Shown piece by piece: positions 1 through 64,000 of a stretch of 64,000 nt of DNA. The translations under genes were made by a program, and so were the position numbers. The stretch is taken from NCBI RefSeq assembly GCF_031954525.1, contig NZ_CP134867.1:4216001-4280000 (forward strand), in the 5' to 3' direction. The notes beneath the pieces are model-generated. The model was not told the origin of the DNA and ran no database searches. It saw nothing but the letters and a program-made list of their open reading frames with translations. Each line of letters starts with the position of its first letter. The first letter of the stretch is position 1. This stretch comes from Dyella sp. BiH032 (GTDB lineage Bacteria > Pseudomonadota > Gammaproteobacteria > Xanthomonadales > Rhodanobacteraceae).

Positions 1-34
1 CGGAGGCGATGGCAAAACGAGTTGTGTCAGTCAT
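1..34 (-). CDS. 5' end of a riboflavin-synthesis gene, probably ribB/ribBA (cut by window edge)
   Basis: An ATG at 34 on the minus strand opens a frame starting MTDTTRFAIAS that runs off the left edge, so only 11 codons are visible. It is the first start codon downstream of a full FMN riboswitch, which in Gammaproteobacteria usually controls ribB, ribBA or ribE. The visible residues do not match the usual MFTGI start of riboflavin synthase, so a dihydroxybutanone-phosphate synthase (ribB/ribBA) is the better guess. A purine-rich AGGCGGGAAA lies about 8 nt upstream as a possible ribosome site. The identity rests on context only. Confidence 0.45.
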   Translation of the reverse strand, partial: MTDTTRFAIAS

Positions 35-60
35 GAAACGTTTCCCGCCTGGTGTCTGCG

Positions 61-78
61 AAAAACGCCCCAAGGCGC
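61..78 (-). terminator. Possible intrinsic terminator in the FMN riboswitch expression platform
   Basis: Read on the minus strand, GCGCC-TTGG-GGCGT followed by TTTT forms a short GC hairpin with a U-tract, between the riboswitch aptamer and the downstream start at 34. A second, longer hairpin (GGCGGACGCC pairing with GGCGTGCGCC, 83-112) lies between it and the aptamer and could be the alternative fold. The stem is only five pairs, so it may instead act as a sequestering or pausing structure. Confidence 0.35.
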
Positions 79-114
79 ATGGCAGGCGCACGCCCGCGAA
101 GGCGTCCGCCGTAC

Positions 115-310
115 CGTCTTCTCTCATCCGGACTTTCCGGAAGTCCCTTCGCCGAGCAGCGCGAAGGCTTCCGACCGTCGGCTCCGGCATCGGACCGGAT
201 CTGCTGACCTTTTGCTCTTGGAGCAAAAGCGCTCGCGGGCTCGTGTCGTCCGCCCTTGCGGGCCTTCTTCACCTACCGCCGGTGGGGAATTTCACCCCGC
301 CCTGAAGACG
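115..310 (-). promoter_or_regulatory. FMN riboswitch (RFN element)
   Basis: The minus strand carries the conserved RFN segments in order: GTCTTCAGGGCGGGGTGAAA at the 5' end (310 downwards), TTCCCCACCGGCGGTAGG, AGCCCGCGAGC, GATCCGGT...GCCGGAGCCGACGGT, and TCCGGATGAGAGAAGAC closing P1 near 115. The variable arm contains GCTTTTGCTCC-AAG-AGCAAAAGG. Known function: binds flavin mononucleotide and represses downstream riboflavin synthesis or transport genes. Here it leads the gene beginning at 34. The stretch 311-391 between it and the LysR stop shows no gene. Confidence 0.94.
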
Positions 311-391
311 TCGTTGTGGTTTGGATGCCGGCGAACCGGCGGCCGGGAGTCTAGCACCGGCGGGCGTTCGCCGGGATGGACGGTCTGTCGC

Positions 392-1297
392 CTACCGCAG
401 CTCGGCGGCCAGGTAGTCGATCAGCGCACGCAGGGCCGGCGCGCGATCCGCACCCGGCAGCCAGACCAGCTGGATCGGCGACACACTCAGATCCCAGGCC
501 GGCAGCACCCGCGCCAATCGCCCTGCGGCGATCAGCTCATCGGCCATGTAGTCACCCTGGATGCCGATGCCCACGCCCGCCAGCAAGGCCTCGCGGGTAG
601 CGGTGGAGTCGTTGCAGGTCAGCACCGGGTCTACGCGCACGGAGCGCCGGCGGCGCCCCTGGCTGAACTGCCAGAGCGTGCCCGTGCGCAGGCCGCTGAA
701 CGCGACGCAACGGTGTGCCTTGAGTTCGGCTGGGTCCATCAGCGCAGGAGCCGAGGCGAGGTAGGACGGCGCGGCACACAGATAGCGGCGCATGTCGCCC
801 ACGCGCCGGGCCACCAGTTGCGCATCCGCCAGGCGACCCACGCGGATGGCGAGATCGATGCGGCCGGCGACGAGATCGGCATAGGCGTCGTCGTACACCG
901 CTTCGATGCGGATCTGCGGATGACCCGCCATGAACCGGGCCAGCACCGGCGCCACGCACAGGCGCCCGTACGCCGCGGGCAGATGCACGCACAACCGGCC
1001 GGACGGCTCGCCGCCGCGCGGGCGCAGATCCGCGGCGAGGTCGAGCATCACCATTTCCAGGCGCTCGCAGTGCGCCAGCAACTGCTCCCCGCGCGGCGTG
1101 AGCGTCATGCGTCGCGTGGTGCGCAGGAACAGCTTGCCGCCCACGGCTTCCTCCAGCGACGCGATACGCCGGCTCAGCACCGACGGCGTGCACCCCGCCT
1201 CCCGCGCGGCGCGGGAAAAATTGAGCAGGCGTGCGGCGATGGCGAAACCACGCAGTTCACGCAGGCGGCCGGGAGTGAGCTCGAACGATTGATTCAT
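392..1297 (-). CDS. LysR-family transcriptional regulator
   Basis: A 301-residue protein with a winged helix-turn-helix at about residues 10-72 (LLNFSRAAREAGCTPSVLS followed by the LFLRTTRRMTLTPRG wing) and a LysR substrate-binding domain from about 95 to the end. Length and layout are normal for the family. ATG at 1297 starts right at the helix-turn-helix with no unexplained leader. It is divergent from an MDR oxidoreductase at 1388, with an imperfect dyad (1319-1345) in the 90-bp gap. The usual LysR arrangement makes it a likely regulator of that neighbour and of itself. The inducer cannot be told from sequence. Confidence 0.93.
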   Translation of the reverse strand: MNQSFELTPGRLRELRGFAIAARLLNFSRAAREAGCTPSVLSRRIASLEEAVGGKLFLRTTRRMTLTPRGEQLLAHCERLEMVMLDLAADLRPRGGEPSGRLCVHLPAAYGRLCVAPVLARFMAGHPQIRIEAVYDDAYADLVAGRIDLAIRVGRLADAQLVARRVGDMRRYLCAAPSYLASAPALMDPAELKAHRCVAFSGLRTGTLWQFSQGRRRRSVRVDPVLTCNDSTATREALLAGVGIGIQGDYMADELIAAGRLARVLPAWDLSVSPIQLVWLPGADRAPALRALIDYLAAELR

Positions 1298-1318
1298 GGG
1301 ATGAATAAAAGATGTGCT

Positions 1319-1345
1319 TTGCCGAAGGATTATCACCCTTCGCAA
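1319..1345. promoter_or_regulatory. Candidate LysR operator dyad
   Basis: TTGC-c-GAAGG and CCTTC-GCAA face each other around an AT-rich centre (ATTATCAC) in the gap between the divergent LysR and oxidoreductase genes. This is the position and symmetry expected for a LysR recognition site. The one-base asymmetry between arms lowers confidence. Confidence 0.4.
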
Positions 1346-1387
1346 GCAGGCGGACCATGGCGCCATTCCCAACCCGCGGAGCCCTCC

Positions 1388-2398
1388 ATGCGCGCCTATC
1401 AGCTCAACGCCTTCGGCATCGACCATCTCCAGCTCACCGAACAGCCGGCACCCCGTCCCGGCCCGGGCCAGGTGCTGGTGAAGATGGAAGCCGCCTCCCT
1501 CAATTTCCGCGACCACCTGCTGGTGAACGGCACGCTCTACCGCGACGTCGCGCTTCCGCTGACCCCCGTCTCCGACGGCGCCGGCACCGTACTGGAAGTC
1601 GGCGAAGGCGTGACCCGCTTCCGCCCAGGCGACCGCGTCACCACCTTCTACAAGGCCCGCTGGCTCGCCGGCGCCATGCGTCCGGAATGGGAAGGCGCCG
1701 ACCTCGGCGGCCCCGGCCCCGGTGCCATGCGCGAACTGGCGTGCTACGACGCCTACACGCTGGCCCGCACGCCATCGCACATGAGCGCACTGCAGGCCGC
1801 CACCCTCCCCATCGCCGCGCTCACCGCCTGGACCGCACTGGAACAGGCACACGTCACCGCGGGCCAGACCGTCCTGCTGCTTGGCACCGGCGGCGTTTCC
1901 CTGTTCGCGATGCAGTTGGCGAAAGCCCGCGGCGCGAAGGTGATCCTGCTTTCCTCCAGCGACGAGAAGCTGGAACGCGCCAAGACGCTCGGCACGGACA
2001 TCGGCATCAACTACGCCCGCCATCCAGCCTGGGCGCCCCTGGTCCGGGAAGCCACGGACGGACGCGGCGCGGATACCGTCATCGAAACCGTAGGCGCCTC
2101 CACGTTCCGCCAATCGGTACAAGCCACGGCGATGCACGGCTTCATCGGCATCGTCGGCTTCATGGGCGGACGCGAGGCCGAGGTGCCGCTGGTCGACGCC
2201 ATCCTCAAGCGCATCCACCTCCAGGGCATCTCCGTCGCGTCGCTCGAAGATCACGAAAAGATGGTGCGCGCCCTGGAGGCCATCCAACTGCAGCCGGTAC
2301 TCGATGCGGTCTACGGCTTTGGCGAACTACGGGCGGCGTTCGAGCATCTGGCGGGCGGGAAGCATTTTGGGAAGATCGGTATTGATTTCACTAAGTGA
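1388..2398 (+). CDS. Zinc-independent MDR-family NAD(P)-dependent oxidoreductase (quinone oxidoreductase-like)
   Basis: A 336-residue medium-chain dehydrogenase/reductase. The GroES-like catalytic half covers about residues 25-125 and the Rossmann half carries GTGGVS at 166-171. The position that holds the catalytic-zinc cysteine in classical alcohol dehydrogenases reads SLNFRDHLLV, with no cysteine, and the structural-zinc cysteine cluster is absent. This points to the zinc-free quinone oxidoreductase/COG0604 branch rather than a true alcohol dehydrogenase. ATG at 1388 fits the family's MRAYQL-type start. It is divergent from the LysR gene and probably its target. Substrate unknown. Confidence 0.9.
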   Translation: MRAYQLNAFGIDHLQLTEQPAPRPGPGQVLVKMEAASLNFRDHLLVNGTLYRDVALPLTPVSDGAGTVLEVGEGVTRFRPGDRVTTFYKARWLAGAMRPEWEGADLGGPGPGAMRELACYDAYTLARTPSHMSALQAATLPIAALTAWTALEQAHVTAGQTVLLLGTGGVSLFAMQLAKARGAKVILLSSSDEKLERAKTLGTDIGINYARHPAWAPLVREATDGRGADTVIETVGASTFRQSVQATAMHGFIGIVGFMGGREAEVPLVDAILKRIHLQGISVASLEDHEKMVRALEAIQLQPVLDAVYGFGELRAAFEHLAGGKHFGKIGIDFTK

Positions 2399-2466
2399 GG
2401 GGGCGGCCGCTGATCTCTGCGGCGTCAGGTGCTGGTTTGCCATCGATACGTTCGGACGAGCCCCGG

Positions 2467-2983
2467 CCCCTCATCCCGCCTTCTCCCCGGAGGGGAGAAG
2501 GAGAAGTGATGGACCGAGGCGAAAACCAAACAAGAGCGAGCGAAGCGACGCCCCGTGCCGCTCTTGATCTCCCGGGTTCCCTTCGCGGCGGTGAGGGCTG
2601 GACGATCAGGCCGCCGCAGGCGGGCGGGGACAGGATGTCCCCGCCTTTTCGATCAGGGCAGGATGCCCTGTCGAAAAGCCCGGCCAGCCCTCAACGCACC
2701 CGGAGGTGGCGAAGGCCACCGGAGGGCGCCGCGCAGGGTGCCCTTCTTCTTGGTTACTTCTTCTCGTGGTCCCCCTTGAGGGGATGGGCAAGCAAGAAGA
2801 AGTAACTCGCTCTCCGGCAGGAGAGCGAAATCCTCGCCCCGGAGGGGCGAGACACGACTGGCGACCACGTCGCGACAACCGAGCCGAGTCGCCACTGGCT
2901 TCCGACTACGCCGGAATGACGAGAGTGAGAGTGCAAGGCGACCCTTAGCTCCCGTTGGGCTTCGCAAGCTCCCCCCAACCTAC
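2467..2983 (+). repeat. Multi-hairpin repeat element, copy A
   Basis: About 517 bp nearly colinear with copy B at 55751-56236, same orientation. Visible stems in order: TTCTCCCC-GGA-GGGGAGAA (2481-2499); AAGAGCG/CGCTCTT (2532-2565); GGCGGGGAC-AGGAT-GTCCCCGCC (2623-2645); TTTTCGA.CAGGGCA-GGA-TGCCCTG.TCGAAAA (2646-2677); GGTGGC-GAAG-GCCACC (2705-2720); GTTACTTCTTCT/AGAAGAAGTAAC (2753-2806) enclosing a smaller TCCCC/GGGGA hairpin; CGCTCTCC-GGCA-GGAGAGCG (2808-2827); CTCGCCCC-GGA-GGGGCGAG (2833-2851). It fills most of the 613-bp gap between the convergent oxidoreductase and Gfo/Idh genes. Short open frames inside look spurious. Function unknown. Confidence 0.85.
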
Positions 2984-3011
2984 CGCAACCCGCGATAACA
3001 ACTGCCCCCCC

Positions 3012-4034
3012 CTAAACCCCAATAACCTGCCCCGTCCCCCGCCGATACGCCCGCAACACCTGATCCATCACCCAACTCGTCCGCGCCCCGCTCTCCGCCG
3101 TCGACGGACACACACCCCGTTCCCCCAGCAACTCCCGCACGATCGTCTCGATCAGCGGCTGCTGGATGTGCGCCGGGTTCGCCACGCGATATTCGCGCGC
3201 CCCCTCCTTCGTCTCGACGACGATCGGCCCGTCGCCGAACGTCGCGAATCGCATGCTTCCGCGGTCGCCGATCACCTCGATGCAGTCGTGATGCCGGTAG
3301 CTGTCGAAATTCCACAGCCCCGTGCCCAACACGCCGCTGTCGAAAGCGAAGGACATCGCCACCGTGTCTTCCGGCGGATAGGCCCCAAGCTGATTGGAAG
3401 CGCGCCCTTCCGCCGACACGATCGGCCCGAACAGCCAGTCGAGGATGTCCAGCGTGTGGCAGCCGATGTCCATGAACACGCCGCCGCCCGAGATCGCCGG
3501 TACCACGTGCCACGGCAGGTTGCCGCGGTCGTGGTAGCGCGGATGATGCGGCTCGTACAGCACGGTGTTGACGATGCGTGGCGCGCCGATCGCCTGCGCG
3601 TCGAACAGCAGCTCGCGCACCTTGTGGAAGCGCGGCAGCATGCGGCGGTAATAGGCGACGAACACCGGTACGTTCGCTTCGCGCCCCGCACGCAAAATGG
3701 CCTCGCACTCGGCATGATCCAGCGCCATCGGCTTCTCCACGTAAACCGGCTTACCCGCGGCGATGCTCATCAACGCGTAGGTTTTGTGCGTGGAAGGCGG
3801 TGTGGCGACGTAAACGGCATTCACTTCGGCGTCGGCGATCAGGGCGGCCGCATCGTCGTACCAGCGGGGCACACCGTGGCGTTGCGCATAGTCCTTCGCC
3901 TTCGCGCCATCGCGGCGCATCACCGCCACCAGCGACGAATGCGGCGCCTTCTGGAAGCCGGGGCCGCTTTTCACTTCGGTCACGTTGCCGCAGCCGATGA
4001 TGCCCCAACGGATCTGGTGCGCTTCGCCGCTCAT
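3012..4034 (-). CDS. Gfo/Idh/MocA-family NAD(P)-dependent oxidoreductase
   Basis: A 340-residue protein with an N-terminal Rossmann fold (IGCGNV at 13-18) and the family's EKP motif at 100-102 (YVEKPMALDH), then a C-terminal alpha/beta substrate domain with GGGVFMDIGCHTLDI. Members oxidise or reduce sugars, inositols, biliverdin or pseudo-disaccharides; the specific substrate is not evident. ATG at 4034 overlaps the stop of the upstream dioxygenase gene by 4 nt (ATGA), so the two are probably translationally coupled and act on related compounds. The gene ends in repeat element A territory. Confidence 0.92.
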   Translation of the reverse strand: MSGEAHQIRWGIIGCGNVTEVKSGPGFQKAPHSSLVAVMRRDGAKAKDYAQRHGVPRWYDDAAALIADAEVNAVYVATPPSTHKTYALMSIAAGKPVYVEKPMALDHAECEAILRAGREANVPVFVAYYRRMLPRFHKVRELLFDAQAIGAPRIVNTVLYEPHHPRYHDRGNLPWHVVPAISGGGVFMDIGCHTLDILDWLFGPIVSAEGRASNQLGAYPPEDTVAMSFAFDSGVLGTGLWNFDSYRHHDCIEVIGDRGSMRFATFGDGPIVVETKEGAREYRVANPAHIQQPLIETIVRELLGERGVCPSTAESGARTSWVMDQVLRAYRRGTGQVIGV

Positions 4035-4873
4035 CGGATCTCGAACTCCTTGTTGATGAATTGCTGGTGCCAGGCGTGGTACTGGTCGACTTCCGGATGG
4101 CGCGCGCGCTCGGCGATATGGATTTCCAGCGCGGCGCGCACGTCCGGGGCAAGCGTGGCGAGATAACCCGGCGTGTACTCACGGTGGTCGAGCACGCCGA
4201 AGTGACAGGTCGGCGCATGCCGCGCCGAATGAAAACCGAGGTGGATGGTGATGCGTCGCTCCGCCAGCACGCCGGCATAGCCTCGGTGCACCGCGTAGTT
4301 GTTGTAGAACACCGCCTGGCCCGGCCGCAGCACCAGCTGCACGCCGTTGGCCAGTTCCGGTTGCGCGTCGACCGGCGCGATGCGCGGATCGGCGCCGAAG
4401 ATCCGGCGCTCGGCCTCATCGTAGGGGCGCCGATGGCTGCCGGGCACGATCCACAGGCAGGGATCCGGCGTCAGCGGGATGTTCACCTGCACGTAGTTGT
4501 AGCGATAGTCGTCGCTGAACCAGCGCGGATCGATCTGTTCGTCGGGCACCTGCATCAGGTCGCGATGCCAGCCCTGGCGGTAGTCCACGCCCGCGTCCGC
4601 GTAGAACAGCGAGGCGCCGTCGATCACGATGTCCTCGCCCAGCAGATCCGCAGCAATCGCGCGCAGCGAGGGCTGGCAGATCACATCCTGGATGGCGCGC
4701 ACATCCTTGCCCGGTTGCAGGAACTGCAGGTTCATCATGCGGCCTCGCTCGCCGCGCTCGGCACGCGCCCGCTCGACACCGGTCACATAGCGCGCCACGT
4801 CGTCCGCGCCGAGCGCGTCGCAGATCACGTAACCCTGGGTACGGAACTGTTCGCGCTCCGCCGCGGTAAGCAT
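4031..4873 (-). CDS. Phytanoyl-CoA dioxygenase (PhyH)-family Fe(II)/2-oxoglutarate oxygenase
   Basis: A 280-residue double-stranded beta-helix oxygenase. Iron ligands are visible as H103-x-D105 (GWHRDLMQV) and a distal histidine at 196 (YAVHRGYAG), with an arginine about ten residues later that could hold 2-oxoglutarate. The family hydroxylates fatty acyl-CoA, ectoine, alkaloids or sugars; the substrate here is unknown. The chosen start ATG at 4873 gives the typical MLTAAEREQFRTQGYV beginning; the frame stays open further upstream, but that part shadows ribD. It is the first gene of a two-gene unit with the Gfo/Idh oxidoreductase. Confidence 0.9.
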   Translation of the reverse strand: MLTAAEREQFRTQGYVICDALGADDVARYVTGVERARAERGERGRMMNLQFLQPGKDVRAIQDVICQPSLRAIAADLLGEDIVIDGASLFYADAGVDYRQGWHRDLMQVPDEQIDPRWFSDDYRYNYVQVNIPLTPDPCLWIVPGSHRRPYDEAERRIFGADPRIAPVDAQPELANGVQLVLRPGQAVFYNNYAVHRGYAGVLAERRITIHLGFHSARHAPTCHFGVLDHREYTPGYLATLAPDVRAALEIHIAERARHPEVDQYHAWHQQFINKEFEIR

Positions 4874-4964
4874 GCCGCGCACTCCTCGATGCTCGCCGGC
4901 GCCCGCGGCGCCTTCAGGCGGGCGATTCTGGGCGCCGCTTTCCGGGTGGTCAAATCCGGCGCGG

Positions 4965-6068
4965 TCAGCCGCGGTCGGGACGAAGCAGCAGGCGCAGGTC
5001 GCTGCCCAGCATGCGCTGGTCGACCGTGCGCAGGTTCCAGCGCGCACCCATGTCCTGCAGCAGCGGCAGGTGCAGCAGTGGCCGCGCGGCATCGCCGAGC
5101 AGCAGCGGCGCCACGTAGAGCAGCAGTTCGTCCGCCAGCCCGGCCGCCAGCAGCGCGCCGCACAAGGTGGGGCCGGCTTCCACGTGCAATTCGTTGCAGC
5201 CGCGCTCGGCCAGCAAGGCCAGTGCCTGGCGCAGGTCGAGCCTGCCATCCGACACGTCCAGTGCCGCGCGCTGCACGCGCTCGAGATGGGTGGGAACGAC
5301 GGCACCGGCCGCATGCAGCAGCAACGTGGGCACGCTGCCGTCCAGCACGTGGCTCCCCGCCGGCGTCCGCAGGGCGCGGTCAAGCACGACGCGCAGCGGC
5401 GGCGCGAACGCTTCGTTGGCGGGCAGGCGCACGGTCAACCGCGGATCGTCCGCCAGCACCGTGCCGCTACCGGTGAGGATGGCCGAGCTGCGCGCGCGCC
5501 AGCGCTGCACGTCGGCGCGCGCGGCTTCGCCCGTGATCCACTTCGACTCCCCGTTCGCCAGCGCGGTGCGTCCGTCCAGGCTCATCGCCAGCTTCACGCG
5601 CACCCAGGGGCGACCGCGTTCGATGCGACTGAAGAAGCCCACGTTGAGCGTACGCGCGGCCTCGCGCATCAGCCCTGTGTCGACGGCGATGCCAGCGGCG
5701 CGCAGCTTGCCGATACCGCGACCGTCCACCTGGGGAAAGGGATCTTCCGCGGCGATCACCACACGTGCAATGCCGGCGGCGATCAGCGCATCGGCGCATG
5801 GCGGCGTACGCCCATGGTGCGCGCACGGTTCCAGGGTGACGTAGGCGGTGGCGCCGCGGGCCCGCTCCCCGGCCGCGCGCAGGGCGAACACTTCGGCATG
5901 CGGCTCGCCCGCGCGTGGATGGAAGCCCTCGCCGACGACTTCTTCGCCATGCGCGATCACGCACCCGACGCGCGGGTTCGGCTGGGTGGTGAACAGCCCA
6001 CGCTCGGCCAGGCGCAACGCGCGCGCCATCAGAAGGTGATCGAGAGCTGCGAAAGCGGGGCTGGACAT
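4965..6068 (-). CDS. ribD: Bifunctional riboflavin enzyme RibD (deaminase/reductase)
   Basis: A 367-residue fusion catalysing steps two and three of riboflavin synthesis: deamination of the pyrimidine intermediate, then NADPH reduction of its ribosyl side chain. The N-terminal cytidine-deaminase-type domain shows HAE at 57-59 and PC-x8-C at 81-91 (PCAHHGRTPPC) for zinc. The C-terminal reductase (about 150-360) begins VRVKLAMSLDGRTAL. Ribosome site AAGGGG lies close to ATG 6068. In related genomes ribD is followed directly by other rib genes; here a phyH-gfo, repeat and adh-lysR block intervenes. Confidence 0.97.
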   Translation of the reverse strand: MSSPAFAALDHLLMARALRLAERGLFTTQPNPRVGCVIAHGEEVVGEGFHPRAGEPHAEVFALRAAGERARGATAYVTLEPCAHHGRTPPCADALIAAGIARVVIAAEDPFPQVDGRGIGKLRAAGIAVDTGLMREAARTLNVGFFSRIERGRPWVRVKLAMSLDGRTALANGESKWITGEAARADVQRWRARSSAILTGSGTVLADDPRLTVRLPANEAFAPPLRVVLDRALRTPAGSHVLDGSVPTLLLHAAGAVVPTHLERVQRAALDVSDGRLDLRQALALLAERGCNELHVEAGPTLCGALLAAGLADELLLYVAPLLLGDAARPLLHLPLLQDMGARWNLRTVDQRMLGSDLRLLLRPDRG

Positions 6069-6114
6069 CGACGTCCCCTTGGGAGTGGGACGGCAGAGTT
6101 TAGGGGAACGGCGC

Positions 6115-6879
6115 TCAGCGCCGCTCGTAGCGGCCGATCACGCCCTGCCCCAGGTTGGCGCTCAGCCGCCCCGGCCCCATCACCTCCAGCTCCATGCGCC
6201 GAAAGGCCGCCGATGCGGCGCGGCGATCCACGGCGGTATCCGTGTCGATCAGGAACAGGCGGCGCCCGGCCTCTTCGTTCGCGAACCATTGCACGGGGGC
6301 GTCCGGGCGGGAGCTACCCACGCCGACGCGGCGGACGGCCGGCATGCCGGTTCGTACAAAACGCGCGCGGCCGCCTTGGTCCACGGGAAGCGAGGTGCGC
6401 TGGCCGTCCGCGTACTCGACCCAGATCGACGCGCCTTCCGGCGCATGGCCCAGCGCCACGACGACGGTGTCGCCCTGCGCGCCCTCGTCGGGATCCGTGG
6501 GGGGAACCGGCTGGAGGCTCTCCGGGCTGCTGCTGCCGTCGACCGACACGCGCTTGAGCAACCGCAGGCCCGATTCGCCGGCCCGGGCCGTTTCCAGCAC
6601 CACTTGCCGGTCGCTACGGCGCCAGCAGCCCTGGGCGCGGGCATCCGAGGCGCCATACGCCAGCAGGTATTCGAAACGGCCATCGGCGCGCAGCAGCAGT
6701 TCGGAGCCGACGTCATCGCCGTCGAGGTAATAGTGGCCGGCCAGTGCGGGATCGGCGGGGCCGCATCGCACGACGCCGGCGGCGGGTGCGTTGGCTGCCA
6801 TGACGGTACCCAGCAGGAGCGCGCCGAACGAGAGTTTCGCCGCGGCCGCGGTCTTGGACCCGAATGCCTGGTGTCGCAT
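6115..6879 (-). CDS. Secreted protein of unknown function
   Basis: A 254-residue protein not assigned to a family here. The N-terminus has a signal peptide (basic start, hydrophobic LSFGALLLGTVMAANAPAAG, likely cut after about residue 34), so it probably acts in the periplasm. The mature part looks beta-rich, with LAGHYYLDGDDVGSELLLRA and FEYLLAYGASD suggesting a small barrel or lipocalin-like fold, but no catalytic motif stands out. A strong ribosome site (GGAGGAAC) precedes ATG 6879. It sits between nrdR and ribD on the same strand and may be co-transcribed with them. Confidence 0.8.
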   Translation of the reverse strand: MRHQAFGSKTAAAAKLSFGALLLGTVMAANAPAAGVVRCGPADPALAGHYYLDGDDVGSELLLRADGRFEYLLAYGASDARAQGCWRRSDRQVVLETARAGESGLRLLKRVSVDGSSSPESLQPVPPTDPDEGAQGDTVVVALGHAPEGASIWVEYADGQRTSLPVDQGGRARFVRTGMPAVRRVGVGSSRPDAPVQWFANEEAGRRLFLIDTDTAVDRRAASAAFRRMELEVMGPGRLSANLGQGVIGRYERR

Positions 6880-6928
6880 GTGTTCCTCCTTGAATCGCGC
6901 CGCGGGCGACCCTGCCCGCGCTCATCCG

Positions 6929-7444
6929 TTATTTCTTGCGCCTGGCGCCGCCCTCGCCGAGCAGCGACAGCTGCAGGTTTTCCAGGCCGGGAAGATCGCG
7001 CTCGAGCTTCTCGATTTCCTCGCGGAACGCCTGCACGTCTTCGAACTTACGGTACACGGAGGCAAACCGCACATACGCGACCTGGTCGAGCTTCTTGAGC
7101 TCGCGCATCACCAGCTCGCCCACCTGCCGGGAGGGTATTTCGCGCTCCCCGCTCTTGCGCAAGTCGTTGACGATGGTGCGCACCGCCACGTCCACCGCGT
7201 CGCTCGCCACCGGACGCTTCTGCAGCGCGCGCTCGAAGCTCACGCGCAGCTTGCGCTCGTCGAAGCTCTCGCGCCGCTCGCCGCTCTTGACGATGGCCGG
7301 CAGTTTCAGCTCCGCGGTTTCGAAGGTATTGAAGCGCTCGCCGCATTGTGGGCATTCGCGCCGCCGACGCACCGTGGTGCCGTCGTCGGCCAGACGCGAA
7401 TCGATCACGCGGGTGTCTTCATGCTGACAAAAAGGGCAATGCAT
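6929..7444 (-). CDS. nrdR: Transcriptional repressor NrdR
   Basis: A 171-residue protein with a four-cysteine zinc ribbon at the start (C3, C6, C31, C34) and an ATP-cone from about 49 to 139 ([19 protein letters not shown]). NrdR senses ATP/dATP and represses ribonucleotide reductase genes through NrdR boxes; no nrd genes lie in this window. Length is slightly over the common 150-160 because of a basic C-terminal tail ending GGARRKK. It follows glyA on the same strand, a conserved glyA-nrdR-ribD order in Xanthomonadales. Confidence 0.97.
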
Positions 7445-7605
7445 GGGGCGCCATTAGACGTTCAGTCGGGCCGCACTACAACCCGGCGCCAATCGGGGGC
7501 TTGCCGCGGAGACTGCTTCCGAGGGCGAAAAAGGCCGCGAAGTGCAAAGGGGAATGGCCGCGCGGGGGGCGATCCATGTGAAGGCAGCGCCAAGCCTGGT
7601 GTGCT

Positions 7606-7664
7606 GCCGGCCCACCTGGGGCCGGCGTGCATGGCGCGGGCGTCCGCCGAAGAAACGCCCGCGC
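7606..7664 (-). terminator. Two tandem hairpins downstream of glyA
   Basis: Reading away from the glyA stop on the minus strand, GCGCGGGCGT pairs with ACGCCCGCGC (7634-7664), then GCCGGCCC pairs with GGGCCGGC (7606-7626). Both stems are strong but neither is followed by a U-tract, so they may protect a transcript 3' end or help Rho-dependent termination. The rest of 7445-7675 shows no gene. Confidence 0.45.
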
Positions 7665-7675
7665 GATAGGGGCGA

Positions 7676-8929
7676 TCAGCCGTAAACCGGGAACTTCCGG
7701 CACTGCGCCGTGACCTGGTCCCGCACGCGGGCGATCACCGCCTCGTCGTTCGGCGCGTCCAGCACGTCGCAGATCCAGCCGGCCAGCTCCACCACGTCCG
7801 CTTCCTGATAGCCGCGGGTGGTGACAGCCGGGGTGCCGATGCGCAGGCCGGAGGTGACGAAGGGCTTGCGCGGGTCGTTCGGCACGGCATTCTTGTTGAC
7901 CGTGATGTGGGCCTTGCCCAGCGCCTCTTCGGCGTCCTTGCCGGTGACCTCGCGACCGATCAGGTCCACCAGCATCAGGTGATTCTCGGTGCCGCCGGAA
8001 ACGATCTTGTAGCCGCGCTCGATGAAGGTCTTGGCCATGGCCTGAGCGTTCTTCACCACCTGCTGCTGGTAGGTCTTGAAGGACGGATCCAGCGCCTCCT
8101 TGAAGGCCACCGCCTTGGCGGCGATCACGTGCATCAGCGGGCCGCCCTGGATGCCGGGGAACACGATCGACTGCAGCTTCTTCTCGATCTCCTCACCGGC
8201 ATCCTTGGCGAGGATGATGCCGCCGCGCGGGCCACGCAGGGTCTTGTGGGTGGTCGAGGTGACCACGTGCGCGTGCGGCAGCGGGCTGGGATACACGCCC
8301 GCGGCGATCAGGCCGGCGACGTGGGCCATGTCCACGAACAGGTAGGCGCCGACCTTGTCGGCGATGGCGCGGAAACGCGCCCAGTCCATCACCTGCGAGT
8401 AGGCGCTGAAGCCGGCCACGATCATCTTCGGCTTGTGCTCCAGGGCCAGGCGCTCGACTTCGTCGTAGTCGATCAGGCCCTGGTCGTTCACGCCGTACTG
8501 CACCGCGTTGAGGATCTTGCCGGAAAGGTTGACCTTGGCGCCGTGGGTCAGGTGGCCGCCGTGGGCCAGGCTCATGCCCAGGATGGTGTCGCCCGGATTG
8601 AGCAGCGCGAAGTACACCGCCTGGTTGGCCTGCGAGCCGGAATGCGGCTGCACGTTGGCGTAGGTGGCGCCGAACAGTTCCTTCAGGCGGTCGATGGCGA
8701 GGCGCTCGGCCACATCCACATATTCGCAGCCGCCGTAGTAGCGCTTGCCCGGATAACCCTCGGCGTACTTGTTGGTCAGGACGCTGCCCTGCGCTTCGAG
8801 CACGCGCGGGCTGGCGTAGTTCTCGGAGGCGATCAGCTCGACGTGGTCTTCCTGCCGGCGCGCCTCGTCGGCCATGGCCTTGGCCAGCTCATCGTCGAAG
8901 CCGGCGATCGTCTCGTTCTTGGCAAACAT
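7676..8929 (-). CDS. glyA: Serine hydroxymethyltransferase
   Basis: A 417-residue PLP enzyme interconverting serine and glycine with tetrahydrofolate, the main source of one-carbon units. Family hallmarks: ELIASENY at 31-38, [13 protein letters not shown] at 55-67, and the PLP lysine K229 in [13 protein letters not shown]. Length equals the E. coli enzyme. The frame is open further upstream, but ATG 8929 gives the conserved N-terminus and has an AGAGGTCAGG ribosome site. Confidence 0.98.
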
Positions 8930-9091
8930 CCTGACCTCTGCGGGTGGCGGCGGGGGGAAGAAGCCCGAAATTGTAGCGCCCAGGGGGCATGGGGAGCCAC
9001 CGCCGGACGGCCCGGAAAACCGCATACCGGCGCGTATCGGCCGCCCCTTCGCCCGCCGGACGGACGGCCGGAAAGGCCCGGAACGGCCGCC

Positions 9092-9964
9092 TCAGCGAGC
9101 ACCGGGGCGACCGGCCCGCTTGGTCGCCGAGACGAGCACGTAGCTGATGATCATCAGCAGAAGCCAGGAGCCCAGCTTGCTCAACGGCACCACGCTCCAG
9201 CCGGCGCGCTGCGCCGGATAGCGCCACGCGGCGGCGAAGGTCCCCACGTTCTCGGCCAGCCAGATGAACAGAGCGACCAGCACGAAACCCAGCAGCAGCG
9301 GCATGCGCCGGTGTTCGTGGCGGATGCGGAAGAAAATCCAGGTGCAGCCGAATAACGCGGCGACCGCGGCAAACAGCAGCCAGCGCATGTCCGGCAGGAA
9401 GTGATGGGCGAAGAAGTTCACGTAGATCGCCAGCGCCAGCCATGCCGTGGCAACGAACGACGGGTGCCGCGTGAAGCGGAAATCGAACAACCGCCAGGCC
9501 CGAGCGATATAGCTGCCCACCGAGGCGTACATGAAACCGGTGAACAGCGGCACGCCGCCGATGCGCAGCACCGAGGCCTCCGGGTACTCCCACGAGCCCA
9601 TCGCGGTCTTGAAGACCTCCATCGCCGTGCCGGTCAGGTGGAAGACCAGGATGACCACCGCTTCCTCGCGCGTCTCCAGGCGCAGGCCCACCAGCAGGCA
9701 TTGCAGTGCGAGCGCTGCGAGTGTGAGGAAGTCGTAGCGCGCCAGCCACGCATCGCCCGGGTAGAACGCCCAGGTCAGCAGCAACAGCGCCAGCATGCAG
9801 GCCCCGAACAGGCAGGCCCAGGCCTGCTTGAGGCCGAAGCAGACGAACTCGTGCAGTGCGCGGGCCCAGGCGCCATGCCCTGCCGCCCAGCCGCCGGCCC
9901 ATGCATCCAGGCGCCACAGCCCGCGCGGCGGCGGAACCGGCGCTGTCGATATCAGCAGATCCAT
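9092..9964 (-). CDS. DUF817-family integral membrane protein
   Basis: A 290-residue, multi-helix inner-membrane protein of unknown function. Several hydrophobic spans are visible (for example ACLFGACMLALLLLTWAF, MPLLLGFVLVALFIWLAE and LLLMIISYVLVSA). Conserved-looking polar stretches include FTGFMYASVGSYIARAW and NFFAHHFLPDMRW, characteristic of the DUF817 family. Start ATG 9964 (MDLLISTAP) is preferred over an upstream ATG because of a GAGGGG ribosome site. The gene is divergent from ettA and upstream of glyA; no functional link is evident. Confidence 0.88.
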   Translation of the reverse strand: MDLLISTAPVPPPRGLWRLDAWAGGWAAGHGAWARALHEFVCFGLKQAWACLFGACMLALLLLTWAFYPGDAWLARYDFLTLAALALQCLLVGLRLETREEAVVILVFHLTGTAMEVFKTAMGSWEYPEASVLRIGGVPLFTGFMYASVGSYIARAWRLFDFRFTRHPSFVATAWLALAIYVNFFAHHFLPDMRWLLFAAVAALFGCTWIFFRIRHEHRRMPLLLGFVLVALFIWLAENVGTFAAAWRYPAQRAGWSVVPLSKLGSWLLLMIISYVLVSATKRAGRPGAR

Positions 9965-10088
9965 CTCGGCGTTCCCCTCGAGGGCAGGAACGCGCAAGCC
10001 TGAAAGCACGGGATGGCCTCTCCGGAGATCCGGCATGGCGAACCCGGGGCACGGCGCGGGCCGTCACCGGGAAGACGCGCCGACCCGC

Positions 10089-10094
10089 TATAAT
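10089..10094 (+). promoter_or_regulatory. Consensus -10 box upstream of ettA
   Basis: A perfect TATAAT lies 75 bp before the ettA start in otherwise very GC-rich DNA. The expected -35 position holds only weak matches (ACCGGG region), so this may be an activator-dependent or extended promoter. Confidence 0.6.
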
Positions 10095-10168
10095 CCCGGG
10101 TTTTCACCCAACACCCTGTGCCCCCGCCAGCCCCTCGGGCCGGCGGCGCGCACGTCTCCGGAGGCTCC

Positions 10169-11836
<1,668 letters not shown>

Positions 11837-11848
11837 CCGCTCCATGCT

Positions 11849-11870
11849 CCCTCTCCCTCCGGGGAGAGGG
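11849..11870 (+). terminator. GC hairpin after ettA
   Basis: CCCTCTCCC-TCCG-GGGAGAGGG, a perfect 9-bp stem 12 bp after the ettA stop. It belongs to a family of similar CCCTCTCC/GGAGAGGG hairpins at gene ends in this window and lacks a clear U-tract. A degenerate relative occurs at 12001-12024. The rest of 11837-12052 shows no gene. Confidence 0.5.
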
Positions 11871-12052
11871 TTGGGATGAAGGACCGGGCGGAGCGATGAA
11901 GCAGCAGCAAGCAAGCCACGCCTTACTTTGCAGCGAACCCCCACCTTCAAAAGAAGCACGCTCCAAACAACCAGTCATCGCAAGACCCGCCCCTAACCCT
12001 GCCCTCTCCCCGAAGGGGGATGGGTGAAGGGGTGAGGCTAGGGAGTAAAGAC

Positions 12053-12865
12053 ATGCACTTCATGCAATCCCTGCAAGCCGCATGGCAGCGCAACCACTCC
12101 CTGGTCTGCGTCGGCCTCGACCCCGAGCCGGCGAAATTTCCCGCTCACCTGCGCGGCGATGCCGACGCCGTCTACCGATTCTGTGCCGCCATCGTGGACG
12201 CCACTTCGGACCTGGTGTGCGCGTACAAGCCGCAGATCGCCCACTTCGCCGCCCTGCGTGCGGAAGAGGCCCTGGAACGCCTGATCGCGCACGTCCACGA
12301 GCGCCATCCCCGCGTCCCGGTGATCCTCGACGCCAAGCGGGGCGACATCGGCAGCACGGCGCAGCACTACGTCACTGAAGCCTTCGAGCGCTACGGCGCG
12401 GATGCGGTGACGCTCAACCCCTATCTCGGCCGCGACTCGATCCAGCCGTTCCTGGATCGCGCCGACAAGGGCGTGATCTTGCTGTGCCACACCTCGAACC
12501 CCGGCGCTTCCGATCTGCAGGATCTCGACGTCGGCGGCCGCCCGCTGTACCAGCGCGTGGCCGAGATGGTCGCGCGCGACTGGAACGTGCACGGCAACTG
12601 CGCTCTGGTCACTGGCGCCACCTGGCCGGAGCAGCTGGCCGAAGTGCGCTCGCTGGTCGGCGACATGCCATTGCTGGTGCCGGGGATCGGCGCACAGGGC
12701 GGCGACGTGGCGGCCGTGGTGCAGCATGGCCGCACGCTGGCGGGTACCGGCCTGATGATCAGCTCGTCGCGCGCCATCCTTTATGCCGGTGACGGCGAGG
12801 ATTTCGCCGAGAAGGCTCGCGAGGCCACGCAGGCGTTGCGCGACTCCATCAATCTGTATCGCTGA
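12053..12865 (+). CDS. pyrF: Orotidine 5'-phosphate decarboxylase, type 2
   Basis: A 270-residue enzyme performing the last step of UMP synthesis. The catalytic signature [14 protein letters not shown] and the CVGLDPE start place it in the longer type-2 subfamily (as in mycobacteria and Xanthomonadales) rather than the short E. coli type. GATWPEQL and [12 protein letters not shown] form the phosphate-binding end. ATG 12053 has GGGAG 7 nt upstream; an upstream in-frame ATG at 12020 lies within a repeat-like hairpin and is unlikely. Confidence 0.96.
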
Positions 12866-12928
12866 GCGCTTTCCCGGCGCCCGTTCGCGCGGCATAGTCG
12901 GGCGACTCCGCCTGCCCAGGAGCCGTGC

Positions 12929-13891
12929 ATGCCGCGTTCCCATCTTGCCGATCCGAGCCGCCGCCGCTGGCTGCGCACTGCCAGCGTCGCGCTGGGCGCG
13001 GTCGCGACGGCACCACTCTCTTTCGCCGCGCCGAAGGCATCGCCATCGCGCACGCGGCTGATCCTGCTCGGCACCGCCGGCGGCCCGACGCCAAAGCCCG
13101 ATCGCGCGGCGCCGGCAAACGCAGTGGTCGTGGACGGCGTGGTGTACGTCGTCGACTGCGGCAACGGGGTGGCCCGGCAGATGGTCAAGGCGGGGCTCGA
13201 TCTGGGCGCCATCCGGCACGTCTTCCTCACCCACCAGCATTCCGATCACAACGCTGACTACGGCAACCTGCTGTGGCTGGCCTGGGCGGCGCGCCTGCAT
13301 ACCCGCGTAGATACCTGGGGCCCGCCGCCATTGGTCGCGATGACACGCGATTTCCTGCACATGAACGAGGCCGACATCCGCACCCGCATCGTCGATGAAG
13401 GCCGGCCGCCGCTCGCCCCGCTGATCGTGCCGCACGAATTGACCAAGCCTGGCGTGGTCATGCGCGACGAACGCGTCAAAGTCACTGCCGCGCTGGTCGC
13501 CCATCCGCCGGTCGCGCCGGCCTTTGCCTACCGCTTCGACACATCCGACCGTTCGATCGTGTTCTCCGGCGATACGCGTCCCACCTCCGCGCTGGTGGAC
13601 CTGGCTCGCGGCGCCGACGTACTGGTGCATGAGGTGATGTACGAACCGGCGCTGGCGAAACTCATCGCCACCGAGCCGAACGCCGGGCGCCTGCGCGAAC
13701 ACCTGCTGGCCAGCCACACCACCACCGAGCAGGTCGGCCGGATCGCCACCGAAGCAGGCGTAAAGACATTGGTGCTGACGCACTTCGTGCCGGGCGGCGA
13801 CGCGTCGCTGACGGACGAGGTCTGGCGCGGCGCGGTGGCGCCGCACTTCAACGGGCAGCTGGTGATCGGACGGGACCTGCTGGAGCTGTAG
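12929..13891 (+). CDS. Tat-exported MBL-fold metallo-hydrolase
   Basis: A 320-residue protein. A twin-arginine signal peptide is present (RRRWLRTASVALGAV, then APLSFAAP), so it is exported folded to the periplasm. The metallo-beta-lactamase metal site reads H102-x-H104-x-D106-H107 (THQHSDHNAD), with further candidate ligands in VFSGDTRP and VLTHFVPG. The layout resembles RNase Z/arylsulfatase-type MBL hydrolases. The substrate is unknown; Tat export argues against RNA. It ends 6 bp from the convergent acyltransferase. Confidence 0.9.
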   Translation: MPRSHLADPSRRRWLRTASVALGAVATAPLSFAAPKASPSRTRLILLGTAGGPTPKPDRAAPANAVVVDGVVYVVDCGNGVARQMVKAGLDLGAIRHVFLTHQHSDHNADYGNLLWLAWAARLHTRVDTWGPPPLVAMTRDFLHMNEADIRTRIVDEGRPPLAPLIVPHELTKPGVVMRDERVKVTAALVAHPPVAPAFAYRFDTSDRSIVFSGDTRPTSALVDLARGADVLVHEVMYEPALAKLIATEPNAGRLREHLLASHTTTEQVGRIATEAGVKTLVLTHFVPGGDASLTDEVWRGAVAPHFNGQLVIGRDLLEL

Positions 13892-13897
13892 GCCGCA

Positions 13898-15067
13898 TCA
13901 ATCGGCGGCAATCGCCATGGACCCCAGCGCCGGCGCCGGACGCTGCAGCCGCGCGCGGAGCCAGCGCTCGCTGGGCGACGAAACGTAGCGCTCCACCATG
14001 GCCCCCAGCGCCCAGCACAGCGCGAGCACCGGCAGGTACCACAGCCAGCCGCGCGCCATGTCGCCACCGGCGGCGCGGAACAGCCGCACGGCGCCGTATA
14101 CGACGAACATGTGCGTCAGGTAGATCTCGTAGCTGAGCTGTCCCCAGCGGCGCAGCCAACCGAAGCCCGGCAGCGGGTGGCGCAGGCCGGCCCGCTCGGC
14201 CTGGTCACAGGCCACCAGCGCGCACAGCGCCGCGAAGGTGAGCAGCAGCATCACGCCGTCCTGCAACCATCGCCACCACCACGGCATGGCGATGAACACG
14301 GCGAAAAGGCCGACGACACCCAGGCAGGCCAGCGCTCGCCGCGCCCAGCGCGGCGCCAGCCAGTGCGCCGATGCCAGCGCACCGAGCACGCCCATGGCGA
14401 TCGCCGCCATGCCAGGCAGGTACGCCTTCTCCTTCCAGATCTCGCTGCCGCCATCCAGCGAGGACAACCACCATGGCAAGGCCATGGCGAACAGCAACAG
14501 CAGCGGCGCGAGCACGGCCTCGCGGCGCAACAGCAGGCAAGCCAGCGGAAAGCCCAGGTAGAACACTTCCTCGATGGACAGCGACCACAGCACGTCCCAG
14601 TTGCCCGGCAGGTAGCCGGTCTGCCCTTCGTACCAATTGAGGTGCAGGCCGAGCGCCGCGACGATCGCGCGCGGCAGCGACTGCCCTTCCCGGCCGATGA
14701 CGTAGTCCGCCGCGCCGAGCAGGTGCAACACGCTCAGCACGCCCACCAGCGCCAGCAGGCAAGGCACGATGCGCGCGAAGCGCCGCGCGTAGAAATCGCG
14801 CACATCGATGCGCCCGAGCCCGCCCCAGCGCCGGATGGCATGGCTCGCGATCAGGAAGCCGGAGATCACGAAGAACACGAACACCGCTTCGTAACCATTG
14901 AAATTGAGCGCGCTCAGCAGGCGCGCCGGCAGCACCTCGGCCAGCGCGGTTTTCTTCAGCGGAATGCGCAGCCCGATGTGGTGCAGCACCACCAGCAGAA
15001 TGGCGATGCCGCGCAGCAGATCGATGCCGGGATTGCGCTCAGGCGGCGAAGGCTTTGACGATGGCAT
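13898..15067 (-). CDS. Acyltransferase 3 (OafA/YrhL-type) membrane protein
   Basis: A 389-residue integral membrane acyltransferase with about ten hydrophobic spans. The family's N-terminal motif appears as LLRGIAILLVVLHHIGL and the loop motif as WSLSIEEVFYLGFPL. Members O-acetylate or succinylate envelope sugars; the target is unknown. ATG 15067 is taken as start, overlapping the upstream PLP-lyase stop by 29 nt; a further in-frame start at 15118 would overlap more. The overlap suggests co-translation with that gene. Confidence 0.9.
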   Translation of the reverse strand: MPSSKPSPPERNPGIDLLRGIAILLVVLHHIGLRIPLKKTALAEVLPARLLSALNFNGYEAVFVFFVISGFLIASHAIRRWGGLGRIDVRDFYARRFARIVPCLLALVGVLSVLHLLGAADYVIGREGQSLPRAIVAALGLHLNWYEGQTGYLPGNWDVLWSLSIEEVFYLGFPLACLLLRREAVLAPLLLLFAMALPWWLSSLDGGSEIWKEKAYLPGMAAIAMGVLGALASAHWLAPRWARRALACLGVVGLFAVFIAMPWWWRWLQDGVMLLLTFAALCALVACDQAERAGLRHPLPGFGWLRRWGQLSYEIYLTHMFVVYGAVRLFRAAGGDMARGWLWYLPVLALCWALGAMVERYVSSPSERWLRARLQRPAPALGSMAIAAD

Positions 15068-16199
15068 CGGCGGGTTTGCGCAGCAGGGTTTCGTTGAAGG
15101 TGAGCGCGAGGCGTCCATCGCGCGGCTCGGCGATCATGACGCCGGCCTTCTCCAGGCGCTCGCGCAATCCTTGCCGCCGTTCTTCGGCGATCTGAAGAAA
15201 ATGGATGTTGGTGCCATGCTCCACGCGCCGCACGGCATAGCCATCGACCTTGGCCAGCCCCTCCAGCAGACGATCGCCCGCTTCGCGCACCTTGGCGAAG
15301 CGCGCGGCGAAACCGTCGAGCCCATCCAGCGCGAGCAAGGCGGCCTGCCAGCCATGGAAGATCGTGCCGCCGAAGATGTGGCGCGTATCGCGCGCCTTGG
15401 CGACCGTGGCCTTGGTGCCTGCGAGGATCGCCCCGAACGGTGCGCCGAGGTACTTGTATAGCGAGACGTAAACCGTGTCGAACGGCGCCGCATACGCCTC
15501 TGCGGCAAAGCCTTCCGCCCCGCTGTTGAGCAGCAGGCGGGCGCCGTCCAGATGCATGCCGATGCCCTTGGCGCGAGCCCGCTCGGCGATCGCTTTCACG
15601 GTCTCCAGCGGCACCATGGCGCCATCGGCGCGGCGCACGGGGCTTTCGAGCGAGATCGCGCCGATCGGCAGCGGATACGCCGCCTTCTCGGATACGGCGA
15701 TCGCCGCATCCACTTCATCCAGCGTCGGTGCTGCGCGGCCCGGCGCCAATGGCACTAGGTTGATCTCGCTCAGCGTGGTGACCGCGTCGCTTTCGTCGCA
15801 ATAGACATGGCTCTCCTGCTGCACCAGCGCGCGCCGCTTCTCGCCGCAAAGCAGACGCAGCGCGACCTGGTTGGCCAGCGTGCCGGTGGGCATGAAGGCC
15901 GCATCCTCCTTGCCGAGCAGCTGGGCGAAGCGTTGTTCGAGCTCCTCCACCGCGCCGCGCTTGAGATAGACGTCCCCGGCTTTGTCCCGCGTCTGCAGGA
16001 TCGCATCCATCCGGGCCAGGGCGTCGCGCCCGTAGCGGGGCACGTCGTCGCCCATCAGGATCACGGTGTGGCGGATATGCTGCGGGTCTTCCGGACTTTT
16101 GGGCGAAGACGCCGCCGATGCGGCCGGCGCGACAGCAGTGCCCAGCGCGGCAAGCGAACCCGCGTACAACGACGAACGAAGAAAGTCCCGACGGTCCAT
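15039..16199 (-). CDS. Tat-exported beta-eliminating lyase / threonine-aldolase-family PLP enzyme
   Basis: A 386-residue fold-type I PLP protein resembling low-specificity threonine aldolases: FMPTGTLANQVAL near 100, MHLDGARLLLNSG, and the Schiff-base lysine in SLYKYLGAPFGA. Unusually it begins with a clear twin-arginine signal (MDRRDFLRSSLYAGSLAALG, then PAASAAS), which predicts export in folded, cofactor-loaded form. ATG 16199 has a GGGGGACG ribosome site and places RR at the very start; the upstream ATG at 16241 is less likely. Substrate unknown, possibly a beta-hydroxy amino acid or another amino acid in the periplasm. Confidence 0.85.
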   Translation of the reverse strand: MDRRDFLRSSLYAGSLAALGTAVAPAASAASSPKSPEDPQHIRHTVILMGDDVPRYGRDALARMDAILQTRDKAGDVYLKRGAVEELEQRFAQLLGKEDAAFMPTGTLANQVALRLLCGEKRRALVQQESHVYCDESDAVTTLSEINLVPLAPGRAAPTLDEVDAAIAVSEKAAYPLPIGAISLESPVRRADGAMVPLETVKAIAERARAKGIGMHLDGARLLLNSGAEGFAAEAYAAPFDTVYVSLYKYLGAPFGAILAGTKATVAKARDTRHIFGGTIFHGWQAALLALDGLDGFAARFAKVREAGDRLLEGLAKVDGYAVRRVEHGTNIHFLQIAEERRQGLRERLEKAGVMIAEPRDGRLALTFNETLLRKPADAIVKAFAA

Positions 16200-16316
16200 C
16201 ACGCGTCCCCCGCTTGGCTGATTGTCCCGGCACCGTAGCACCGGCGCGCAAGCGGCTTATCGGCCGAAGGTCATGTCCGCCCGACGGCGCATCGGGTGCC
16301 CCGCCCAGGCGGCCGG

Positions 16317-17105
16317 CTAAGGCGTGGCTGCGGCCGCCGGGAGGTCGGCGATCATCTGGCGTGCCAGCCCTTCGTAGTTGTAGTCGAAGTGGTGGTCGCC
16401 GGGCTTCTGGTAGACCTTGATCCATGCCGGCAGACCCTGCGTGGCGCAGATCGTGTCGTCCTCGTCGTCCTTGCCGTAGTAGCACATTACCGGCGGGTGG
16501 CCATCGAGCGCCAGCAGCGGCGGGCGCGCATCGTAGTGCTTCACCGGATTGACCAACTGGAACAGGTTCTGCGTCTGCGTCTTGAACCAGCCCTCGACCA
16601 TGTAGCCCTGCATCTCGATTTCGAAGCTGACGTCCTTGCTGGGCGACAGCAGCACGAGCTGCGCGACGCGGGCTCGGTTTTCCGGCTTCAAGTGCTCGAT
16701 GACCGACGGCAGCACGTCCGCGCCGAACGAAAAACCGATCAGCCACACGCGCCGCTTGCCGAGCTTGGCCGTGTACTGGTCGATCAAGGCGTCGAGATCG
16801 GCAGCCGAGGCTTCAGCGGTGCTTTCCCGCCAGTAATACTTGAGCAGACTCACGCCGAGCACCGGCACGCCGTGGTCGGCGAGGATGCCGCCCAACTGCC
16901 GGTCGAGGTCGCGCCAGCCGCCATCGCCCGAATAGAAGATGGCGACCACGTCGTCGCGCCCCGCCATCGGCTTGACGCCCGGCTTGGCCGGTACGACGAC
17001 GAGGGATTCGTCCATGCTGGCGTGATGCCAGGGACGCCAGGCCAGCACGCCGACGGCAGCAGCGGCGAGCGCCAGGCCGCCGATGATCTTGGTGATTCGC
17101 TTCAT
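16317..17105 (-). CDS. virJ: VirJ/AcvB-family alpha/beta hydrolase (probable lysyl-phosphatidylglycerol hydrolase)
   Basis: A 262-residue protein with an N-terminal signal/anchor (IIGGLALAAAAVGVLAW) and one VirJ/AcvB domain: FYSGDGGWRDLD, then the nucleophile elbow GFSFGAD (S126), with DDEDDT and DHHFDYNYEG supplying likely acid and base. AcvB of Agrobacterium is an established lysyl-PG hydrolase encoded with the synthase lpiA. Here the gene starts at ATG 17105, overlapping the mprF stop by 4 nt (ATGA), which strongly suggests the same role in trimming MprF's product in the periplasm. Confidence 0.88.
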   Translation of the reverse strand: MKRITKIIGGLALAAAAVGVLAWRPWHHASMDESLVVVPAKPGVKPMAGRDDVVAIFYSGDGGWRDLDRQLGGILADHGVPVLGVSLLKYYWRESTAEASAADLDALIDQYTAKLGKRRVWLIGFSFGADVLPSVIEHLKPENRARVAQLVLLSPSKDVSFEIEMQGYMVEGWFKTQTQNLFQLVNPVKHYDARPPLLALDGHPPVMCYYGKDDEDDTICATQGLPAWIKVYQKPGDHHFDYNYEGLARQMIADLPAAAATP

Positions 17106-19705
17106 CGGCGCACCATACCGGATAGGCCGCCCGAAATGAGGCTGGCGATATTGGCCAGCACCAGCGGCAGCGCGATGCCCGCCGGCACGGCGAGATAGCG
17201 CGGTTCCCACTCGGGATCGAATTTGTCCTTGTACTTGTGCAGGCCACGGAAGTTGTAGAAGCGCTCGCCACGCCCGAACACAAGGGCGCCGAGCCGGCTC
17301 CACAACGGCGCGGTGCGCCGGTTCTGCAGGCCGGAGAACGGTGCCATGCCGAGATTGAACCAGCGATAGCCTTCCTGCCGCGCCCACTGCATCAGTCCGA
17401 TGAACATGAAGTCCATGACACCCGAGGTTCCGTCAGGCAGATGCCGCATCAGGTCGACCGAGGCTTCTTCCTTGCTCTCGGTGAGGAACAGGTTGGCGAA
17501 GGCCACCAGCTCGTCGTCCTTCCACACCAGGGCCATGGGCGTGCGCGCCAGGTAGGCCGGGTCGAACGTGCCCAGCGAGAAGCCCTTTTCGCGCACGCCC
17601 TTGTCGCGCATCCAGGCATCGGAGATCGGCTTCAGGCGGGGAATCAGCGCGGGAACGCGCTCGGCGGGCACGATCTCCAGGCGCATGCCCTCGCGGGTGA
17701 GCTTGTTCATCGTGTTGCGAAGCACTTTCTTGGATTTGCCGTCGAGGTTGAAGCTTTCCAGCTTCACGCGAGCCTCCTCGCCGATCTTCAGCAGGTTCAT
17801 GCCTACTTCCAGGTACAGATCCAGATCGTCCGGCCGTACCTGGTAGAACAACGGCCAGCCTCCGGCGCGTTCGCATTGCTCGCGGAAGGTCCACACCAGT
17901 TCGCGCCGGGCATCCTCGTCCTCGCCGACCGGATCGCCCATCGCGACCCAGCTGCGACCCTCCACGTCGTACATGATGAAGGCCCTGCTCTGCGGATCGA
18001 ACAGCAGGGTCTTGTCGCCCATCAGCGCGAGGTGGGCCTGGGCAGAGGAATAGTGCTTGATCAGCGGCAACGCGCGCGCGAGCTCGGCTTCGTCCGGTAG
18101 CGTGAGATGCGGCCGGGCCGGACGGATCAGATTGGCGAGCGCGAACAGCATGCCCACCGCGGCAGCGCCGACCAGGGCGCGCAGCGCGCGCGGAGCGCCG
18201 CCGTGATAGAAACTGAATTCCCACCACAGGTTGGTGCTGTATTCCACGTGCTTGTAGCTGAAGGACACCAGCCATCCGGCGCAGCCGAGCACGGCGAGGA
18301 TGGCAATGATCCAGCCCACCGAGAATGAGGCGCTGAACAGCGACGCGCGCCGGTAGAACAAGCGGTGCGCCGGCGCCAGGCACAGCGCCAGCAGCGAGAG
18401 CAGCGTCGCTTCCTCGTAATCGATGCCTTTGAGCAGCGACAGCACCGCGCCCAGCAACAACAGCACCAGGGTCAGCACGTAGGCCGCATCCAGCCGGCGC
18501 TGCAAGCCGCGCGCGAGGATCAGCAGCAGCATGCCGACCATGCTGGCGAAGAAATGGGATATCTCCAGCACCGGCAGCGGCAGCACGTGGCGCAGGATCT
18601 CCATACGCCCCGGCAGCGCGGAAGTGGCGCCGGAGAACAGCAGCACCGCCCCCGACACCAGCGTGAGCCCGGCGAAGAACGGCGGCAGCAGGCCGGTGAA
18701 CCACGGCGCCAGCGGCACCTTGCCGGCCGCGCCGCGGGCCTCGCGCAGCAACACCACCACGGTGGCCGCACACAGCGGCAGGAAGTAGTAGATCAGGCGG
18801 TAAGCCGCCAGGGCGCCGAGGATCGGCGCTTCCAGCCCTTCGTTGCCGGTGGCGCCGAAGCCGGCCAGCATCACCGCTTCGAATACGCCCAGGCCGCCGG
18901 GCACGTGGCTGACCAGGCCGGCGATCTGCGCCAGCACGAAAATCGCCATGAAGTGACCGAAGCCGGTGTCCACCTCGTTCGGCATCAGCAGGTAGAGCAC
19001 CCACGCCGCCAGGCCCCAGTCCACCGCGCCGGTGAGGATCTGCCGCGCCGCCGTCGCCGGCGACGGCCAGCTCAGCCGCCAGCGCCACAACTTCAGCGGT
19101 TGCCGCAAGACCCGGCTGCCCGCCACCCATAGCAGCGGGATCGCCGTGAGCACGATCGCAACCGGAAGGCGCAGCGCGGCCAGCGGAACCGTGGGCGGCA
19201 CCGGCACCAGCAGCAAGGTGATGCCGGTGAGCGCGAACAGGCCCAGCCAGAAGCTGGCCGTGCAGTACAGCACGACTCTCGCCACCTCCGCGGTGGATAG
19301 GCCGGCCTGGATGTAGAAGCGGTAGCGGATCGAGCCGGAAATCAGCAGGGCCATGCCCAGCGCATTGCTGAAGGCGTAGCTGATGAAGGAGATCAGGGTG
19401 ACCTGCGCGCGCGGCAGCCGGCGGCCGATCGAGGCGAGACCGAACCAGTCGTAGAGGGTCATCACGCCGTAGCTGGCCGCGGTAAGCAGCACGGCGAGCA
19501 CGATGCGGTGGTTCTCCAGACCGTGTACGTAGCGCGCGACCTCGCGGTAGCTCACCTGGCTGGCCAGCGAGTGCAGCGCCCACAAGGCCAGGCAGAGCAT
19601 GCCCACGGACAGCAGGGGGCCGGCGAGCCGGCGCAGCCACGCCCAGCGAGGGCGCGTCAGGGCTTCTCCCGGATCCGGAGCCTCCGCCCCTCTCTGCTCC
19701 ACCAC
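17102..19705 (-). CDS. mprF: Lysylphosphatidylglycerol synthase/flippase MprF
   Basis: About 867 residues. The N-terminal two-thirds is a polytopic flippase domain with many hydrophobic spans. The C-terminal soluble third is a DUF2156 aminoacyl-tRNA-dependent transferase (HYSSAQAHLALMGDK, WVAMGDPVGED, ending FYNFRGLHKYKDKFDPEWEP). It adds lysine from Lys-tRNA to phosphatidylglycerol and flips it outward, lowering surface negative charge and sensitivity to cationic peptides. No ATG fits the start; GTG 19705, with GGAGG about 10 nt upstream, is chosen, and the frame stays open to 19840. It is first gene of a coupled mprF-virJ operon. Confidence 0.93.
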   Translation of the reverse strand: MVEQRGAEAPDPGEALTRPRWAWLRRLAGPLLSVGMLCLALWALHSLASQVSYREVARYVHGLENHRIVLAVLLTAASYGVMTLYDWFGLASIGRRLPRAQVTLISFISYAFSNALGMALLISGSIRYRFYIQAGLSTAEVARVVLYCTASFWLGLFALTGITLLLVPVPPTVPLAALRLPVAIVLTAIPLLWVAGSRVLRQPLKLWRWRLSWPSPATAARQILTGAVDWGLAAWVLYLLMPNEVDTGFGHFMAIFVLAQIAGLVSHVPGGLGVFEAVMLAGFGATGNEGLEAPILGALAAYRLIYYFLPLCAATVVVLLREARGAAGKVPLAPWFTGLLPPFFAGLTLVSGAVLLFSGATSALPGRMEILRHVLPLPVLEISHFFASMVGMLLLILARGLQRRLDAAYVLTLVLLLLGAVLSLLKGIDYEEATLLSLLALCLAPAHRLFYRRASLFSASFSVGWIIAILAVLGCAGWLVSFSYKHVEYSTNLWWEFSFYHGGAPRALRALVGAAAVGMLFALANLIRPARPHLTLPDEAELARALPLIKHYSSAQAHLALMGDKTLLFDPQSRAFIMYDVEGRSWVAMGDPVGEDEDARRELVWTFREQCERAGGWPLFYQVRPDDLDLYLEVGMNLLKIGEEARVKLESFNLDGKSKKVLRNTMNKLTREGMRLEIVPAERVPALIPRLKPISDAWMRDKGVREKGFSLGTFDPAYLARTPMALVWKDDELVAFANLFLTESKEEASVDLMRHLPDGTSGVMDFMFIGLMQWARQEGYRWFNLGMAPFSGLQNRRTAPLWSRLGALVFGRGERFYNFRGLHKYKDKFDPEWEPRYLAVPAGIALPLVLANIASLISGGLSGMVRR

Positions 19706-19914
19706 TCGACCACGGCCTCCACGACACGATTCAGGACATGCGGCGCACGCCGGGCGTTTCCCGCCCCCGCCTTGCAGACCCCACACGCACCGGGCGGACA
19801 CGAGCGCACGCTCGGCCGCGCCACGGCAGCGGTAAAGCATAGCGTGTCGACCGGCCTCGGTCCGCCGTCAGTTCGCATTCCCCTGCCCGGCAACCGGAGC
19901 AGCCTGCGCGATCG

Positions 19915-19947
19915 AAAAAAACGCGGGCCCGATCGACGGGCCCGCGC
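19915..19947 (-). terminator. Rho-independent terminator of the OPT transporter gene
   Basis: Minus strand: a GC-rich stem (GCGGGCCCG-TCGAT-CGGGCCCGC core) followed immediately by seven T residues, 75 bp past the transporter stop. Confidence 0.93.
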
Positions 19948-20021
19948 AGTGTAGGACGGATGGCGGCGCCGCAGGTGACACCGCCATGGCAGCCGCCGGC
20001 CCCGTCGACGTTCGTGCTCGC

Positions 20022-22013
20022 TCAGGCGTTGCGGCGCGCCAGGCGGGCGACCCAGCGGTACAGCACCGCGATGACCGCGATGAAAGCGACGCCACCCAGC
20101 ACTTCCGCGGCATTGGCGAACGACGGCGGCACCAGCGCCAGGGGTGTGCCCTTGCCCGAGAACGCCACGATCGCAGCGATCACCACGCCGATGATGCTCT
20201 CGCCGACGATCAGGCCCGAGGCGAGCAACACGCCGAGCTGCTTGGTGGCCTCCGGCTTCGGACCGCGATCGGCACGGCGATCGAAGAACCAGCCCACCAC
20301 CGAGCCGACCACCACCATCAGCGTGCTCGCCGTGGGCAGGTAGATGCCCAGGCCCACCGCCAGCGGCGGGATGCGCATCTTGGTGGTACGCGCCAGAACC
20401 TCGTCGATGACGATCAGGCAGACGCCAATCCCGATGCCGACCTCGATGAGGCTCCAGTCGATGTTGTTGGTGATCACGCCCTGCGCCAGGGCCGAGATCA
20501 GCCCCGCCTGGGGCGCCGGCAGCGCGGCGGGCCCCACGCCGGGAACGCCGGCGAATCCGTAAGCCTTGTTGAGCAGGTCCAGCACCGGCGGGATCACCGC
20601 TGCGCCCGCGACCACGCCGATCACCAGCGCCACCTGCTGGCGCCACGGCGTGGCGTCGACCAGCTGGCCGGTCTTGAGGTCCTGCAGATTGTTGTTGGCG
20701 ATGGCCGCCACGGTGAAGATCACCGCGGTAGTGAACAGGGCAAAAGCGACCAGCGCCTTGCCGGCCTCGGCCGGCACGTAGGGCTTCACGCCGGCCACCA
20801 ACAGCAGCGCGGCGCCGATCACCACCAGGATGCCCACGCCCGACAGCGGACTGTTGGACGAGCCGATCAGGCCGGCCATGTAGCCGCACACCGTGGACAC
20901 GAAGAAGCCCATCAGCACCACGTAGGCCACACCGCCCACAGCCAGCACGGCCAGGTGATCGCCCAGGCCGCTGGTATTGGCGAAATACCCGAGCAGCCAC
21001 GCGATCGGCACGAAGCAAGCCAGGGTGATCAGGCCGACGATGCCGATCGGGATGTCCTGTTCGGTACGCGGCAGCGTGTCCGCCTTGCCCGCCTTGCGCA
21101 CGCGCGAGGCGGCCATCGCCGAGGTCAGGCCGCTGATCACGGGCTTGACCAGCTTGGCCAGCGTCCAGATCGCGGAGACGCCGATCGCGCCGGCGCCGAC
21201 GAAGCGCACCTTGTGGCTCCAGGTGGCCTGGGCCAGCTCCGCCACACCGCCGGCGACCTGCTCGAACGGCGAATAGAACGGCACGCCCCAGCCCCAGCCG
21301 ATCAGCGCACCGATCAGCATGGCGATGCCTACCGAGAGGCCGACCAGGTGGCCAATGGCAAACAGCGCGAAGGAAAGATTGAAGTCGAAGCCACTGACCG
21401 AGCCCTTGCTGCCGACACGGAAGTAGCTGATCACGTCGGCCGCGAACACCTGGGTCGCCACCACCACCGCAAACACCGCCGAAGTGATCGACCCCCACAG
21501 CACCGCCATCAGGCCGGCCCTGCCCTCTTCCACGCTGCCGGCGGCCTCGTGTTCGTCGGCGCTGCCCACCTTGAGCACTTCGGCGCAGGCGATGCCTTCG
21601 GGGTAAGGCAGGTCGGAATTGGTGACCAGCGCGCGCCGCAGTGGAATGGAATACATCACGCCGAGCACGCCGCCGAGCGCACACACGGCGAACGAGGTCC
21701 AGAACGGGAAGCCGGTCCACCAGCCGATCATGATCATGCCGGGCAGCACGAAGATGATCGAGGACAACGTGCCCGCCGCCGAGGCGATGGTCTGGACGAC
21801 GTTGTTCTCCTGGATGGTCGAACCCTTGAAGTTGCGCAGGATCGCCATCGAGATCACCGCCGCCGGAATCGACGTGGCGAAGGTGAGGCCGGCCTTCAGG
21901 CCGAAGAAGACGTTGGCCGCGGTGAACAGCAGCGTGATGACCACGCCGATGACCACGCCGCGGACCGTCAGCTCCTTGCGCGCATCGGCACCGGTCGCGA
22001 GATGGGCGCTCAC
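20022..22013 (-). CDS. OPT-family oligopeptide transporter
   Basis: A 663-residue inner-membrane protein with roughly 14-16 hydrophobic segments. Family features include the N-terminal LTVRGVVIGVVITLLF and NVFFGLKAGLTFATSIPAA, SDLPYPEGIACAEVLK, and a C-terminal PTASTLMVVVGSVVGW. OPT members take up oligopeptides or metal chelates by proton symport; specificity is not evident. No ATG fits; GTG 22013 is preferred because AAAGGA lies about 9 nt upstream. A six-codon minicistron ends on this GTG. A strong terminator follows at 19915-19947. Confidence 0.92.
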   Translation of the reverse strand: MSAHLATGADARKELTVRGVVIGVVITLLFTAANVFFGLKAGLTFATSIPAAVISMAILRNFKGSTIQENNVVQTIASAAGTLSSIIFVLPGMIMIGWWTGFPFWTSFAVCALGGVLGVMYSIPLRRALVTNSDLPYPEGIACAEVLKVGSADEHEAAGSVEEGRAGLMAVLWGSITSAVFAVVVATQVFAADVISYFRVGSKGSVSGFDFNLSFALFAIGHLVGLSVGIAMLIGALIGWGWGVPFYSPFEQVAGGVAELAQATWSHKVRFVGAGAIGVSAIWTLAKLVKPVISGLTSAMAASRVRKAGKADTLPRTEQDIPIGIVGLITLACFVPIAWLLGYFANTSGLGDHLAVLAVGGVAYVVLMGFFVSTVCGYMAGLIGSSNSPLSGVGILVVIGAALLLVAGVKPYVPAEAGKALVAFALFTTAVIFTVAAIANNNLQDLKTGQLVDATPWRQQVALVIGVVAGAAVIPPVLDLLNKAYGFAGVPGVGPAALPAPQAGLISALAQGVITNNIDWSLIEVGIGIGVCLIVIDEVLARTTKMRIPPLAVGLGIYLPTASTLMVVVGSVVGWFFDRRADRGPKPEATKQLGVLLASGLIVGESIIGVVIAAIVAFSGKGTPLALVPPSFANAAEVLGGVAFIAVIAVLYRWVARLARRNA

Positions 22014-22030
22014 GAGTGCGTTCCTTTCAT
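22010..22030 (-). CDS. Possible six-codon leader minicistron of the OPT gene
   Basis: ATG-AAA-GGA-ACG-CAC-TCG-TGA (MKGTHS) has a GGGGAG ribosome site about 9 nt upstream, and its TGA overlaps the transporter's GTG start as GTGA. Such an arrangement can deliver ribosomes to a weak non-ATG start. No protein product is implied; it may be chance. Confidence 0.3.
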   Translation of the reverse strand: MKGTHS

Positions 22031-22185
22031 GATGAAGTCTCCCCGTAGGTTGTGCTGTGGGCGGCATTGGAATGAGACAGCGGCCGCTCGCCAATCGATG
22101 ACCTGAATCGCCCTAGATTTGCCACACTTTCGTCCCGGAGCAAAGGGCCAGTGCGGCAAGAGCCATGGGACTCGGCTCGGCGCCG

Positions 22186-22722
22186 TCAGCGGGCGATGGG
22201 CCCGCCCCTCGCGCGACGGCTGGCACGGCGCCGTTTTTTCGGGGCCGCGTTATTGTCACCGGCCTTCGATGCCAGGCTCTCGGCGTGATCGCCTTTGCGG
22301 GCCCTCGCCAACCAGCTGCGCGCATGCAGCCTGGCCAGCCGCGGATACGCAAGGTACCGAGCCGCGTATTCGGCCAGCTGCCGCCATCGGCGCGCCTCCC
22401 GCCGCAGCTGCACGAGGTGCTCGCGCAGCACGCTGCCGGCCGGAACGTTCCGCCAGCCGTCGGCCGCCCAGGCGCGCATGGCCTGCCGCACCGCCGCTGC
22501 GGCGATGAGGGCAGCGGCGGCCTGCGCCAGGGCGTCCGCGCGGATCCGGCGCAACCGGGGCCGGTCGAACCGGGCGAGTCCCTCGTCCTCGAACATGAGG
22601 GAGCTGTTGCCCTGAAGGTCGTTCAACAACCGATCGAGATGCGTGGACGGATAAATCCACAGCGGTGTTTCCGCGCCCTTGCGCATCTCTCTGAAATCCG
22701 TCCTTTTTGCCTTGTCTTCCAT
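22186..22722 (-). CDS. Hypothetical Ala/Arg-rich basic protein
   Basis: A 178-residue protein with no recognised family. The N-terminal part is mixed (TPLWIYPSTHLDRLLNDLQG). The middle is alanine/arginine-rich and helical (AQAAAALIAAAAVRQAMRA), and the C-terminus is strongly basic (KKRRRASRRARGG), suggesting nucleic-acid or membrane-surface contact. ATG 22722 lies in an AT-richer divergent region shared with an XRE regulator. No signal peptide. The gene pair looks like a small accessory cassette. Confidence 0.65.
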   Translation of the reverse strand: MEDKAKRTDFREMRKGAETPLWIYPSTHLDRLLNDLQGNSSLMFEDEGLARFDRPRLRRIRADALAQAAAALIAAAAVRQAMRAWAADGWRNVPAGSVLREHLVQLRREARRWRQLAEYAARYLAYPRLARLHARSWLARARKGDHAESLASKAGDNNAAPKKRRRASRRARGGPIAR

Positions 22723-22746
22723 GTTTCTATGCACTACCCGAAAAGC

Positions 22747-22782
22747 CAGTCCACACAACGAAATGCAACCATAAGTGGACTG
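22747..22782. promoter_or_regulatory. Candidate operator: CAGTCCAC/GTGGACTG inverted repeat
   Basis: Perfect 8-bp arms (22747-22754 and 22775-22782) separated by 20 bp in the gap between the divergent hypothetical and XRE genes, with a small second dyad CAATT-CGA-AATTG at 22789-22801. The placement fits autoregulation and control of both genes by the XRE protein. Confidence 0.45.
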
Positions 22783-22828
22783 CTTAAACAATTCGAAATT
22801 GCCTACCTTCCCGATCAGATCAACAACA

Positions 22829-23281
22829 ATGAAGACTCCAGTTTTCGATCCACGCGGACCGCGCCGCACCGGCCGTCCGCCGCACAGCGAGAAGGAGTCT
22901 CCCTTGGCAATGAATGGGTTTTCGCAGCGCCTGCATCTGGCTATGGATCTGATCGGCATGAGCAAGGGGCGCGGACGCGCGACCAAGCTTGCCGACATGT
23001 TCGGCGTATCGCGCGAGACCGCGCGCAAATGGCTCAACGAGATGGCCAGGCCGGAAACCAAACGCTTGACCGAGATCGCGGGGCGCTTCGGCGTGAGTTT
23101 CGAGTGGCTCGCCACTGGCCGTGGCGAGCCGAAGGGCTTCATGAAGGTCCAGGACGCCACCGCGCCCTATCGGGTCGACAACCGCGAGCAGGCCCGGCTT
23201 TTCGGCATGATCAGCCGACTCACGCGCGAACAGCGGCGCGCCCTGCTGGTGATCCTCGAGCAGATGGTTCGCAAGGACTGA
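22829..23281 (+). CDS. XRE-type helix-turn-helix transcriptional regulator
   Basis: Up to 150 residues from ATG 22829. The helix-turn-helix lies in KLADMFGVSRETARKWLNEM, followed by FGVSFEWLATGRG, a pattern common in phage-repressor-like and chromosomal XRE proteins. The C-terminal LTREQRRALLVILEQMV probably dimerises. The start is uncertain: AAGGAG at about 22891-22896 sits well for TTG 22904 or ATG 22910, which would give a protein of about 124 residues starting MNGFSQRLHLAMDL. Divergent from the hypothetical gene at 22722 with a shared inverted repeat. A terminator follows. Confidence 0.87.
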   Translation: MKTPVFDPRGPRRTGRPPHSEKESPLAMNGFSQRLHLAMDLIGMSKGRGRATKLADMFGVSRETARKWLNEMARPETKRLTEIAGRFGVSFEWLATGRGEPKGFMKVQDATAPYRVDNREQARLFGMISRLTREQRRALLVILEQMVRKD

Positions 23282-23303
23282 GGCTCAGTCCCATGCAGAG
23301 CAA

Positions 23304-23334
23304 GAAAAAGCCCGCTCGAGAGCGGGCTTTTTTT
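23304..23334. terminator. Bidirectional intrinsic terminator
   Basis: AAAAAGCCCGCTC-GA-GAGCGGGCTTTTTTT: a 9-bp GC core flanked by A and T tracts between the convergent XRE and RcnB-like genes, able to stop transcription from both sides. Confidence 0.95.
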
Positions 23335-23355
23335 CTACGCAACGGCGCGAGTCGC

Positions 23356-23703
23356 TCAGTTGCCGAGCATGATGTCGACGATCAGGCCCGTAGCCACGGC
23401 CGTCAGGAAGATCTGGCCATCGTCGCTGCGGATGTAGCGATAGCCCGGTTCCGGCCGGCGCAGGTGATAACGCTCGTAGTCGGTGACGTAGTAGTCGCGC
23501 GTGTAGAAGCGATCCGGCAGACGCTCGCCGCGTCGATAAGCCTGCTTCTCCCAGCCGCGGTGCTTGCCGTTGTCGTGGCGCCCCTGGGCCTTGGGGTTGT
23601 TGCCCGGACCGTTGTCCCAGTCGTGATCCTTGGGCGCCGCCCATGCGGTTGCGCTTGCTGCCGTCAGCGCCGCGGTCACGGCCAAAGCCAGTAGACGTTT
23701 CAT
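23356..23703 (-). CDS. RcnB-family periplasmic protein
   Basis: A 115-residue protein with a signal peptide (LLALAVTAALTAASATAWA cut before APKDH) and the RcnB-like C-terminal pattern: YRRGERLPDRFYTRDYYVTDY, then YRYIRSDDGQIFLTAVATGLI. RcnB of E. coli modulates nickel/cobalt export, but most family members in Xanthomonadales have no proven function. ATG 23703 has GGAGG upstream. A perfect 10-bp inverted repeat lies about 115 bp upstream. Confidence 0.85.
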   Translation of the reverse strand: MKRLLALAVTAALTAASATAWAAPKDHDWDNGPGNNPKAQGRHDNGKHRGWEKQAYRRGERLPDRFYTRDYYVTDYERYHLRRPEPGYRYIRSDDGQIFLTAVATGLIVDIMLGN

Positions 23704-23817
23704 GGAGACCTCCAAACCCCGGCGGGGGTAGTCGATGAATCAGGTGACGGGCAGCCCGGCATGCATGCCCTGCAGCGATGCTAGCGGCCGTAAGCGCACT
23801 TTCCGCTTAGGTGGATG

Positions 23818-23843
23818 GCGTAGGAATCGGACTATTCCTACGC
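23818..23843. promoter_or_regulatory. Perfect inverted repeat upstream of the RcnB-like gene
   Basis: GCGTAGGAAT-CGGACT-ATTCCTACGC, 10-bp arms. The TAGGAAT/ATTCCTA core recalls sites bound by LuxR/NarL-type regulators such as RcsB, but with a 6-bp spacer. A smaller dyad (TAAGCG/CGCTTA, 23791-23809) lies next to it. It could be an operator or a transcript hairpin. Confidence 0.5.
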
Positions 23844-23860
23844 TCTGTGCCGCGGTTGGC

Positions 23861-23891
23861 AAAAAATAAGGACCCGCGTCGCCGCGGATCC
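23861..23891 (-). terminator. Intrinsic terminator after tRNA-Lys
   Basis: Minus strand GGATCCGCG-GCGA-CGCGGGTCC followed by TTATTTTTT, starting 7 nt past the tRNA CCA end. Confidence 0.9.
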
Positions 23892-23897
23892 TTCGTT

Positions 23898-23973
23898 TGG
23901 TGGGCCGTGACAGATTCGAACTGTCGACCAACGGATTAAAAGTCCGCTGCTCTACCGGCTGAGCTAACGGCCC
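23898..23973 (-). tRNA. tRNA-Lys (anticodon TTT)
   Basis: A 76-nt cloverleaf with encoded CCA. The acceptor stem is GGGCCGT/ACGGCCC, the D-loop TAGCTCAGCCGGTAGAGC, the anticodon loop ACTTTTAATC, and the T-arm contains GTTCGAATC. It matches E. coli tRNA-Lys closely. It has its own promoter and terminator downstream of queC. Confidence 0.98.
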
Positions 23974-23995
23974 TGGCATTCAAGCCAAGCGGGCG

Positions 23996-24024
23996 ATTTT
24001 AAGGTGAGCGCGCCCGTGGCACAA
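23996..24024 (-). promoter_or_regulatory. Promoter of tRNA-Lys
   Basis: Minus strand TTGTGC (24019-24024), a 17-bp spacer, then TAAAAT (23996-24001), about 23 nt before the mature tRNA 5' end. Good spacing and a 5/6 match at -10. Confidence 0.7.
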
Positions 24025-24070
24025 GCAAAGCATCTTTTCGGCCGATCTTCCCGCTCCTGCGGAACGACGT

Positions 24071-24766
24071 TCAAACGTAACGCGTGGGATCGGGCAGCCC
24101 CGCCTCGCGGAACCCCTGCGCGCGCAGGCGGCACGCATCGCAATGCCCGCAGGCGCGGCCCTGCGCATCGGCCTGATAGCAGCTCACGGTCTCGCCGAAG
24201 TCCACGCCCAGGCGATCGCCCTCGCGCGCGATATCGGCCTTGCCCATGCGCATGAGCGGCGCGTGGATGCGAATGCCCGCGCCCTCCACGCCCGCCTTGG
24301 TCGCTACGTTGGCAAGGCGCTCGAAGGCCTCGATGAACGCCGGCCGGCAATCGGGATAGCCGGAGTAATCGACCGCGTTGACGCCGCACCAGATGTCACT
24401 CGACCCGAGCACTTCGGCCCAGCCCAGCGCGATCGACAGCATGATGGTGTTGCGGGCGGGCACGTAGGTCACTGGAATGCCGCCGGACTCGCCATGCAGG
24501 TCCGCATCGAGCGGTACGTCGATGTCGGCCGTGAGCGCCGAGCCGCCGATGGAGCGAAGGTCGACGTGCACCGTCTTGTGCTCGACCGCGCCGAGCATCC
24601 GCGCGACGCGCGCGGATGCCTCAAGTTCGGAACTGTGGCGCTGGCCGTAGGCCACGCTCAAGGCGTGCACCTGATAGCCCTGTTCACGCGCGATGGCGAT
24701 GGTGACGGCGGAATCCATGCCGCCGGAAACGAGCACGACGGCCTTGCGGGGAGAGGTTTCGGACAT
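24071..24766 (-). CDS. queC: 7-cyano-7-deazaguanine synthase QueC
   Basis: A 231-residue ATP-dependent enzyme that converts carboxydeazaguanine to preQ0 for queuosine. The PP-loop LVSGGMDSA is near the N-terminus. A C-terminal zinc site is formed by [20 protein letters not shown] 24766 ([10 protein letters not shown]) has a GAGTGG ribosome site; the ATG 12 nt upstream is too close to it. queE lies directly upstream on the same strand, so two successive steps are co-encoded. Confidence 0.97.
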
Positions 24767-24879
24767 GATGTCATCCACTCAGGGTCTGGCCGGTCACCGG
24801 CCGGAAAACGCCACCGGCGACACAAGCCGGCGCGCGGAAAACCGTCTGCGTCAGCGCGCCAGCCGGCGCGGTGCGCGAC

Positions 24880-25572
24880 TCAATGCCCCGGCTCGTCGTT
24901 CCACAGCAGCTTGTGCAGCTGGAGCTGGAACCGCACCGGGAGCTTATCCTCGATGATCCATTCGGCGAGCTCGCGCGGATTGACCTTGCCGTGCACGGGC
25001 GAGAACAGCACCATGCAGCGCCGATCGATCGCATGCGAAGCCACCGCCTCGCGCGCCCACTCGTAGTCGGCGCGGCTGGCAATGACGATCTTCACCTGGT
25101 CGTGCGGCAGCAGGTGTTCCAGGTTCGACCAGAGATTGCGCTTGCTTTCGCCGGAGTCCGGCGCCTTCAGGTCCATTACCTTGCGCACGCGCGGATCGAC
25201 CGGTGCCACGTCCAGGGCGCCGGAGGTCTCCAACGACACTTCGTAGCCCGCATCGCAAAGGCGCTCGAGCAGGATCAGGCAGCGCTTCTGCGCCAACGGC
25301 TCGCCGCCGGTTACGCACACATGGTGGACACCATGCGAAGCCACCTCGGCCAGGATGTCGTCGATTGCGCGCCAGTCGCCGCCGTAGAACGAATACTCGG
25401 TATCACACCACACGCAGCGCAGCGGACAGCCGGTGAGCCGCACGAACACCGTGCGCCAGCCGAGCGCATCGGCCTCGCCCTGGATCGAATGGAAGATCTC
25501 GGTGACGCGCAGGCGCTCGGCCACGGCCGGCGTCGACGTGGTGGGCACCACGTTTGCGTTGCCCTCGTTCAC
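24880..25572 (-). CDS. queE: 7-carboxy-7-deazaguanine synthase QueE
   Basis: A 230-residue radical-SAM enzyme making the deazapurine core of queuosine. The [4Fe-4S] cysteines form the canonical C-x3-C-x2-C in GCPLRCVWCDTEYSF, and the SAM-binding GGEP appears as CVTGGEPLAQ. The start is GTG 25572 with GAGG 8 nt upstream. It lies 10 bp after cpoB, so it is probably read from the Tol-Pal operon. Confidence 0.97.
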   Translation of the reverse strand: MNEGNANVVPTTSTPAVAERLRVTEIFHSIQGEADALGWRTVFVRLTGCPLRCVWCDTEYSFYGGDWRAIDDILAEVASHGVHHVCVTGGEPLAQKRCLILLERLCDAGYEVSLETSGALDVAPVDPRVRKVMDLKAPDSGESKRNLWSNLEHLLPHDQVKIVIASRADYEWAREAVASHAIDRRCMVLFSPVHGKVNPRELAEWIIEDKLPVRFQLQLHKLLWNDEPGH

Positions 25573-25582
25573 CGCCGGAACC

Positions 25583-26458
25583 TCAGTTGGCCGGCTGCGA
25601 TTGCAGGCGGCGCAGGCGTTCCTGGGCGAGGCCGGCAGCCTTCGAGCCCGGATACTTGGCGGTGACCGACTTCAGCGTCGCCTTGCCGGCGTCGCCCTGC
25701 TTGAGCTCCAGCTGGCTGTAGCCGAGCTTGAGCATCGCGTCCGGCGCCTTGTCGCTCTGCGGGAACTGGGAAAGCAGGCGCTGGAAGGCCTCGAGCGCGA
25801 CCGGATAGTTCATGGTCACGTAGTAGGACTCGCCCAGCCAGTAATACGCATTTGGCGTCAGCGGGCTGTCCGGATACTGCTGGATGAAGGTGCGGAAGCC
25901 GCGCGAAGCCTGCACGTAGTCGCCGCCGCGCAGCGCCTTGAAGGCCGTGTCGTAGGCAGCCTGGGCCGCTGCCTGGTCGCCCGGCGAAGCGGCGGGTGCG
26001 GCAGTGGCCTCCTTTCCTTTGCCCTTTGCATCGGCAGCCGCATTGGCTGCCACGGGAGCGGGCGTGCCGGCGCTGCTGCCTGCAGCTGCGGGAGCGCTCG
26101 CGCCGCCGGCTGCCGCGGCCTGGCCGCCCGCACCGTGCTGCTCAAGGCGCCCGATACGCGAATCGAGATCGGTGTACTGCGCCTTGTTGGAATCCTTGAG
26201 TTCCTGCAGCTGGTGCTGCAGCTCCTCGATCTGGCCTTGCATCTGCCGCATCTGCGATTGCAGCGCCTGCATCTGATTGACCATGCCGACGCCACCCTGG
26301 TCCTGGTTCTGCGCCTGCTGCTCGAGCCGCGCGACGCGGTCGGCAAGACTGAGGCGGGAATCCTGCGCCAGTGCCGGGACGGCAAAAAGCATGGCGGACG
26401 CAAATGCGCCCGCCATGCTGAGCCTGGCCGTGAAACGATTAGCCAGTGGCTGCTTCAT
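25583..26458 (-). CDS. cpoB: Tol-Pal coordinator CpoB (YbgF)
   Basis: A 291-residue periplasmic protein. Signal peptide to about residue 30 (ASAMLFAVPALAQDS). A glutamine-rich coiled coil covers about 35-105 (MQALQSQMRQMQGQIEELQ). An Ala/Pro/Gly-rich linker follows, then C-terminal TPR repeats (AAYDTAFKALRGGDY, AYYWLGESYYV, AMLKLGYSQLELK). CpoB links PBP1B/LpoB activity to Tol-driven constriction. ATG 26458 is 2 bp after the pal stop. Confidence 0.95.
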   Translation of the reverse strand: MKQPLANRFTARLSMAGAFASAMLFAVPALAQDSRLSLADRVARLEQQAQNQDQGGVGMVNQMQALQSQMRQMQGQIEELQHQLQELKDSNKAQYTDLDSRIGRLEQHGAGGQAAAAGGASAPAAAGSSAGTPAPVAANAAADAKGKGKEATAAPAASPGDQAAAQAAYDTAFKALRGGDYVQASRGFRTFIQQYPDSPLTPNAYYWLGESYYVTMNYPVALEAFQRLLSQFPQSDKAPDAMLKLGYSQLELKQGDAGKATLKSVTAKYPGSKAAGLAQERLRRLQSQPAN

Positions 26459-26460
26459 GC

Positions 26461-26970
26461 TTACTTGGCCGTGTAGACGATCTCGACGCGGCGGTTCTTG
26501 CCCCAGCAGTCCTCGTTGTGCTCACGGCACACCGGCTTCTCCTTGCCGTAGCTGACCACGTTCAGCTGGCTGGCCGAGCCGCCGGCGGCGGTCAGGGCGC
26601 TGGAAACGGCATTGCCGCGGCGCTCGCCGAGGCCCAGGTTGTACTCGCGCGTGCCGCGCTCGTCGGTGTTGCCTTCCAGGCGGATCTGGGCGGTCGGGCG
26701 ATCCTGCAGGTACTTGGCGTGGCACGCCATGATCTGCTGGAACTCCGGCTTGATCTCATCCTTGTCGAAATCGAAGTACACGACGCGCTGACGCAGGCAC
26801 GCGTCACGATCGAGGTCTTCCGGGGTGTACTTGCCCGAGGTCGACGGCTGGGTGGTAGCCACCGGGGTCTGGTCAACCGGCTGCTGCGGCTTGACTTCCT
26901 GCTTCTTCGAGCATGCGGCCGCGCCAACGCAGAGCAGGGCGACCAGGGCGACGCGAACGGTCTTCTTCAT
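26461..26970 (-). CDS. pal: Peptidoglycan-associated lipoprotein Pal
   Basis: A 169-residue outer-membrane lipoprotein. The lipobox ends at C20 (VGAAAC-S), and an OmpA-like peptidoglycan-binding domain covers about 65-169 (YFDFDKDEI, GNTDERGTREYNLGLGERR). It anchors the outer membrane to the wall and partners TolB. ATG 26970 has AAGGAAC upstream. The 246-bp gap to tolB contains a hairpin and possibly an extra promoter. Confidence 0.98.
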   Translation of the reverse strand: MKKTVRVALVALLCVGAAACSKKQEVKPQQPVDQTPVATTQPSTSGKYTPEDLDRDACLRQRVVYFDFDKDEIKPEFQQIMACHAKYLQDRPTAQIRLEGNTDERGTREYNLGLGERRGNAVSSALTAAGGSASQLNVVSYGKEKPVCREHNEDCWGKNRRVEIVYTAK

Positions 26971-27181
26971 GGTGAACGTTCCTTCAAACGGGTTTGAGTT
27001 CCGACAGTCAATAGCGATTGCGGTTACAGGACAGTGATCGCCGGTGGACCGGCTGTTATTGTGACACCTTGATACCGGCGCCGACGGTTAGCCGCCTCGC
27101 CGGCCACCCGCCAGGCCTGTAGCCCGATGGGCGACCGGGCCGGCGAAAGGACTCAAGCCCTTGCGCCGACCCTGATCCTAA

Positions 27182-27209
27182 AGGCCGCCGCGCCCAAGAG
27201 CGCGACGGC
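27182..27209 (-). terminator. Hairpin after tolB
   Basis: Minus strand GGCCGTCGCGC-TCTTGG-GCGCGGCGGCC (11 bp with one G-U) followed only by TTTAGG. The weak U-tract suggests partial termination or attenuation before pal. The rest of 26971-27216 shows no gene. Confidence 0.45.
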
Positions 27210-27216
27210 CGGGAAT

Positions 27217-28545
27217 TCAACGCTGCCGGTACGGTCCCCAGGAGGGTTCGCGCACGTCGCCGTCGGCAAGCACGAGGCGCTGGCGAACCTGTCCATCGGC
27301 CGAAACGGCATACAGCACGCCGCGCCGTCCCTCGGTAGCGGCATACAGCAGCATGCTGGCGTTGGGCGCGAAGCTCGGGGACTCATCGATCGGGCCCGGC
27401 GAGAGGAAACGCACCTGCCCACCCAGACTGCGGTCCATGACCGCAATACGATACACGTTCCCGTTGCCCTGCACCATGGCGACCTGCTTGCCGTCGTAGC
27501 TGACGTCGGCGCTCAGGTTGTTCTGGCCCTGGAAGCTGATGCGGTTGGCGCCGCCGCCCGAGGCCGGCATCTGGTAGATCTGCGGCCGGCCGGAGCGGTC
27601 GGAGGTGAAGTAGATGCTCTGGCCGTCCGGGGACCACACCGGCTCGGTATTGATCGACAGGGTCTTGGTCAGGCGGGTCTCCTGGCGGCTGGCCACGTCC
27701 ATGACGTAGATCTCGGGGTTGCCCGAGTAGGACAGGGAGATCGCCAGCTTGCTGCCGTCCGGGGACCAGGCCGGCGCGCTGTTGATGCCGCGGGGACGGG
27801 CCGATACCAGCTGGCGCTGGCCGGTGGTGATGTCCTGCACGTAGATGGCCGAGTTGCCGCTCTCGAACGACACGTAGGCGATCTTCTTGCCGTCCGGCGA
27901 CCAGTGCGGCGACAGCAGGGACTCGCGGGAGCGAGCCACCACCTGCGGATTGAAGCCATCCGAATCGGCCACGATCAGCGAATAGGTTGTGTTATTGCCC
28001 AGCCCCACGGCCGTGATGTAGGCGATGCGCGTCCAGAAGGCGCCACGGACGCCGGTGATCTTCTCGTAGATCTGGTCGGCGATCTGGTGGGCCACGCCGC
28101 GCAGGTCGCCGGCCGGGGCGGTGAAGGCCTGGGCCAGCAGGCTCTGCTGCTTGTTGACGTCCCACAGTTCGTACTCGACGCGGAGCATGCCGCCGCCGGC
28201 GTCGCTGATGCGGCCGATGGTGAGGAAGTCCTGCTTGAGCAGGCGCCAGGTCGGGAACTTGATGTCCGCGCCCTTGGACGGCGTTTCCACGATTTCGCTC
28301 TTGGCCAGCGAACGGAACTTGCCCGACCGGTTGAAATCGTTGCGGATCACGTCGGCGACGTCGGTCGGCAGCGGTGCCCCGCCCTGCTGGGCGAACGGGA
28401 CCACGGCGATCGGGGTGGCGGTCTTCAAGCCACCGACGATGTCGACGTTGAGCGACTGGGCTGCGGCCTGGCCGGCGAATAGGCCGGTCACTGCCAGCAG
28501 GACGAAGGCGAAAGCTGAGCTCAATTTGCGCATGGGCTTGATCAC
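27217..28545 (-). CDS. tolB: Tol-Pal translocation protein TolB
   Basis: A 442-residue periplasmic protein. Signal peptide (AFAFVLLAVTGLFAGQAAA), N-terminal alpha/beta domain, then a six-bladed propeller with repeated WSPDG motifs (HWSPDGKKIAYVS, AWSPDGSKLAIS, VWSPDGQSIYFTS). It shuttles between TolA and Pal. The start is GTG 28545 overlapping the tolA stop as GTGA; an internal ATG at 28533 (MRKLSS) is the alternative. Confidence 0.97.
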   Translation of the reverse strand: MIKPMRKLSSAFAFVLLAVTGLFAGQAAAQSLNVDIVGGLKTATPIAVVPFAQQGGAPLPTDVADVIRNDFNRSGKFRSLAKSEIVETPSKGADIKFPTWRLLKQDFLTIGRISDAGGGMLRVEYELWDVNKQQSLLAQAFTAPAGDLRGVAHQIADQIYEKITGVRGAFWTRIAYITAVGLGNNTTYSLIVADSDGFNPQVVARSRESLLSPHWSPDGKKIAYVSFESGNSAIYVQDITTGQRQLVSARPRGINSAPAWSPDGSKLAISLSYSGNPEIYVMDVASRQETRLTKTLSINTEPVWSPDGQSIYFTSDRSGRPQIYQMPASGGGANRISFQGQNNLSADVSYDGKQVAMVQGNGNVYRIAVMDRSLGGQVRFLSPGPIDESPSFAPNASMLLYAATEGRRGVLYAVSADGQVRQRLVLADGDVREPSWGPYRQR

Positions 28546-29480
28546 TGCGGCCTGAAGGTGAAATCAATGTTCCGTTTGAACACGCTCTCGAACCCCTTGT
28601 ACGGCAAGGGCTGGGCGCGGAGGACGGCGTTCTCGATGGAGCGCTTGCCCGCCTCGTCATAAGGACAGGAGGAGTCGACTTTGGCACTCATCACATCGCC
28701 GCCCGGCAGCTGCACGATGTGCACGACGCACGGAATGCTCGGCATGTTATCCGGGCGGAGCCAATTCTGAGTGACGGCGTTCTGAATCGCCGCCTGGTAC
28801 TGGGCCAGCAGGCTGTTGTCGGGGCCACTCTGGCCGGTCTGGCGTTGGTCGGCCTTGGGTAGATTGGCCTCGCCGTCGTCCTTGGCGTCCTTCAGGTCGT
28901 CCAGCTGCTGCTTGGCCTGCTTGGCCTTGTTTTCCAGCTTCTGGCGCGCCTGCTCGGCCTTGTCCATCTGGGCGAACAAGTCGTCCAGCTTCTTCTTTTC
29001 TTCCTTCTGCTTGGCCGCCTGGGCGTCCAATTCCGCCTGCCGCTGCCGCTCGCGCTGTTCCTGCTCGCGCTTGGCGTCCTCGGCCTTCTGCAGCGCATCG
29101 GCCACCACTTTCTCCTGATCCTTGATGTCAGGATGCTCAGGCGGCGGCGGCAAGGTCTTCACCACCGGCGCCTGCTCCTGCGGGGTCGGCGGCGGCACCG
29201 TCGGGGGCGGCGGCGTGGTGTCGGGTATCGGCTTGGCCTTCTGGGCCTTCGGCGGCGGAGCCCCCGTGGGGCCGATCAGAGTCGCTTCGATGATCTGCCC
29301 CGGCAGCTGCAGCGGCTTGGCGCAGGCGATCGGGTTCCAGTCCGCCGGCAGGTGCAGGGTCTCGAACAGGCTTTCGTAGAACGAGCAGGGCACGATCGCG
29401 AGGGCCAGGAAGCCCACGATGCCCAGGTGCAGGATGGCGGAGAGAACGACCGCCTTGGGCGTGCCCTTACGGTCGTCCAT
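28542..29480 (-). CDS. tolA: Cell-envelope integrity protein TolA
   Basis: A 312-residue inner-membrane protein: one N-terminal membrane helix (VVLSAILHLGIVGFLALAIV), a proline-rich stretch (PPPPTVPPPTPQEQ) near 90-105, a long Lys/Gln/Glu/Ala coiled coil from about 120 to 205 spanning the periplasm, and a C-terminal globular domain (about 225-312) that meets TolB and Pal. It overlaps tolR by 14 nt and tolB by 4 nt. Confidence 0.96.
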   Translation of the reverse strand: MDDRKGTPKAVVLSAILHLGIVGFLALAIVPCSFYESLFETLHLPADWNPIACAKPLQLPGQIIEATLIGPTGAPPPKAQKAKPIPDTTPPPPTVPPPTPQEQAPVVKTLPPPPEHPDIKDQEKVVADALQKAEDAKREQEQRERQRQAELDAQAAKQKEEKKKLDDLFAQMDKAEQARQKLENKAKQAKQQLDDLKDAKDDGEANLPKADQRQTGQSGPDNSLLAQYQAAIQNAVTQNWLRPDNMPSIPCVVHIVQLPGGDVMSAKVDSSCPYDEAGKRSIENAVLRAQPLPYKGFESVFKRNIDFTFRPQ

Positions 29481-29913
29481 GCTTCCCGCTCGACTCGGGC
29501 TGGCTCATCAGGCCGATCTTGGACACGCCCGCTTCCTGCAGGATCGGCAGGATCAGGTACACCTTGCCATAGTTGGCGCGCTGGTCACCCGCCACCAGTA
29601 CCTGCAGGTCCGGGTTCTCTTTCTGGAAGGCCGTGATCTTCGCCTTGAACTCGTCAGCGCTCACTGCCTCGCGCTTGGACCCCTGGGTACTCAGGTAGAT
29701 CTGGCCGTTCTCGTCGACCGAGACCACGATCGGGTCCTTCTTGTCCTGCAGCGACTTGGCCTGGGTCTGCGGCAGCTGGATGTCCACGCCGAGATTCATC
29801 ATCGGCGCGGTCACCATGAAGATGATCAGCAGCACGAGCATCACGTCGATGTAAGGCACGACGTTGATCTCGGACTTGAGCTTGAAGCGCTTGTGGCGCG
29901 CGGAACTACGCAT
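29467..29913 (-). CDS. tolR: TolR proton-channel subunit
   Basis: A 148-residue ExbD/TolR-family protein. One membrane helix (VMLVLLIIFMVTAPMM, about 24-39) is preceded by INVVPYID, whose aspartate carries protons. The periplasmic domain binds peptidoglycan. It works with TolQ to energise TolA. ATG 29913 lies 17 bp after tolQ; the frame is open upstream but that region codes tolQ in another frame. Confidence 0.97.
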   Translation of the reverse strand: MRSSARHKRFKLKSEINVVPYIDVMLVLLIIFMVTAPMMNLGVDIQLPQTQAKSLQDKKDPIVVSVDENGQIYLSTQGSKREAVSADEFKAKITAFQKENPDLQVLVAGDQRANYGKVYLILPILQEAGVSKIGLMSQPESSGKHGRP

Positions 29914-29930
29914 GGCTTCGGACCCCCGCC

Positions 29931-30617
29931 TCAGGCGGCTTCGTCGGTCTGGATCTGACGCTGCAGGACGGAGGAGAACTCCTCCTGGAATACCTCGTAG
30001 CGCGACGCCACGCGATCGACCTTGTTGGCGAAGCGGTTGTAGGCCCACACCGCCGGGATCGCCGCGAACAGGCCCATGGCGGTGGCGATCAGCGCCTCGG
30101 AGATGTGCGGCGCCACCACGGCGATGGTCACGTCCTTCACTTCGCCCAGGCCCTGGAAGGCGCCCATGATGCCGATGACGGTGCCGAACAGGCCCACGTA
30201 GGGACTGATCGAACCGACGTTGGCGAGGAACTCCAGATTGCGTTCCAGGCGGCCGATCTCGCGGGTACCCGCCACGCGCATCGCGCGCTCGGTGCCCTCG
30301 ATCACTACGCGCATCTCGTGCGTGCGGCGCTGGCGCTGGCGGGCGAACTCGCGGAAGCCCGACTCGAAGACGGTCTCCATGCCGCCGTTCTTGGTGCCGC
30401 GTCCGCTCACCTCGCGGAACAGCTGGGCCAGGTCGGCACCGGACCAGAAGCGCTCCTCGAAGCTCTCCGCTTCGTCCATCGCGGACTTCAGCTGCTGGTG
30501 CTTGCGGATGATGATCACCCACGACAGGAAGGAGAACACCAGCAGCACGAGCATCACGAGCTGCACCAGGAGGCTCGCTTCCGCGACGAGCTTGAAAATG
30601 TTCAGTCCACCGTTCAT
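29931..30617 (-). CDS. tolQ: TolQ proton-channel subunit
   Basis: A 228-residue MotA/TolQ/ExbB-family protein with three membrane spans (LVQLVMLVLLVFSFLSWVII near the start; FLANVGSISPYVGLFGTVIG; ISEALIATAMGLFAAIPAVW). Forms the pentameric channel around TolR. It lies 24 bp after ybgC in the tol operon. Confidence 0.97.
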   Translation of the reverse strand: MNGGLNIFKLVAEASLLVQLVMLVLLVFSFLSWVIIIRKHQQLKSAMDEAESFEERFWSGADLAQLFREVSGRGTKNGGMETVFESGFREFARQRQRRTHEMRVVIEGTERAMRVAGTREIGRLERNLEFLANVGSISPYVGLFGTVIGIMGAFQGLGEVKDVTIAVVAPHISEALIATAMGLFAAIPAVWAYNRFANKVDRVASRYEVFQEEFSSVLQRQIQTDEAA

Positions 30618-30641
30618 TGCTTGAGCGTTCTCCGCCGCGGG

Positions 30642-31076
30642 TTACTTGATTGGGGGTAGGCCGGGAATCAGGTCGGCCGGGATCTTGGCCGGGCGCATGT
30701 GGTGGAGGTCCACGCATGCCACGCGCACCTGCGCCTGGATCAGCGGGATACCGTCCGCCCGGCTTATCGTCTGGCCGAACAGGATACTGGCTGCACGGCG
30801 CTCTTTGACCTCGACCGTCACGCTCAGTTCATCGTCCAGCACGGCGGCGCGCAGGAAGTCGATGTGCATGTCGCGCACCAGGAAGGCCAGCCCGGTAGCC
30901 TCCTTGACCGCCGACTGGTCGATGCCCTGGCCGCGCAGCCATTCGGTGCGGGCCCTTTCCATGAAGCGCAGATAGCTGGCGTGGTAGACCACGCCGCCGG
31001 CGTCCGTGTCCTCCCAATAGACGCGGACCGGCCAGCGGAAGCTGCCCGGGGAGGGTTCGAGCTCGGCATCAGACAT
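30642..31076 (-). CDS. ybgC: Tol-Pal-associated acyl-CoA thioesterase YbgC
   Basis: A 144-residue hot-dog-fold thioesterase with the signature [19 protein letters not shown] holding the catalytic aspartate. It hydrolyses short or medium acyl-CoA and is nearly always the first tol operon gene. ATG 31076 overlaps the ruvB stop by 8 nt, tying the tol genes to ruvB. Confidence 0.96.
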
Positions 31077-32118
31077 CGGTATCGCCCGTGGAGAACAGAT
31101 CGGCCGGCAGCGGCTGGCGCGGCGGCGGGGTAAGGCCCAGGTGGCGCCATGCCTTGGCGCTTGCCATGCGGCCGCGGGCGGTGCGCACCAAGAAGCCTTG
31201 CTGGATGAGGTAGGGCTCGACCACGTCCTCGAGGGTGCCGCGGTCCTCGCTGAGCGCTGCCGCCAGGGACTCCACCCCAACCGGGCCGCCATCGAAGTTC
31301 TCGATGATGGTGGCCAGCAGGCGCCGATCCAGCTCGTCGAAGCCCTCGGCATCGACCTTCAGCATGTCCATCGCAGCCTGGGCGGCCGCATAGGTGATCT
31401 GGCCGCCCGCGCGCACTTCGGCGTAGTCGCGCACGCGGCGCAGCAGGCGGTTGGCGATGCGCGGGGTGCCGCGCGACCGACGGGCGATCTCCTGGGCGCC
31501 TTCCACGTCGCAGGGGATGCCCAGGATGCGCGCCGAGCGACGCACGATCGCGGTCAGCTCGTCGGGCGTATAGAACTCCAGGCGGTGCACGATGCCGAAG
31601 CGGTCGCGCAGCGGCGCCGTCAGCAGGCCGGCGCGGGTGGTCGCGCCGATCAGGGTGAAAGGCGGCAGGTCCAGCTTGATCGAGCGGGCGGCGGGCCCCT
31701 CGCCGATCATGATGTCGATCTGGAAGTCCTCCATCGCCGGGTAGAGCACTTCCTCCACCACGGGGGAAAGGCGATGGATCTCGTCCACGAACAGCACGTC
31801 GTGCGGCTCGAGGTTGGTCAGCAGCGCAGCCAGGTCGCCCGCACGCTCCAGCACCGGCCCGGAAGTGGACCGCACGTTGACCCCCAGCTCATTGGCGATC
31901 ACGTGCGACAGCGTCGTCTTGCCCAGGCCCGGCGGCCCGAAGATCAGCACATGGTCCAGCGCTGCGCCCCGCTTGCGGGCGGCTTCGATGTAGATCGACA
32001 GCTGCTCGCGCACCGCCTGCTGGCCGAGGTATTCCGCCAGCCGCTTGGGGCGGATCGAGGCTTCCAGGGCCTCGTCGTCCAGCTGGGCGGCGGACGTGAT
32101 GATGCGGTGGTCGGCCAT
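31069..32118 (-). CDS. ruvB: Holliday-junction branch-migration helicase RuvB
   Basis: A 349-residue AAA+ motor: Walker [12 protein letters not shown], Walker [12 protein letters not shown], sensor [18 protein letters not shown], and a C-terminal winged helix ending [14 protein letters not shown]. It drives RuvA-bound junction migration. It is separated from ruvA by the kup gene and overlaps ybgC downstream. Confidence 0.98.
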
Positions 32119-32209
32119 GCGGGCGGATGGACTCGGAGGGCGGAATCGGGGGCGCTCGGCGCCGTCGCGGCATTCTACCCGTTCCCACCCCTATTCCCTA
32201 CCTGACCGG

Positions 32210-32231
32210 CTCCGGCCCATGGCGGCCGGAG
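32210..32231 (-). terminator. Hairpin between kup and ruvB
   Basis: CTCCGGCC/GGCCGGAG, an 8-bp stem in the 134-bp kup-ruvB gap, with no U-tract. It may be a weak terminator or an RNA-stability structure. Confidence 0.35.
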
Positions 32232-32252
32232 CGCGCCGATCGGTCGCGCGGC

Positions 32253-34154
32253 TTAAATCTCGACCTGCGCGCCCAGCTCGATCAGCCGGTTGCCGGGAAT
32301 CTGGAAGAACGCCGTCGCCGGCAGCGCGTTGCGCGCCATGAAGGCGAACAGCTTGTCCCGCCACAGGGCCATGCCCGGGCGGCGCTCGTCGGCGATGATC
32401 GTTTCGCGCGAGAGGAAGAACGTCGTGTCCATCATGTCGAAGGCCAGCCCAGCCTTCGAGCAGCGCGACAGCGCCTGCGGGATGTTCGGGTCCTCGGCGA
32501 AGCCGAAGCGCAACTCGAGCCCGTAGAAGTCGCCGCCCAGCGAAGTGATGTGGATGCGCTCGTCGGCATCCGCCACCGGCGTCTCCAGCATCTCCACCGT
32601 CAACAGCACGTTGCGTTCGTGCAGCACCTTGTTGTGCTTGAGGTTGTGCAGCAGCGCGTGCGGCACCGCGTTCTGGTTGGCGGTGAGGAATACCGCCGTC
32701 CCCGGCACGCGCAGCGGCGGATGCTCGCCCACGTTCTCGATGAAGGGTTCCAACGCCAGGCCGGACTGCTTGATCTCGCGCACCACCAGCTCGCGACCGC
32801 GCCGCCAGGTGGTCATCACGATGAACACGCCCACGCCAAGTACCAGCGGGAACCAGCCGCCGTACTCGATCTTGATCACGTTGGCGCTCAGGAACGAAAG
32901 GTCGATGGCCAGCAGCAGCAAGCCGGCGAACGCCACGGTGAGCCGGCTCCAGTGCCACTGGTAGCGCGCCACCACCAGCGCGAGGATGGTGGTGACCGTC
33001 ATGGTGCCGGTCACCGCGATGCCGTAGGCCGCGCTCAGGTTCTCCGAACTGCGGAAGCCCAGCACCGCGATCAGCACCATCACCAGCAGGAAGGTGTTCA
33101 CCCACGGCACGAAGATCTGGCCGGACATCTCGCGCGAGGTATGCACGATCGGCATGCGCAGCGAGTAGCCCAGCGACATCGCCTCGCGGGTCATGGAGAA
33201 GGCACCCGAGATGACCGCCTGCGACGCGATCACCGTCGCGATCGTCGCCAGGCCGATCATCGGGTACAGCATCACCTTGGGCACCAGCTTGAAGAACGGA
33301 TTATCGATGGCGTCCGGATGGTCCAGCAGCAGTGCACCCTGGCCGAAGTAATTGAGCATCAGCGCCGGCAGCACGAAACCGAACCAGGCCAGTCGGATGG
33401 GTTTCTTGCCGAAGTGCCCCATGTCCGCATACAGCGCCTCGGCGCCGGTCAACGCCAGCACGACGCCGCCCAACGCAATGAAAGCCTGCATGCCATGGCT
33501 CATGAAGAACTTCACGCCATACATCGGGTTCAGCGCCAGCAGCACGTGCGGGTTCTGGGCGATCATCTGCACGCCCAGCCCGGCGATCACCACGAACCAG
33601 ATCACCATCACCGGCCCGAACAGCTTGCCCACCCGTTCGGTACCGTGGCGCTGCAAGGCGAACAGCAGGAACAGGATCACCACCGACGTCACCGGAATCA
33701 CCCAGTGCGGCAGGTCCGGCACGGCCACTTTCATACCTTCGACCGCGGACAGCACCGAAATGGCTGGGGTAATCACGCCATCGCCGTAGAACAACGCCGC
33801 GCCGAAAATACCGAGGATGGCCAGGATCCAGCGCATCCGCGCATCGCCCCTGGCGCTGCGCAGCGCCAGCGCGAGCAGCGCCATGATGCCGCCCTCGCCC
33901 TTGTTGTCGGCGCGCATGATGAAGACCACGTACTTGAGCGAGACCACGATGATCTCCGCCCAGAAGATCAGCGACAGCACGCCGAAGATGCTTTCCGGCG
34001 TCGGCTTCATGCCGTCGTGGCTCAGTGTCGTCTGCAGGGTGTACAGCGGGCTGGTGCCGATGTCGCCGTACACCACACCGATCGCACCCAGCGCGAGGGC
34101 GGCGAGGCGGCGCTTGATGTCGGCGTCGGTGCCGTGCAGGTTGTCCTGGCTCAC
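32253..34154 (-). CDS. kup: Kup-family potassium uptake transporter
   Basis: A 633-residue K+/H+ symporter. The N-terminal signature LALGAIGVVYGDIGTSPLYT is clear, then about 12 membrane spans (for example DGVITPAISVLSAVEGM and ALLLDHPDAIDNPFFK) to roughly residue 440. A cytoplasmic C-terminal domain ends MARNALPATAFFQIPGNRL. The start is GTG 34154 with GGGAG 8 nt upstream, 4 bp after ruvA. It is functionally unrelated to the flanking ruv genes. Confidence 0.96.
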   Translation of the reverse strand: MSQDNLHGTDADIKRRLAALALGAIGVVYGDIGTSPLYTLQTTLSHDGMKPTPESIFGVLSLIFWAEIIVVSLKYVVFIMRADNKGEGGIMALLALALRSARGDARMRWILAILGIFGAALFYGDGVITPAISVLSAVEGMKVAVPDLPHWVIPVTSVVILFLLFALQRHGTERVGKLFGPVMVIWFVVIAGLGVQMIAQNPHVLLALNPMYGVKFFMSHGMQAFIALGGVVLALTGAEALYADMGHFGKKPIRLAWFGFVLPALMLNYFGQGALLLDHPDAIDNPFFKLVPKVMLYPMIGLATIATVIASQAVISGAFSMTREAMSLGYSLRMPIVHTSREMSGQIFVPWVNTFLLVMVLIAVLGFRSSENLSAAYGIAVTGTMTVTTILALVVARYQWHWSRLTVAFAGLLLLAIDLSFLSANVIKIEYGGWFPLVLGVGVFIVMTTWRRGRELVVREIKQSGLALEPFIENVGEHPPLRVPGTAVFLTANQNAVPHALLHNLKHNKVLHERNVLLTVEMLETPVADADERIHITSLGGDFYGLELRFGFAEDPNIPQALSRCSKAGLAFDMMDTTFFLSRETIIADERRPGMALWRDKLFAFMARNALPATAFFQIPGNRLIELGAQVEI

Positions 34155-34158
34155 GAGC

Positions 34159-34758
34159 TCAGCTCCCTAATGCGGCGCGCAGCGCCTTGCGGATGATCGC
34201 TTCGGCGTTGTCCCCATCCGCCGCCACTTTCTGGACCAGCCGCGTGACTTCGGCCGGCTTGTAGCCCAACTGCTGCAGAGCCACCGTCGCCTCACCGGCC
34301 GGATCCAGCGGTGCGCCAGCCCCCTTGCCCATGGCGCCCGGCAGGCTCACCGCGAGGCCGTCGACACGGTCGCGCAGCTCCACCACCATGCGTTCGGCGG
34401 TCTTCTTGCCGATACCGGGGATCTTGGTGAGCGCGACCACGTCGCCCGCCTGCACCAGGCGCGCGAAATCGTTGGTGGAGACACCGGAAAGCACGGACAG
34501 CGCGATCTTCGCGCCGATCCCGCTGACTTTCTGCAGATTGCGGAACAGCGCGCGCTCGGCCTCGTGCATGAAACCGTAGAGCGCCACGCTGTCTTCTTTC
34601 ACCGCATAGTGGGTGAGCAGCGTGACTTCCTTGCCGGTGGAGGGAAGGTCGTAGATGGTGGACATCGGCGCCTCGAGCTCGTAGCCCACACCGCCCACTT
34701 CGATCATCAGCCAAGGCGGCTGCTTGGACACCAGGATGCCGCGAAGCCGGCCGATCAT
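34159..34758 (-). CDS. ruvA: Holliday-junction-binding protein RuvA
   Basis: A 199-residue protein: N-terminal OB-fold ([16 protein letters not shown]), tandem helix-hairpin-helix motifs ([18 protein letters not shown] and [19 protein letters not shown]), and a C-terminal RuvB-binding three-helix domain. ATG 34758 overlaps the ruvC stop by 4 nt (ATGA). Confidence 0.98.
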
Positions 34759-35276
34759 CGACGGCGCCTCCATGCGGTGCGGGGAATGCCTACGCGGGCG
34801 AGGCTTGCGCGCGTATGCGCGTGGGCCACGGCGATCGCCAGCGCGTCCGCGGCATCCGCCTGCAAGGGGCCCTTCAGGCCCAGCAATACGCCGATCATGT
34901 GTTGCACCTGGGTCTTGTCGCCACGGCCGCTGCCGACCACCGACTGCTTCACTTCCGTCGCCGCATATTCGTGCACCGCGATCCCCCGGCTGACCACCGC
35001 GCAGATCGCGGCCCCCCTCGCCTGCCCAAGCTTCAGCGCCGAATCGGCGTTGCGCGCCATGAACACCCGCTCGATGCCGCACTCGTCCGGCCGATGCTTG
35101 GCGATGATGTCACACAGCTCGTCAAATATGCGTTTCAGGCGCAGCGGGAACGCGGCCTCGCCGGCCACCATCAGGGCGCCGTGGAACACGTGCGACAACT
35201 TGCCCGCGGCGTCCACGTCGATGATGCCCACGCCAGTGCGCTGGCTGCCCGGATCGATGCCGATGATGCGCGTCAT
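34755..35276 (-). CDS. ruvC: Crossover-junction endonuclease RuvC
   Basis: A 173-residue resolvase. The first catalytic aspartate is D8 in [13 protein letters not shown], and further acidic residues appear in [12 protein letters not shown] and [17 protein letters not shown]. It cuts Holliday junctions presented by RuvAB. Translationally coupled to ruvA. Confidence 0.98.
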
Positions 35277-35324
35277 GACTGCGAAGGGCCGCCAGCGATG
35301 AAGGAGCGGAAGGCCCGGCGGGCC

Positions 35325-36065
35325 TTACGCGTCCTGGGCCGGCAGCACGGCGTTGTGGTAGACCTCGTCGACGTCGTCGAGGCTGTTGAGGCGTTCGAGC
35401 AGCTTCTCGAACTGCTCCAGCGCGTCGCCGGTCGGCGTCACCAGCGGACCGTTCGGGCGCATCACCACGTCCGAGCCGTCCACTTCGAAGCCCGCGGCCA
35501 CCAGCGCCTTGCGCATGGCTTCCACGGCGATGGGGTCGGCGGCGAGCAGCACGGTGCCGACGCCGTTCTCGATCACGATGTCCTCGGCGTTGTTCTCGAT
35601 CGCCGATTCTTCCAGCTTCGCCTCGACGTCCCCGTCACCGCCGGTGTGCACCACCACCTGGCCCACGCGGGTGAACTGGAACGCCACCGAATTGGTGGTG
35701 CCCATGTTGCCGCCATTCTTGTTGAGCGCGGCGCGCACGTCGGCCACGGTGCGGGTCTGGTTGTCGGTGACGCAGTCGATGATCAGCGCGGTGCCGGCGG
35801 GACCGTAGCCCTCGTAGCGCACCTCGTGCATGTCCGCGCCGCCCTCGGCACCGGAGCCGCGCTTGATCGCGCGCTCGATGGTGTCCTTGGTCATGTTGGC
35901 CGCCAGCGCCTTGTCGACCGCCGCGCGCAGGCGCGGATTGGCCGCCGGGTCGGGCGCGCCGCCGCGGGTGGCGATGGTGATTTCGCGGATCAGCTTGGTG
36001 AACACCTTGGCGCGCTTGGCGTCTTCGGCGTTCTTGCGACCTTCGATGGACGGGCCTCTACCCAT
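35325..36065 (-). CDS. yebC: YebC/PmpR-family DNA-binding regulator or translation factor
   Basis: A 246-residue protein with three YebC domains, starting MGRGPSIEGRKNAEDAKRAK and with NPRLRAAVDKALAANMTKDTIERAI. Members were described as transcription regulators (PmpR); recent work on YebC-type proteins ties them to ribosome rescue at proline stretches. It precedes ruvC as in many Gammaproteobacteria and has its own promoter with an unusual dyad. Confidence 0.95.
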   Translation of the reverse strand: MGRGPSIEGRKNAEDAKRAKVFTKLIREITIATRGGAPDPAANPRLRAAVDKALAANMTKDTIERAIKRGSGAEGGADMHEVRYEGYGPAGTALIIDCVTDNQTRTVADVRAALNKNGGNMGTTNSVAFQFTRVGQVVVHTGGDGDVEAKLEESAIENNAEDIVIENGVGTVLLAADPIAVEAMRKALVAAGFEVDGSDVVMRPNGPLVTPTGDALEQFEKLLERLNSLDDVDEVYHNAVLPAQDA

Positions 36066-36084
36066 GGCGTATTCCTGGCGTGCT

Positions 36085-36133
36085 GCGTGCGGAAAGGGGC
36101 GAATTTTATCCCCTCCGCACGCCAGCCTGGCAA
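36085..36133 (-). promoter_or_regulatory. yebC promoter overlapped by a long inverted repeat
   Basis: Minus strand -35-like TTGCCA (36128-36133), a 19-bp spacer, and -10 TAAAAT (36103-36108). The -10 sits in the loop of a 13-bp inverted repeat with arms GCGTGCGG-AA-AGGGG and CCCCT-CCGCACGC (36085-36122). The overlap suggests an operator or a regulatory hairpin in the leader. Confidence 0.5.
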
Positions 36134-36163
36134 GGCGGCACCCCGAAACTGCCCTGCCGCGAC

Positions 36164-36188
36164 GAAAAAGCGCATGGGAATGCGCCTT
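36164..36188 (-). terminator. Intrinsic terminator of the lipase gene
   Basis: Directly after the stop, minus strand GCGCAT-TCCC-ATGCGC followed by TTTTT. It separates the lipase transcript from yebC. Confidence 0.88.
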
Positions 36189-36830
36189 TCAGGGCAGCGC
36201 GCGATCGAAACGCCCCTGGCGCAGGAAGCCGGCCACCTGCCGTCCGGTCTCCACGGAGAACAGCAGGCCCGTGTGATTGGCCTCCACCACGCAATGGTCG
36301 GCGATGCCGGGCAGCTCGGTCTCCGCGACGGCCACGGTACCGTCATGCTCGCCATCGAACTGGCCGAGCACGCGCCCCAGCCCGATCGGCATGCGGCCGG
36401 CGATCACACCTACCTCGCGGGTGCCCGTCCACTGGTCGAAGCCATATTCGAGAAGCGCCCGGTTGTGCCCGAGCAGCGCGCCGCCGCCCCGGCCGCCGAG
36501 ATTGGCGAAAGCGCGCGCCGCGGCGCTGCCCTTGAGCGGAGAACCCAGGCAGACGATCCGCCCCCTGGGCAGTTCGCGATCGTCAAGGCAGGCGCGCAGG
36601 GCCAGCAACCCGCCCAGGCTGTGGCCTACCAGGTGCACCGAGCCGTTCTCCGAGGCCAGGGCGCGCATGCGCGCGTGCAGGCGGCCGATGGTCTGCTCCT
36701 GCGTCGCCGCCACACTCATGTAGTCGAAGCGATGCACGCGGAATCCCGCTTCCATCAGGCGGCGGTGCAGCATGAGCAGCGCGAAGCCGCGCATCCACAG
36801 GCCGTGCAGCAGGATCACATGGTCGGTCAT
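36189..36830 (-). CDS. Alpha/beta-hydrolase lipase/esterase
   Basis: A 213-residue hydrolase. The start VILLHGLWMRGFALLML supplies the HG oxyanion motif, the nucleophile elbow is LVGHSLGGLLAL, an acid is likely in FDGEHDGTVAV, and the base histidine in EANHTGLLF. There is no signal peptide. It resembles the cytosolic PGAP1/lipase-class small esterases common in Xanthomonadales. The substrate is unknown. It lies between aspS and yebC with its own terminator. Confidence 0.88.
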   Translation of the reverse strand: MTDHVILLHGLWMRGFALLMLHRRLMEAGFRVHRFDYMSVAATQEQTIGRLHARMRALASENGSVHLVGHSLGGLLALRACLDDRELPRGRIVCLGSPLKGSAAARAFANLGGRGGGALLGHNRALLEYGFDQWTGTREVGVIAGRMPIGLGRVLGQFDGEHDGTVAVAETELPGIADHCVVEANHTGLLFSVETGRQVAGFLRQGRFDRALP

Positions 36831-36871
36831 CGGCGACAGCGGGCATCCGGAGCAAAGAAAGCAACGATAGA

Positions 36872-36899
36872 ACGGGCCAGCCCCAGCGGGCTGACCCGT
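36872..36899 (-). terminator. Hairpin after aspS
   Basis: Minus strand ACGGGTCAGCCC-GCTG-GGGCTGGCCCGT, a 12-bp stem with one G-U, 35 bp after the aspS stop, followed by the mildly T-rich TCTATCG. Confidence 0.6.
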
Positions 36900-36934
36900 C
36901 CGTCACACATCCCGCCGTTGGACCGCGGAAACGC

Positions 36935-38704
<1,770 letters not shown>

Positions 38705-38820
38705 GCGCTTGAAACTCCGGGCCGCCGCGGCGGCGTGAGACGTGGAAAAGACTTGGGATGTTAACAGGGCAGGCCTGCCGGAGGGGCTGCGGAGGCGCCG
38801 GGGCGCCTGACGCCACCCCG

Positions 38821-38867
38821 AAAAACGACGGGGCCGGGACCCGCCAAGCGGACCCCGGCCCCGTCGC
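38821..38867 (-). terminator. Strong intrinsic terminator of the DUF3011 gene
   Basis: Minus strand: CGACGGGGCCGGG pairs with CCGGCCCCGTCG around an inner hairpin, followed by TTTTT. It lies just past the DUF3011 stop, so aspS must have its own promoter within 38705-38820. Confidence 0.93.
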
Positions 38868-38874
38868 CGATGGC

Positions 38875-39453
38875 TCACCAGCGGCGATCGACCTGGAAGA
38901 TCGCGCGGCAGCCGTTGTTCACCCAGATGCCGCGGCGGTCCCAGCCCCAGCTCTCGCCTTCATTGCAGCGCGAGTCCGAGAGGCGGCGGATCAGCCTGAC
39001 GCGGCCGCCCCGGCCCAGATCCACCGGACAGTACTGCAGGCGGTTTCCGTTGCTGTCGCAGCGGACCTGCACGGGACGGTCGTCGCCCCAGCCGGGACGA
39101 TCGTCATCCCAGCCGGGCCGGTCACCGCCCCAACCCGGCCGGTCGCCGCCCCAGCCGCCACCCCAGCCACCGCCGCGCGCCGGTTCGAAGTTGGCGCGGC
39201 AGCCCTTGTCGACCCACACGCTGCCGCGGTCGTTGCCCCAGGTCTGGCCGTAGATGCATCGCGTGTCGGAGACCTGCTTGGACAGCTGCGACTGCGGCCA
39301 CGGCGTGCGGCAGCGGACGAAACGCCCGTTGTCGCTCGCGCAATAGACGGTTCCCTCGCGGTCCCACTGGGCATGCGCGGTCGGCGCCGCCAGCGAAGCC
39401 ATTCCTGCAGCGAAGGCGACCGCCGCCCACATCCCCCTGCCGATAGCGCTCAT
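38875..39453 (-). CDS. DUF3011-domain secreted protein
   Basis: A 192-residue secreted protein. Signal peptide cut after AHA (about residue 28). Two DUF3011 modules, each with four cysteines in a YCAS/RFVRC...RCIYGQTWG...GCRANF pattern (about 36-90 and 130-186), are joined by a tandem WGGDRPG-type linker (101-127). The family is common in Xanthomonadales; function unknown, possibly disulfide-stabilised surface or periplasmic proteins. Confidence 0.88.
39073..39153 (-). repeat. Tandem 21-bp repeat inside the DUF3011 gene
   Basis: About four units encoding [21 protein letters not shown] and WGDDRP. The in-frame unit length allows copy-number change without breaking the gene and would lengthen or shorten the linker between the two domains. 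Confidence 0.8.
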
Positions 39454-39561
39454 CGAATTTCACCCGGTGTTGAAGGTGAGGCCAAGCTACCTCAGCCAGG
39501 GCAACCGCGATTGAATATCTTGCGAACCGGCCGCCGTAACTTGCGGCCGGTCGCCGACGGT

Positions 39562-39837
39562 TCAGTCGCCCGAAGCCGGGGCCGGCGCGGGTGCAGGCGC
39601 AGGGGCCGGCGCGGCCGCGCTATCGCCGGCCAGGTTGCGCTTCTTGTCGCCGTCCTTCTTGAAGTCGGTCTCGTACCAGCCGCCGCCGGCCAGGCGGAAC
39701 TGGGGCGCGCTTAGGCGGCGATGCACCTGCCCGTCCGCCGCGCATTGCGGGCAGGCCGAGGGGTCGGGGTCGGAAAGCTTCTGCAGGCGGTCGAAACGAT
39801 GGCCGCAGCCGCCGCATTCGAATTCATAGATAGGCAT
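39562..39837 (-). CDS. FmdB-family zinc-ribbon protein
   Basis: A 91-residue protein with a zinc ribbon of C8-x2-C11 and C29-x2-C32 (FECGGCGHRF, ACPQCAADG) and an Ala-Pro repeat tail. The family sits next to aspS in many proteobacteria. It is often annotated as a putative regulator (FmdB), but its role is unproven. ATG 39837 gives the usual MPIYEFEC start. Confidence 0.93.
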   Translation of the reverse strand: MPIYEFECGGCGHRFDRLQKLSDPDPSACPQCAADGQVHRRLSAPQFRLAGGGWYETDFKKDGDKKRNLAGDSAAAPAPAPAPAPAPASGD

Positions 39838-39996
39838 GGTCGCTCCGTCTTTCGGACCGGCGCAGGCGCCGGCAGCCGGTCATTATCGAGTCGGTTCGCG
39901 GGATTTCAATGTCCCGCCCGGCCATGCAGGCTACGACCCCAGGGAGGGACGGCGCCCGCGCCGCGAGCCGCGCTAAGGCGGCGCAAACGGGCATAT

Positions 39997-40043
39997 GGAC
40001 GTCTAGACGGCTATTGACGCCGCGCCGATGCGGGGTCTAGCCT
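39997..40043 (+). promoter_or_regulatory. Putative TonB-receptor promoter with met-box-like palindrome
   Basis: The palindrome CGTCTAGACG (40000-40009) can be read as abutting 8-bp units GGACGTCT and AGACGGCT, each 7/8 to the MetJ box AGACGTCT. It directly abuts a -35-like TTGACG (40014-40019), which is 18 bp from a weak -10 TAGCCT (40038-40043). A repressor there would block RNA polymerase. No regulator can be assigned. Confidence 0.4.
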
Positions 40044-40047
40044 GCGA

Positions 40048-40064
40048 TTGCTGCGTCACAGCAA
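40048..40064 (+). other. Small hairpin in the TonB-receptor leader
   Basis: TTGCTG-CGTCA-CAGCAA, a perfect 6-bp stem just after the presumed transcription start and about 25 nt before the ATG. The rest of 39838-40087 shows no gene. Confidence 0.4.
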
Positions 40065-40087
40065 AACATTCGAAGAGGGAAATCCAG

Positions 40088-42514
40088 ATGCACCAGCGAT
40101 ACCACAAGCTCGCGTCCGCACTGCTGCTGGCCCTGTCCGCCGGCGGCGCCGTGGCTCAGGACGCCACGCCCGCGCCAGCCCCCGACAAGGCCAAGAACCT
40201 CGGCACGGTGATCGTCACCGGCACGCGCGCCGACAATCGCACCGAAAGCAGTTCGCTGACACCGATCGACGTGGTCTCGGCCAAGGTGTTGCAGCAGACC
40301 GGCACCGCCGAGCTGTCCACCGCGCTGGCGCGCATCATTCCGTCGCTCACCTTCCCGCGCCCCGCCGCCGCCGATACGGCGGACTCACAGCGCCCCGCCC
40401 AGCTGCGAGGCCTATCGCCGGACCAGGTGCTGGTGCTGGTCAACGGCAAGCGCTGGCACCCCGGCGCGATCCTGCTCACCAACGGCGTACTCGGCCGCGG
40501 ATCGCAGGCGGTGGACCTCAACACCATCCCGATGGCCGCGATCGACCACATCGAAGTGCTGCGCGACGGCGCCTCGGCGCAATACGGCTCCGACGCCATC
40601 GCCGGCGTGATCAATATCGTGCTCAAGGGCGGCGCCGACGGCGGCGCGGTCGAACTCTCCGGCGGCCAGTACTCGGCCGGCGACGGCCGCCAGTGGCAGG
40701 GTTCGGCCAACTTCGGCCTGCCGCTGAACAACGACCAGGGCTGGCTGCGCTTCACCCTGCAGAATGGTCACCAGGACTACAGCAACCGCGCCGGCCCCAA
40801 TCGCACCCGTGCGTGGGAGGGCACCACGCAGCGCTTCGGCGATCCGGAGGTGGGCGACCACAATCTGTTCCTCAACGGCCAGTACAAACTGGGCGTCTCC
40901 GCCGAGCTGTACGCGTTCGGCCACGTCGGCAAGCGCGACAGCACCTCTCCGGCGTTCTTCCGCAACCTCGCCAACAGCAACTCGGTGCCGTCGCTCTACC
41001 CCAACGGCTACCTGCCGCTGGAGAACTCGGATTCGCTGGACCAGTCGCTGGTGTTCGGCGTGCGCGGCAAGACCGCCGGCGGCTGGCGCTGGGACGTGAG
41101 CGCCAACTACGGCGGCAACCGCGTGTCGTACGGCACGCAGAACAGCGTCAACCGCGCCTTCCTGCATGATTTCGGCTACAGCCCGACGAGCTTCCATGAT
41201 GGCATCCTGTCCGCCTCGCAGCAGGCCTTCGACGTGGACATCGCCAAGGAGTTCTCGACCGGCTGGCTGCCGAATCCGGTGACGCTCGCCTTCGGCGCGG
41301 AATACCTGCGCCAGGCGTACAAGATCGACGCCGGCGACCTCGCTTCGTACTACACCGGCACCTCCGGCGTCTCCGGCGGCGCGCAAGGCTTCGGCGGCTT
41401 CCAGCCGGCCAACGCCGGCTCGCATTCGCGCCACGACGTGGCGGAATACATCAGCCTGGAGACCAACCTCACCGACAAGCTCGGCAGCTCGCTCGCCGTG
41501 CGCCACGAGGACTACAGCGACTTCGGCACCACCACCTCCGGCGCGCTGGCCCTGCGCTACGACTTCACCGACCGCTTCGCCCTGCGCGGCAGTGCCTCCA
41601 CCGGCTTCCGCGCGCCTTCGCTGGCCCAGCAGTACTACTCGTATGTGTCGTCGCTGTACTACGGCGCCGGCAATTCGCTGGGGCTGCCGGCCGGCATCTA
41701 CAACACCGGCATCGTGCCCTCCACCAGCCCGGTGGCGCGCCTGCTCGGCGGCGAACCGCTGAAGCCGGAGAAGTCGCGCAACTTCACCGTCGGCGCGGTG
41801 TGGAACCCGATCGACGCGCTCAACCTGAGCGTGGATCTCTACCAGATCACCATCGACAACCGCATCGTGCTGTCCAGCAACCTGTCCACCAGCAAGCCCG
41901 CGGTGCAGAGCTACCTGGCCGCCAACGGCATCACCGGCCTCAACTACAGCGGCATCGCCTACTTCACCAATGCGGTGAACACGCGCACGCGCGGCGTGGA
42001 CCTGGTCACCAGCTATCTGTTCGACCTCGGCAACGCCGGCACGCTGCAGACCACGCTCAGCTATAACTACAACAAGAACAAGGTCACCGACGTCAAGGCA
42101 AACCCCGCGGCACTCGACGCGCTAGGACTCAACCTGAAGCGCATCGACCGCCGCGACCAGTACGGCCTGCTCGCCGATACCACGCCGCGCAGCAAGCTCA
42201 TCCTCAGCGGCCTCTACAACATCGATCGCTGGAGCGTCAGCGGCACGGTGACGCGCTACGGCAAGTTCACCTCGTACAACTCGACCAATCCCGCGCTGGA
42301 CCAGACCTTCGCCAGCAAGTGGCTGCTCGACTTGGCGCTGAACTACAACCTGGACCGCTGGACGTTCACGCTCGGTGCGGACAACGTGTTCGACACCTAT
42401 CCGGACCGGGTGATCCCGGCCAACGACAACAACGGCACGCTTCCCTACTCCGTGTTCTCGCCGTTCGGCTTCAACGGCGCGTACGTCTACGGCAAGGTGG
42501 CCTACCGCTGGTGA
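40088..42514 (+). CDS. TonB-dependent outer-membrane receptor
   Basis: An 808-residue receptor. Signal peptide (LLLALSAGGAVAQ), TonB-box-like GTVIVTGTRADN around 39-50, plug domain with LRGLSPDQVLVLVNGKRWHP and IEVLRDGASAQYGSDAIAGV, then a barrel ending in aromatic W (YGKVAYRW). The ligand is unknown. It is convergent with, and not part of, the B12 operon, and has no cobalamin riboswitch. The methionine-box-like site upstream is the only regulatory hint. ATG 40088 has AGAGGG upstream. Confidence 0.93.
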   Translation: MHQRYHKLASALLLALSAGGAVAQDATPAPAPDKAKNLGTVIVTGTRADNRTESSSLTPIDVVSAKVLQQTGTAELSTALARIIPSLTFPRPAAADTADSQRPAQLRGLSPDQVLVLVNGKRWHPGAILLTNGVLGRGSQAVDLNTIPMAAIDHIEVLRDGASAQYGSDAIAGVINIVLKGGADGGAVELSGGQYSAGDGRQWQGSANFGLPLNNDQGWLRFTLQNGHQDYSNRAGPNRTRAWEGTTQRFGDPEVGDHNLFLNGQYKLGVSAELYAFGHVGKRDSTSPAFFRNLANSNSVPSLYPNGYLPLENSDSLDQSLVFGVRGKTAGGWRWDVSANYGGNRVSYGTQNSVNRAFLHDFGYSPTSFHDGILSASQQAFDVDIAKEFSTGWLPNPVTLAFGAEYLRQAYKIDAGDLASYYTGTSGVSGGAQGFGGFQPANAGSHSRHDVAEYISLETNLTDKLGSSLAVRHEDYSDFGTTTSGALALRYDFTDRFALRGSASTGFRAPSLAQQYYSYVSSLYYGAGNSLGLPAGIYNTGIVPSTSPVARLLGGEPLKPEKSRNFTVGAVWNPIDALNLSVDLYQITIDNRIVLSSNLSTSKPAVQSYLAANGITGLNYSGIAYFTNAVNTRTRGVDLVTSYLFDLGNAGTLQTTLSYNYNKNKVTDVKANPAALDALGLNLKRIDRRDQYGLLADTTPRSKLILSGLYNIDRWSVSGTVTRYGKFTSYNSTNPALDQTFASKWLLDLALNYNLDRWTFTLGADNVFDTYPDRVIPANDNNGTLPYSVFSPFGFNGAYVYGKVAYRW

Positions 42515-42522
42515 TCGATCCC

Positions 42523-42560
42523 GGTCGCGTAGGCCGGAAACGCTCCCGGCCTACGCGACC
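42523..42560. terminator. 15-bp inverted repeat between the TonB receptor and cobS
   Basis: GGTCGCGTAGGCCGG and CCGGCCTACGCGACC around AAACGCTC form a perfect 15-bp stem filling the 36-bp convergent gap. The right arm includes the last cobS codons and its stop. There is no U-tract; it is a likely two-way transcript end or stabiliser. Confidence 0.6.
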
Positions 42561-43270
42561 GCCACCGCGACGAGCACTGCGGCCTCGGTCAGTTCCGCCA
42601 GCGCACCGCAGGTATCGCCGGTCATGCCGCCCAGGCGGCGCAGACAGGCGCGGCGCCAGATCGCGAATACCACGAGCGTAGCCGTCAACGACGCGACGCC
42701 TGGTCCGCCCAGGCACAGACATCCCACCGCGGCGAGGACGACCATCGACAGGCATGACGCGCGCGGCGCGCCACGCAATCCCTCGCCGATGCCGCCGGCT
42801 CGCACATAAGGCACGACGAGGAAGGCAACAGTCAGCGCCGTCCGCCCCAGCAGCGGTGCCAGCAAGAGGCCAGGCCACGACGGCGCGCTCGCCAGCGCGG
42901 CGAACTTCAGCAGCAGCACGAGCACCACCGCCACCACGCCGCCGGGGCCGGAGCGCGGGTCTTTCATGATCGCCAGCGTGCGCTCGCGATCGCCCAGGCC
43001 GCCGATCCACGCATCCGCGCTGTCGGCCAGGCCGTCCAGGTGCAAAGCGCCGGTCAGCGCCACCCACGCCGCGAGCGTGGCCGCGGCGGCGAGCATCGGC
43101 GGCCACGCGCGGATCGCCCATGCGAAGACGCACAGCAACGTGCCGAGCAGCAGTCCGACGGCTGGATACCAGCACAGCGAACGTGTCCGCGCGCTGGCAT
43201 CGGCGAAGGCTTGCCGCGGCACGGGGATACGCGTAAGAAAACCGATCGCGACCAGCAGGCCAGCGATCAC
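42551..43270 (-). CDS. cobS: Adenosylcobinamide-GDP ribazoletransferase CobS
   Basis: A 239-residue membrane enzyme joining alpha-ribazole(-phosphate) to adenosylcobinamide-GDP, the last assembly step of the cobamide. Several hydrophobic spans; the family's acidic stretch appears as GALHLDGLADSADAWIGG. GTG 43270 overlaps the cobC stop (GTGA); ATG 43294 (MAHGGDRSV) is an alternative start. Last gene of the B12 operon. Confidence 0.94.
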   Translation of the reverse strand: MIAGLLVAIGFLTRIPVPRQAFADASARTRSLCWYPAVGLLLGTLLCVFAWAIRAWPPMLAAAATLAAWVALTGALHLDGLADSADAWIGGLGDRERTLAIMKDPRSGPGGVVAVVLVLLLKFAALASAPSWPGLLLAPLLGRTALTVAFLVVPYVRAGGIGEGLRGAPRASCLSMVVLAAVGCLCLGGPGVASLTATLVVFAIWRRACLRRLGGMTGDTCGALAELTEAAVLVAVAVA

Positions 43271-43827
43271 GCTCCGGTCTCCGCCGTGCGCCATACCAGC
43301 CGATGTAGCGACGCATGCGGTACCTCGATACCCGCCATGTCGCCATAGCCGCGGCCTTCGGCCCAGCACCGCAGCAACCGGATCGCGCCGCCGTGCGTGA
43401 CCACCAGAACGTCGCGGCCACGCGCTTCGTCCGCGACGTCGTCGAGCGCGGCGCCCAGCCTCTGCCGGAACTGCGTGAATGTCTCGGCGCCCGGCGGCGG
43501 ATGGGCGACGGGGTCGGCCCAGAACCGCGCCAGCGCCTCTCCCTGTGTTTCCGCCAGCGCCTCGACCGGCACGCCCTGCCACGCCCCGAAATGGTATTCG
43601 GCCAGGCGCGGATCGATCCTGCACGGCAACCGGCGCGATGCCGCCAGTTCCTGCGCGAACTCGGCGCACCGCCGCAGCGACGACGACACCACCAGCTCCC
43701 AATGCCGTCCTTCCACGGCTGCACGCAACTGCGCCCAACCCAGATCGCTCAATGGATCGTCGAGCTGACCGCGATAGCTGCGCTGCCCCGTATCGCCGTG
43801 GCGAAGCAGATCGATCATCGCGCTCAT
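43267..43827 (-). CDS. cobC: Alpha-ribazole phosphatase (histidine phosphatase family)
   Basis: A 186-residue phosphoglycerate-mutase-like phosphatase with the phospho-accepting H10 in LLRHGDTG and a second histidine in [11 protein letters not shown]. In this operon it most likely removes phosphate from alpha-ribazole phosphate or from cobamide phosphate. ATG 43827 overlaps the cobT stop by 4 nt. Confidence 0.92.
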
Positions 43828-44870
43828 GCCTCGGACACTCCTGCTTCCGCGAATGTCGCCATGCCGCCGTGCAGGGCACAGGCCAGGCGCAGCAGCGGCA
43901 CCGCCAGCGCGGCACCGCTGGCTTCGCCCAGGCGCAGCCCCAGGTCGAGCAGCGGTTCTGCCTCCAGCGCCGCCAGCAGGCGTGCGTGTCCACGCTCGTG
44001 CGAACAGTGCGAGAACATCATCCATGCGCGGCATCCCGGCTGCACGCGCACCGCCGCCAGCGCCGCCGCGGTAGCGATGAAGCCATCCACCAGTACGGGC
44101 AGGCCGCATTGCGCCGCCGCCACGTAGGCACCGGCCAGGGCGGCGATCTCGAAACCGCCGACGCGGCGCAGCCATTCCAAGGGCGTGGCCGCCTCCCGAT
44201 GCAGGGCAAGCGCGCGCTGCACCACCGCGGCCTTCCGGACGATGCCGGGGCCGTCCAAGCCGGTGCCGGCACCGGCAAGCAGGTCCGGAGCCACGTCGAG
44301 CAGGCCGCAGGCCAGCGCCGCTGCCGCGGTGGTATTGCCGATGCCCATCTCGCCGCCGACGAACAGATTCGCTCCCGCGGCGCGCGCCGCATGCACGCTG
44401 TCGTGGCCCGCCTGCAGCGCGGCTTCGAACTGTGCCGGCGTCATGGCCGGTGCCAGCGTCGCATTCGCCGTCTGCGCGGCGATGTATGCGCGCCGCACGC
44501 CGTCCAGCGGACCGGGGTCGTTCACCGTGCCCAGGTTCACCACTTCCAGCGTGGCGTCCAACTCCCGCGCCAACACACTGATCGCGGCGCCGCCCCGCGC
44601 GAAGTTGCGCAGCATCTCGCCGGTCACCGCCTGCGGGAACGCCGAGACGCCCTCCTCCGCCACACCGTGGTCGCCGGCGAACACGCTGATCCATACGCGC
44701 CCCAGCGAAGGACGTTCTGCACCCTGCAATCCCGCCAGCGTCACCGCCGCTGTCTCCAGCGCGCCGAGCGAACCGGGCGGCTTGGTCAGGCATGCCTGGC
44801 GCGCCCGCGCCGCAGCTGCGCTGCCGGCGTCCGGCAAGCGACAGGGATCATGCAGCCAGTCGATATTCAA
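43824..44870 (-). CDS. cobT: Nicotinate-nucleotide--dimethylbenzimidazole phosphoribosyltransferase CobT
   Basis: A 348-residue enzyme activating the lower-ligand base. Motifs KPPGSLG near the start, [16 protein letters not shown], and [14 protein letters not shown] are typical. The start is the rare TTG 44870, overlapping the cobU stop as TTGA with AGGGG 8 nt upstream. The frame is open further upstream, but the family start fits TTG. Confidence 0.95.
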
Positions 44871-45388
44871 GGTCGTTCCCCTTTCAGCGCCAGCGGCAGG
44901 CCGGCGGTCACCCACAACACTTGTTCGCACTGCGCGGCCAGCGCCTGGTGCAAACGTCCGGCCTCGTCGACGAAACGCCGGCTCAGCTCCCCCATCGGCA
45001 CCACGCCCGAGCCGACCTCGTTGCTCACCAGCAGAAGGATCCCGGGCAGGGTCGGCACCGCATCGAGCAGCGCCGCGCGTTCATGCGCGAAGCGTTTCGT
45101 GTCCTCGTCACCCAGCAGATTGCTCAGCCACAACGTTAGGCAATCCACCAGCACGCACCGGTCGGGGCGCGCCTGAGCGCGGAGGGTGGCGGCGAGCGCC
45201 AGCGGCTCCTCCACGCTCAACCAGCCGATAGGACGGCGCGCGCGATGATGGGCAATCCGCGCCGCCATCTCGTCGTCCCGCGGCTGCGCGGTGGCGACGT
45301 AGACCACCTCCACCCCGATGGCGATGGCCATACGTTCGGCCAGCGCGCTCTTGCCCGAACGGGCACCACCCAGGATCAGGCTGCGCAT
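44867..45388 (-). CDS. cobU: Adenosylcobinamide kinase / guanylyltransferase CobU
   Basis: A 173-residue bifunctional enzyme that phosphorylates then GMP-activates adenosylcobinamide. The P-loop [10 protein letters not shown] lies at the very N-terminus, and further family motifs are [12 protein letters not shown] and [16 protein letters not shown] 45388 overlaps cobQ by 13 nt. Confidence 0.96.
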
Positions 45389-46851
45389 GCCGCCTCCACG
45401 CCGAGCAGCGCCGCCAGGCGGGCGACGTCCAGGTGCGCGTCGATCGCGTCGGCAAGGCGCTCCAAGCTGGCCTCGCGCAGCGCATGCACATCGAGCGGCG
45501 CGGGCGCGTCCAGCCCGGCCCAGCACAGCCAGGCCTGCAATGCGGCGGGCTGGTCGAACAGGCCATGCAGATACGAACCGATCACCTGCCCGTCGGCCGA
45601 CATCGCGCCATCGCGCCGGCCATCGTCGAACACGCACGCCGGCGTGGCCAGGGCCGGGCCCTCGCTGCGTCCGCAGTGGATTTCATAGCCAGCGACGGCC
45701 GCATCGTCCAGCACCAGCCGGCCGGTCGCATGCCGCAGCTGCTTGCCGGGCTCCAGCACGGTTTCCATGTCCAGCCAACCCAGGCCTTCGCTGGAACCGG
45801 GCGGGCCTTCGATGCCGAGTGGGTCATGCACGGCGCGTCCCAGCATCTGGAAGCCGCCGCAGATGCCGATCACCTTGCCGCCATAGCGCAGATGCCGCGC
45901 GATCGCCTCCGGCCATCCGTTCGCGCGCAGCCAGGCCAGATCGGCGCGCGTCGACTTGGATCCTGGCAGCACGATCAGATCGCAGGGCGGCGGCGCATCG
46001 CCCGGCCCGGCCAGCATCAGTTCCACCTGCGGATGCGCGCGCAGCGCATCGAGATCGGTGTGGTTGCTGATGCGCGGCAGCGCCGGCACGGCAACGCGCA
46101 GCGCGCCGGCGCCGCGCGGAAGAACATCGCGCGGCAAGGCGTCCTCGGCCTCCAGGTGCAGGCCGTGCATATAGGGCAGCACGCCCAGCACCGGCTTGCC
46201 GGTTTCCCGTTCCAGCCACGCCAGGCCCGGCTGCAGCAATGCGATGTCGCCGCGGAAGCGATTGATGACGAACCCGGCGATCCGCGCGCGCTCGCTATCC
46301 GACAGTAGCGCCAGCGTGCCGACCAGGTGCGCGAACACGCCGCCGCGATCGATGTCGGCCACCAGCACGACCGGGCAATCCACCGCCTCGGCGTAGCCCA
46401 TGTTGGCGATGTCGCGGTCGCGCAGGTTGATCTCGGCAGGGCTTCCCGCGCCTTCCACCACGACGGCCGCGTAGCGCTCGGTCAATCGCGCGTGGGAGGC
46501 CAGCACCGCATCCATCGCGACTCGTTTGTAGGCGTGATAGTCCAGTGCATCCATATTGCCCACCGCGCGCCCGTGCACGATCACCTGCGCACCGACATCC
46601 GAGTTGGGCTTGAGCAGCACTGGATTGAAGTCGGTATGCGGCGGCACGCCGGCCGCCTGCGCCTGCACGGCCTGGGCGCGGCCGATCTCGCCGCCGTCCT
46701 CGGTCACCGCCGAATTCAGCGCCATGTTCTGCGGCTTGAACGGCGCCACCGCCACGCCGCGGCGACGCAGCCAGCGGCACAGCGCGGCAACCAGCGTGCT
46801 CTTGCCCGCATCGGACGTGCAGCCCTGCACCATCAGTACCCGAGCGCTCAT
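45376..46851 (-). CDS. cobQ: Cobyric acid synthase CobQ
   Basis: A 491-residue amidase of four corrin side chains. N-terminal dethiobiotin-synthetase-like ATPase domain ([28 protein letters not shown]) and C-terminal class I glutamine amidotransferase with nucleophile cysteine in [15 protein letters not shown] 46851 overlaps the preceding decarboxylase stop by 4 nt. Confidence 0.96.
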
Positions 46852-47861
46852 GGCGCGACCTCTTGGATGTCATCAAGCATGGCGCGGCAACTCGCCAGCG
46901 CCTCCTCCAGCCGCGCGAACGCGGCCTCGTCGCCCGGCAGCCCGAAGCGCAGGCTGGCCGGATGTTCGAACAGGCGGACCCATACGCCGCGCCGCGCGAG
47001 CGCGCCCTGCAGCGCTGCGGCCCGCGCTATGCGGCACCACTGGAAGAACGCGCACCCGGCGTCGGGCATCAATCCATGGCGCGCGAGCAAGGCCGCCAGG
47101 CGCTCGCTCGCCGATTGCAGGCGCTGACGCTGCGCCGCCTGCCACGCGCTATCGCGCAGCGCCAGCTTCACCGCATGGCGCGCCGGGCCGCCCAGGCTCC
47201 ATGGCCCCAGCCGCTCATGCAGCTGCGCCAGCAGCGAAGGTTCGGCCATGACGAAACCGGCGCGCGCGCCCGCGAGCCCGAAGAACTTGCCGACCGAGCG
47301 CAGCACGATCAGGCCGGGCCGCGCAGTCCCCATGCAGAGGCTTTGCTCGGGCGTGGCGTCGATGAAGGCTTCGTCCACCAGCAGCCAGCCGCCGCGGCGC
47401 GACAACTGCGCGTGCAATGCCAGCAGCGCCTCGCGTTCGAAGCGCTCGCCGCCGGGATTGTTGGGGTGGATGAGCACGACCACGTCGTAGCGGTGCGCCT
47501 GCGCGAACAGCGCCGCGGCGTCGAGGCGGTCCACCGCGTGCCCTGCGCGCTCCCATGCCTGCGCATGTTCCGCATAGCCCGGCGCCAGCACGCCAACACG
47601 CGAATGCCCGCGCAAGGCCGGCAAGGCCTGGATCGCCGCCTGCGAACCGTGGACCGGCAGCAGCGACGCTTGCCCGTAGTACGCGCGCGCCGCGTCGAGC
47701 AGACCGTCGTCTTCTTCGGGTAGGCGATGCCAGACCGCTGCAGGCATTAAGGGCACCGGCCAAGCGAACGGGCTGATGCCAGTGGAAAGGTCGAGCCACG
47801 CTTCCGGCGCGATGCCGTACTCGCGCGACGCGCGGAGAAGCTGTCCGCCGTGTTCAAGCAT
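46848..47861 (-). CDS. cobD: L-threonine-O-3-phosphate decarboxylase (cobamide aminopropanol arm)
   Basis: A 337-residue PLP aminotransferase-fold enzyme. The start [23 protein letters not shown], and the PLP lysine in [18 protein letters not shown] match the CobD (Salmonella naming; CobC in Pseudomonas) family. It makes aminopropanol phosphate for the linker that CbiB attaches. It overlaps cbiB by 8 nt and cobQ by 4 nt. Confidence 0.92.
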
Positions 47862-48768
47862 GGCAAGGCTCCCACACCAGCGTCGCCGCCCACGCAACGG
47901 CCAGCCAGAGCAGCACGCCGCGGCGCACCAGCGCCAGCGCGGCCCGCACGCTTGCCGCGCCGGGATCGCCACCTTCGCCGAGGACGGGCCGGTGCTCCCA
48001 CACGCCTTCATAGGGCGCCGGGCCGCCCAGGCGCACCCCCAGCGCGCCCGCGCCGGCCGCCATCACCGGGCCGGCATTCGGACTGTCCCACTGCGCCGCC
48101 TGTCGGCGCCAGCAACGCCATGCGGGCGCACCGCCGAACAGCGCGTAGGTCGATGCCGTGAGGCGTGCAGGCAGCCAGTTGAGCACGTCGTCGGCGCGGG
48201 CCGCGGCCCAGCCGAAGTGGCCGTACCGCGCGTTGCGATAACCCCACATGGCATCCAGCGTGTTCGCCAGCCGATACAGCACCGCGCCAGGCGCGCCCAG
48301 CAGCGCGAACCAGAACAAGGCGGCGAACACCGCATCGCTGCCGTTCTCCAGCACCGACTCGGTCGCCGCTGCCGCGACCTCGCATGCGTCCAGCGCCGCG
48401 GTGTCGCGGCTTACCATGCGTCCGACGCGCGTGCGCGCGGCATCGAGGTCGCCGCGCTCCAGCGCGTCGGCGACGGGACGCGCGTGCTCGACCAGGCTGC
48501 GATGGCCCACCGCCAGGTAAAGCACCGCCACGCCGAAGGCGATTCCCGCGAACCCGCGCAGCTGTGACTGCGCGACACCCGCGAGGCCGACCAGCGGCAG
48601 CACCGCCAGCGCCCAGGCCAGCACGCCGGCACGGCGCGCGTCGCGGTAGAGCTTCTGCTCGATCCATCGCGCGGCACGCCCGAATCCCACCAGCGGATGC
48701 GCCCGGCGCGGTTCGCCCAACAGCCAGTCGCAGGCCATCGCCAGCGTGAGCGCAAGCGCCACGCTCAC
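47854..48768 (-). CDS. cbiB: Adenosylcobinamide-phosphate synthase CbiB
   Basis: A 304-residue membrane enzyme linking aminopropanol (phosphate) to cobyric acid. Typical motifs: [33 protein letters not shown], and [19 protein letters not shown] 48768 overlaps the cobB stop (GTGA). Called CobD in Pseudomonas nomenclature. Confidence 0.95.
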
Positions 48769-50060
48769 GGCAGGAACAACCGCAATGCCGCTTCCGGTGC
48801 GGACGGAAAGTAGAAGTGGACGAAGCTCGCGGTCAGTCTTTCGCGCCGGTAGATCGCTTCGCGCGCGGGGCCGCCGTCGGGATTCGTCGCGTGCGCCAGC
48901 GGCGGCTCGGCGATGTCCGCATGGGCGTAATGGAAGGTATGCCCGCGCAGCATGCCTTCGGGCAACGCGGCCGATTGCATGCCCAGTCCCCCCAGCCGCT
49001 CGCGCACCACTGCCCAGCCGCGCAGCAATCCGGCCATGGCGTAGGCATCGCCCTCGCTGGCAGCCAGTGCATCGAGCAGGCTCAGCATGCCGCCGCATTC
49101 GGCCAACAGCGGCTTGCCGGCATCCACGTGCGCGCGCAGCGCCGCGTGCAGGTCCGCGCGGCCAGACAGCCGCGGCAGATGCAGCTCGGGATAACCGCCT
49201 GGGAGCCACGCCGCATCGCAGTCGGGCAGCGCATCGCCCGCCAGCGGCGAGAACCACTGCAATGTGGCGCCCGCGCGTTCGAGCAGGTCGACGTTCGCCG
49301 GATAGAGAAAACAGAACGCATCGTCGCGCGCGACCGCAATGCGCCGCCCGGCGAGCAGTCGCGGCACCTCAAGCCCGGTGGCCTCGGCGAAGGCCACCGC
49401 TGGAGGCAGCGCGAGCTCCGCGTGCGCCTCGAGCGCGTCGGCCAAGGCGTCCAGGCGCCCGTCCAGCTCGGCCAGCTCGCCCGCGGCCACCAGCCCCAGA
49501 TGCCGCTCCGGCAAGGCCAGCGCCGGATCGCGGGGCAAGGCACCAAACCAATGCAGATCGGCCGGCAGGCTGCCTGCAAGCAACTGCGCGTGATAGCTGC
49601 CGCCGATGCGGTTGGCGGCCACGCCGTGCACGCGCAGTCCATCGCGGTAGCGGGCCAATCCGGTCGCGACGGCACCGAAGGTCTGTGCCATCGCCGAACC
49701 ATCGATCACCGCCAGCACCGGCAGGCCGAAACGCTGCGCGAGGTCCGCACTGGACGTGCCGCCGTCGAACAGGCCCATCACGCCCTCGACCAGAATCAGA
49801 TCGGCTTCGCCCGCGGCGTCGTACAAGCGGGCGCGCGCATCGTCCTCGCCGGTCATCCAGAGATCGAGCTGATACACCGCTGCGCCGCTGGCGCGGGCCA
49901 GCACCATCGGGTCGAGAAAATCCGGGCCGGTCTTGAACACCCGCACGCGCCGGCCGCGCCGCGCATGCGCGCGCGCCAGCGCGGCAGTGAACGAGGTCTT
50001 GCCCTGACCGGAGGCCGGCGCGGACACCAGCAGCGCGGGCACGTGGCGCACGCCGCTCAC
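48765..50060 (-). CDS. cobB: Cobyrinate a,c-diamide synthase
   Basis: A 431-residue amidase (CobB/CbiA). N-terminal ATPase domain with P-loop [16 protein letters not shown] and [23 protein letters not shown], and a C-terminal glutaminase domain with cysteine in [14 protein letters not shown] 50060 overlaps the cobO stop (GTGA) with AAGGGG 8 nt upstream. Its presence without corrin-ring genes nearby is noteworthy. Confidence 0.95.
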
Positions 50061-50674
50061 AGTTCGATCCCCTTCTGTGCGCGGATGCCCGCCTCGAACG
50101 CGTGCTTGACCACGCGCATCTCGGTCACCGTGTCGGCCATCGCCACCAGTGCATCGGGCGCGCCGCGGCCGGTCACCACCACGTGCTGGTCCGCCGGTCG
50201 CGCGGCCAGCGCCGGCAGGACCTGTTCCAAAGTCACGTATTGCTTGACCAGGGCGATGTTGAGTTCGTCCAGCAGCACGAAACGATAGCGCTCGTCGGCG
50301 AGCATGCGCGCCGCCACGTTCCACGCCGCCTGCGCCGCCGAGATGTCGCGCGCCTTGTCCTGCGTTTCCCAGGTGAAGCCTTCGCCCATCACGTGATAGT
50401 CCAGCATGTCGGGAAAGCGGCGGAAGAAGGCCTCCTCGCCGGTCGAGAAACTGCCTTTGATGAATTGCACCACGCCGCAGCGATAGCCATGCCCCAGCGA
50501 GCGCGCCAGCATGCCGAAGCCGGAGGAGCTCTTGCCCTTGCCGTTGCCGGTGTTCACCACCAGCACGCCGCGGTCGATCGTGGCGCGGGCGACCTTGCGG
50601 TCGACCAGCGCCTTCTTCCGCTGCATGCGTTCGCGGTGGCGTGCATCCTCGGGTGTTTGTTCCGGTCCGCTCAT
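50057..50674 (-). CDS. cobO: Corrinoid adenosyltransferase CobO/BtuR
   Basis: A 205-residue enzyme adding the upper adenosyl ligand to cob(I)alamin or cob(I)yrinate diamide. The P-loop GNGKGKSSSGFG begins at residue 43, and Walker-B-like VLLDELNIAL follows. It can serve both salvage and synthesis. ATG 50674 overlaps the btuM stop by 4 nt. Confidence 0.96.
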   Translation of the reverse strand: MSGPEQTPEDARHRERMQRKKALVDRKVARATIDRGVLVVNTGNGKGKSSSGFGMLARSLGHGYRCGVVQFIKGSFSTGEEAFFRRFPDMLDYHVMGEGFTWETQDKARDISAAQAAWNVAARMLADERYRFVLLDELNIALVKQYVTLEQVLPALAARPADQHVVVTGRGAPDALVAMADTVTEMRVVKHAFEAGIRAQKGIEL

Positions 50675-51246
50675 GCCCGCGCCCCTTCGTCCTGCGTGCG
50701 CGTCAGCCTCGCCAGCACGGCGTAGCCGGCCAGCGCGACTGCGACGTAGGCGAACGTCGTGCGCACGAACAGCGGACCCCATTGCCACAGGCGCGCCAGA
50801 TACTCGCTGAGGTTCGGATGCGCATAACGACCGCCCAGCCAATAGAACGAACCGTTGGAAATGGCGAACGACACCGACGCGGCCGCCAGCGCGACCGCGA
50901 AGGCGCCGGCAAGCGCAGCGGGCGTGGCCGACATCCGCGCGGACCACGCCCGCCCGGCGTACCACAGCACGGCATAGGCCGGCAGCAAGAAGGCATAGGC
51001 GGGCGTCACGCAGAAGTTGCTCACGCCCGCATACGAGACCGAGATCCAGTCCAGCCCCACCGCCAGCGCCATGAACACGACGAAGGCGAGGTGCCGGCGC
51101 AGCCACAGACCACCCAGGAAGAACAGCGCCATCGACGCATCCGGGAGATGCAACGCCGTGCCGAAATGGTGGAAGCGCGTGGCGATCATCAAGGCGGCCA
51201 TGGCGGCGGCGAACGGAAAGTGGAAGCGTGATGGCATGGCGTTCAT
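50671..51246 (-). CDS. btuM: BtuM-like solitary S-component for vitamin B12
   Basis: A 191-residue inner-membrane protein with about six hydrophobic spans. It lies between btuB and cobO. The segment SNFCVTPAYAFLLPAYAVLW carries a cysteine at residue 79, matching in place the cysteine that coordinates cobalt in the Thiobacillus denitrificans BtuM protein. BtuM proteins are ECF-type S-components that act without an ABC module. ATG 51246 is the chosen start. Assignment is by context, size and this motif. Confidence 0.8.
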   Translation of the reverse strand: MNAMPSRFHFPFAAAMAALMIATRFHHFGTALHLPDASMALFFLGGLWLRRHLAFVVFMALAVGLDWISVSYAGVSNFCVTPAYAFLLPAYAVLWYAGRAWSARMSATPAALAGAFAVALAAASVSFAISNGSFYWLGGRYAHPNLSEYLARLWQWGPLFVRTTFAYVAVALAGYAVLARLTRTQDEGARA

Positions 51247-51272
51247 GCGGCGATCCTCCTGGCGAATGGGTG

Positions 51273-53141
51273 TCACGGCGCGGGCCGGTAGCTCACACTG
51301 AGCATGGCCGTGCGACCTGGCTGGTTGTAGAAGGCGACGGTCTCGTAGTGCTTGTCGAGCGCATTGCGCACGCTCAGCTGCACCTGCCATACACGGTCGA
51401 GCGCGTAGGCCAGGCGCAGATCGGCCAAGGCGTAACCGCCCAGCCGCCGCGTGTTGGCAAGGTCGTCATAGCGTCTTGCGGCAGCATAGAGACTGGCACC
51501 CACGCTGAAGGCACCGAAGCTGCGGTCGGCATCGACGCGCGCACTGCGTCCGGCGCGCCGGGGCAGCAGCTTGTCGCGGTTGGCCGCGCTCTCGTTGCGC
51601 GGATCCAGCCAAGTGGCAGTGCCGCGCAGCGCCCATCCGGCCAACGTGGTCGATGCCACCGCTTCCGCGCCGCGGATGCGCGCGCGCTCCACATTGCCGG
51701 GCAAGCCGACAGAGGCGTCGTAGGCGATCAGGTCGCGGATGCGGTTCTCGAAGGCGTTCAACGACCACAGGCCCCACGCCGGAGTCCCGCGCAGGCCGAG
51801 CTCGTAGTTGCGCGAACTCTCCGGGCGCAGCGTCGGACTGCCATAGCCCGGGTAGTAGAGCTCGTTGAAGGTGGGCGCCTTGTAGGCCGAGCCCGCGCTG
51901 GCGGTGAGGCGCAGCGTGCTGGCGAAGTCCCAGCCCCACAGCAGGCTGCCGGTGGCCTTGCCGCCGAACTGCTGGTTGTCGTCGCGACGCGCGGAGGCCT
52001 GCAGCGACTGCGTGCCGAAGGTCTGCTGCCATTGCGCGAACACGCCGCGGTTGAGGCGGCGGTCGTGCGCGTAGTCCGTGCTTCCGTCTACTCGATCGCG
52101 CTGCCAATCGTAGCCCAGGCTCCACAAGCCGCCGCCGAGGGCGAGGTCGCCTTGCAGCGAACCGAGATCGCGGTGCGTGTCGAAGGTGCCGGCATAGGCG
52201 CCGTTCCAATAGTCGTCGCTAAGGTCCGCGCTCTGCCCGGCGCTCAGGGCCAGCGTGACCGTGCGATTCGGCCGCCAGCGCACGCGCGCACCGGCCACCT
52301 GCTGCACCACGTCGGACTGGTTGCTGCTGGAGCCGTCGTACTCGTTGTAGCCCCAGCTGCGCAGCCAGTGCGCATCGGCGTCCCACTCCTCGTTGAAGCG
52401 ATAACCGCCCTTGAGCGATACGGAGCTGTCGCGAAAACCGTCGCGGTCCGGTTCGTCGACGAAGCACCCCGCCCCGCGCGGCGAAGGCTTGCCGCGGCAG
52501 GCGTTGATGCCGTCGGTGTTCTCGTGAGTGGCCTCGACCGCATACCAGCCATCGCCCACCTTGCCGCCTAGTCCGGCCGCGCCACGGAAACTCGCGTTGC
52601 TGCCGTAGCCCAGGCTGAGGCTGGGCTCGAAGGCTCCACGCGGACGCCGGGTGAAGATCTGGATCACACCGCCGAGTGCTTCGGAACCGTAGAGGCTGGA
52701 GAAAGGCCCGCGCACGATCTCGATGCGCTCGACCTGATCCACCGGGATGTTCTGGATGGACGGCTGGCCGAGCGTGGCCGAGCCGATCTTCACGCCGTCG
52801 ACCAGCACGAGCACGTGGTCGGCCTCGGTGCCGCGCAGGAACAGCGACGTCGCCTTGCCGGGGCCGCCGTTGTTGGCCAGCGACAGGCCAGGCGTGCCCT
52901 GTAGCAGATCCGCGACGGACTGCGGCTGCAGACGCTCGATCTCGCTGCGGTCGATCACGGTGACGGCCGCCAGCGTGCCGGCCTGCGACTGCTCGGTGCG
53001 GGTGGCGGTGACCACGACGCCGCCGAGATCGCTCGCCGGCTCGTCGGCCAAGGCAAGGGAAGGACCAGCAAGGGAAGAGAAGGCAAACAGGGACGCAACC
53101 GCAAACGCGGGCCTGCGCGACAAGGGGAAACGCAATGACAC
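51273..53141 (-). CDS. btuB: TonB-dependent vitamin B12 receptor BtuB
   Basis: A 622-residue outer-membrane receptor. Signal peptide to about residue 32, TonB box GGVVVTATRTE at 40-50, plug with LFLRGTEADHVLVLVDGVKIG and IEIVRGPFSSLYGSEALGG, and a barrel ending VSYRPAP. Length matches BtuB (about 600). The start is GTG 53141 with GGAG 6 nt upstream. It is first gene after the cobalamin riboswitch. Confidence 0.96.
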   Translation of the reverse strand: MSLRFPLSRRPAFAVASLFAFSSLAGPSLALADEPASDLGGVVVTATRTEQSQAGTLAAVTVIDRSEIERLQPQSVADLLQGTPGLSLANNGGPGKATSLFLRGTEADHVLVLVDGVKIGSATLGQPSIQNIPVDQVERIEIVRGPFSSLYGSEALGGVIQIFTRRPRGAFEPSLSLGYGSNASFRGAAGLGGKVGDGWYAVEATHENTDGINACRGKPSPRGAGCFVDEPDRDGFRDSSVSLKGGYRFNEEWDADAHWLRSWGYNEYDGSSSNQSDVVQQVAGARVRWRPNRTVTLALSAGQSADLSDDYWNGAYAGTFDTHRDLGSLQGDLALGGGLWSLGYDWQRDRVDGSTDYAHDRRLNRGVFAQWQQTFGTQSLQASARRDDNQQFGGKATGSLLWGWDFASTLRLTASAGSAYKAPTFNELYYPGYGSPTLRPESSRNYELGLRGTPAWGLWSLNAFENRIRDLIAYDASVGLPGNVERARIRGAEAVASTTLAGWALRGTATWLDPRNESAANRDKLLPRRAGRSARVDADRSFGAFSVGASLYAAARRYDDLANTRRLGGYALADLRLAYALDRVWQVQLSVRNALDKHYETVAFYNQPGRTAMLSVSYRPAP

Positions 53142-53261
53142 TGGTGGCTCCTAGACCGCGCCTGCCCGCGCGGATCGCTGGGGATCGGGACAGGCGGAAG
53201 GAGCGCTGACGGACGCACGGATGCGGCTCGCCAGGAGCACGCCCACCGCATGTCCGGTTCG

Positions 53262-53452
53262 CCTCGAGGCCGGTCTCCGGGCTCGCGAGCGAAGGTCGGG
53301 GACCTTCCGGCGCGGCGCCTTCCCGTGCATGTCTGCACAGTGGCATTGGCCGCGCTTGTGCTCGCCTACCGTTGCGGGGGCAGCTCCGGCATAGCCGTAA
53401 AGACGGCGCACCGGATTCCCGTTTCAACCACCGGCCAAGCCGGCGGTCACCT
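53262..53452 (-). promoter_or_regulatory. Cobalamin riboswitch
   Basis: Minus-strand segments in order: GGTTGAAACGGGAATCCGGTG, GAGCTGCCCCCGCAACGGTA, the B12 box GCCAATGCCACTG (about 53338-53350), GGGAAGGCGCCGCGCCGGAAG, and GCGAGCCCGGAGACCGGCC near 53265-53288. It binds adenosylcobalamin and shuts off the operon. It leads btuB by about 120 nt. Between it and the divergent phospholipase gene, 53453-53644 shows no gene. Confidence 0.95.
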
Positions 53453-53644
53453 CAGGCGAGGGCGATAGTAGGGCTTGTTCACGCCGTTCGCCTAGTCCGG
53501 ACTGCCGTGGCGGACCGTCGCGAGCCATGCGCCTGTTCGCCGATCCGGCCGTTGTCGTCTTGCTGACGCATGCCTGGCAAGCGCTTGCAACATCGCCCCG
53601 CTTAGCTACGGCCGCCTGCGACAGGCGGACCGAGCGAACTCACC

Positions 53645-55657
53645 ATGAGCGACATCGATACCCGGCGGCGCCGTTTCCTGCAGATGGCCACCGCGTCGGC
53701 GGGCGGCCTGGCCGCCCTCTCCCTGCTGCCGGAGCCCTTGCGCCAAGCCCTGGCGGCGCCCGCGCCGGGCGGATCCGGCGACCTCACCGACGTGAAGCAC
53801 GTGGTGATCTTCATGCAGGAGAACCGCTCGTTCGATCACTACTACGGCAGCCTGCGCGGCGTGCGCGGCTTCGGCGACCGCGTACCGGCACCGCTACCCG
53901 GCGGCGCGCGCGACGTGTGGCACCAGCCCTATGCGGGCAACGCCGACGGTTACCTGCTGCCGTTCCGCATGGACACGGCCACCACCAGCGCCATCTGCGC
54001 CAATGCGCCTGCGATGAACTACCCGGTGGACACGGCGATCTTCAACAAGGGCAAGTTCGATGCCTGGAACACGGCCCGCGCGGCGGGGTTGGGCATGGGG
54101 CACTTCGAGCGCGCCGACCTGCCGTTCTATTACCAGCTCGCCGATGCGTTCACCATCTGCGACCACTACTTCGCCTCCACGCTGACCCAGACCAACCCCA
54201 ATCGCCTGCACGCGATGACCGGCAGCAATGGCCTGTCCGCAGGGCAATCCGCGGTACTCGACAACACCGAGCCGGCCGCCGGCTTCGCCTGGACCACCTA
54301 TGCCGAGCGCCTGGAACAGGCCGGCGTGAGCTGGAAGGTCTACCAGGAGAGCAACAACTTCGACGACAACGCGCTGGCCTGGTTCAAGACCTTCAAGCAG
54401 GCCAAGCAGGGCACGCCACTGCACGACAAGGGCATGGCCACCGTGCCGGACCTGGTCGCCGCCTTCGCGCAGGACGTGGCCGCGGATGCCTTGCCGCAGG
54501 TGTCGTGGATTGTCGCGGCCGACTATCTTTCCGAGCACGCCAGCTACAAGCCGGCCTACGGCGAAGATCTCAGCGCGCGCCTGCTGGCGGCGCTGGCGGC
54601 GAACCCCGCCGTATGGGCGAAGACGGTATTCATCCTCAACTACGACGAGAACGGCGGCTTCTTCGATCACGTGCCACCACCCACGCCTCCGGCATCCGCC
54701 GCCGACGGCCTGTCCACGGTGAGCGTCGCGGGCGAGATCGCGAACGGGCTGCCGATCGGCCTGGGCTTCCGCGTGCCGCTGCTGATCGTGTCGCCGTGGA
54801 CGCGCGGCGGCTGGGTGTGCTCGGAAGTGTTCGACCACACCTCGGTGCTGCGCTTCCTGGAACGCCGCTTCGGCGTGCGCGAGCCCAACATCAGCGCGTG
54901 GCGCCGCGCCGTCTGCGGCGACCTGCTCAGCGCCTTCGACTTTGCCAGCGCAAACACCGCCTGGCCAACCCTGCCTTCCACCAGCGGCTACACCGCCGAA
55001 GCAGACCTGCAGTGCAAGAGCCTGCCGGCCCCGTCGATTCCCGCCATGCAGGCCATGCCCGCGCAGGAATCAGGCACACGCCCCGCACGCGCCCTGCCCT
55101 ACGTACTGCGCGCGGAAGGTCGCATCGATGCCACCGCAGGCCGGTTCTGGATCGATTTCCGCAACGATGGCGCCACTGGCGCGGTGTTCCAGGTCTACGC
55201 GGCCAATCGCGACGATGGCCCTTGGCGCTACACCGTAGAAGCAGGCAAACAGCTGTCCGATTACTGGAGCGCTGCACGCTACACGCAAGGCGTCTACGAC
55301 CTGGAAGCGCACGGCCCGAACGGTTTCCTGCGGCAGTGGCGCGGCAGCGTAGCCACCGGCATGGGCCCGGCACCGGAGATCGCCGCCACCTACGAGCCAT
55401 CCGGCGGAAGGCTGCGACTCACCCTGAGCAACCATGGCGGTGCGAGCTGCACCGTCACCGTGAAGAACGGCTATCTCGACGGCGACGTGCGGATCTATGC
55501 CTTGGCGGCAGGCGCGAGCGTCGCCGATACGTGGGCGCTGGATGGACACGCCCATTGGTATGACCTCAGCGCGACCGTGGCGGAATTGCCAGGCTTCTGG
55601 CGCAGGCTCGCCGGGCATGTGGAAGATGGGCAGGCGAGTTGGAGTGAGCCTAGGTAG
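53645..55657 (+). CDS. Phosphocholine-specific phospholipase C, Tat-exported
   Basis: A 670-residue secreted phosphoesterase. Tat signal at the start (RRRRFLQMATASAGGLAALS, ending ALAAP). Catalytic domain with HVVIFMQENRSFDHYYGSL, SWIVAADYLSEHAS and YDENGGFFDHVPPP typical of the PlcH/PlcN family. Two C-terminal DUF756-type beta domains follow (about 480-570 and 590-665). It probably cleaves phosphatidylcholine outside the cell for phosphate or in host interaction. Start ATG 53645. Confidence 0.93.
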   Translation: MSDIDTRRRRFLQMATASAGGLAALSLLPEPLRQALAAPAPGGSGDLTDVKHVVIFMQENRSFDHYYGSLRGVRGFGDRVPAPLPGGARDVWHQPYAGNADGYLLPFRMDTATTSAICANAPAMNYPVDTAIFNKGKFDAWNTARAAGLGMGHFERADLPFYYQLADAFTICDHYFASTLTQTNPNRLHAMTGSNGLSAGQSAVLDNTEPAAGFAWTTYAERLEQAGVSWKVYQESNNFDDNALAWFKTFKQAKQGTPLHDKGMATVPDLVAAFAQDVAADALPQVSWIVAADYLSEHASYKPAYGEDLSARLLAALAANPAVWAKTVFILNYDENGGFFDHVPPPTPPASAADGLSTVSVAGEIANGLPIGLGFRVPLLIVSPWTRGGWVCSEVFDHTSVLRFLERRFGVREPNISAWRRAVCGDLLSAFDFASANTAWPTLPSTSGYTAEADLQCKSLPAPSIPAMQAMPAQESGTRPARALPYVLRAEGRIDATAGRFWIDFRNDGATGAVFQVYAANRDDGPWRYTVEAGKQLSDYWSAARYTQGVYDLEAHGPNGFLRQWRGSVATGMGPAPEIAATYEPSGGRLRLTLSNHGGASCTVTVKNGYLDGDVRIYALAAGASVADTWALDGHAHWYDLSATVAELPGFWRRLAGHVEDGQASWSEPR

Positions 55658-55750
55658 GGTGGCTTCGGCGACCTTCACGCATGCCGTTTCGAGCTCGCTG
55701 TACTCGAGGGAGTCTGGATTCGGCAATAGTTGCGTTTTGGCAAGCACCCG

Positions 55751-56236
55751 CCCCTCATCCCGCCTTCTCCCCGGAGGGGAGAAAGAGAAGTGCAGTACCG
55801 CGGCAAGCAAGAACAAAAACAAGAGCGAGCGAAGCGACGCTCCGTACCGCTCTTGATCTCCCGGGTTCCCTTCGCGGCGGTGAGGGCTGGACGATCAGGC
55901 CGCCGAAGGCGGGCGGGGACAGGACGTCCCCGCCTTTTTGATCAGGGCAGGGATGCCCTGTCGAAAAGCCCGGCCAGCCCTCAACGCACCCGCAGCAGCG
56001 AAGGCTGCGGAGGGCGCCGCGCAGGGTGCCCTTCTTCTTGGTTACTTCTTCTTGGGCAAGCAAGAAGAAGTAACTCGCTCTCCGGCAGGAGAGCGAAACC
56101 CTCGCCCCGGAGGGGCGAGACCAGACTGGCGATCACCTCTCACCGGTTCCCGGCTTGCGCCGGAATGACGAGAATGGGAGGGCGAGGTGATCGTCAGCGC
56201 CCGACGTTGAGGGTTCGCAAGCTCACCCCAACCTAC
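55751..56236 (+). repeat. Multi-hairpin repeat element, copy B
   Basis: About 486 bp homologous to 2467-2983. Stems visible: TTCTCCCC/GGGGAGAA-type hairpin; AAGAGCG/CGCTCTT; GGCGGGGAC/GTCCCCGCC; CAGGGCA/TGCCCTG; GCAGC-GAAG-GCTGC (55995-56008); GTTACTTCTTCTT-GGGCAAGC-AAGAAGAAGTAAC (56041-56074); CGCTCTCC/GGAGAGCG (56076-56095); CTCGCCCC/GGGGCGAG (56101-56119). It occupies most of the 688-bp gap between phospholipase C and the clpB terminator. Open frames within are not credible genes. Confidence 0.85.
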
Positions 56237-56295
56237 GCAGCATCGCGCCTATTGCCACACGCCACGCCACGCACCCAAACGCCCCACCCCCACGC

Positions 56296-56324
56296 AAAAA
56301 AAGAGGCGCCCCCAAAGGCGCCTC
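56296..56324 (-). terminator. Intrinsic terminator of clpB
   Basis: Minus strand GAGGCGCC-TTTGGG-GGCGCCTC followed by TTTTTTT, 22 bp past the clpB stop. Confidence 0.95.
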
Positions 56325-56345
56325 CTCCATCCACAAACGACAAGC

Positions 56346-58934
56346 TCAGTGTTTCTTGCGAAACACCAGATGCCCACCCTGGGCATCCACCTCGATCACA
56401 TCCCCTGGCGCGAAGCGCCCCTCCAAAATCTCCTTCGCCAGCGGATTCTCCAGCTGCTGCTGCACCGCGCGCTTCAAAGGGCGCGCGCCATACACCGGAT
56501 CGAAGCCCACATTGCCCAGCAGGTCGAGCGCCTGCTCGCCGATGTTCAGCGAAAGCTGGCGTTCCGCCAGGCGCTTCTCCAGATAGGCGAGCTGGATACG
56601 CGCGATTGCGCGGATCTGCTTCTTCTCCAGCGGCCGGAACACCACCAGCTCGTCGAGGCGGTTGATGAACTCGGGACGGAAGTGCGCCTGCACCACGCCC
56701 AGCACCGCCGCCTTCATCTTGGTATAGCCCTCGTCGCCGCCATCGCCGTCCAGCTCCTGGATCAGCTGCGAGCCGAGGTTGGAGGTCATCACGATCACGG
56801 TGTTGCGGAAATCCACCGTGCGGCCCTGGCCATCGGTCAGGCGCCCGTCGTCCAGCACCTGCAGCAGGATGTTGAACACGTCCGGATGGGCCTTCTCTAC
56901 CTCGTCCAGCAGGATCACGCTGTACGGACGGCGGCGCACCGCCTCGGTGAGGTAACCGCCTTCCTCATAGCCGACGTAGCCCGGAGGTGCGCCGATCAGA
57001 CGGCTCACGGAGTGCTTCTCCATGAACTCGCTCATGTCGATGCGCACCATGGCGTCCTGCGTGTCGAACAGGAATTCGGCCAGTGCCTTGCAAAGCTCCG
57101 TCTTGCCCACGCCGGTGGGACCCAGGAACAGGAACGAACCGTATGGGCGGTTCGGGTCGGACAGGCCGGCACGCGCGCGGCGGATCGCATCGGACACGGC
57201 GCGCACCGCCTCGTCCTGGCCCACCACGCGCTTGTGCAGCGCATCTTCCATGTGCAGCAGCTTCTCGCGCTCGCCTTCGAGCATCTTGCTCACCGGAATA
57301 CCGGTCCAGCGCGACACGACTTCGGCGATCTCCTCGTCGGTCACGCGATCCTGCACCAGCTTGAACTCGTGCTTCTCGGCGGCCTGCGCGGCTTCGAGCT
57401 GCTTCTCCAGTTCCGGCAAGCGGCCGTACTGGATCTCGCTCATGCGGGCGTAGTCCTGACGGCGCTGCGCGGCTTCCAGGTCCACGCGGGCCTGCTCGAT
57501 CTGCTCCTTGATCTTGGTCGCGCCCTGCAACAGCGCCTTCTCCGACTTCCACACTTCGTTGAGGTCGGAGAACTCGCGCTCCAGTTTCTCGATGTCGCTC
57601 TCCAGGTCGGCGAGGCGCTTCTTAGACGCCTCGTCCGTTTCCTTGCGCAGCATTTCGCGCTGGATCTTCAGCTGGATCAGGCGGCGCTCCAGGCGGTCCA
57701 GTTCTTCCGGCTTGGAATCGATCTCCATGCGGATGCGGCTGGCGGCCTCGTCCATCAGGTCGATGGCCTTGTCCGGGAGCTGGCGGTCGGTGATGTAGCG
57801 GTTGGACAGCGTGGCCGCGGCGACGATGGCCGGGTCGGTGATCTCCACGCCGTGGTGCACCGAGTAGCGCTCCTTCAGGCCGCGCAGGATGGCGATGGTG
57901 TCTTCCACGCTCGGCTCGCCCACGAACACCTTCTGGAAGCGGCGCTCCAGCGCGGCGTCCTTCTCGATGTATTTGCGGTACTCGTCCAGCGTGGTGGCGC
58001 CGATGCAATGCAGCTCGCCGCGCGCCAGCGCGGGCTTGAGCATGTTGCCCGCGTCCATGGCGCCCTCGGCCTTGCCGGCTCCGACCATGGTGTGCAGTTC
58101 GTCGATGAACAGGATGACGCGGCCTTCCTGCTTGGCGAGGTCGTTGAGCACGCCCTTGAGGCGCTCCTCGAACTCGCCGCGGAACTTCGCGCCGGCGATC
58201 AGCGCGCCCATGTCCAGCGCGAGCACGCGGCGGTCGCGCAGGCCCTCGGGCACTTCGCCCTTGACGATGCGCTGGGCCAGGCCTTCGACGATCGCGGTCT
58301 TGCCCACGCCGGGCTCGCCGATCAGCACGGGGTTGTTCTTGGTGCGCCGCTGCAGCACCTGGATGGTGCGGCGGATTTCTTCGTCGCGCCCGATCACCGG
58401 ATCGAGCTTGCCGCTTTCGGCGCGCGCGGTGAGGTCGATGCAGTACTTCTCCAGCGCCTGGCGCTGGTCTTCCGCGTTCTCGCTCTGCACCTTCTCGCCG
58501 CCGCGGATCTTTTCGATCGCCTGCTCGAGATTCGCCTTGGTGGCACCGGCGGCCTTCAGCGCGGCGCCGAGGTCGCCCTTGTCGTCCAGCGCGGCCAGCA
58601 CGAAAAGCTCGCTGGCGATGAACTGGTCGCCGCGCTGCTGCGCGAGCTTGTCGGTGAGGTTGAGCAGGCGCGTGAGGTCGTTGCCCACGTGCACGTTGCC
58701 TTCCTGCCCGCTCACGCGCGGCAGGCGGTCGACGGCTTCGGCCACGCGCTGGCGCAGCGTGGGCACATTGACCTGGGCCTGGGTCAGCAGCGGCGCGGTC
58801 GTGCCGCCCTGCTGGTCGAGCAGCGCCATCATCACGTGCACTGGCTCGAGCATGTTGTTGTCGCGACCGACCGCGAGCGATTGCGCATCGGCCAGCGCCT
58901 GTTGGAAACGGGACGTCAGTTTGTCCATCCGCAT
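56346..58934 (-). CDS. clpB: ATP-dependent chaperone ClpB
   Basis: An 862-residue Hsp100 disaggregase: N-domain (1-150), AAA1 with Walker [11 protein letters not shown] and Walker [10 protein letters not shown], the coiled-coil M-domain (about 405-525), AAA2 with [14 protein letters not shown] and [11 protein letters not shown]. It works with DnaK to solubilise aggregates. ATG 58934 ([11 protein letters not shown]) matches the family; further upstream frame is leader. A sigma-32-type promoter lies upstream. Confidence 0.97.
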
Positions 58935-58991
58935 TGGTGGGGTTCCCCGCAAGAAAAAGGATCGGCGGCCGGGGCCGCTCACTGCACGGCG

Positions 58992-59020
58992 AGATGCGGT
59001 CCAGCATGAACCGATTCAAG
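58992..59020 (-). promoter_or_regulatory. Sigma-32 heat-shock promoter of clpB
   Basis: Minus strand CTTGAA (59015-59020), 15-bp spacer, CCGCATCT (58992-58999). Compared with the consensus CTTGAA-N13-17-CCCCATNT only one base differs. It lies about 58 bp before the clpB start. Confidence 0.85.
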
Positions 59021-59047
59021 CGCCGCTCAGTTGTTTCACATCAAGGA

Positions 59048-59066
59048 ATCCCCATCCCATGGGGAT
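59048..59066. other. Inverted repeat in the clpB/otsB divergent region
   Basis: ATCCCCAT-CCC-ATGGGGAT, perfect 8-bp arms, upstream of the clpB promoter and about 60 bp before otsB. Candidate operator for the trehalose operon. Confidence 0.4.
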
Positions 59067-59124
59067 CGTTCACTCAGACTCATCCAAAGCTGATCTTCAC
59101 ATTCGCCCTGATAGGCTCCCCTCG

Positions 59125-59955
59125 ATGTCTCTGTCTCTAGCCTCTTCCCGCATGCCTGCCATGCCGACGCTGCCGGCCCCACCCCTGCCGGGTACCGACG
59201 ACCGCTGGGCGCTGTTCCTCGACGTGGACGGCACCCTGCTGGATTTCGCCGATCGCCCGGACGATGTGCGCGTCGAACCCTCCCTGTACGGCCTGCTGGC
59301 CGAACTCTACGCCTATCTGGACGGCGCGCTGGCCCTGGTCAGCGGCCGCAGCCTGGCCAATCTCGACACGCTGTTCGGCGCACCGCCGTGGGCCATGGCC
59401 GGCCTGCACGGGCTGCAGCTGCGGCATGCCGACGGCGAGCGGCGCGAAACCCGCGTCAGCGGCAGCCGGCGCACCCTGGTGCTGCACGCGGCGGAATCGC
59501 TCGCGCGTGAATTTCCGGGCGTGCTGGTCGAGAACAAGGACCTGGCCGTGGCCCTGCACTGCCGCACCGCGCCGGCACATTTCGATGTGCTCCAGGAGGC
59601 CCTGCACGGACTGATGCCCGGCCTGCCCGGCTATGAGCTGCAGGCCGGAAACCTGGTGCTGGAACTGAAGCCGACCGGAATGGACAAGGGCAAGGCGGTG
59701 ACCGAGCTGCTCGAACGCGCGCCGTTCGCCGGACGCCTGCCCGTGTATCTCGGCGACGACCTCACCGACGAGCATGGCTTCGCCGCCGCCAACCTGGAGA
59801 ACGGGATCAGCGTGCGCGTCGGCGACCGCGAACCCAGCCTCGCCCAATACACCCTTCCGGGTCCGTCGTCGGCGCAGGCCTGGCTGCAACGTGTCTTGAA
59901 TGTGCTGAAGCAAGGAGTCGAACCTCATGCCCATGCCTTTGGAGGGAATGCCTGA
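59125..59955 (+). CDS. otsB: Trehalose-6-phosphate phosphatase OtsB
   Basis: A 276-residue HAD phosphatase: [12 protein letters not shown] (catalytic DxD), [14 protein letters not shown], and [13 protein letters not shown]. It releases trehalose from trehalose-6-phosphate. ATG 59125 is taken; ATG 59152 and 59161 are possible, since no strong ribosome site precedes any of them. It overlaps the GH15 gene by 29 nt. Confidence 0.94.
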
Positions 59956-61780
59956 ACGGACCAGGCCCGACGACACCGGGCCTGGCGAGACCAGAGCGGC
60001 GACGCGGGACCTCGCCCTGGGAGTGATCGGCAACGGCAGCATCGCCGCGCTGATCGACGGCACCGGCCGCATCGTCTGGGGCTGCCTGCCGCGCTTCGAC
60101 AGCGACGCCAGCTTCTGCGCGTTGCTCTCGCCGGCCTGCGAAGGCGGCGACTGGGCCATCGAGCTCGAGCACATGGCCCGGGCCGAGCAGGAGTACCTGC
60201 CCAATACGGCCGTGCTGGTCACGCGCCTCTACGACCGCCACGACAACGCCATCGAAATCGTGGACTTCGCCCCGCGCCACCGCACGCGCGGCCGCTTCTA
60301 CCACCCCGTGATGCTGGCCCGCCGCGTGCGCCCCCTGCATGGCAATCCGCGCATCCGCGTGCTGATCCGCCCGCTGTGCGACTACGGCGCGCGTCAGCCG
60401 GTCACCAGTTCCGGCAGCAATCACATCCGCTTCCTGCTCAGCGACGTGGTGCAGCGCCTGACCACCGACGTGGCCGTGCCGCTGGTCGAGCGGCAACTGT
60501 TCTTCCATCTGGACCGGCCGGCGCATTTCGTGTTCGGGCCGGACGAAACGCTCAACACCAGCCCGGCCGATTTCATCCATGGCACGCTGGAATACACCAT
60601 CGCCTATTGGCGCGACTGGGTGCGCTACCTGTCCATCCCCTACGAATGGCAGGAGGCGGTGATCCGCGCCGCGATCACCTTGAAGCTGTGCCAGTACGAA
60701 GCCACGGGCGCCATCGTCGCCGCCCTGACCACGTCCATACCCGAGGCACCCCGCACCAGCCGCAACTGGGACTACCGCTACTGCTGGCTGCGCGACGCCG
60801 CCTTCGTAGTGCGCGCGCTCAATCGATTGGGCGCGACGCGCACCATGGAGGAATACATCCGCTACGTGTTCAACATCGTCTCCTCGGAGGGCGACCAGGA
60901 GATCGGCCCAGTGTTCGGCATCACCTTCGAGCACGAACTGCTGGAACGCGAAGCGCCCGGCCTGGCGGGCTACCGCGGCATGGGGCCGGTGCGCATCGGC
61001 AACGACGCGTGGCGACAGCGGCAGAACGATGTGTACGGCTCGGTGGTGGTCGCTTCCGCGCAGCTGTTCTTCGACCGCCGCCTGGAGAATCCGGGCGATG
61101 CACGCGCCTTCCAGCGGCTGGAAAGCATGGGCCGCATGGCCTTGCGCATGGCCGAGGAACCGGATGCCGGCCTGTGGGAATTCCGCGGACGCGCCGCGGT
61201 GCATACCTACTCGGCCGCCATGTGCTGGGCGGCTTGCGACCGTCTCGCGCATATCGCCACCGAGCTGGGCCTGCGCGACCGCGCGCGCTATTGGCACGAC
61301 GAAGCCGTGGCGTTGCACGAGCGCATCTCCGCGCGTATCTGGAACGAACGCCTGGGCCATTTCGTCGATGCGTTCGATGGCGAGCACCTGGATGCCAGCC
61401 TGTTGTTGCTGGCCGACATCGGCTTCGTCCGCGCCAGGGACCCGCGCTTCATCGCCACGGTCGATGCGATCGGCCGGGCGCTGGGGCGCGGCGACTACCT
61501 GTTCCGCTACATCGCACCCGACGATTTCGGCACGCCGGAGACCAGCTTCAACATCTGCACGTTCTGGTACATCGAGGCGCTGGCCGCCACCGGGCGCAAG
61601 CGGCGCGCGCGGCTTATGTTTGAGCACATGCTGGCCAAGCGCAATCCGCTGGGCCTGCTCTCGGAAGACATCGCGCCCAGTTCCGGCGAGCACTGGGGTA
61701 ACTACCCGCAGACCTATTCGCTGGTGGGCCTCATCCAGACCGCGATGCGACTGTCGCGCCGCTGGGAGGACGAACTATGA
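59927..61780 (+). CDS. Glycoside hydrolase family 15 protein (glucoamylase/trehalase-like)
   Basis: A 617-residue GH15 enzyme: N-terminal beta-sandwich (about 25-260), then an alpha/alpha barrel beginning [22 protein letters not shown] catalytic glutamate is likely in [20 protein letters not shown]. Some GH15 members are trehalases, so it may tune trehalose levels; alpha-glucan hydrolysis is the alternative. AAGGAG precedes ATG 59927. It overlaps otsB by 29 nt and otsA by 4 nt, so the three are made together. Confidence 0.92.
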
Positions 61781-63162
61781 GTGTGGTCCCGGCACGTACC
61801 GGGCGCCTCATCGTGGTTTCCAATCGAGTCGCCATGCCCAAGCAGACCGCCACCGGCGGCCTGGCCTCGGCGATGCGCGCCGCGTTGCAGGAAGCCGGCG
61901 GGCTATGGTTCGGCTGGAGCGGCAAGATCGCCGGCGAGACGGCGGCCACGGTGCACCACCTCTACGACGGACCGGTGCATTACGCCACGATCGACCTGTC
62001 GCGCGGCGACCATGACCACTTCTACGACGGCTTCGCCAACCGCACGCTGTGGCCGCTGCTGCACTACCGTCCCGACTTGGTGGACTACAGCCGCGGTCAT
62101 CTGGACGGCTATCTGCGGGTAAACGACGTGTTCGCCGAACGGCTGGCCGCACTGATCGAGCCCGACGATACGATCTGGGTGAACGACTATCACCTGATCC
62201 CGCTGGCGTCGATGCTGCGCCAGCGCGGCGTGCGCAACCGCATCGGCTTCTTCCTGCACACGCCGCTGCCCGCGGCGGGACTGCTGATTGCGCTGCCGCG
62301 ACACCGCGAGCTGCTGGAGACGCTTTCCGCCTACGACCTGATCGGCGTTCACACCACGCGCGACCTGCGTTCCCTCGAGGACTATTTCGTGCACGAGACC
62401 GGTGCCCGCCTGCGCCGCGGCCATAGGCTGCGTGCAAGCAACCGGCGCCGCTTCCGCGCCGGCGTGTTTCCCATCGGCATCGATACACGGCACGTCGCTG
62501 AGGCGGCCGAGCGCTCCGCGTCGCTGGAAGAGATCGAGCACCTGCGCGCCAGCCTGGAAGGACGCGCGCTGATCATCGGTGTGGACCGGCTCGACTATTC
62601 CAAGGGGCTGCCGCAGCGTTTCGATGCCTATGCGCGCCTGCTCGAACGCGTGCCGGATCTGCACCGCAAGGTCAGCTTCCTGCAGATCGCGCCGCCGTCG
62701 CGCAGCACCGTACCGGAGTACCGGCAGATCCGCCGCGAGCTGGAGCGCAAGGCGGGGCACATCAATGGCCTTTATGCGGCGCCGGACTGGGTGCCGATCC
62801 GCTACGTCAACAACTCGTTCCCGCACAGCGTGCTGAGCGGCTATTACCGCTATGCCAAGGTGGGGCTCGTCACGCCGATGCGCGACGGCATGAACCTGGT
62901 CGCCAAGGAATACGTGGCCAGCCAGGACCCGGACGATCCGGGCGTGCTGGTGCTGTCGCGCTTCGCCGGCGCCGCGCAGGAACTGCACGAGGCACTGCTG
63001 GTGAACCCGGCCGACACCGAGGAAGTAGCCGACGCGCTGGAGACGGCGCTGGCGATGCCGCTGGAAGAACGCCGCGCCCGCTGGCGCGCGATGATGGATG
63101 TGCTGGAACGCCAGGACATCACGGCGTGGCGGCGGAGTTTCATCGCTGCGTTGAAGGAGTGA
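61777..63162 (+). CDS. otsA: Trehalose-6-phosphate synthase OtsA
   Basis: A 461-residue GT20 glycosyltransferase joining UDP-glucose and glucose-6-phosphate. Signatures: [42 protein letters not shown], and [18 protein letters not shown] 61777 overlaps the GH15 stop as ATGA. Its product is the substrate of OtsB at the operon start; the pair makes the osmoprotectant trehalose. Confidence 0.97.
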
Positions 63163-63257
63163 CGCGGCGGAAGGGGTGTGAACGGGGGCGCGGGAAGGCG
63201 AAGATGTGCCGTTTGTGAGCGCGGCAAGGGTTCGCTTCGTAGGGCTCCTCACCCCGA

Positions 63258-63280
63258 CCCTTTCCCCGGAGGGGAGAGGG
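63258..63280. terminator. GC hairpin between otsA and pgeF
   Basis: CCCTTTCCCC-GGA-GGGGAGAGGG, a 10-bp stem with one G-U, in the 153-bp convergent gap. Same family as the hairpins at 2481, 11849 and in repeat B. No U-tract. Confidence 0.5.
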
Positions 63281-63315
63281 CGAGGGAAAGGGAGAGGGAG
63301 AGGAGTGGAAGCGGG

Positions 63316-64000
63316 TTACGCCAGCCAGATCAACGTGGCGAAACGTCCGCTCCGCGCGGCATCGCGGCGATACGAATAGAAGCGCGCGTCGACCAGCGTG
63401 TCGAAGCCGCCGCCATGGATGGCGCACACGCCGGCCCGTTCGAGCCGGCGCCGCGCGAGCCCCGCGAGATCGCACAGCCAATGGCCGGGGCGCGTCGGCT
63501 CGAAACAGGCAGCCGCGGCCGCGTCGTCCGCCACGAACGCTTCGCGGACTTCGGCCCCCACTTCATACGAGGCTGCGCCGATGCACGGACCCAGCCAGGC
63601 CATCACCTGCGCGGATGGCGCGCGCATGCGGCGCAGCGTGGCTTCCAGCACGCCGTTCGCCAGGCCGCGCCAGCCCGCGTGGGCGGCGGCTACTTCCCCG
63701 CCGTCCGCGGCGCAGAACAGCACCGGCAGGCAATCGGCGGTGAGGATCGCCAGCGGCTCGCCGCGGGCGTGCGTGACGGATGCATCGGCTTCGGGCTCGT
63801 CTTCGCCCTCGCTGCCGTCGAACGGCGCGACGTCGATGCCGTGTACCTGCCGCAGCCAGCGCGGCGCCCTGGGCAGACCCAGCATCGCCGTGACGGCGGC
63901 ACGGTTGACCGCGACGGCCTCCGGGACGTCGCCGCAGCGGCTGCCGAGGTTGAAGCGCTCAAACGGGGCCATGGAGACGCCCGCCACCTCGCGCGTGCTC
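63316..64000 (-). CDS. pgeF: PgeF/YfiH-family purine nucleoside phosphorylase or polyphenol oxidase (5' end cut)
   Basis: At least 228 residues, running off the right edge. The first visible residues, STREVAGVSMAPFERFNLG, align with the internal TTRxGGVSxGPYxxxNLG of the family, so about 20-25 residues lie outside and the GTG at 63987 is not the real start. Metal-site motifs are LRQVHGIDV, LTADCLPVLF and AAHAGWRGL. The family was called laccase-like; members act as purine nucleoside phosphorylases/adenosine deaminases or remove misincorporated L-Ser from peptidoglycan precursors (PgeF). Confidence 0.92.
   Translation of the reverse strand, partial: STREVAGVSMAPFERFNLGSRCGDVPEAVAVNRAAVTAMLGLPRAPRWLRQVHGIDVAPFDGSEGEDEPEADASVTHARGEPLAILTADCLPVLFCAADGGEVAAAHAGWRGLANGVLEATLRRMRAPSAQVMAWLGPCIGAASYEVGAEVREAFVADDAAAAACFEPTRPGHWLCDLAGLARRRLERAGVCAIHGGGFDTLVDARFYSYRRDAARSGRFATLIWLA

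Follow-up and report, generated by a model that had tools for sequence, protein, structure and literature searches.

Two stretches of the 64-kb window analyzed here (the whole stretch of DNA under study, C1:4216001-4280000, in a 5.25-Mb genome of 3 contigs in which C1 measures 5.0 Mb) raise the question of whether they represent a gene, a structured RNA, or a mobile element. A preliminary description had noted that they share order and sequence and consist of a chain of stems. Both observations proved correct: copy A can be aligned with copy B over the full length, without rearrangement and with 83% identity, and single-strand folding yields strong stems in a chain in each. The window contains exactly these two copies of the repeat, with the following parts.

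2467-2983, plus strand: copy A, whole repeat, delimited by BLAST and by the alignment of 98 copies
2479-2501, plus strand: 5' hairpin unit of A, CCTTCTCCCC-GGA-GGGGAGAAGG
2586-2704, plus strand: conserved RNA-like core of A (covariance model R1, 113.4 bits)
2592-2601, plus strand: 5' strand of stem P1 of A, pairing with 2684-2693
2609-2623, plus strand: short hairpin H1 of A, directly after the conserved lead GATCA
2624-2644, plus strand: hairpin H2 of A, loop C[AGGAT]G at 2632-2636, candidate CsrA-type site 1
2645-2678, plus strand: hairpin H3 of A, loop C[AGGAT]G, candidate CsrA-type site 2
2684-2693, plus strand: 3' strand of P1 of A
2752-2807, plus strand: H5 of A, stem GGTTACTTCTTCT / AGAAGAAGTAAC
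2808-2827, plus strand: H6 of A, CGCTCTCC-GGCA-GGAGAGCG
2833-2851, plus strand: H7 of A, CTCGCCCC-GGA-GGGGCGAG
2954-2983, minus strand: 3' end of A, GTAG-tagged hairpin, REP-like (PMC3733652)
55751-56236, plus strand: copy B, whole repeat, delimited by BLAST and alignment
55875-55994, plus strand: conserved RNA-like core of B (covariance model R1, 107.7 bits)
55881-55890, plus strand: 5' strand of P1 of B, pairing with 55974-55983
55913-55933, plus strand: hairpin H2 of B, loop C[AGGAC]G, candidate CsrA-type site 1
55934-55968, plus strand: hairpin H3 of B, loop C[AGGGAT]G, candidate CsrA-type site 2
56040-56075, plus strand: H5 stem of B
56076-56095, plus strand: H6 of B
56101-56119, plus strand: H7 of B
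56205-56236, minus strand: 3' end of B, GTAG-tagged REP-like hairpin

Elsewhere, the window holds FMN and cobalamin riboswitches at 112-313 and 53251-53469 (both minus strand, above the Rfam cut-offs) and a tRNA at 23901-23973 (minus strand).

The two copies belong to a large family. Copy A gave at least 49 matching pieces in its own genome (40 of 232 candidates scored), and, when three mismatches or fewer are allowed, the stem motif CTTCTTNTTGGTTACTTCTTNTTG occurs there 97 times, always on C1, compared with 0 matches of the reversed control pattern. A BLAST search of fetched stretches of this genome with B as the query returned 98 copies above 300 bits. The covariance model recovered 97 of them in the same 568 kb at 98-120 bits, missing c015, which lacks H3, and adding one remnant at 46 bits; one more copy lies outside the fetched stretches, at C1:3702635. 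The chromosome thus carries at least 98 copies of a repeat of ~500 bases, and we rejected the possibility, left open by the preliminary description, that the only two copies stem from a single segmental duplication. Across the 98 aligned copies, the order is kept from about the boundary between ...TCGCGAGCACCCG and CCCCTCATCC as far as ...CCCAACCTACG; the part 5' of the 3' hairpin is variable. A longer 5' hairpin containing CTCTCCCACGGGGACTACCTTCGGGTCGCCC, or nearly so, was seen in 15 of the 98 (c000, c002, c012, c019, c021, c034, c036, c054, c056, c057, c066, c067, c071, c073, and c087), and a similar motif occurs at the site of copy A (site A) in the congener G004.

Several open frames overlap the copies, as a degenerate or real protein-coding sequence would lead one to expect. 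The one frame searched (55938-56168) returned 10 word-sharing candidates, none of them a homologue at E ≤ 0.001, and the copies differ by indels and by compensatory pair changes. We therefore rejected a coding origin as extremely improbable; the suggestion that widely annotated proteins are mistranslations of the element likewise found no support in this frame. Among genes called in the fetched stretches with a simple codon-usage gene finder, none crosses the midpoint of any of the 98 copies, and the truncated c090 abuts a gene.

To examine the conserved part, we used an alignment of 44 sequences from 16 genomes (A1), drawn from 61 placed sequences (5 of 12 from the own genome and 39 of 49 from elsewhere). 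It leaves out seven own copies, the misplaced L169, L172, and L175, and seven more, including the loop exceptions L153 and L176. Both sides changed in 24 of 31 pairs, against a shuffle mean of 15.0, and 0 of 500 shuffles reached 24. The compensated cells numbered 226 (shuffle mean, 63.1), and 95.2% of the cells were paired, compared with 34-48% when the pairing was slid. Compensatory change was seen in P1, H2, and H3, and 22 of the 31 pairs predicted by RNAalifold were compensated. These data strongly support an RNA-like fold for the shared core, in which stem P1 would close a structure made of the short H1 and the long hairpins H2 and H3. The preference of the preliminary description for a structured RNA or a non-autonomous element over a gene is supported by the 98 copies and the extensive compensatory change. 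Its two alternatives are not exclusive, since the copies form a repeat family and what they conserve is an RNA-like fold.

The arms of a palindrome can also stay complementary through correction at the DNA level. The repeat could be a palindromic, REP/REPIN-like element that is mobile but non-autonomous, forming single-stranded DNA hairpins at the replication fork, mobilized now or formerly by a Y1/HUH enzyme, and kept in pairing by palindrome correction. Compensated pair flips inside the own genome, with few intermediates, agree with such a mechanism, which leaves unexplained why P1 covaries although its strands in A are separated by 82 nt. It likewise leaves unexplained the ratio of G-U to A-C cells in A1 of 34:6, which favors an RNA read from the plus strand, with the reservation that cells are not independent. 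With the same reservation, the ratio was 4:1 in distant matches and 21:13 in own copies, the latter a weak test of the strand. Considering also the evidence on loops, placement, and mobility given below, we regard this explanation as unlikely, though it deserves weight.

The stems vary freely, and, apart from a few exceptions, the loops of H2 and H3 remain A(N)GGA(N), a combination that palindrome correction does not explain. In A1, the successive A, G, G, and A of the H2 loop are kept in 43, 44, 43, and 44 of the 44 sequences, and those of the H3 loop in 44, 44, 44, and 40, the remaining four being gaps from an alignment slip; the N positions hold any base or none. When the hairpins were located by their stems alone, which placed 49 of 52 non-own sequences (three could not be placed), A(N)GGA(N) fitted 43 of 49 H2 loops and 46 of 49 H3 loops, with L169, L172, and L175, which are misplaced, scored as misses in both hairpins. 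In this count, 15 different 5-nt stem arms carried the loops of H2, and likewise for H3. The true exceptions among these relatives all concern H2 (L153 and L176, ACGAT; L160, ATGAAT); those among own copies read ATGAAT (c019 and c066 in H2, c043 in H3). Thirteen distant matches at nine loci, eight of them outside the order, have unrelated stems, and 25 of their 26 loops fit, the other being AGGAAA; such matches lean toward A(N)GGA, because these loops formed part of the covariance model. The loop-blind count is free of this bias.

Hairpins with GGA or a control motif in the loop were counted on both strands. In 52 arms of relatives, the sense strand contained 95 hairpins with GGA, one with AGG, and none with GAG, and the antisense strand one, zero, and two, respectively. 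Twelve of the 95 lie outside the covariance model and are therefore also free of its loop bias. Strict hairpins numbered 0, 1, 2, 3, and 4 in 2, 12, 32, 5, and 1 of the arms. The own copies have exactly two A(N)GGA hairpins in 87 of 98 cases, one in nine, three in one, and none in one. With a minimum stem of 5, 6, or 7 bp, the copies hold 186, 186, or 95 such hairpins on the sense strand, compared with 33, 8, or 7 in 496,717 other bases on both strands, one of the eight being an element remnant.

The distance between the two GGAs is also kept, at 27-29 nt in all 44 rows of A1, 28-29 nt in the own copies that have exactly two sites (87), and 26-29 nt in 13 of 13 distant matches. According to PMC4066749, the main motif recognized by CsrA/RsmA is A(N)GGA, and a CsrA dimer bridges sites 10-63 nt apart, a range in which the element's GGA pairs fall. 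The same source notes the resemblance of A(N)GGA to a Shine-Dalgarno sequence, so that the loops might instead bind the anti-Shine-Dalgarno of the 30S subunit, or an unknown RNA-binding protein. We consider such a partner very unlikely, as the optional N before GGA and the free last base suit CsrA sites rather than AGGAGG, and paired sites at a fixed spacing suit a dimer.

We then related the copies to the called genes, taking as background all gaps of >50 bp in the same stretches, those of the copies included (++, 73; --, 81; -+, 62; +-, 59). The 98 copies lie in convergent (43), tandem sense (24), tandem antisense (20), and divergent (11) contexts. Convergent gaps are enriched (43/98 compared with 59/275, p = 7.5e-7) and divergent ones depleted (p = 0.005). 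The bias to convergent gaps is also what a 3'-end transcript element acting without CsrA, either an intrinsic terminator or a stabilizer of RNA, would produce. Terminator-like sites on both strands (three in A and four in B, against 0.7 and 0.8 in shuffles) and CTTTT directly 3' of H2 in many copies are consistent with it. The T run is absent in several distant members, the loop sequence would not be conserved in such an element, and the tandem contexts are even (24 sense and 20 antisense, p = 0.65). We consequently judge this explanation to be quite unlikely, and a cis-acting sense 3'-UTR element was rejected on the same lack of sense preference.

Orientation relative to replication lends weight to the mobile element of REP type, as does the convergent bias itself. 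With the terminus placed where the GC skew switches, near 2.75 Mb, the skew being computed from the fetched stretches only, 70 of the 98 copies run against the fork and 28 with it (p = 2.6e-5). All four gene contexts show this anti-fork majority (31:12, 15:5, 15:9, and 9:2), and setting the terminus at 3.05 Mb raises the count to 74 of 98. Two further features in its favor are the GTAG-tagged hairpin at the 3' end and the head-to-head inverted pairs of the core in several genera of relatives. Among 14 such loci, five have the pair spanned by a single self-complementary stretch of ~620-1160 bp; elsewhere, two separate arms match. Neither the inverted pairs nor the replication bias is visible from the window alone, and the A(N)GGA loops had not been remarked on in the preliminary description.

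Against a mobile element of this type, the Y1 transposase domain (PF01797, RAYT-type) had no match in the own genome among four candidates scored, with a positive E. coli control, and present-day spread driven by a RAYT was rejected. Twelve element sites in four congeners were compared with those of the own genome; five have one or both flanks in common with an element site of the own genome, three of them both. The orthologous copies are 81.5-88.8% alike, and the same congener copies resemble other own copies to the same degree (medians, 82.9-88.2%), whereas copies inside one genome are 91-97% alike. This pattern suggests either gene conversion or an amplification that is specific to the species and targets the same places. 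In own copies c025, c029, c035, c082, and c087, the H3 stem combines arms of two different subfamilies (CAGGGC/GCCCTG and TCGGGC/GCCCGA), suggesting recombination between copies.

The sites of A and B differ among congeners, so the core has been gained or lost there, as mobility would predict. At site A, the core is absent in G003, which has a GTAG REP pair there, and in G004 and G001; the comparison does not extend to G002 and G005, in each of which one flank is missing. At site B, it is present in the same orientation in G001 and absent in G002, G003, and G004, where REP pairs or 5'-type hairpins occupy the site; G005 lacks one flank. The presence of GTAG REP pairs but no core at site A or B in G003 and G004 speaks against REP character, as the REP may be a neighbor of the element rather than part of it. 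Different repeat families were observed per congener at the two sites (L301-L304, L313, L314, and L316), namely GTAG REP pairs, a GTAGGAGCG REP pair, 5'-type hairpins, and the core, as if A and B were insertion hot spots. Set against the MITE pattern of terminal inverted repeats and a target duplication, the congener sites were filled by other repeats, with no clean empty site among them. At site B of G003, where the core is absent, units related to the 5' hairpin of A are arranged as an inverted pair. The 5' unit of B (55751-55792, B 1-42) matches the Azospirillum plasmid NZ_CP022366.1:465780-465822 at 93%; as it occurs alone in a distant genus, this unit may be a small repeat in its own right. 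As this 43-bp match to the 5' unit only was the one match in 72,556 plasmid records, a plasmid origin was rejected.

In relatives, the DNA match of the element is mostly reduced to about B 99-356 and was present in 34 of 61 genomes. Model R1 found the core in 115 of 147 genomes of the family (scoring up to 25 candidates in each; 23 of 26 genera represented), in 48 of 200 genomes of the order sample (20 outside the family), in 27 of 274 of the class sample (25 outside the order), and in seven of 398 of the phylum sample, all seven within the same class; stricter filters above 40 genomes mean that these counts miss weak matches. None of 80 clpB loci from named organisms (730 kb) contained it; the best clpB match was to Dyella sp. 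RRB7, at 91% in its best segment. The own genome encodes csrA (92.7 bits). A second, weak CsrA-like frame lies on the second contig (L293, G000:C2:173478-173645; 25.8 bits, below the cut-off of 27). Of 31 genomes with the element that were tested, 26 had csrA (the other five are assemblies 73-95% complete), as did 17 of 20 tested genomes without it; as csrA is common across the class, this co-occurrence does not discriminate.

Together, these results lead us to propose, as a reasonably probable reading, that the repeat is a dispersed RNA with paired candidate CsrA sites that acts as a distributed CsrA/RsmA decoy. In a plus-strand transcript, the core would fold into a P1-closed junction holding H2 and H3, each of which would expose an A(N)GGA(N) loop, with the GGAs 27-29 nt apart. 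At that spacing, each copy would offer one site pair that a CsrA/RsmA dimer could bridge, and the ~98 copies would amount to close to 190 such sites in the chromosome. Upon transcription of the host regions, this sponge would lower free CsrA. Within each species, the repeat spreads or is homogenized. Transcription, CsrA binding, and CsrA titration are what we infer for the element. No sigma-70-like promoter was found in A or B, and the near equality of tandem sense and antisense copies implies that many would need a promoter of their own.

CsrA/RsmA is a global regulator, and, to our knowledge, Xanthomonas and its surrounding group have few known RNAs that act against it. One of them is RsmU (PMC7694677). 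A ~98-copy family with CsrA-type loops would, if the proposal is correct, constitute an unseen layer of CsrA/RsmA control and give bacterial intergenic repeats a function. A further-reaching and more tentative possibility is that an amplifying intergenic repeat is itself a CsrA-binding RNA scattered across the class (Gammaproteobacteria, judging from kinship). Free CsrA might then be set partly by genome-wide intergenic transcription, and not by one Csr/Rsm sRNA, and the repeat may profit by tuning the CsrA of its host.

Finally, we compared the element with known systems. We found no description of the repeat in the open PMC literature, judged by titles and the beginnings of abstracts, and Rfam 15 gave nothing at the gathering cut-off over the copies. 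At E ≤ 10, copy A had 12 matches, all far under the cut-offs and without a Csr/Rsm family or TwoAYGGAY among them. A distant copy, L289, one of five loci scanned, matched TwoAYGGAY at 34.2 bits (cut-off, 43; E = 0.042).

GTAG REPs and REPINs with their RAYT (PMC3733652; PMC3116915) share with the element a dispersed and intergenic location, the convergent bias, inverted pairs, and a GTAG-tagged 3' hairpin. REPs are palindromes of 20-40 bp (PMC3733652), a size that only the 3' end of the element fits; the element differs in its length of ~500 bp, its conserved loops, and a genome in which no Y1 domain was found. RsmU of Xanthomonas campestris, set beside the element by description only, is likewise a GGA-motif RNA of a related bacterium. 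PMC7694677 presents it as an RsmA-binding RNA derived from a 3' UTR, which was still bound by RsmA in vitro after all four of its GGAs had been changed. It is reported to come from one mRNA, XC1332, whereas the element is dispersed.

TwoAYGGAY (RF01731) is a proposed CsrA binder (PMC4333381) known from gamma-Proteobacteria and Clostridiales (PMC2864571). Judging by its name and the former paper, it resembles the element in having two hairpins with AYGGAY-type loops; unlike it, the element has P1, an H1 linker (about GATCAGGCCCGnAGGG), and a high copy number.

CsrB/CsrC and RsmX/Y/Z occur at one or few loci per genome under Gac-type control. The element has in common with them A(N)GGA in hairpin loops and several sites per RNA, which are the loop features of a sequestering RNA, and differs in its ~98 dispersed copies with two sites each, its closure by P1, and the lack of an Rfam match to those RNAs. 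Under the cut-off of every named family, the element is best read as one that would work like a CsrA-sequestering RNA.
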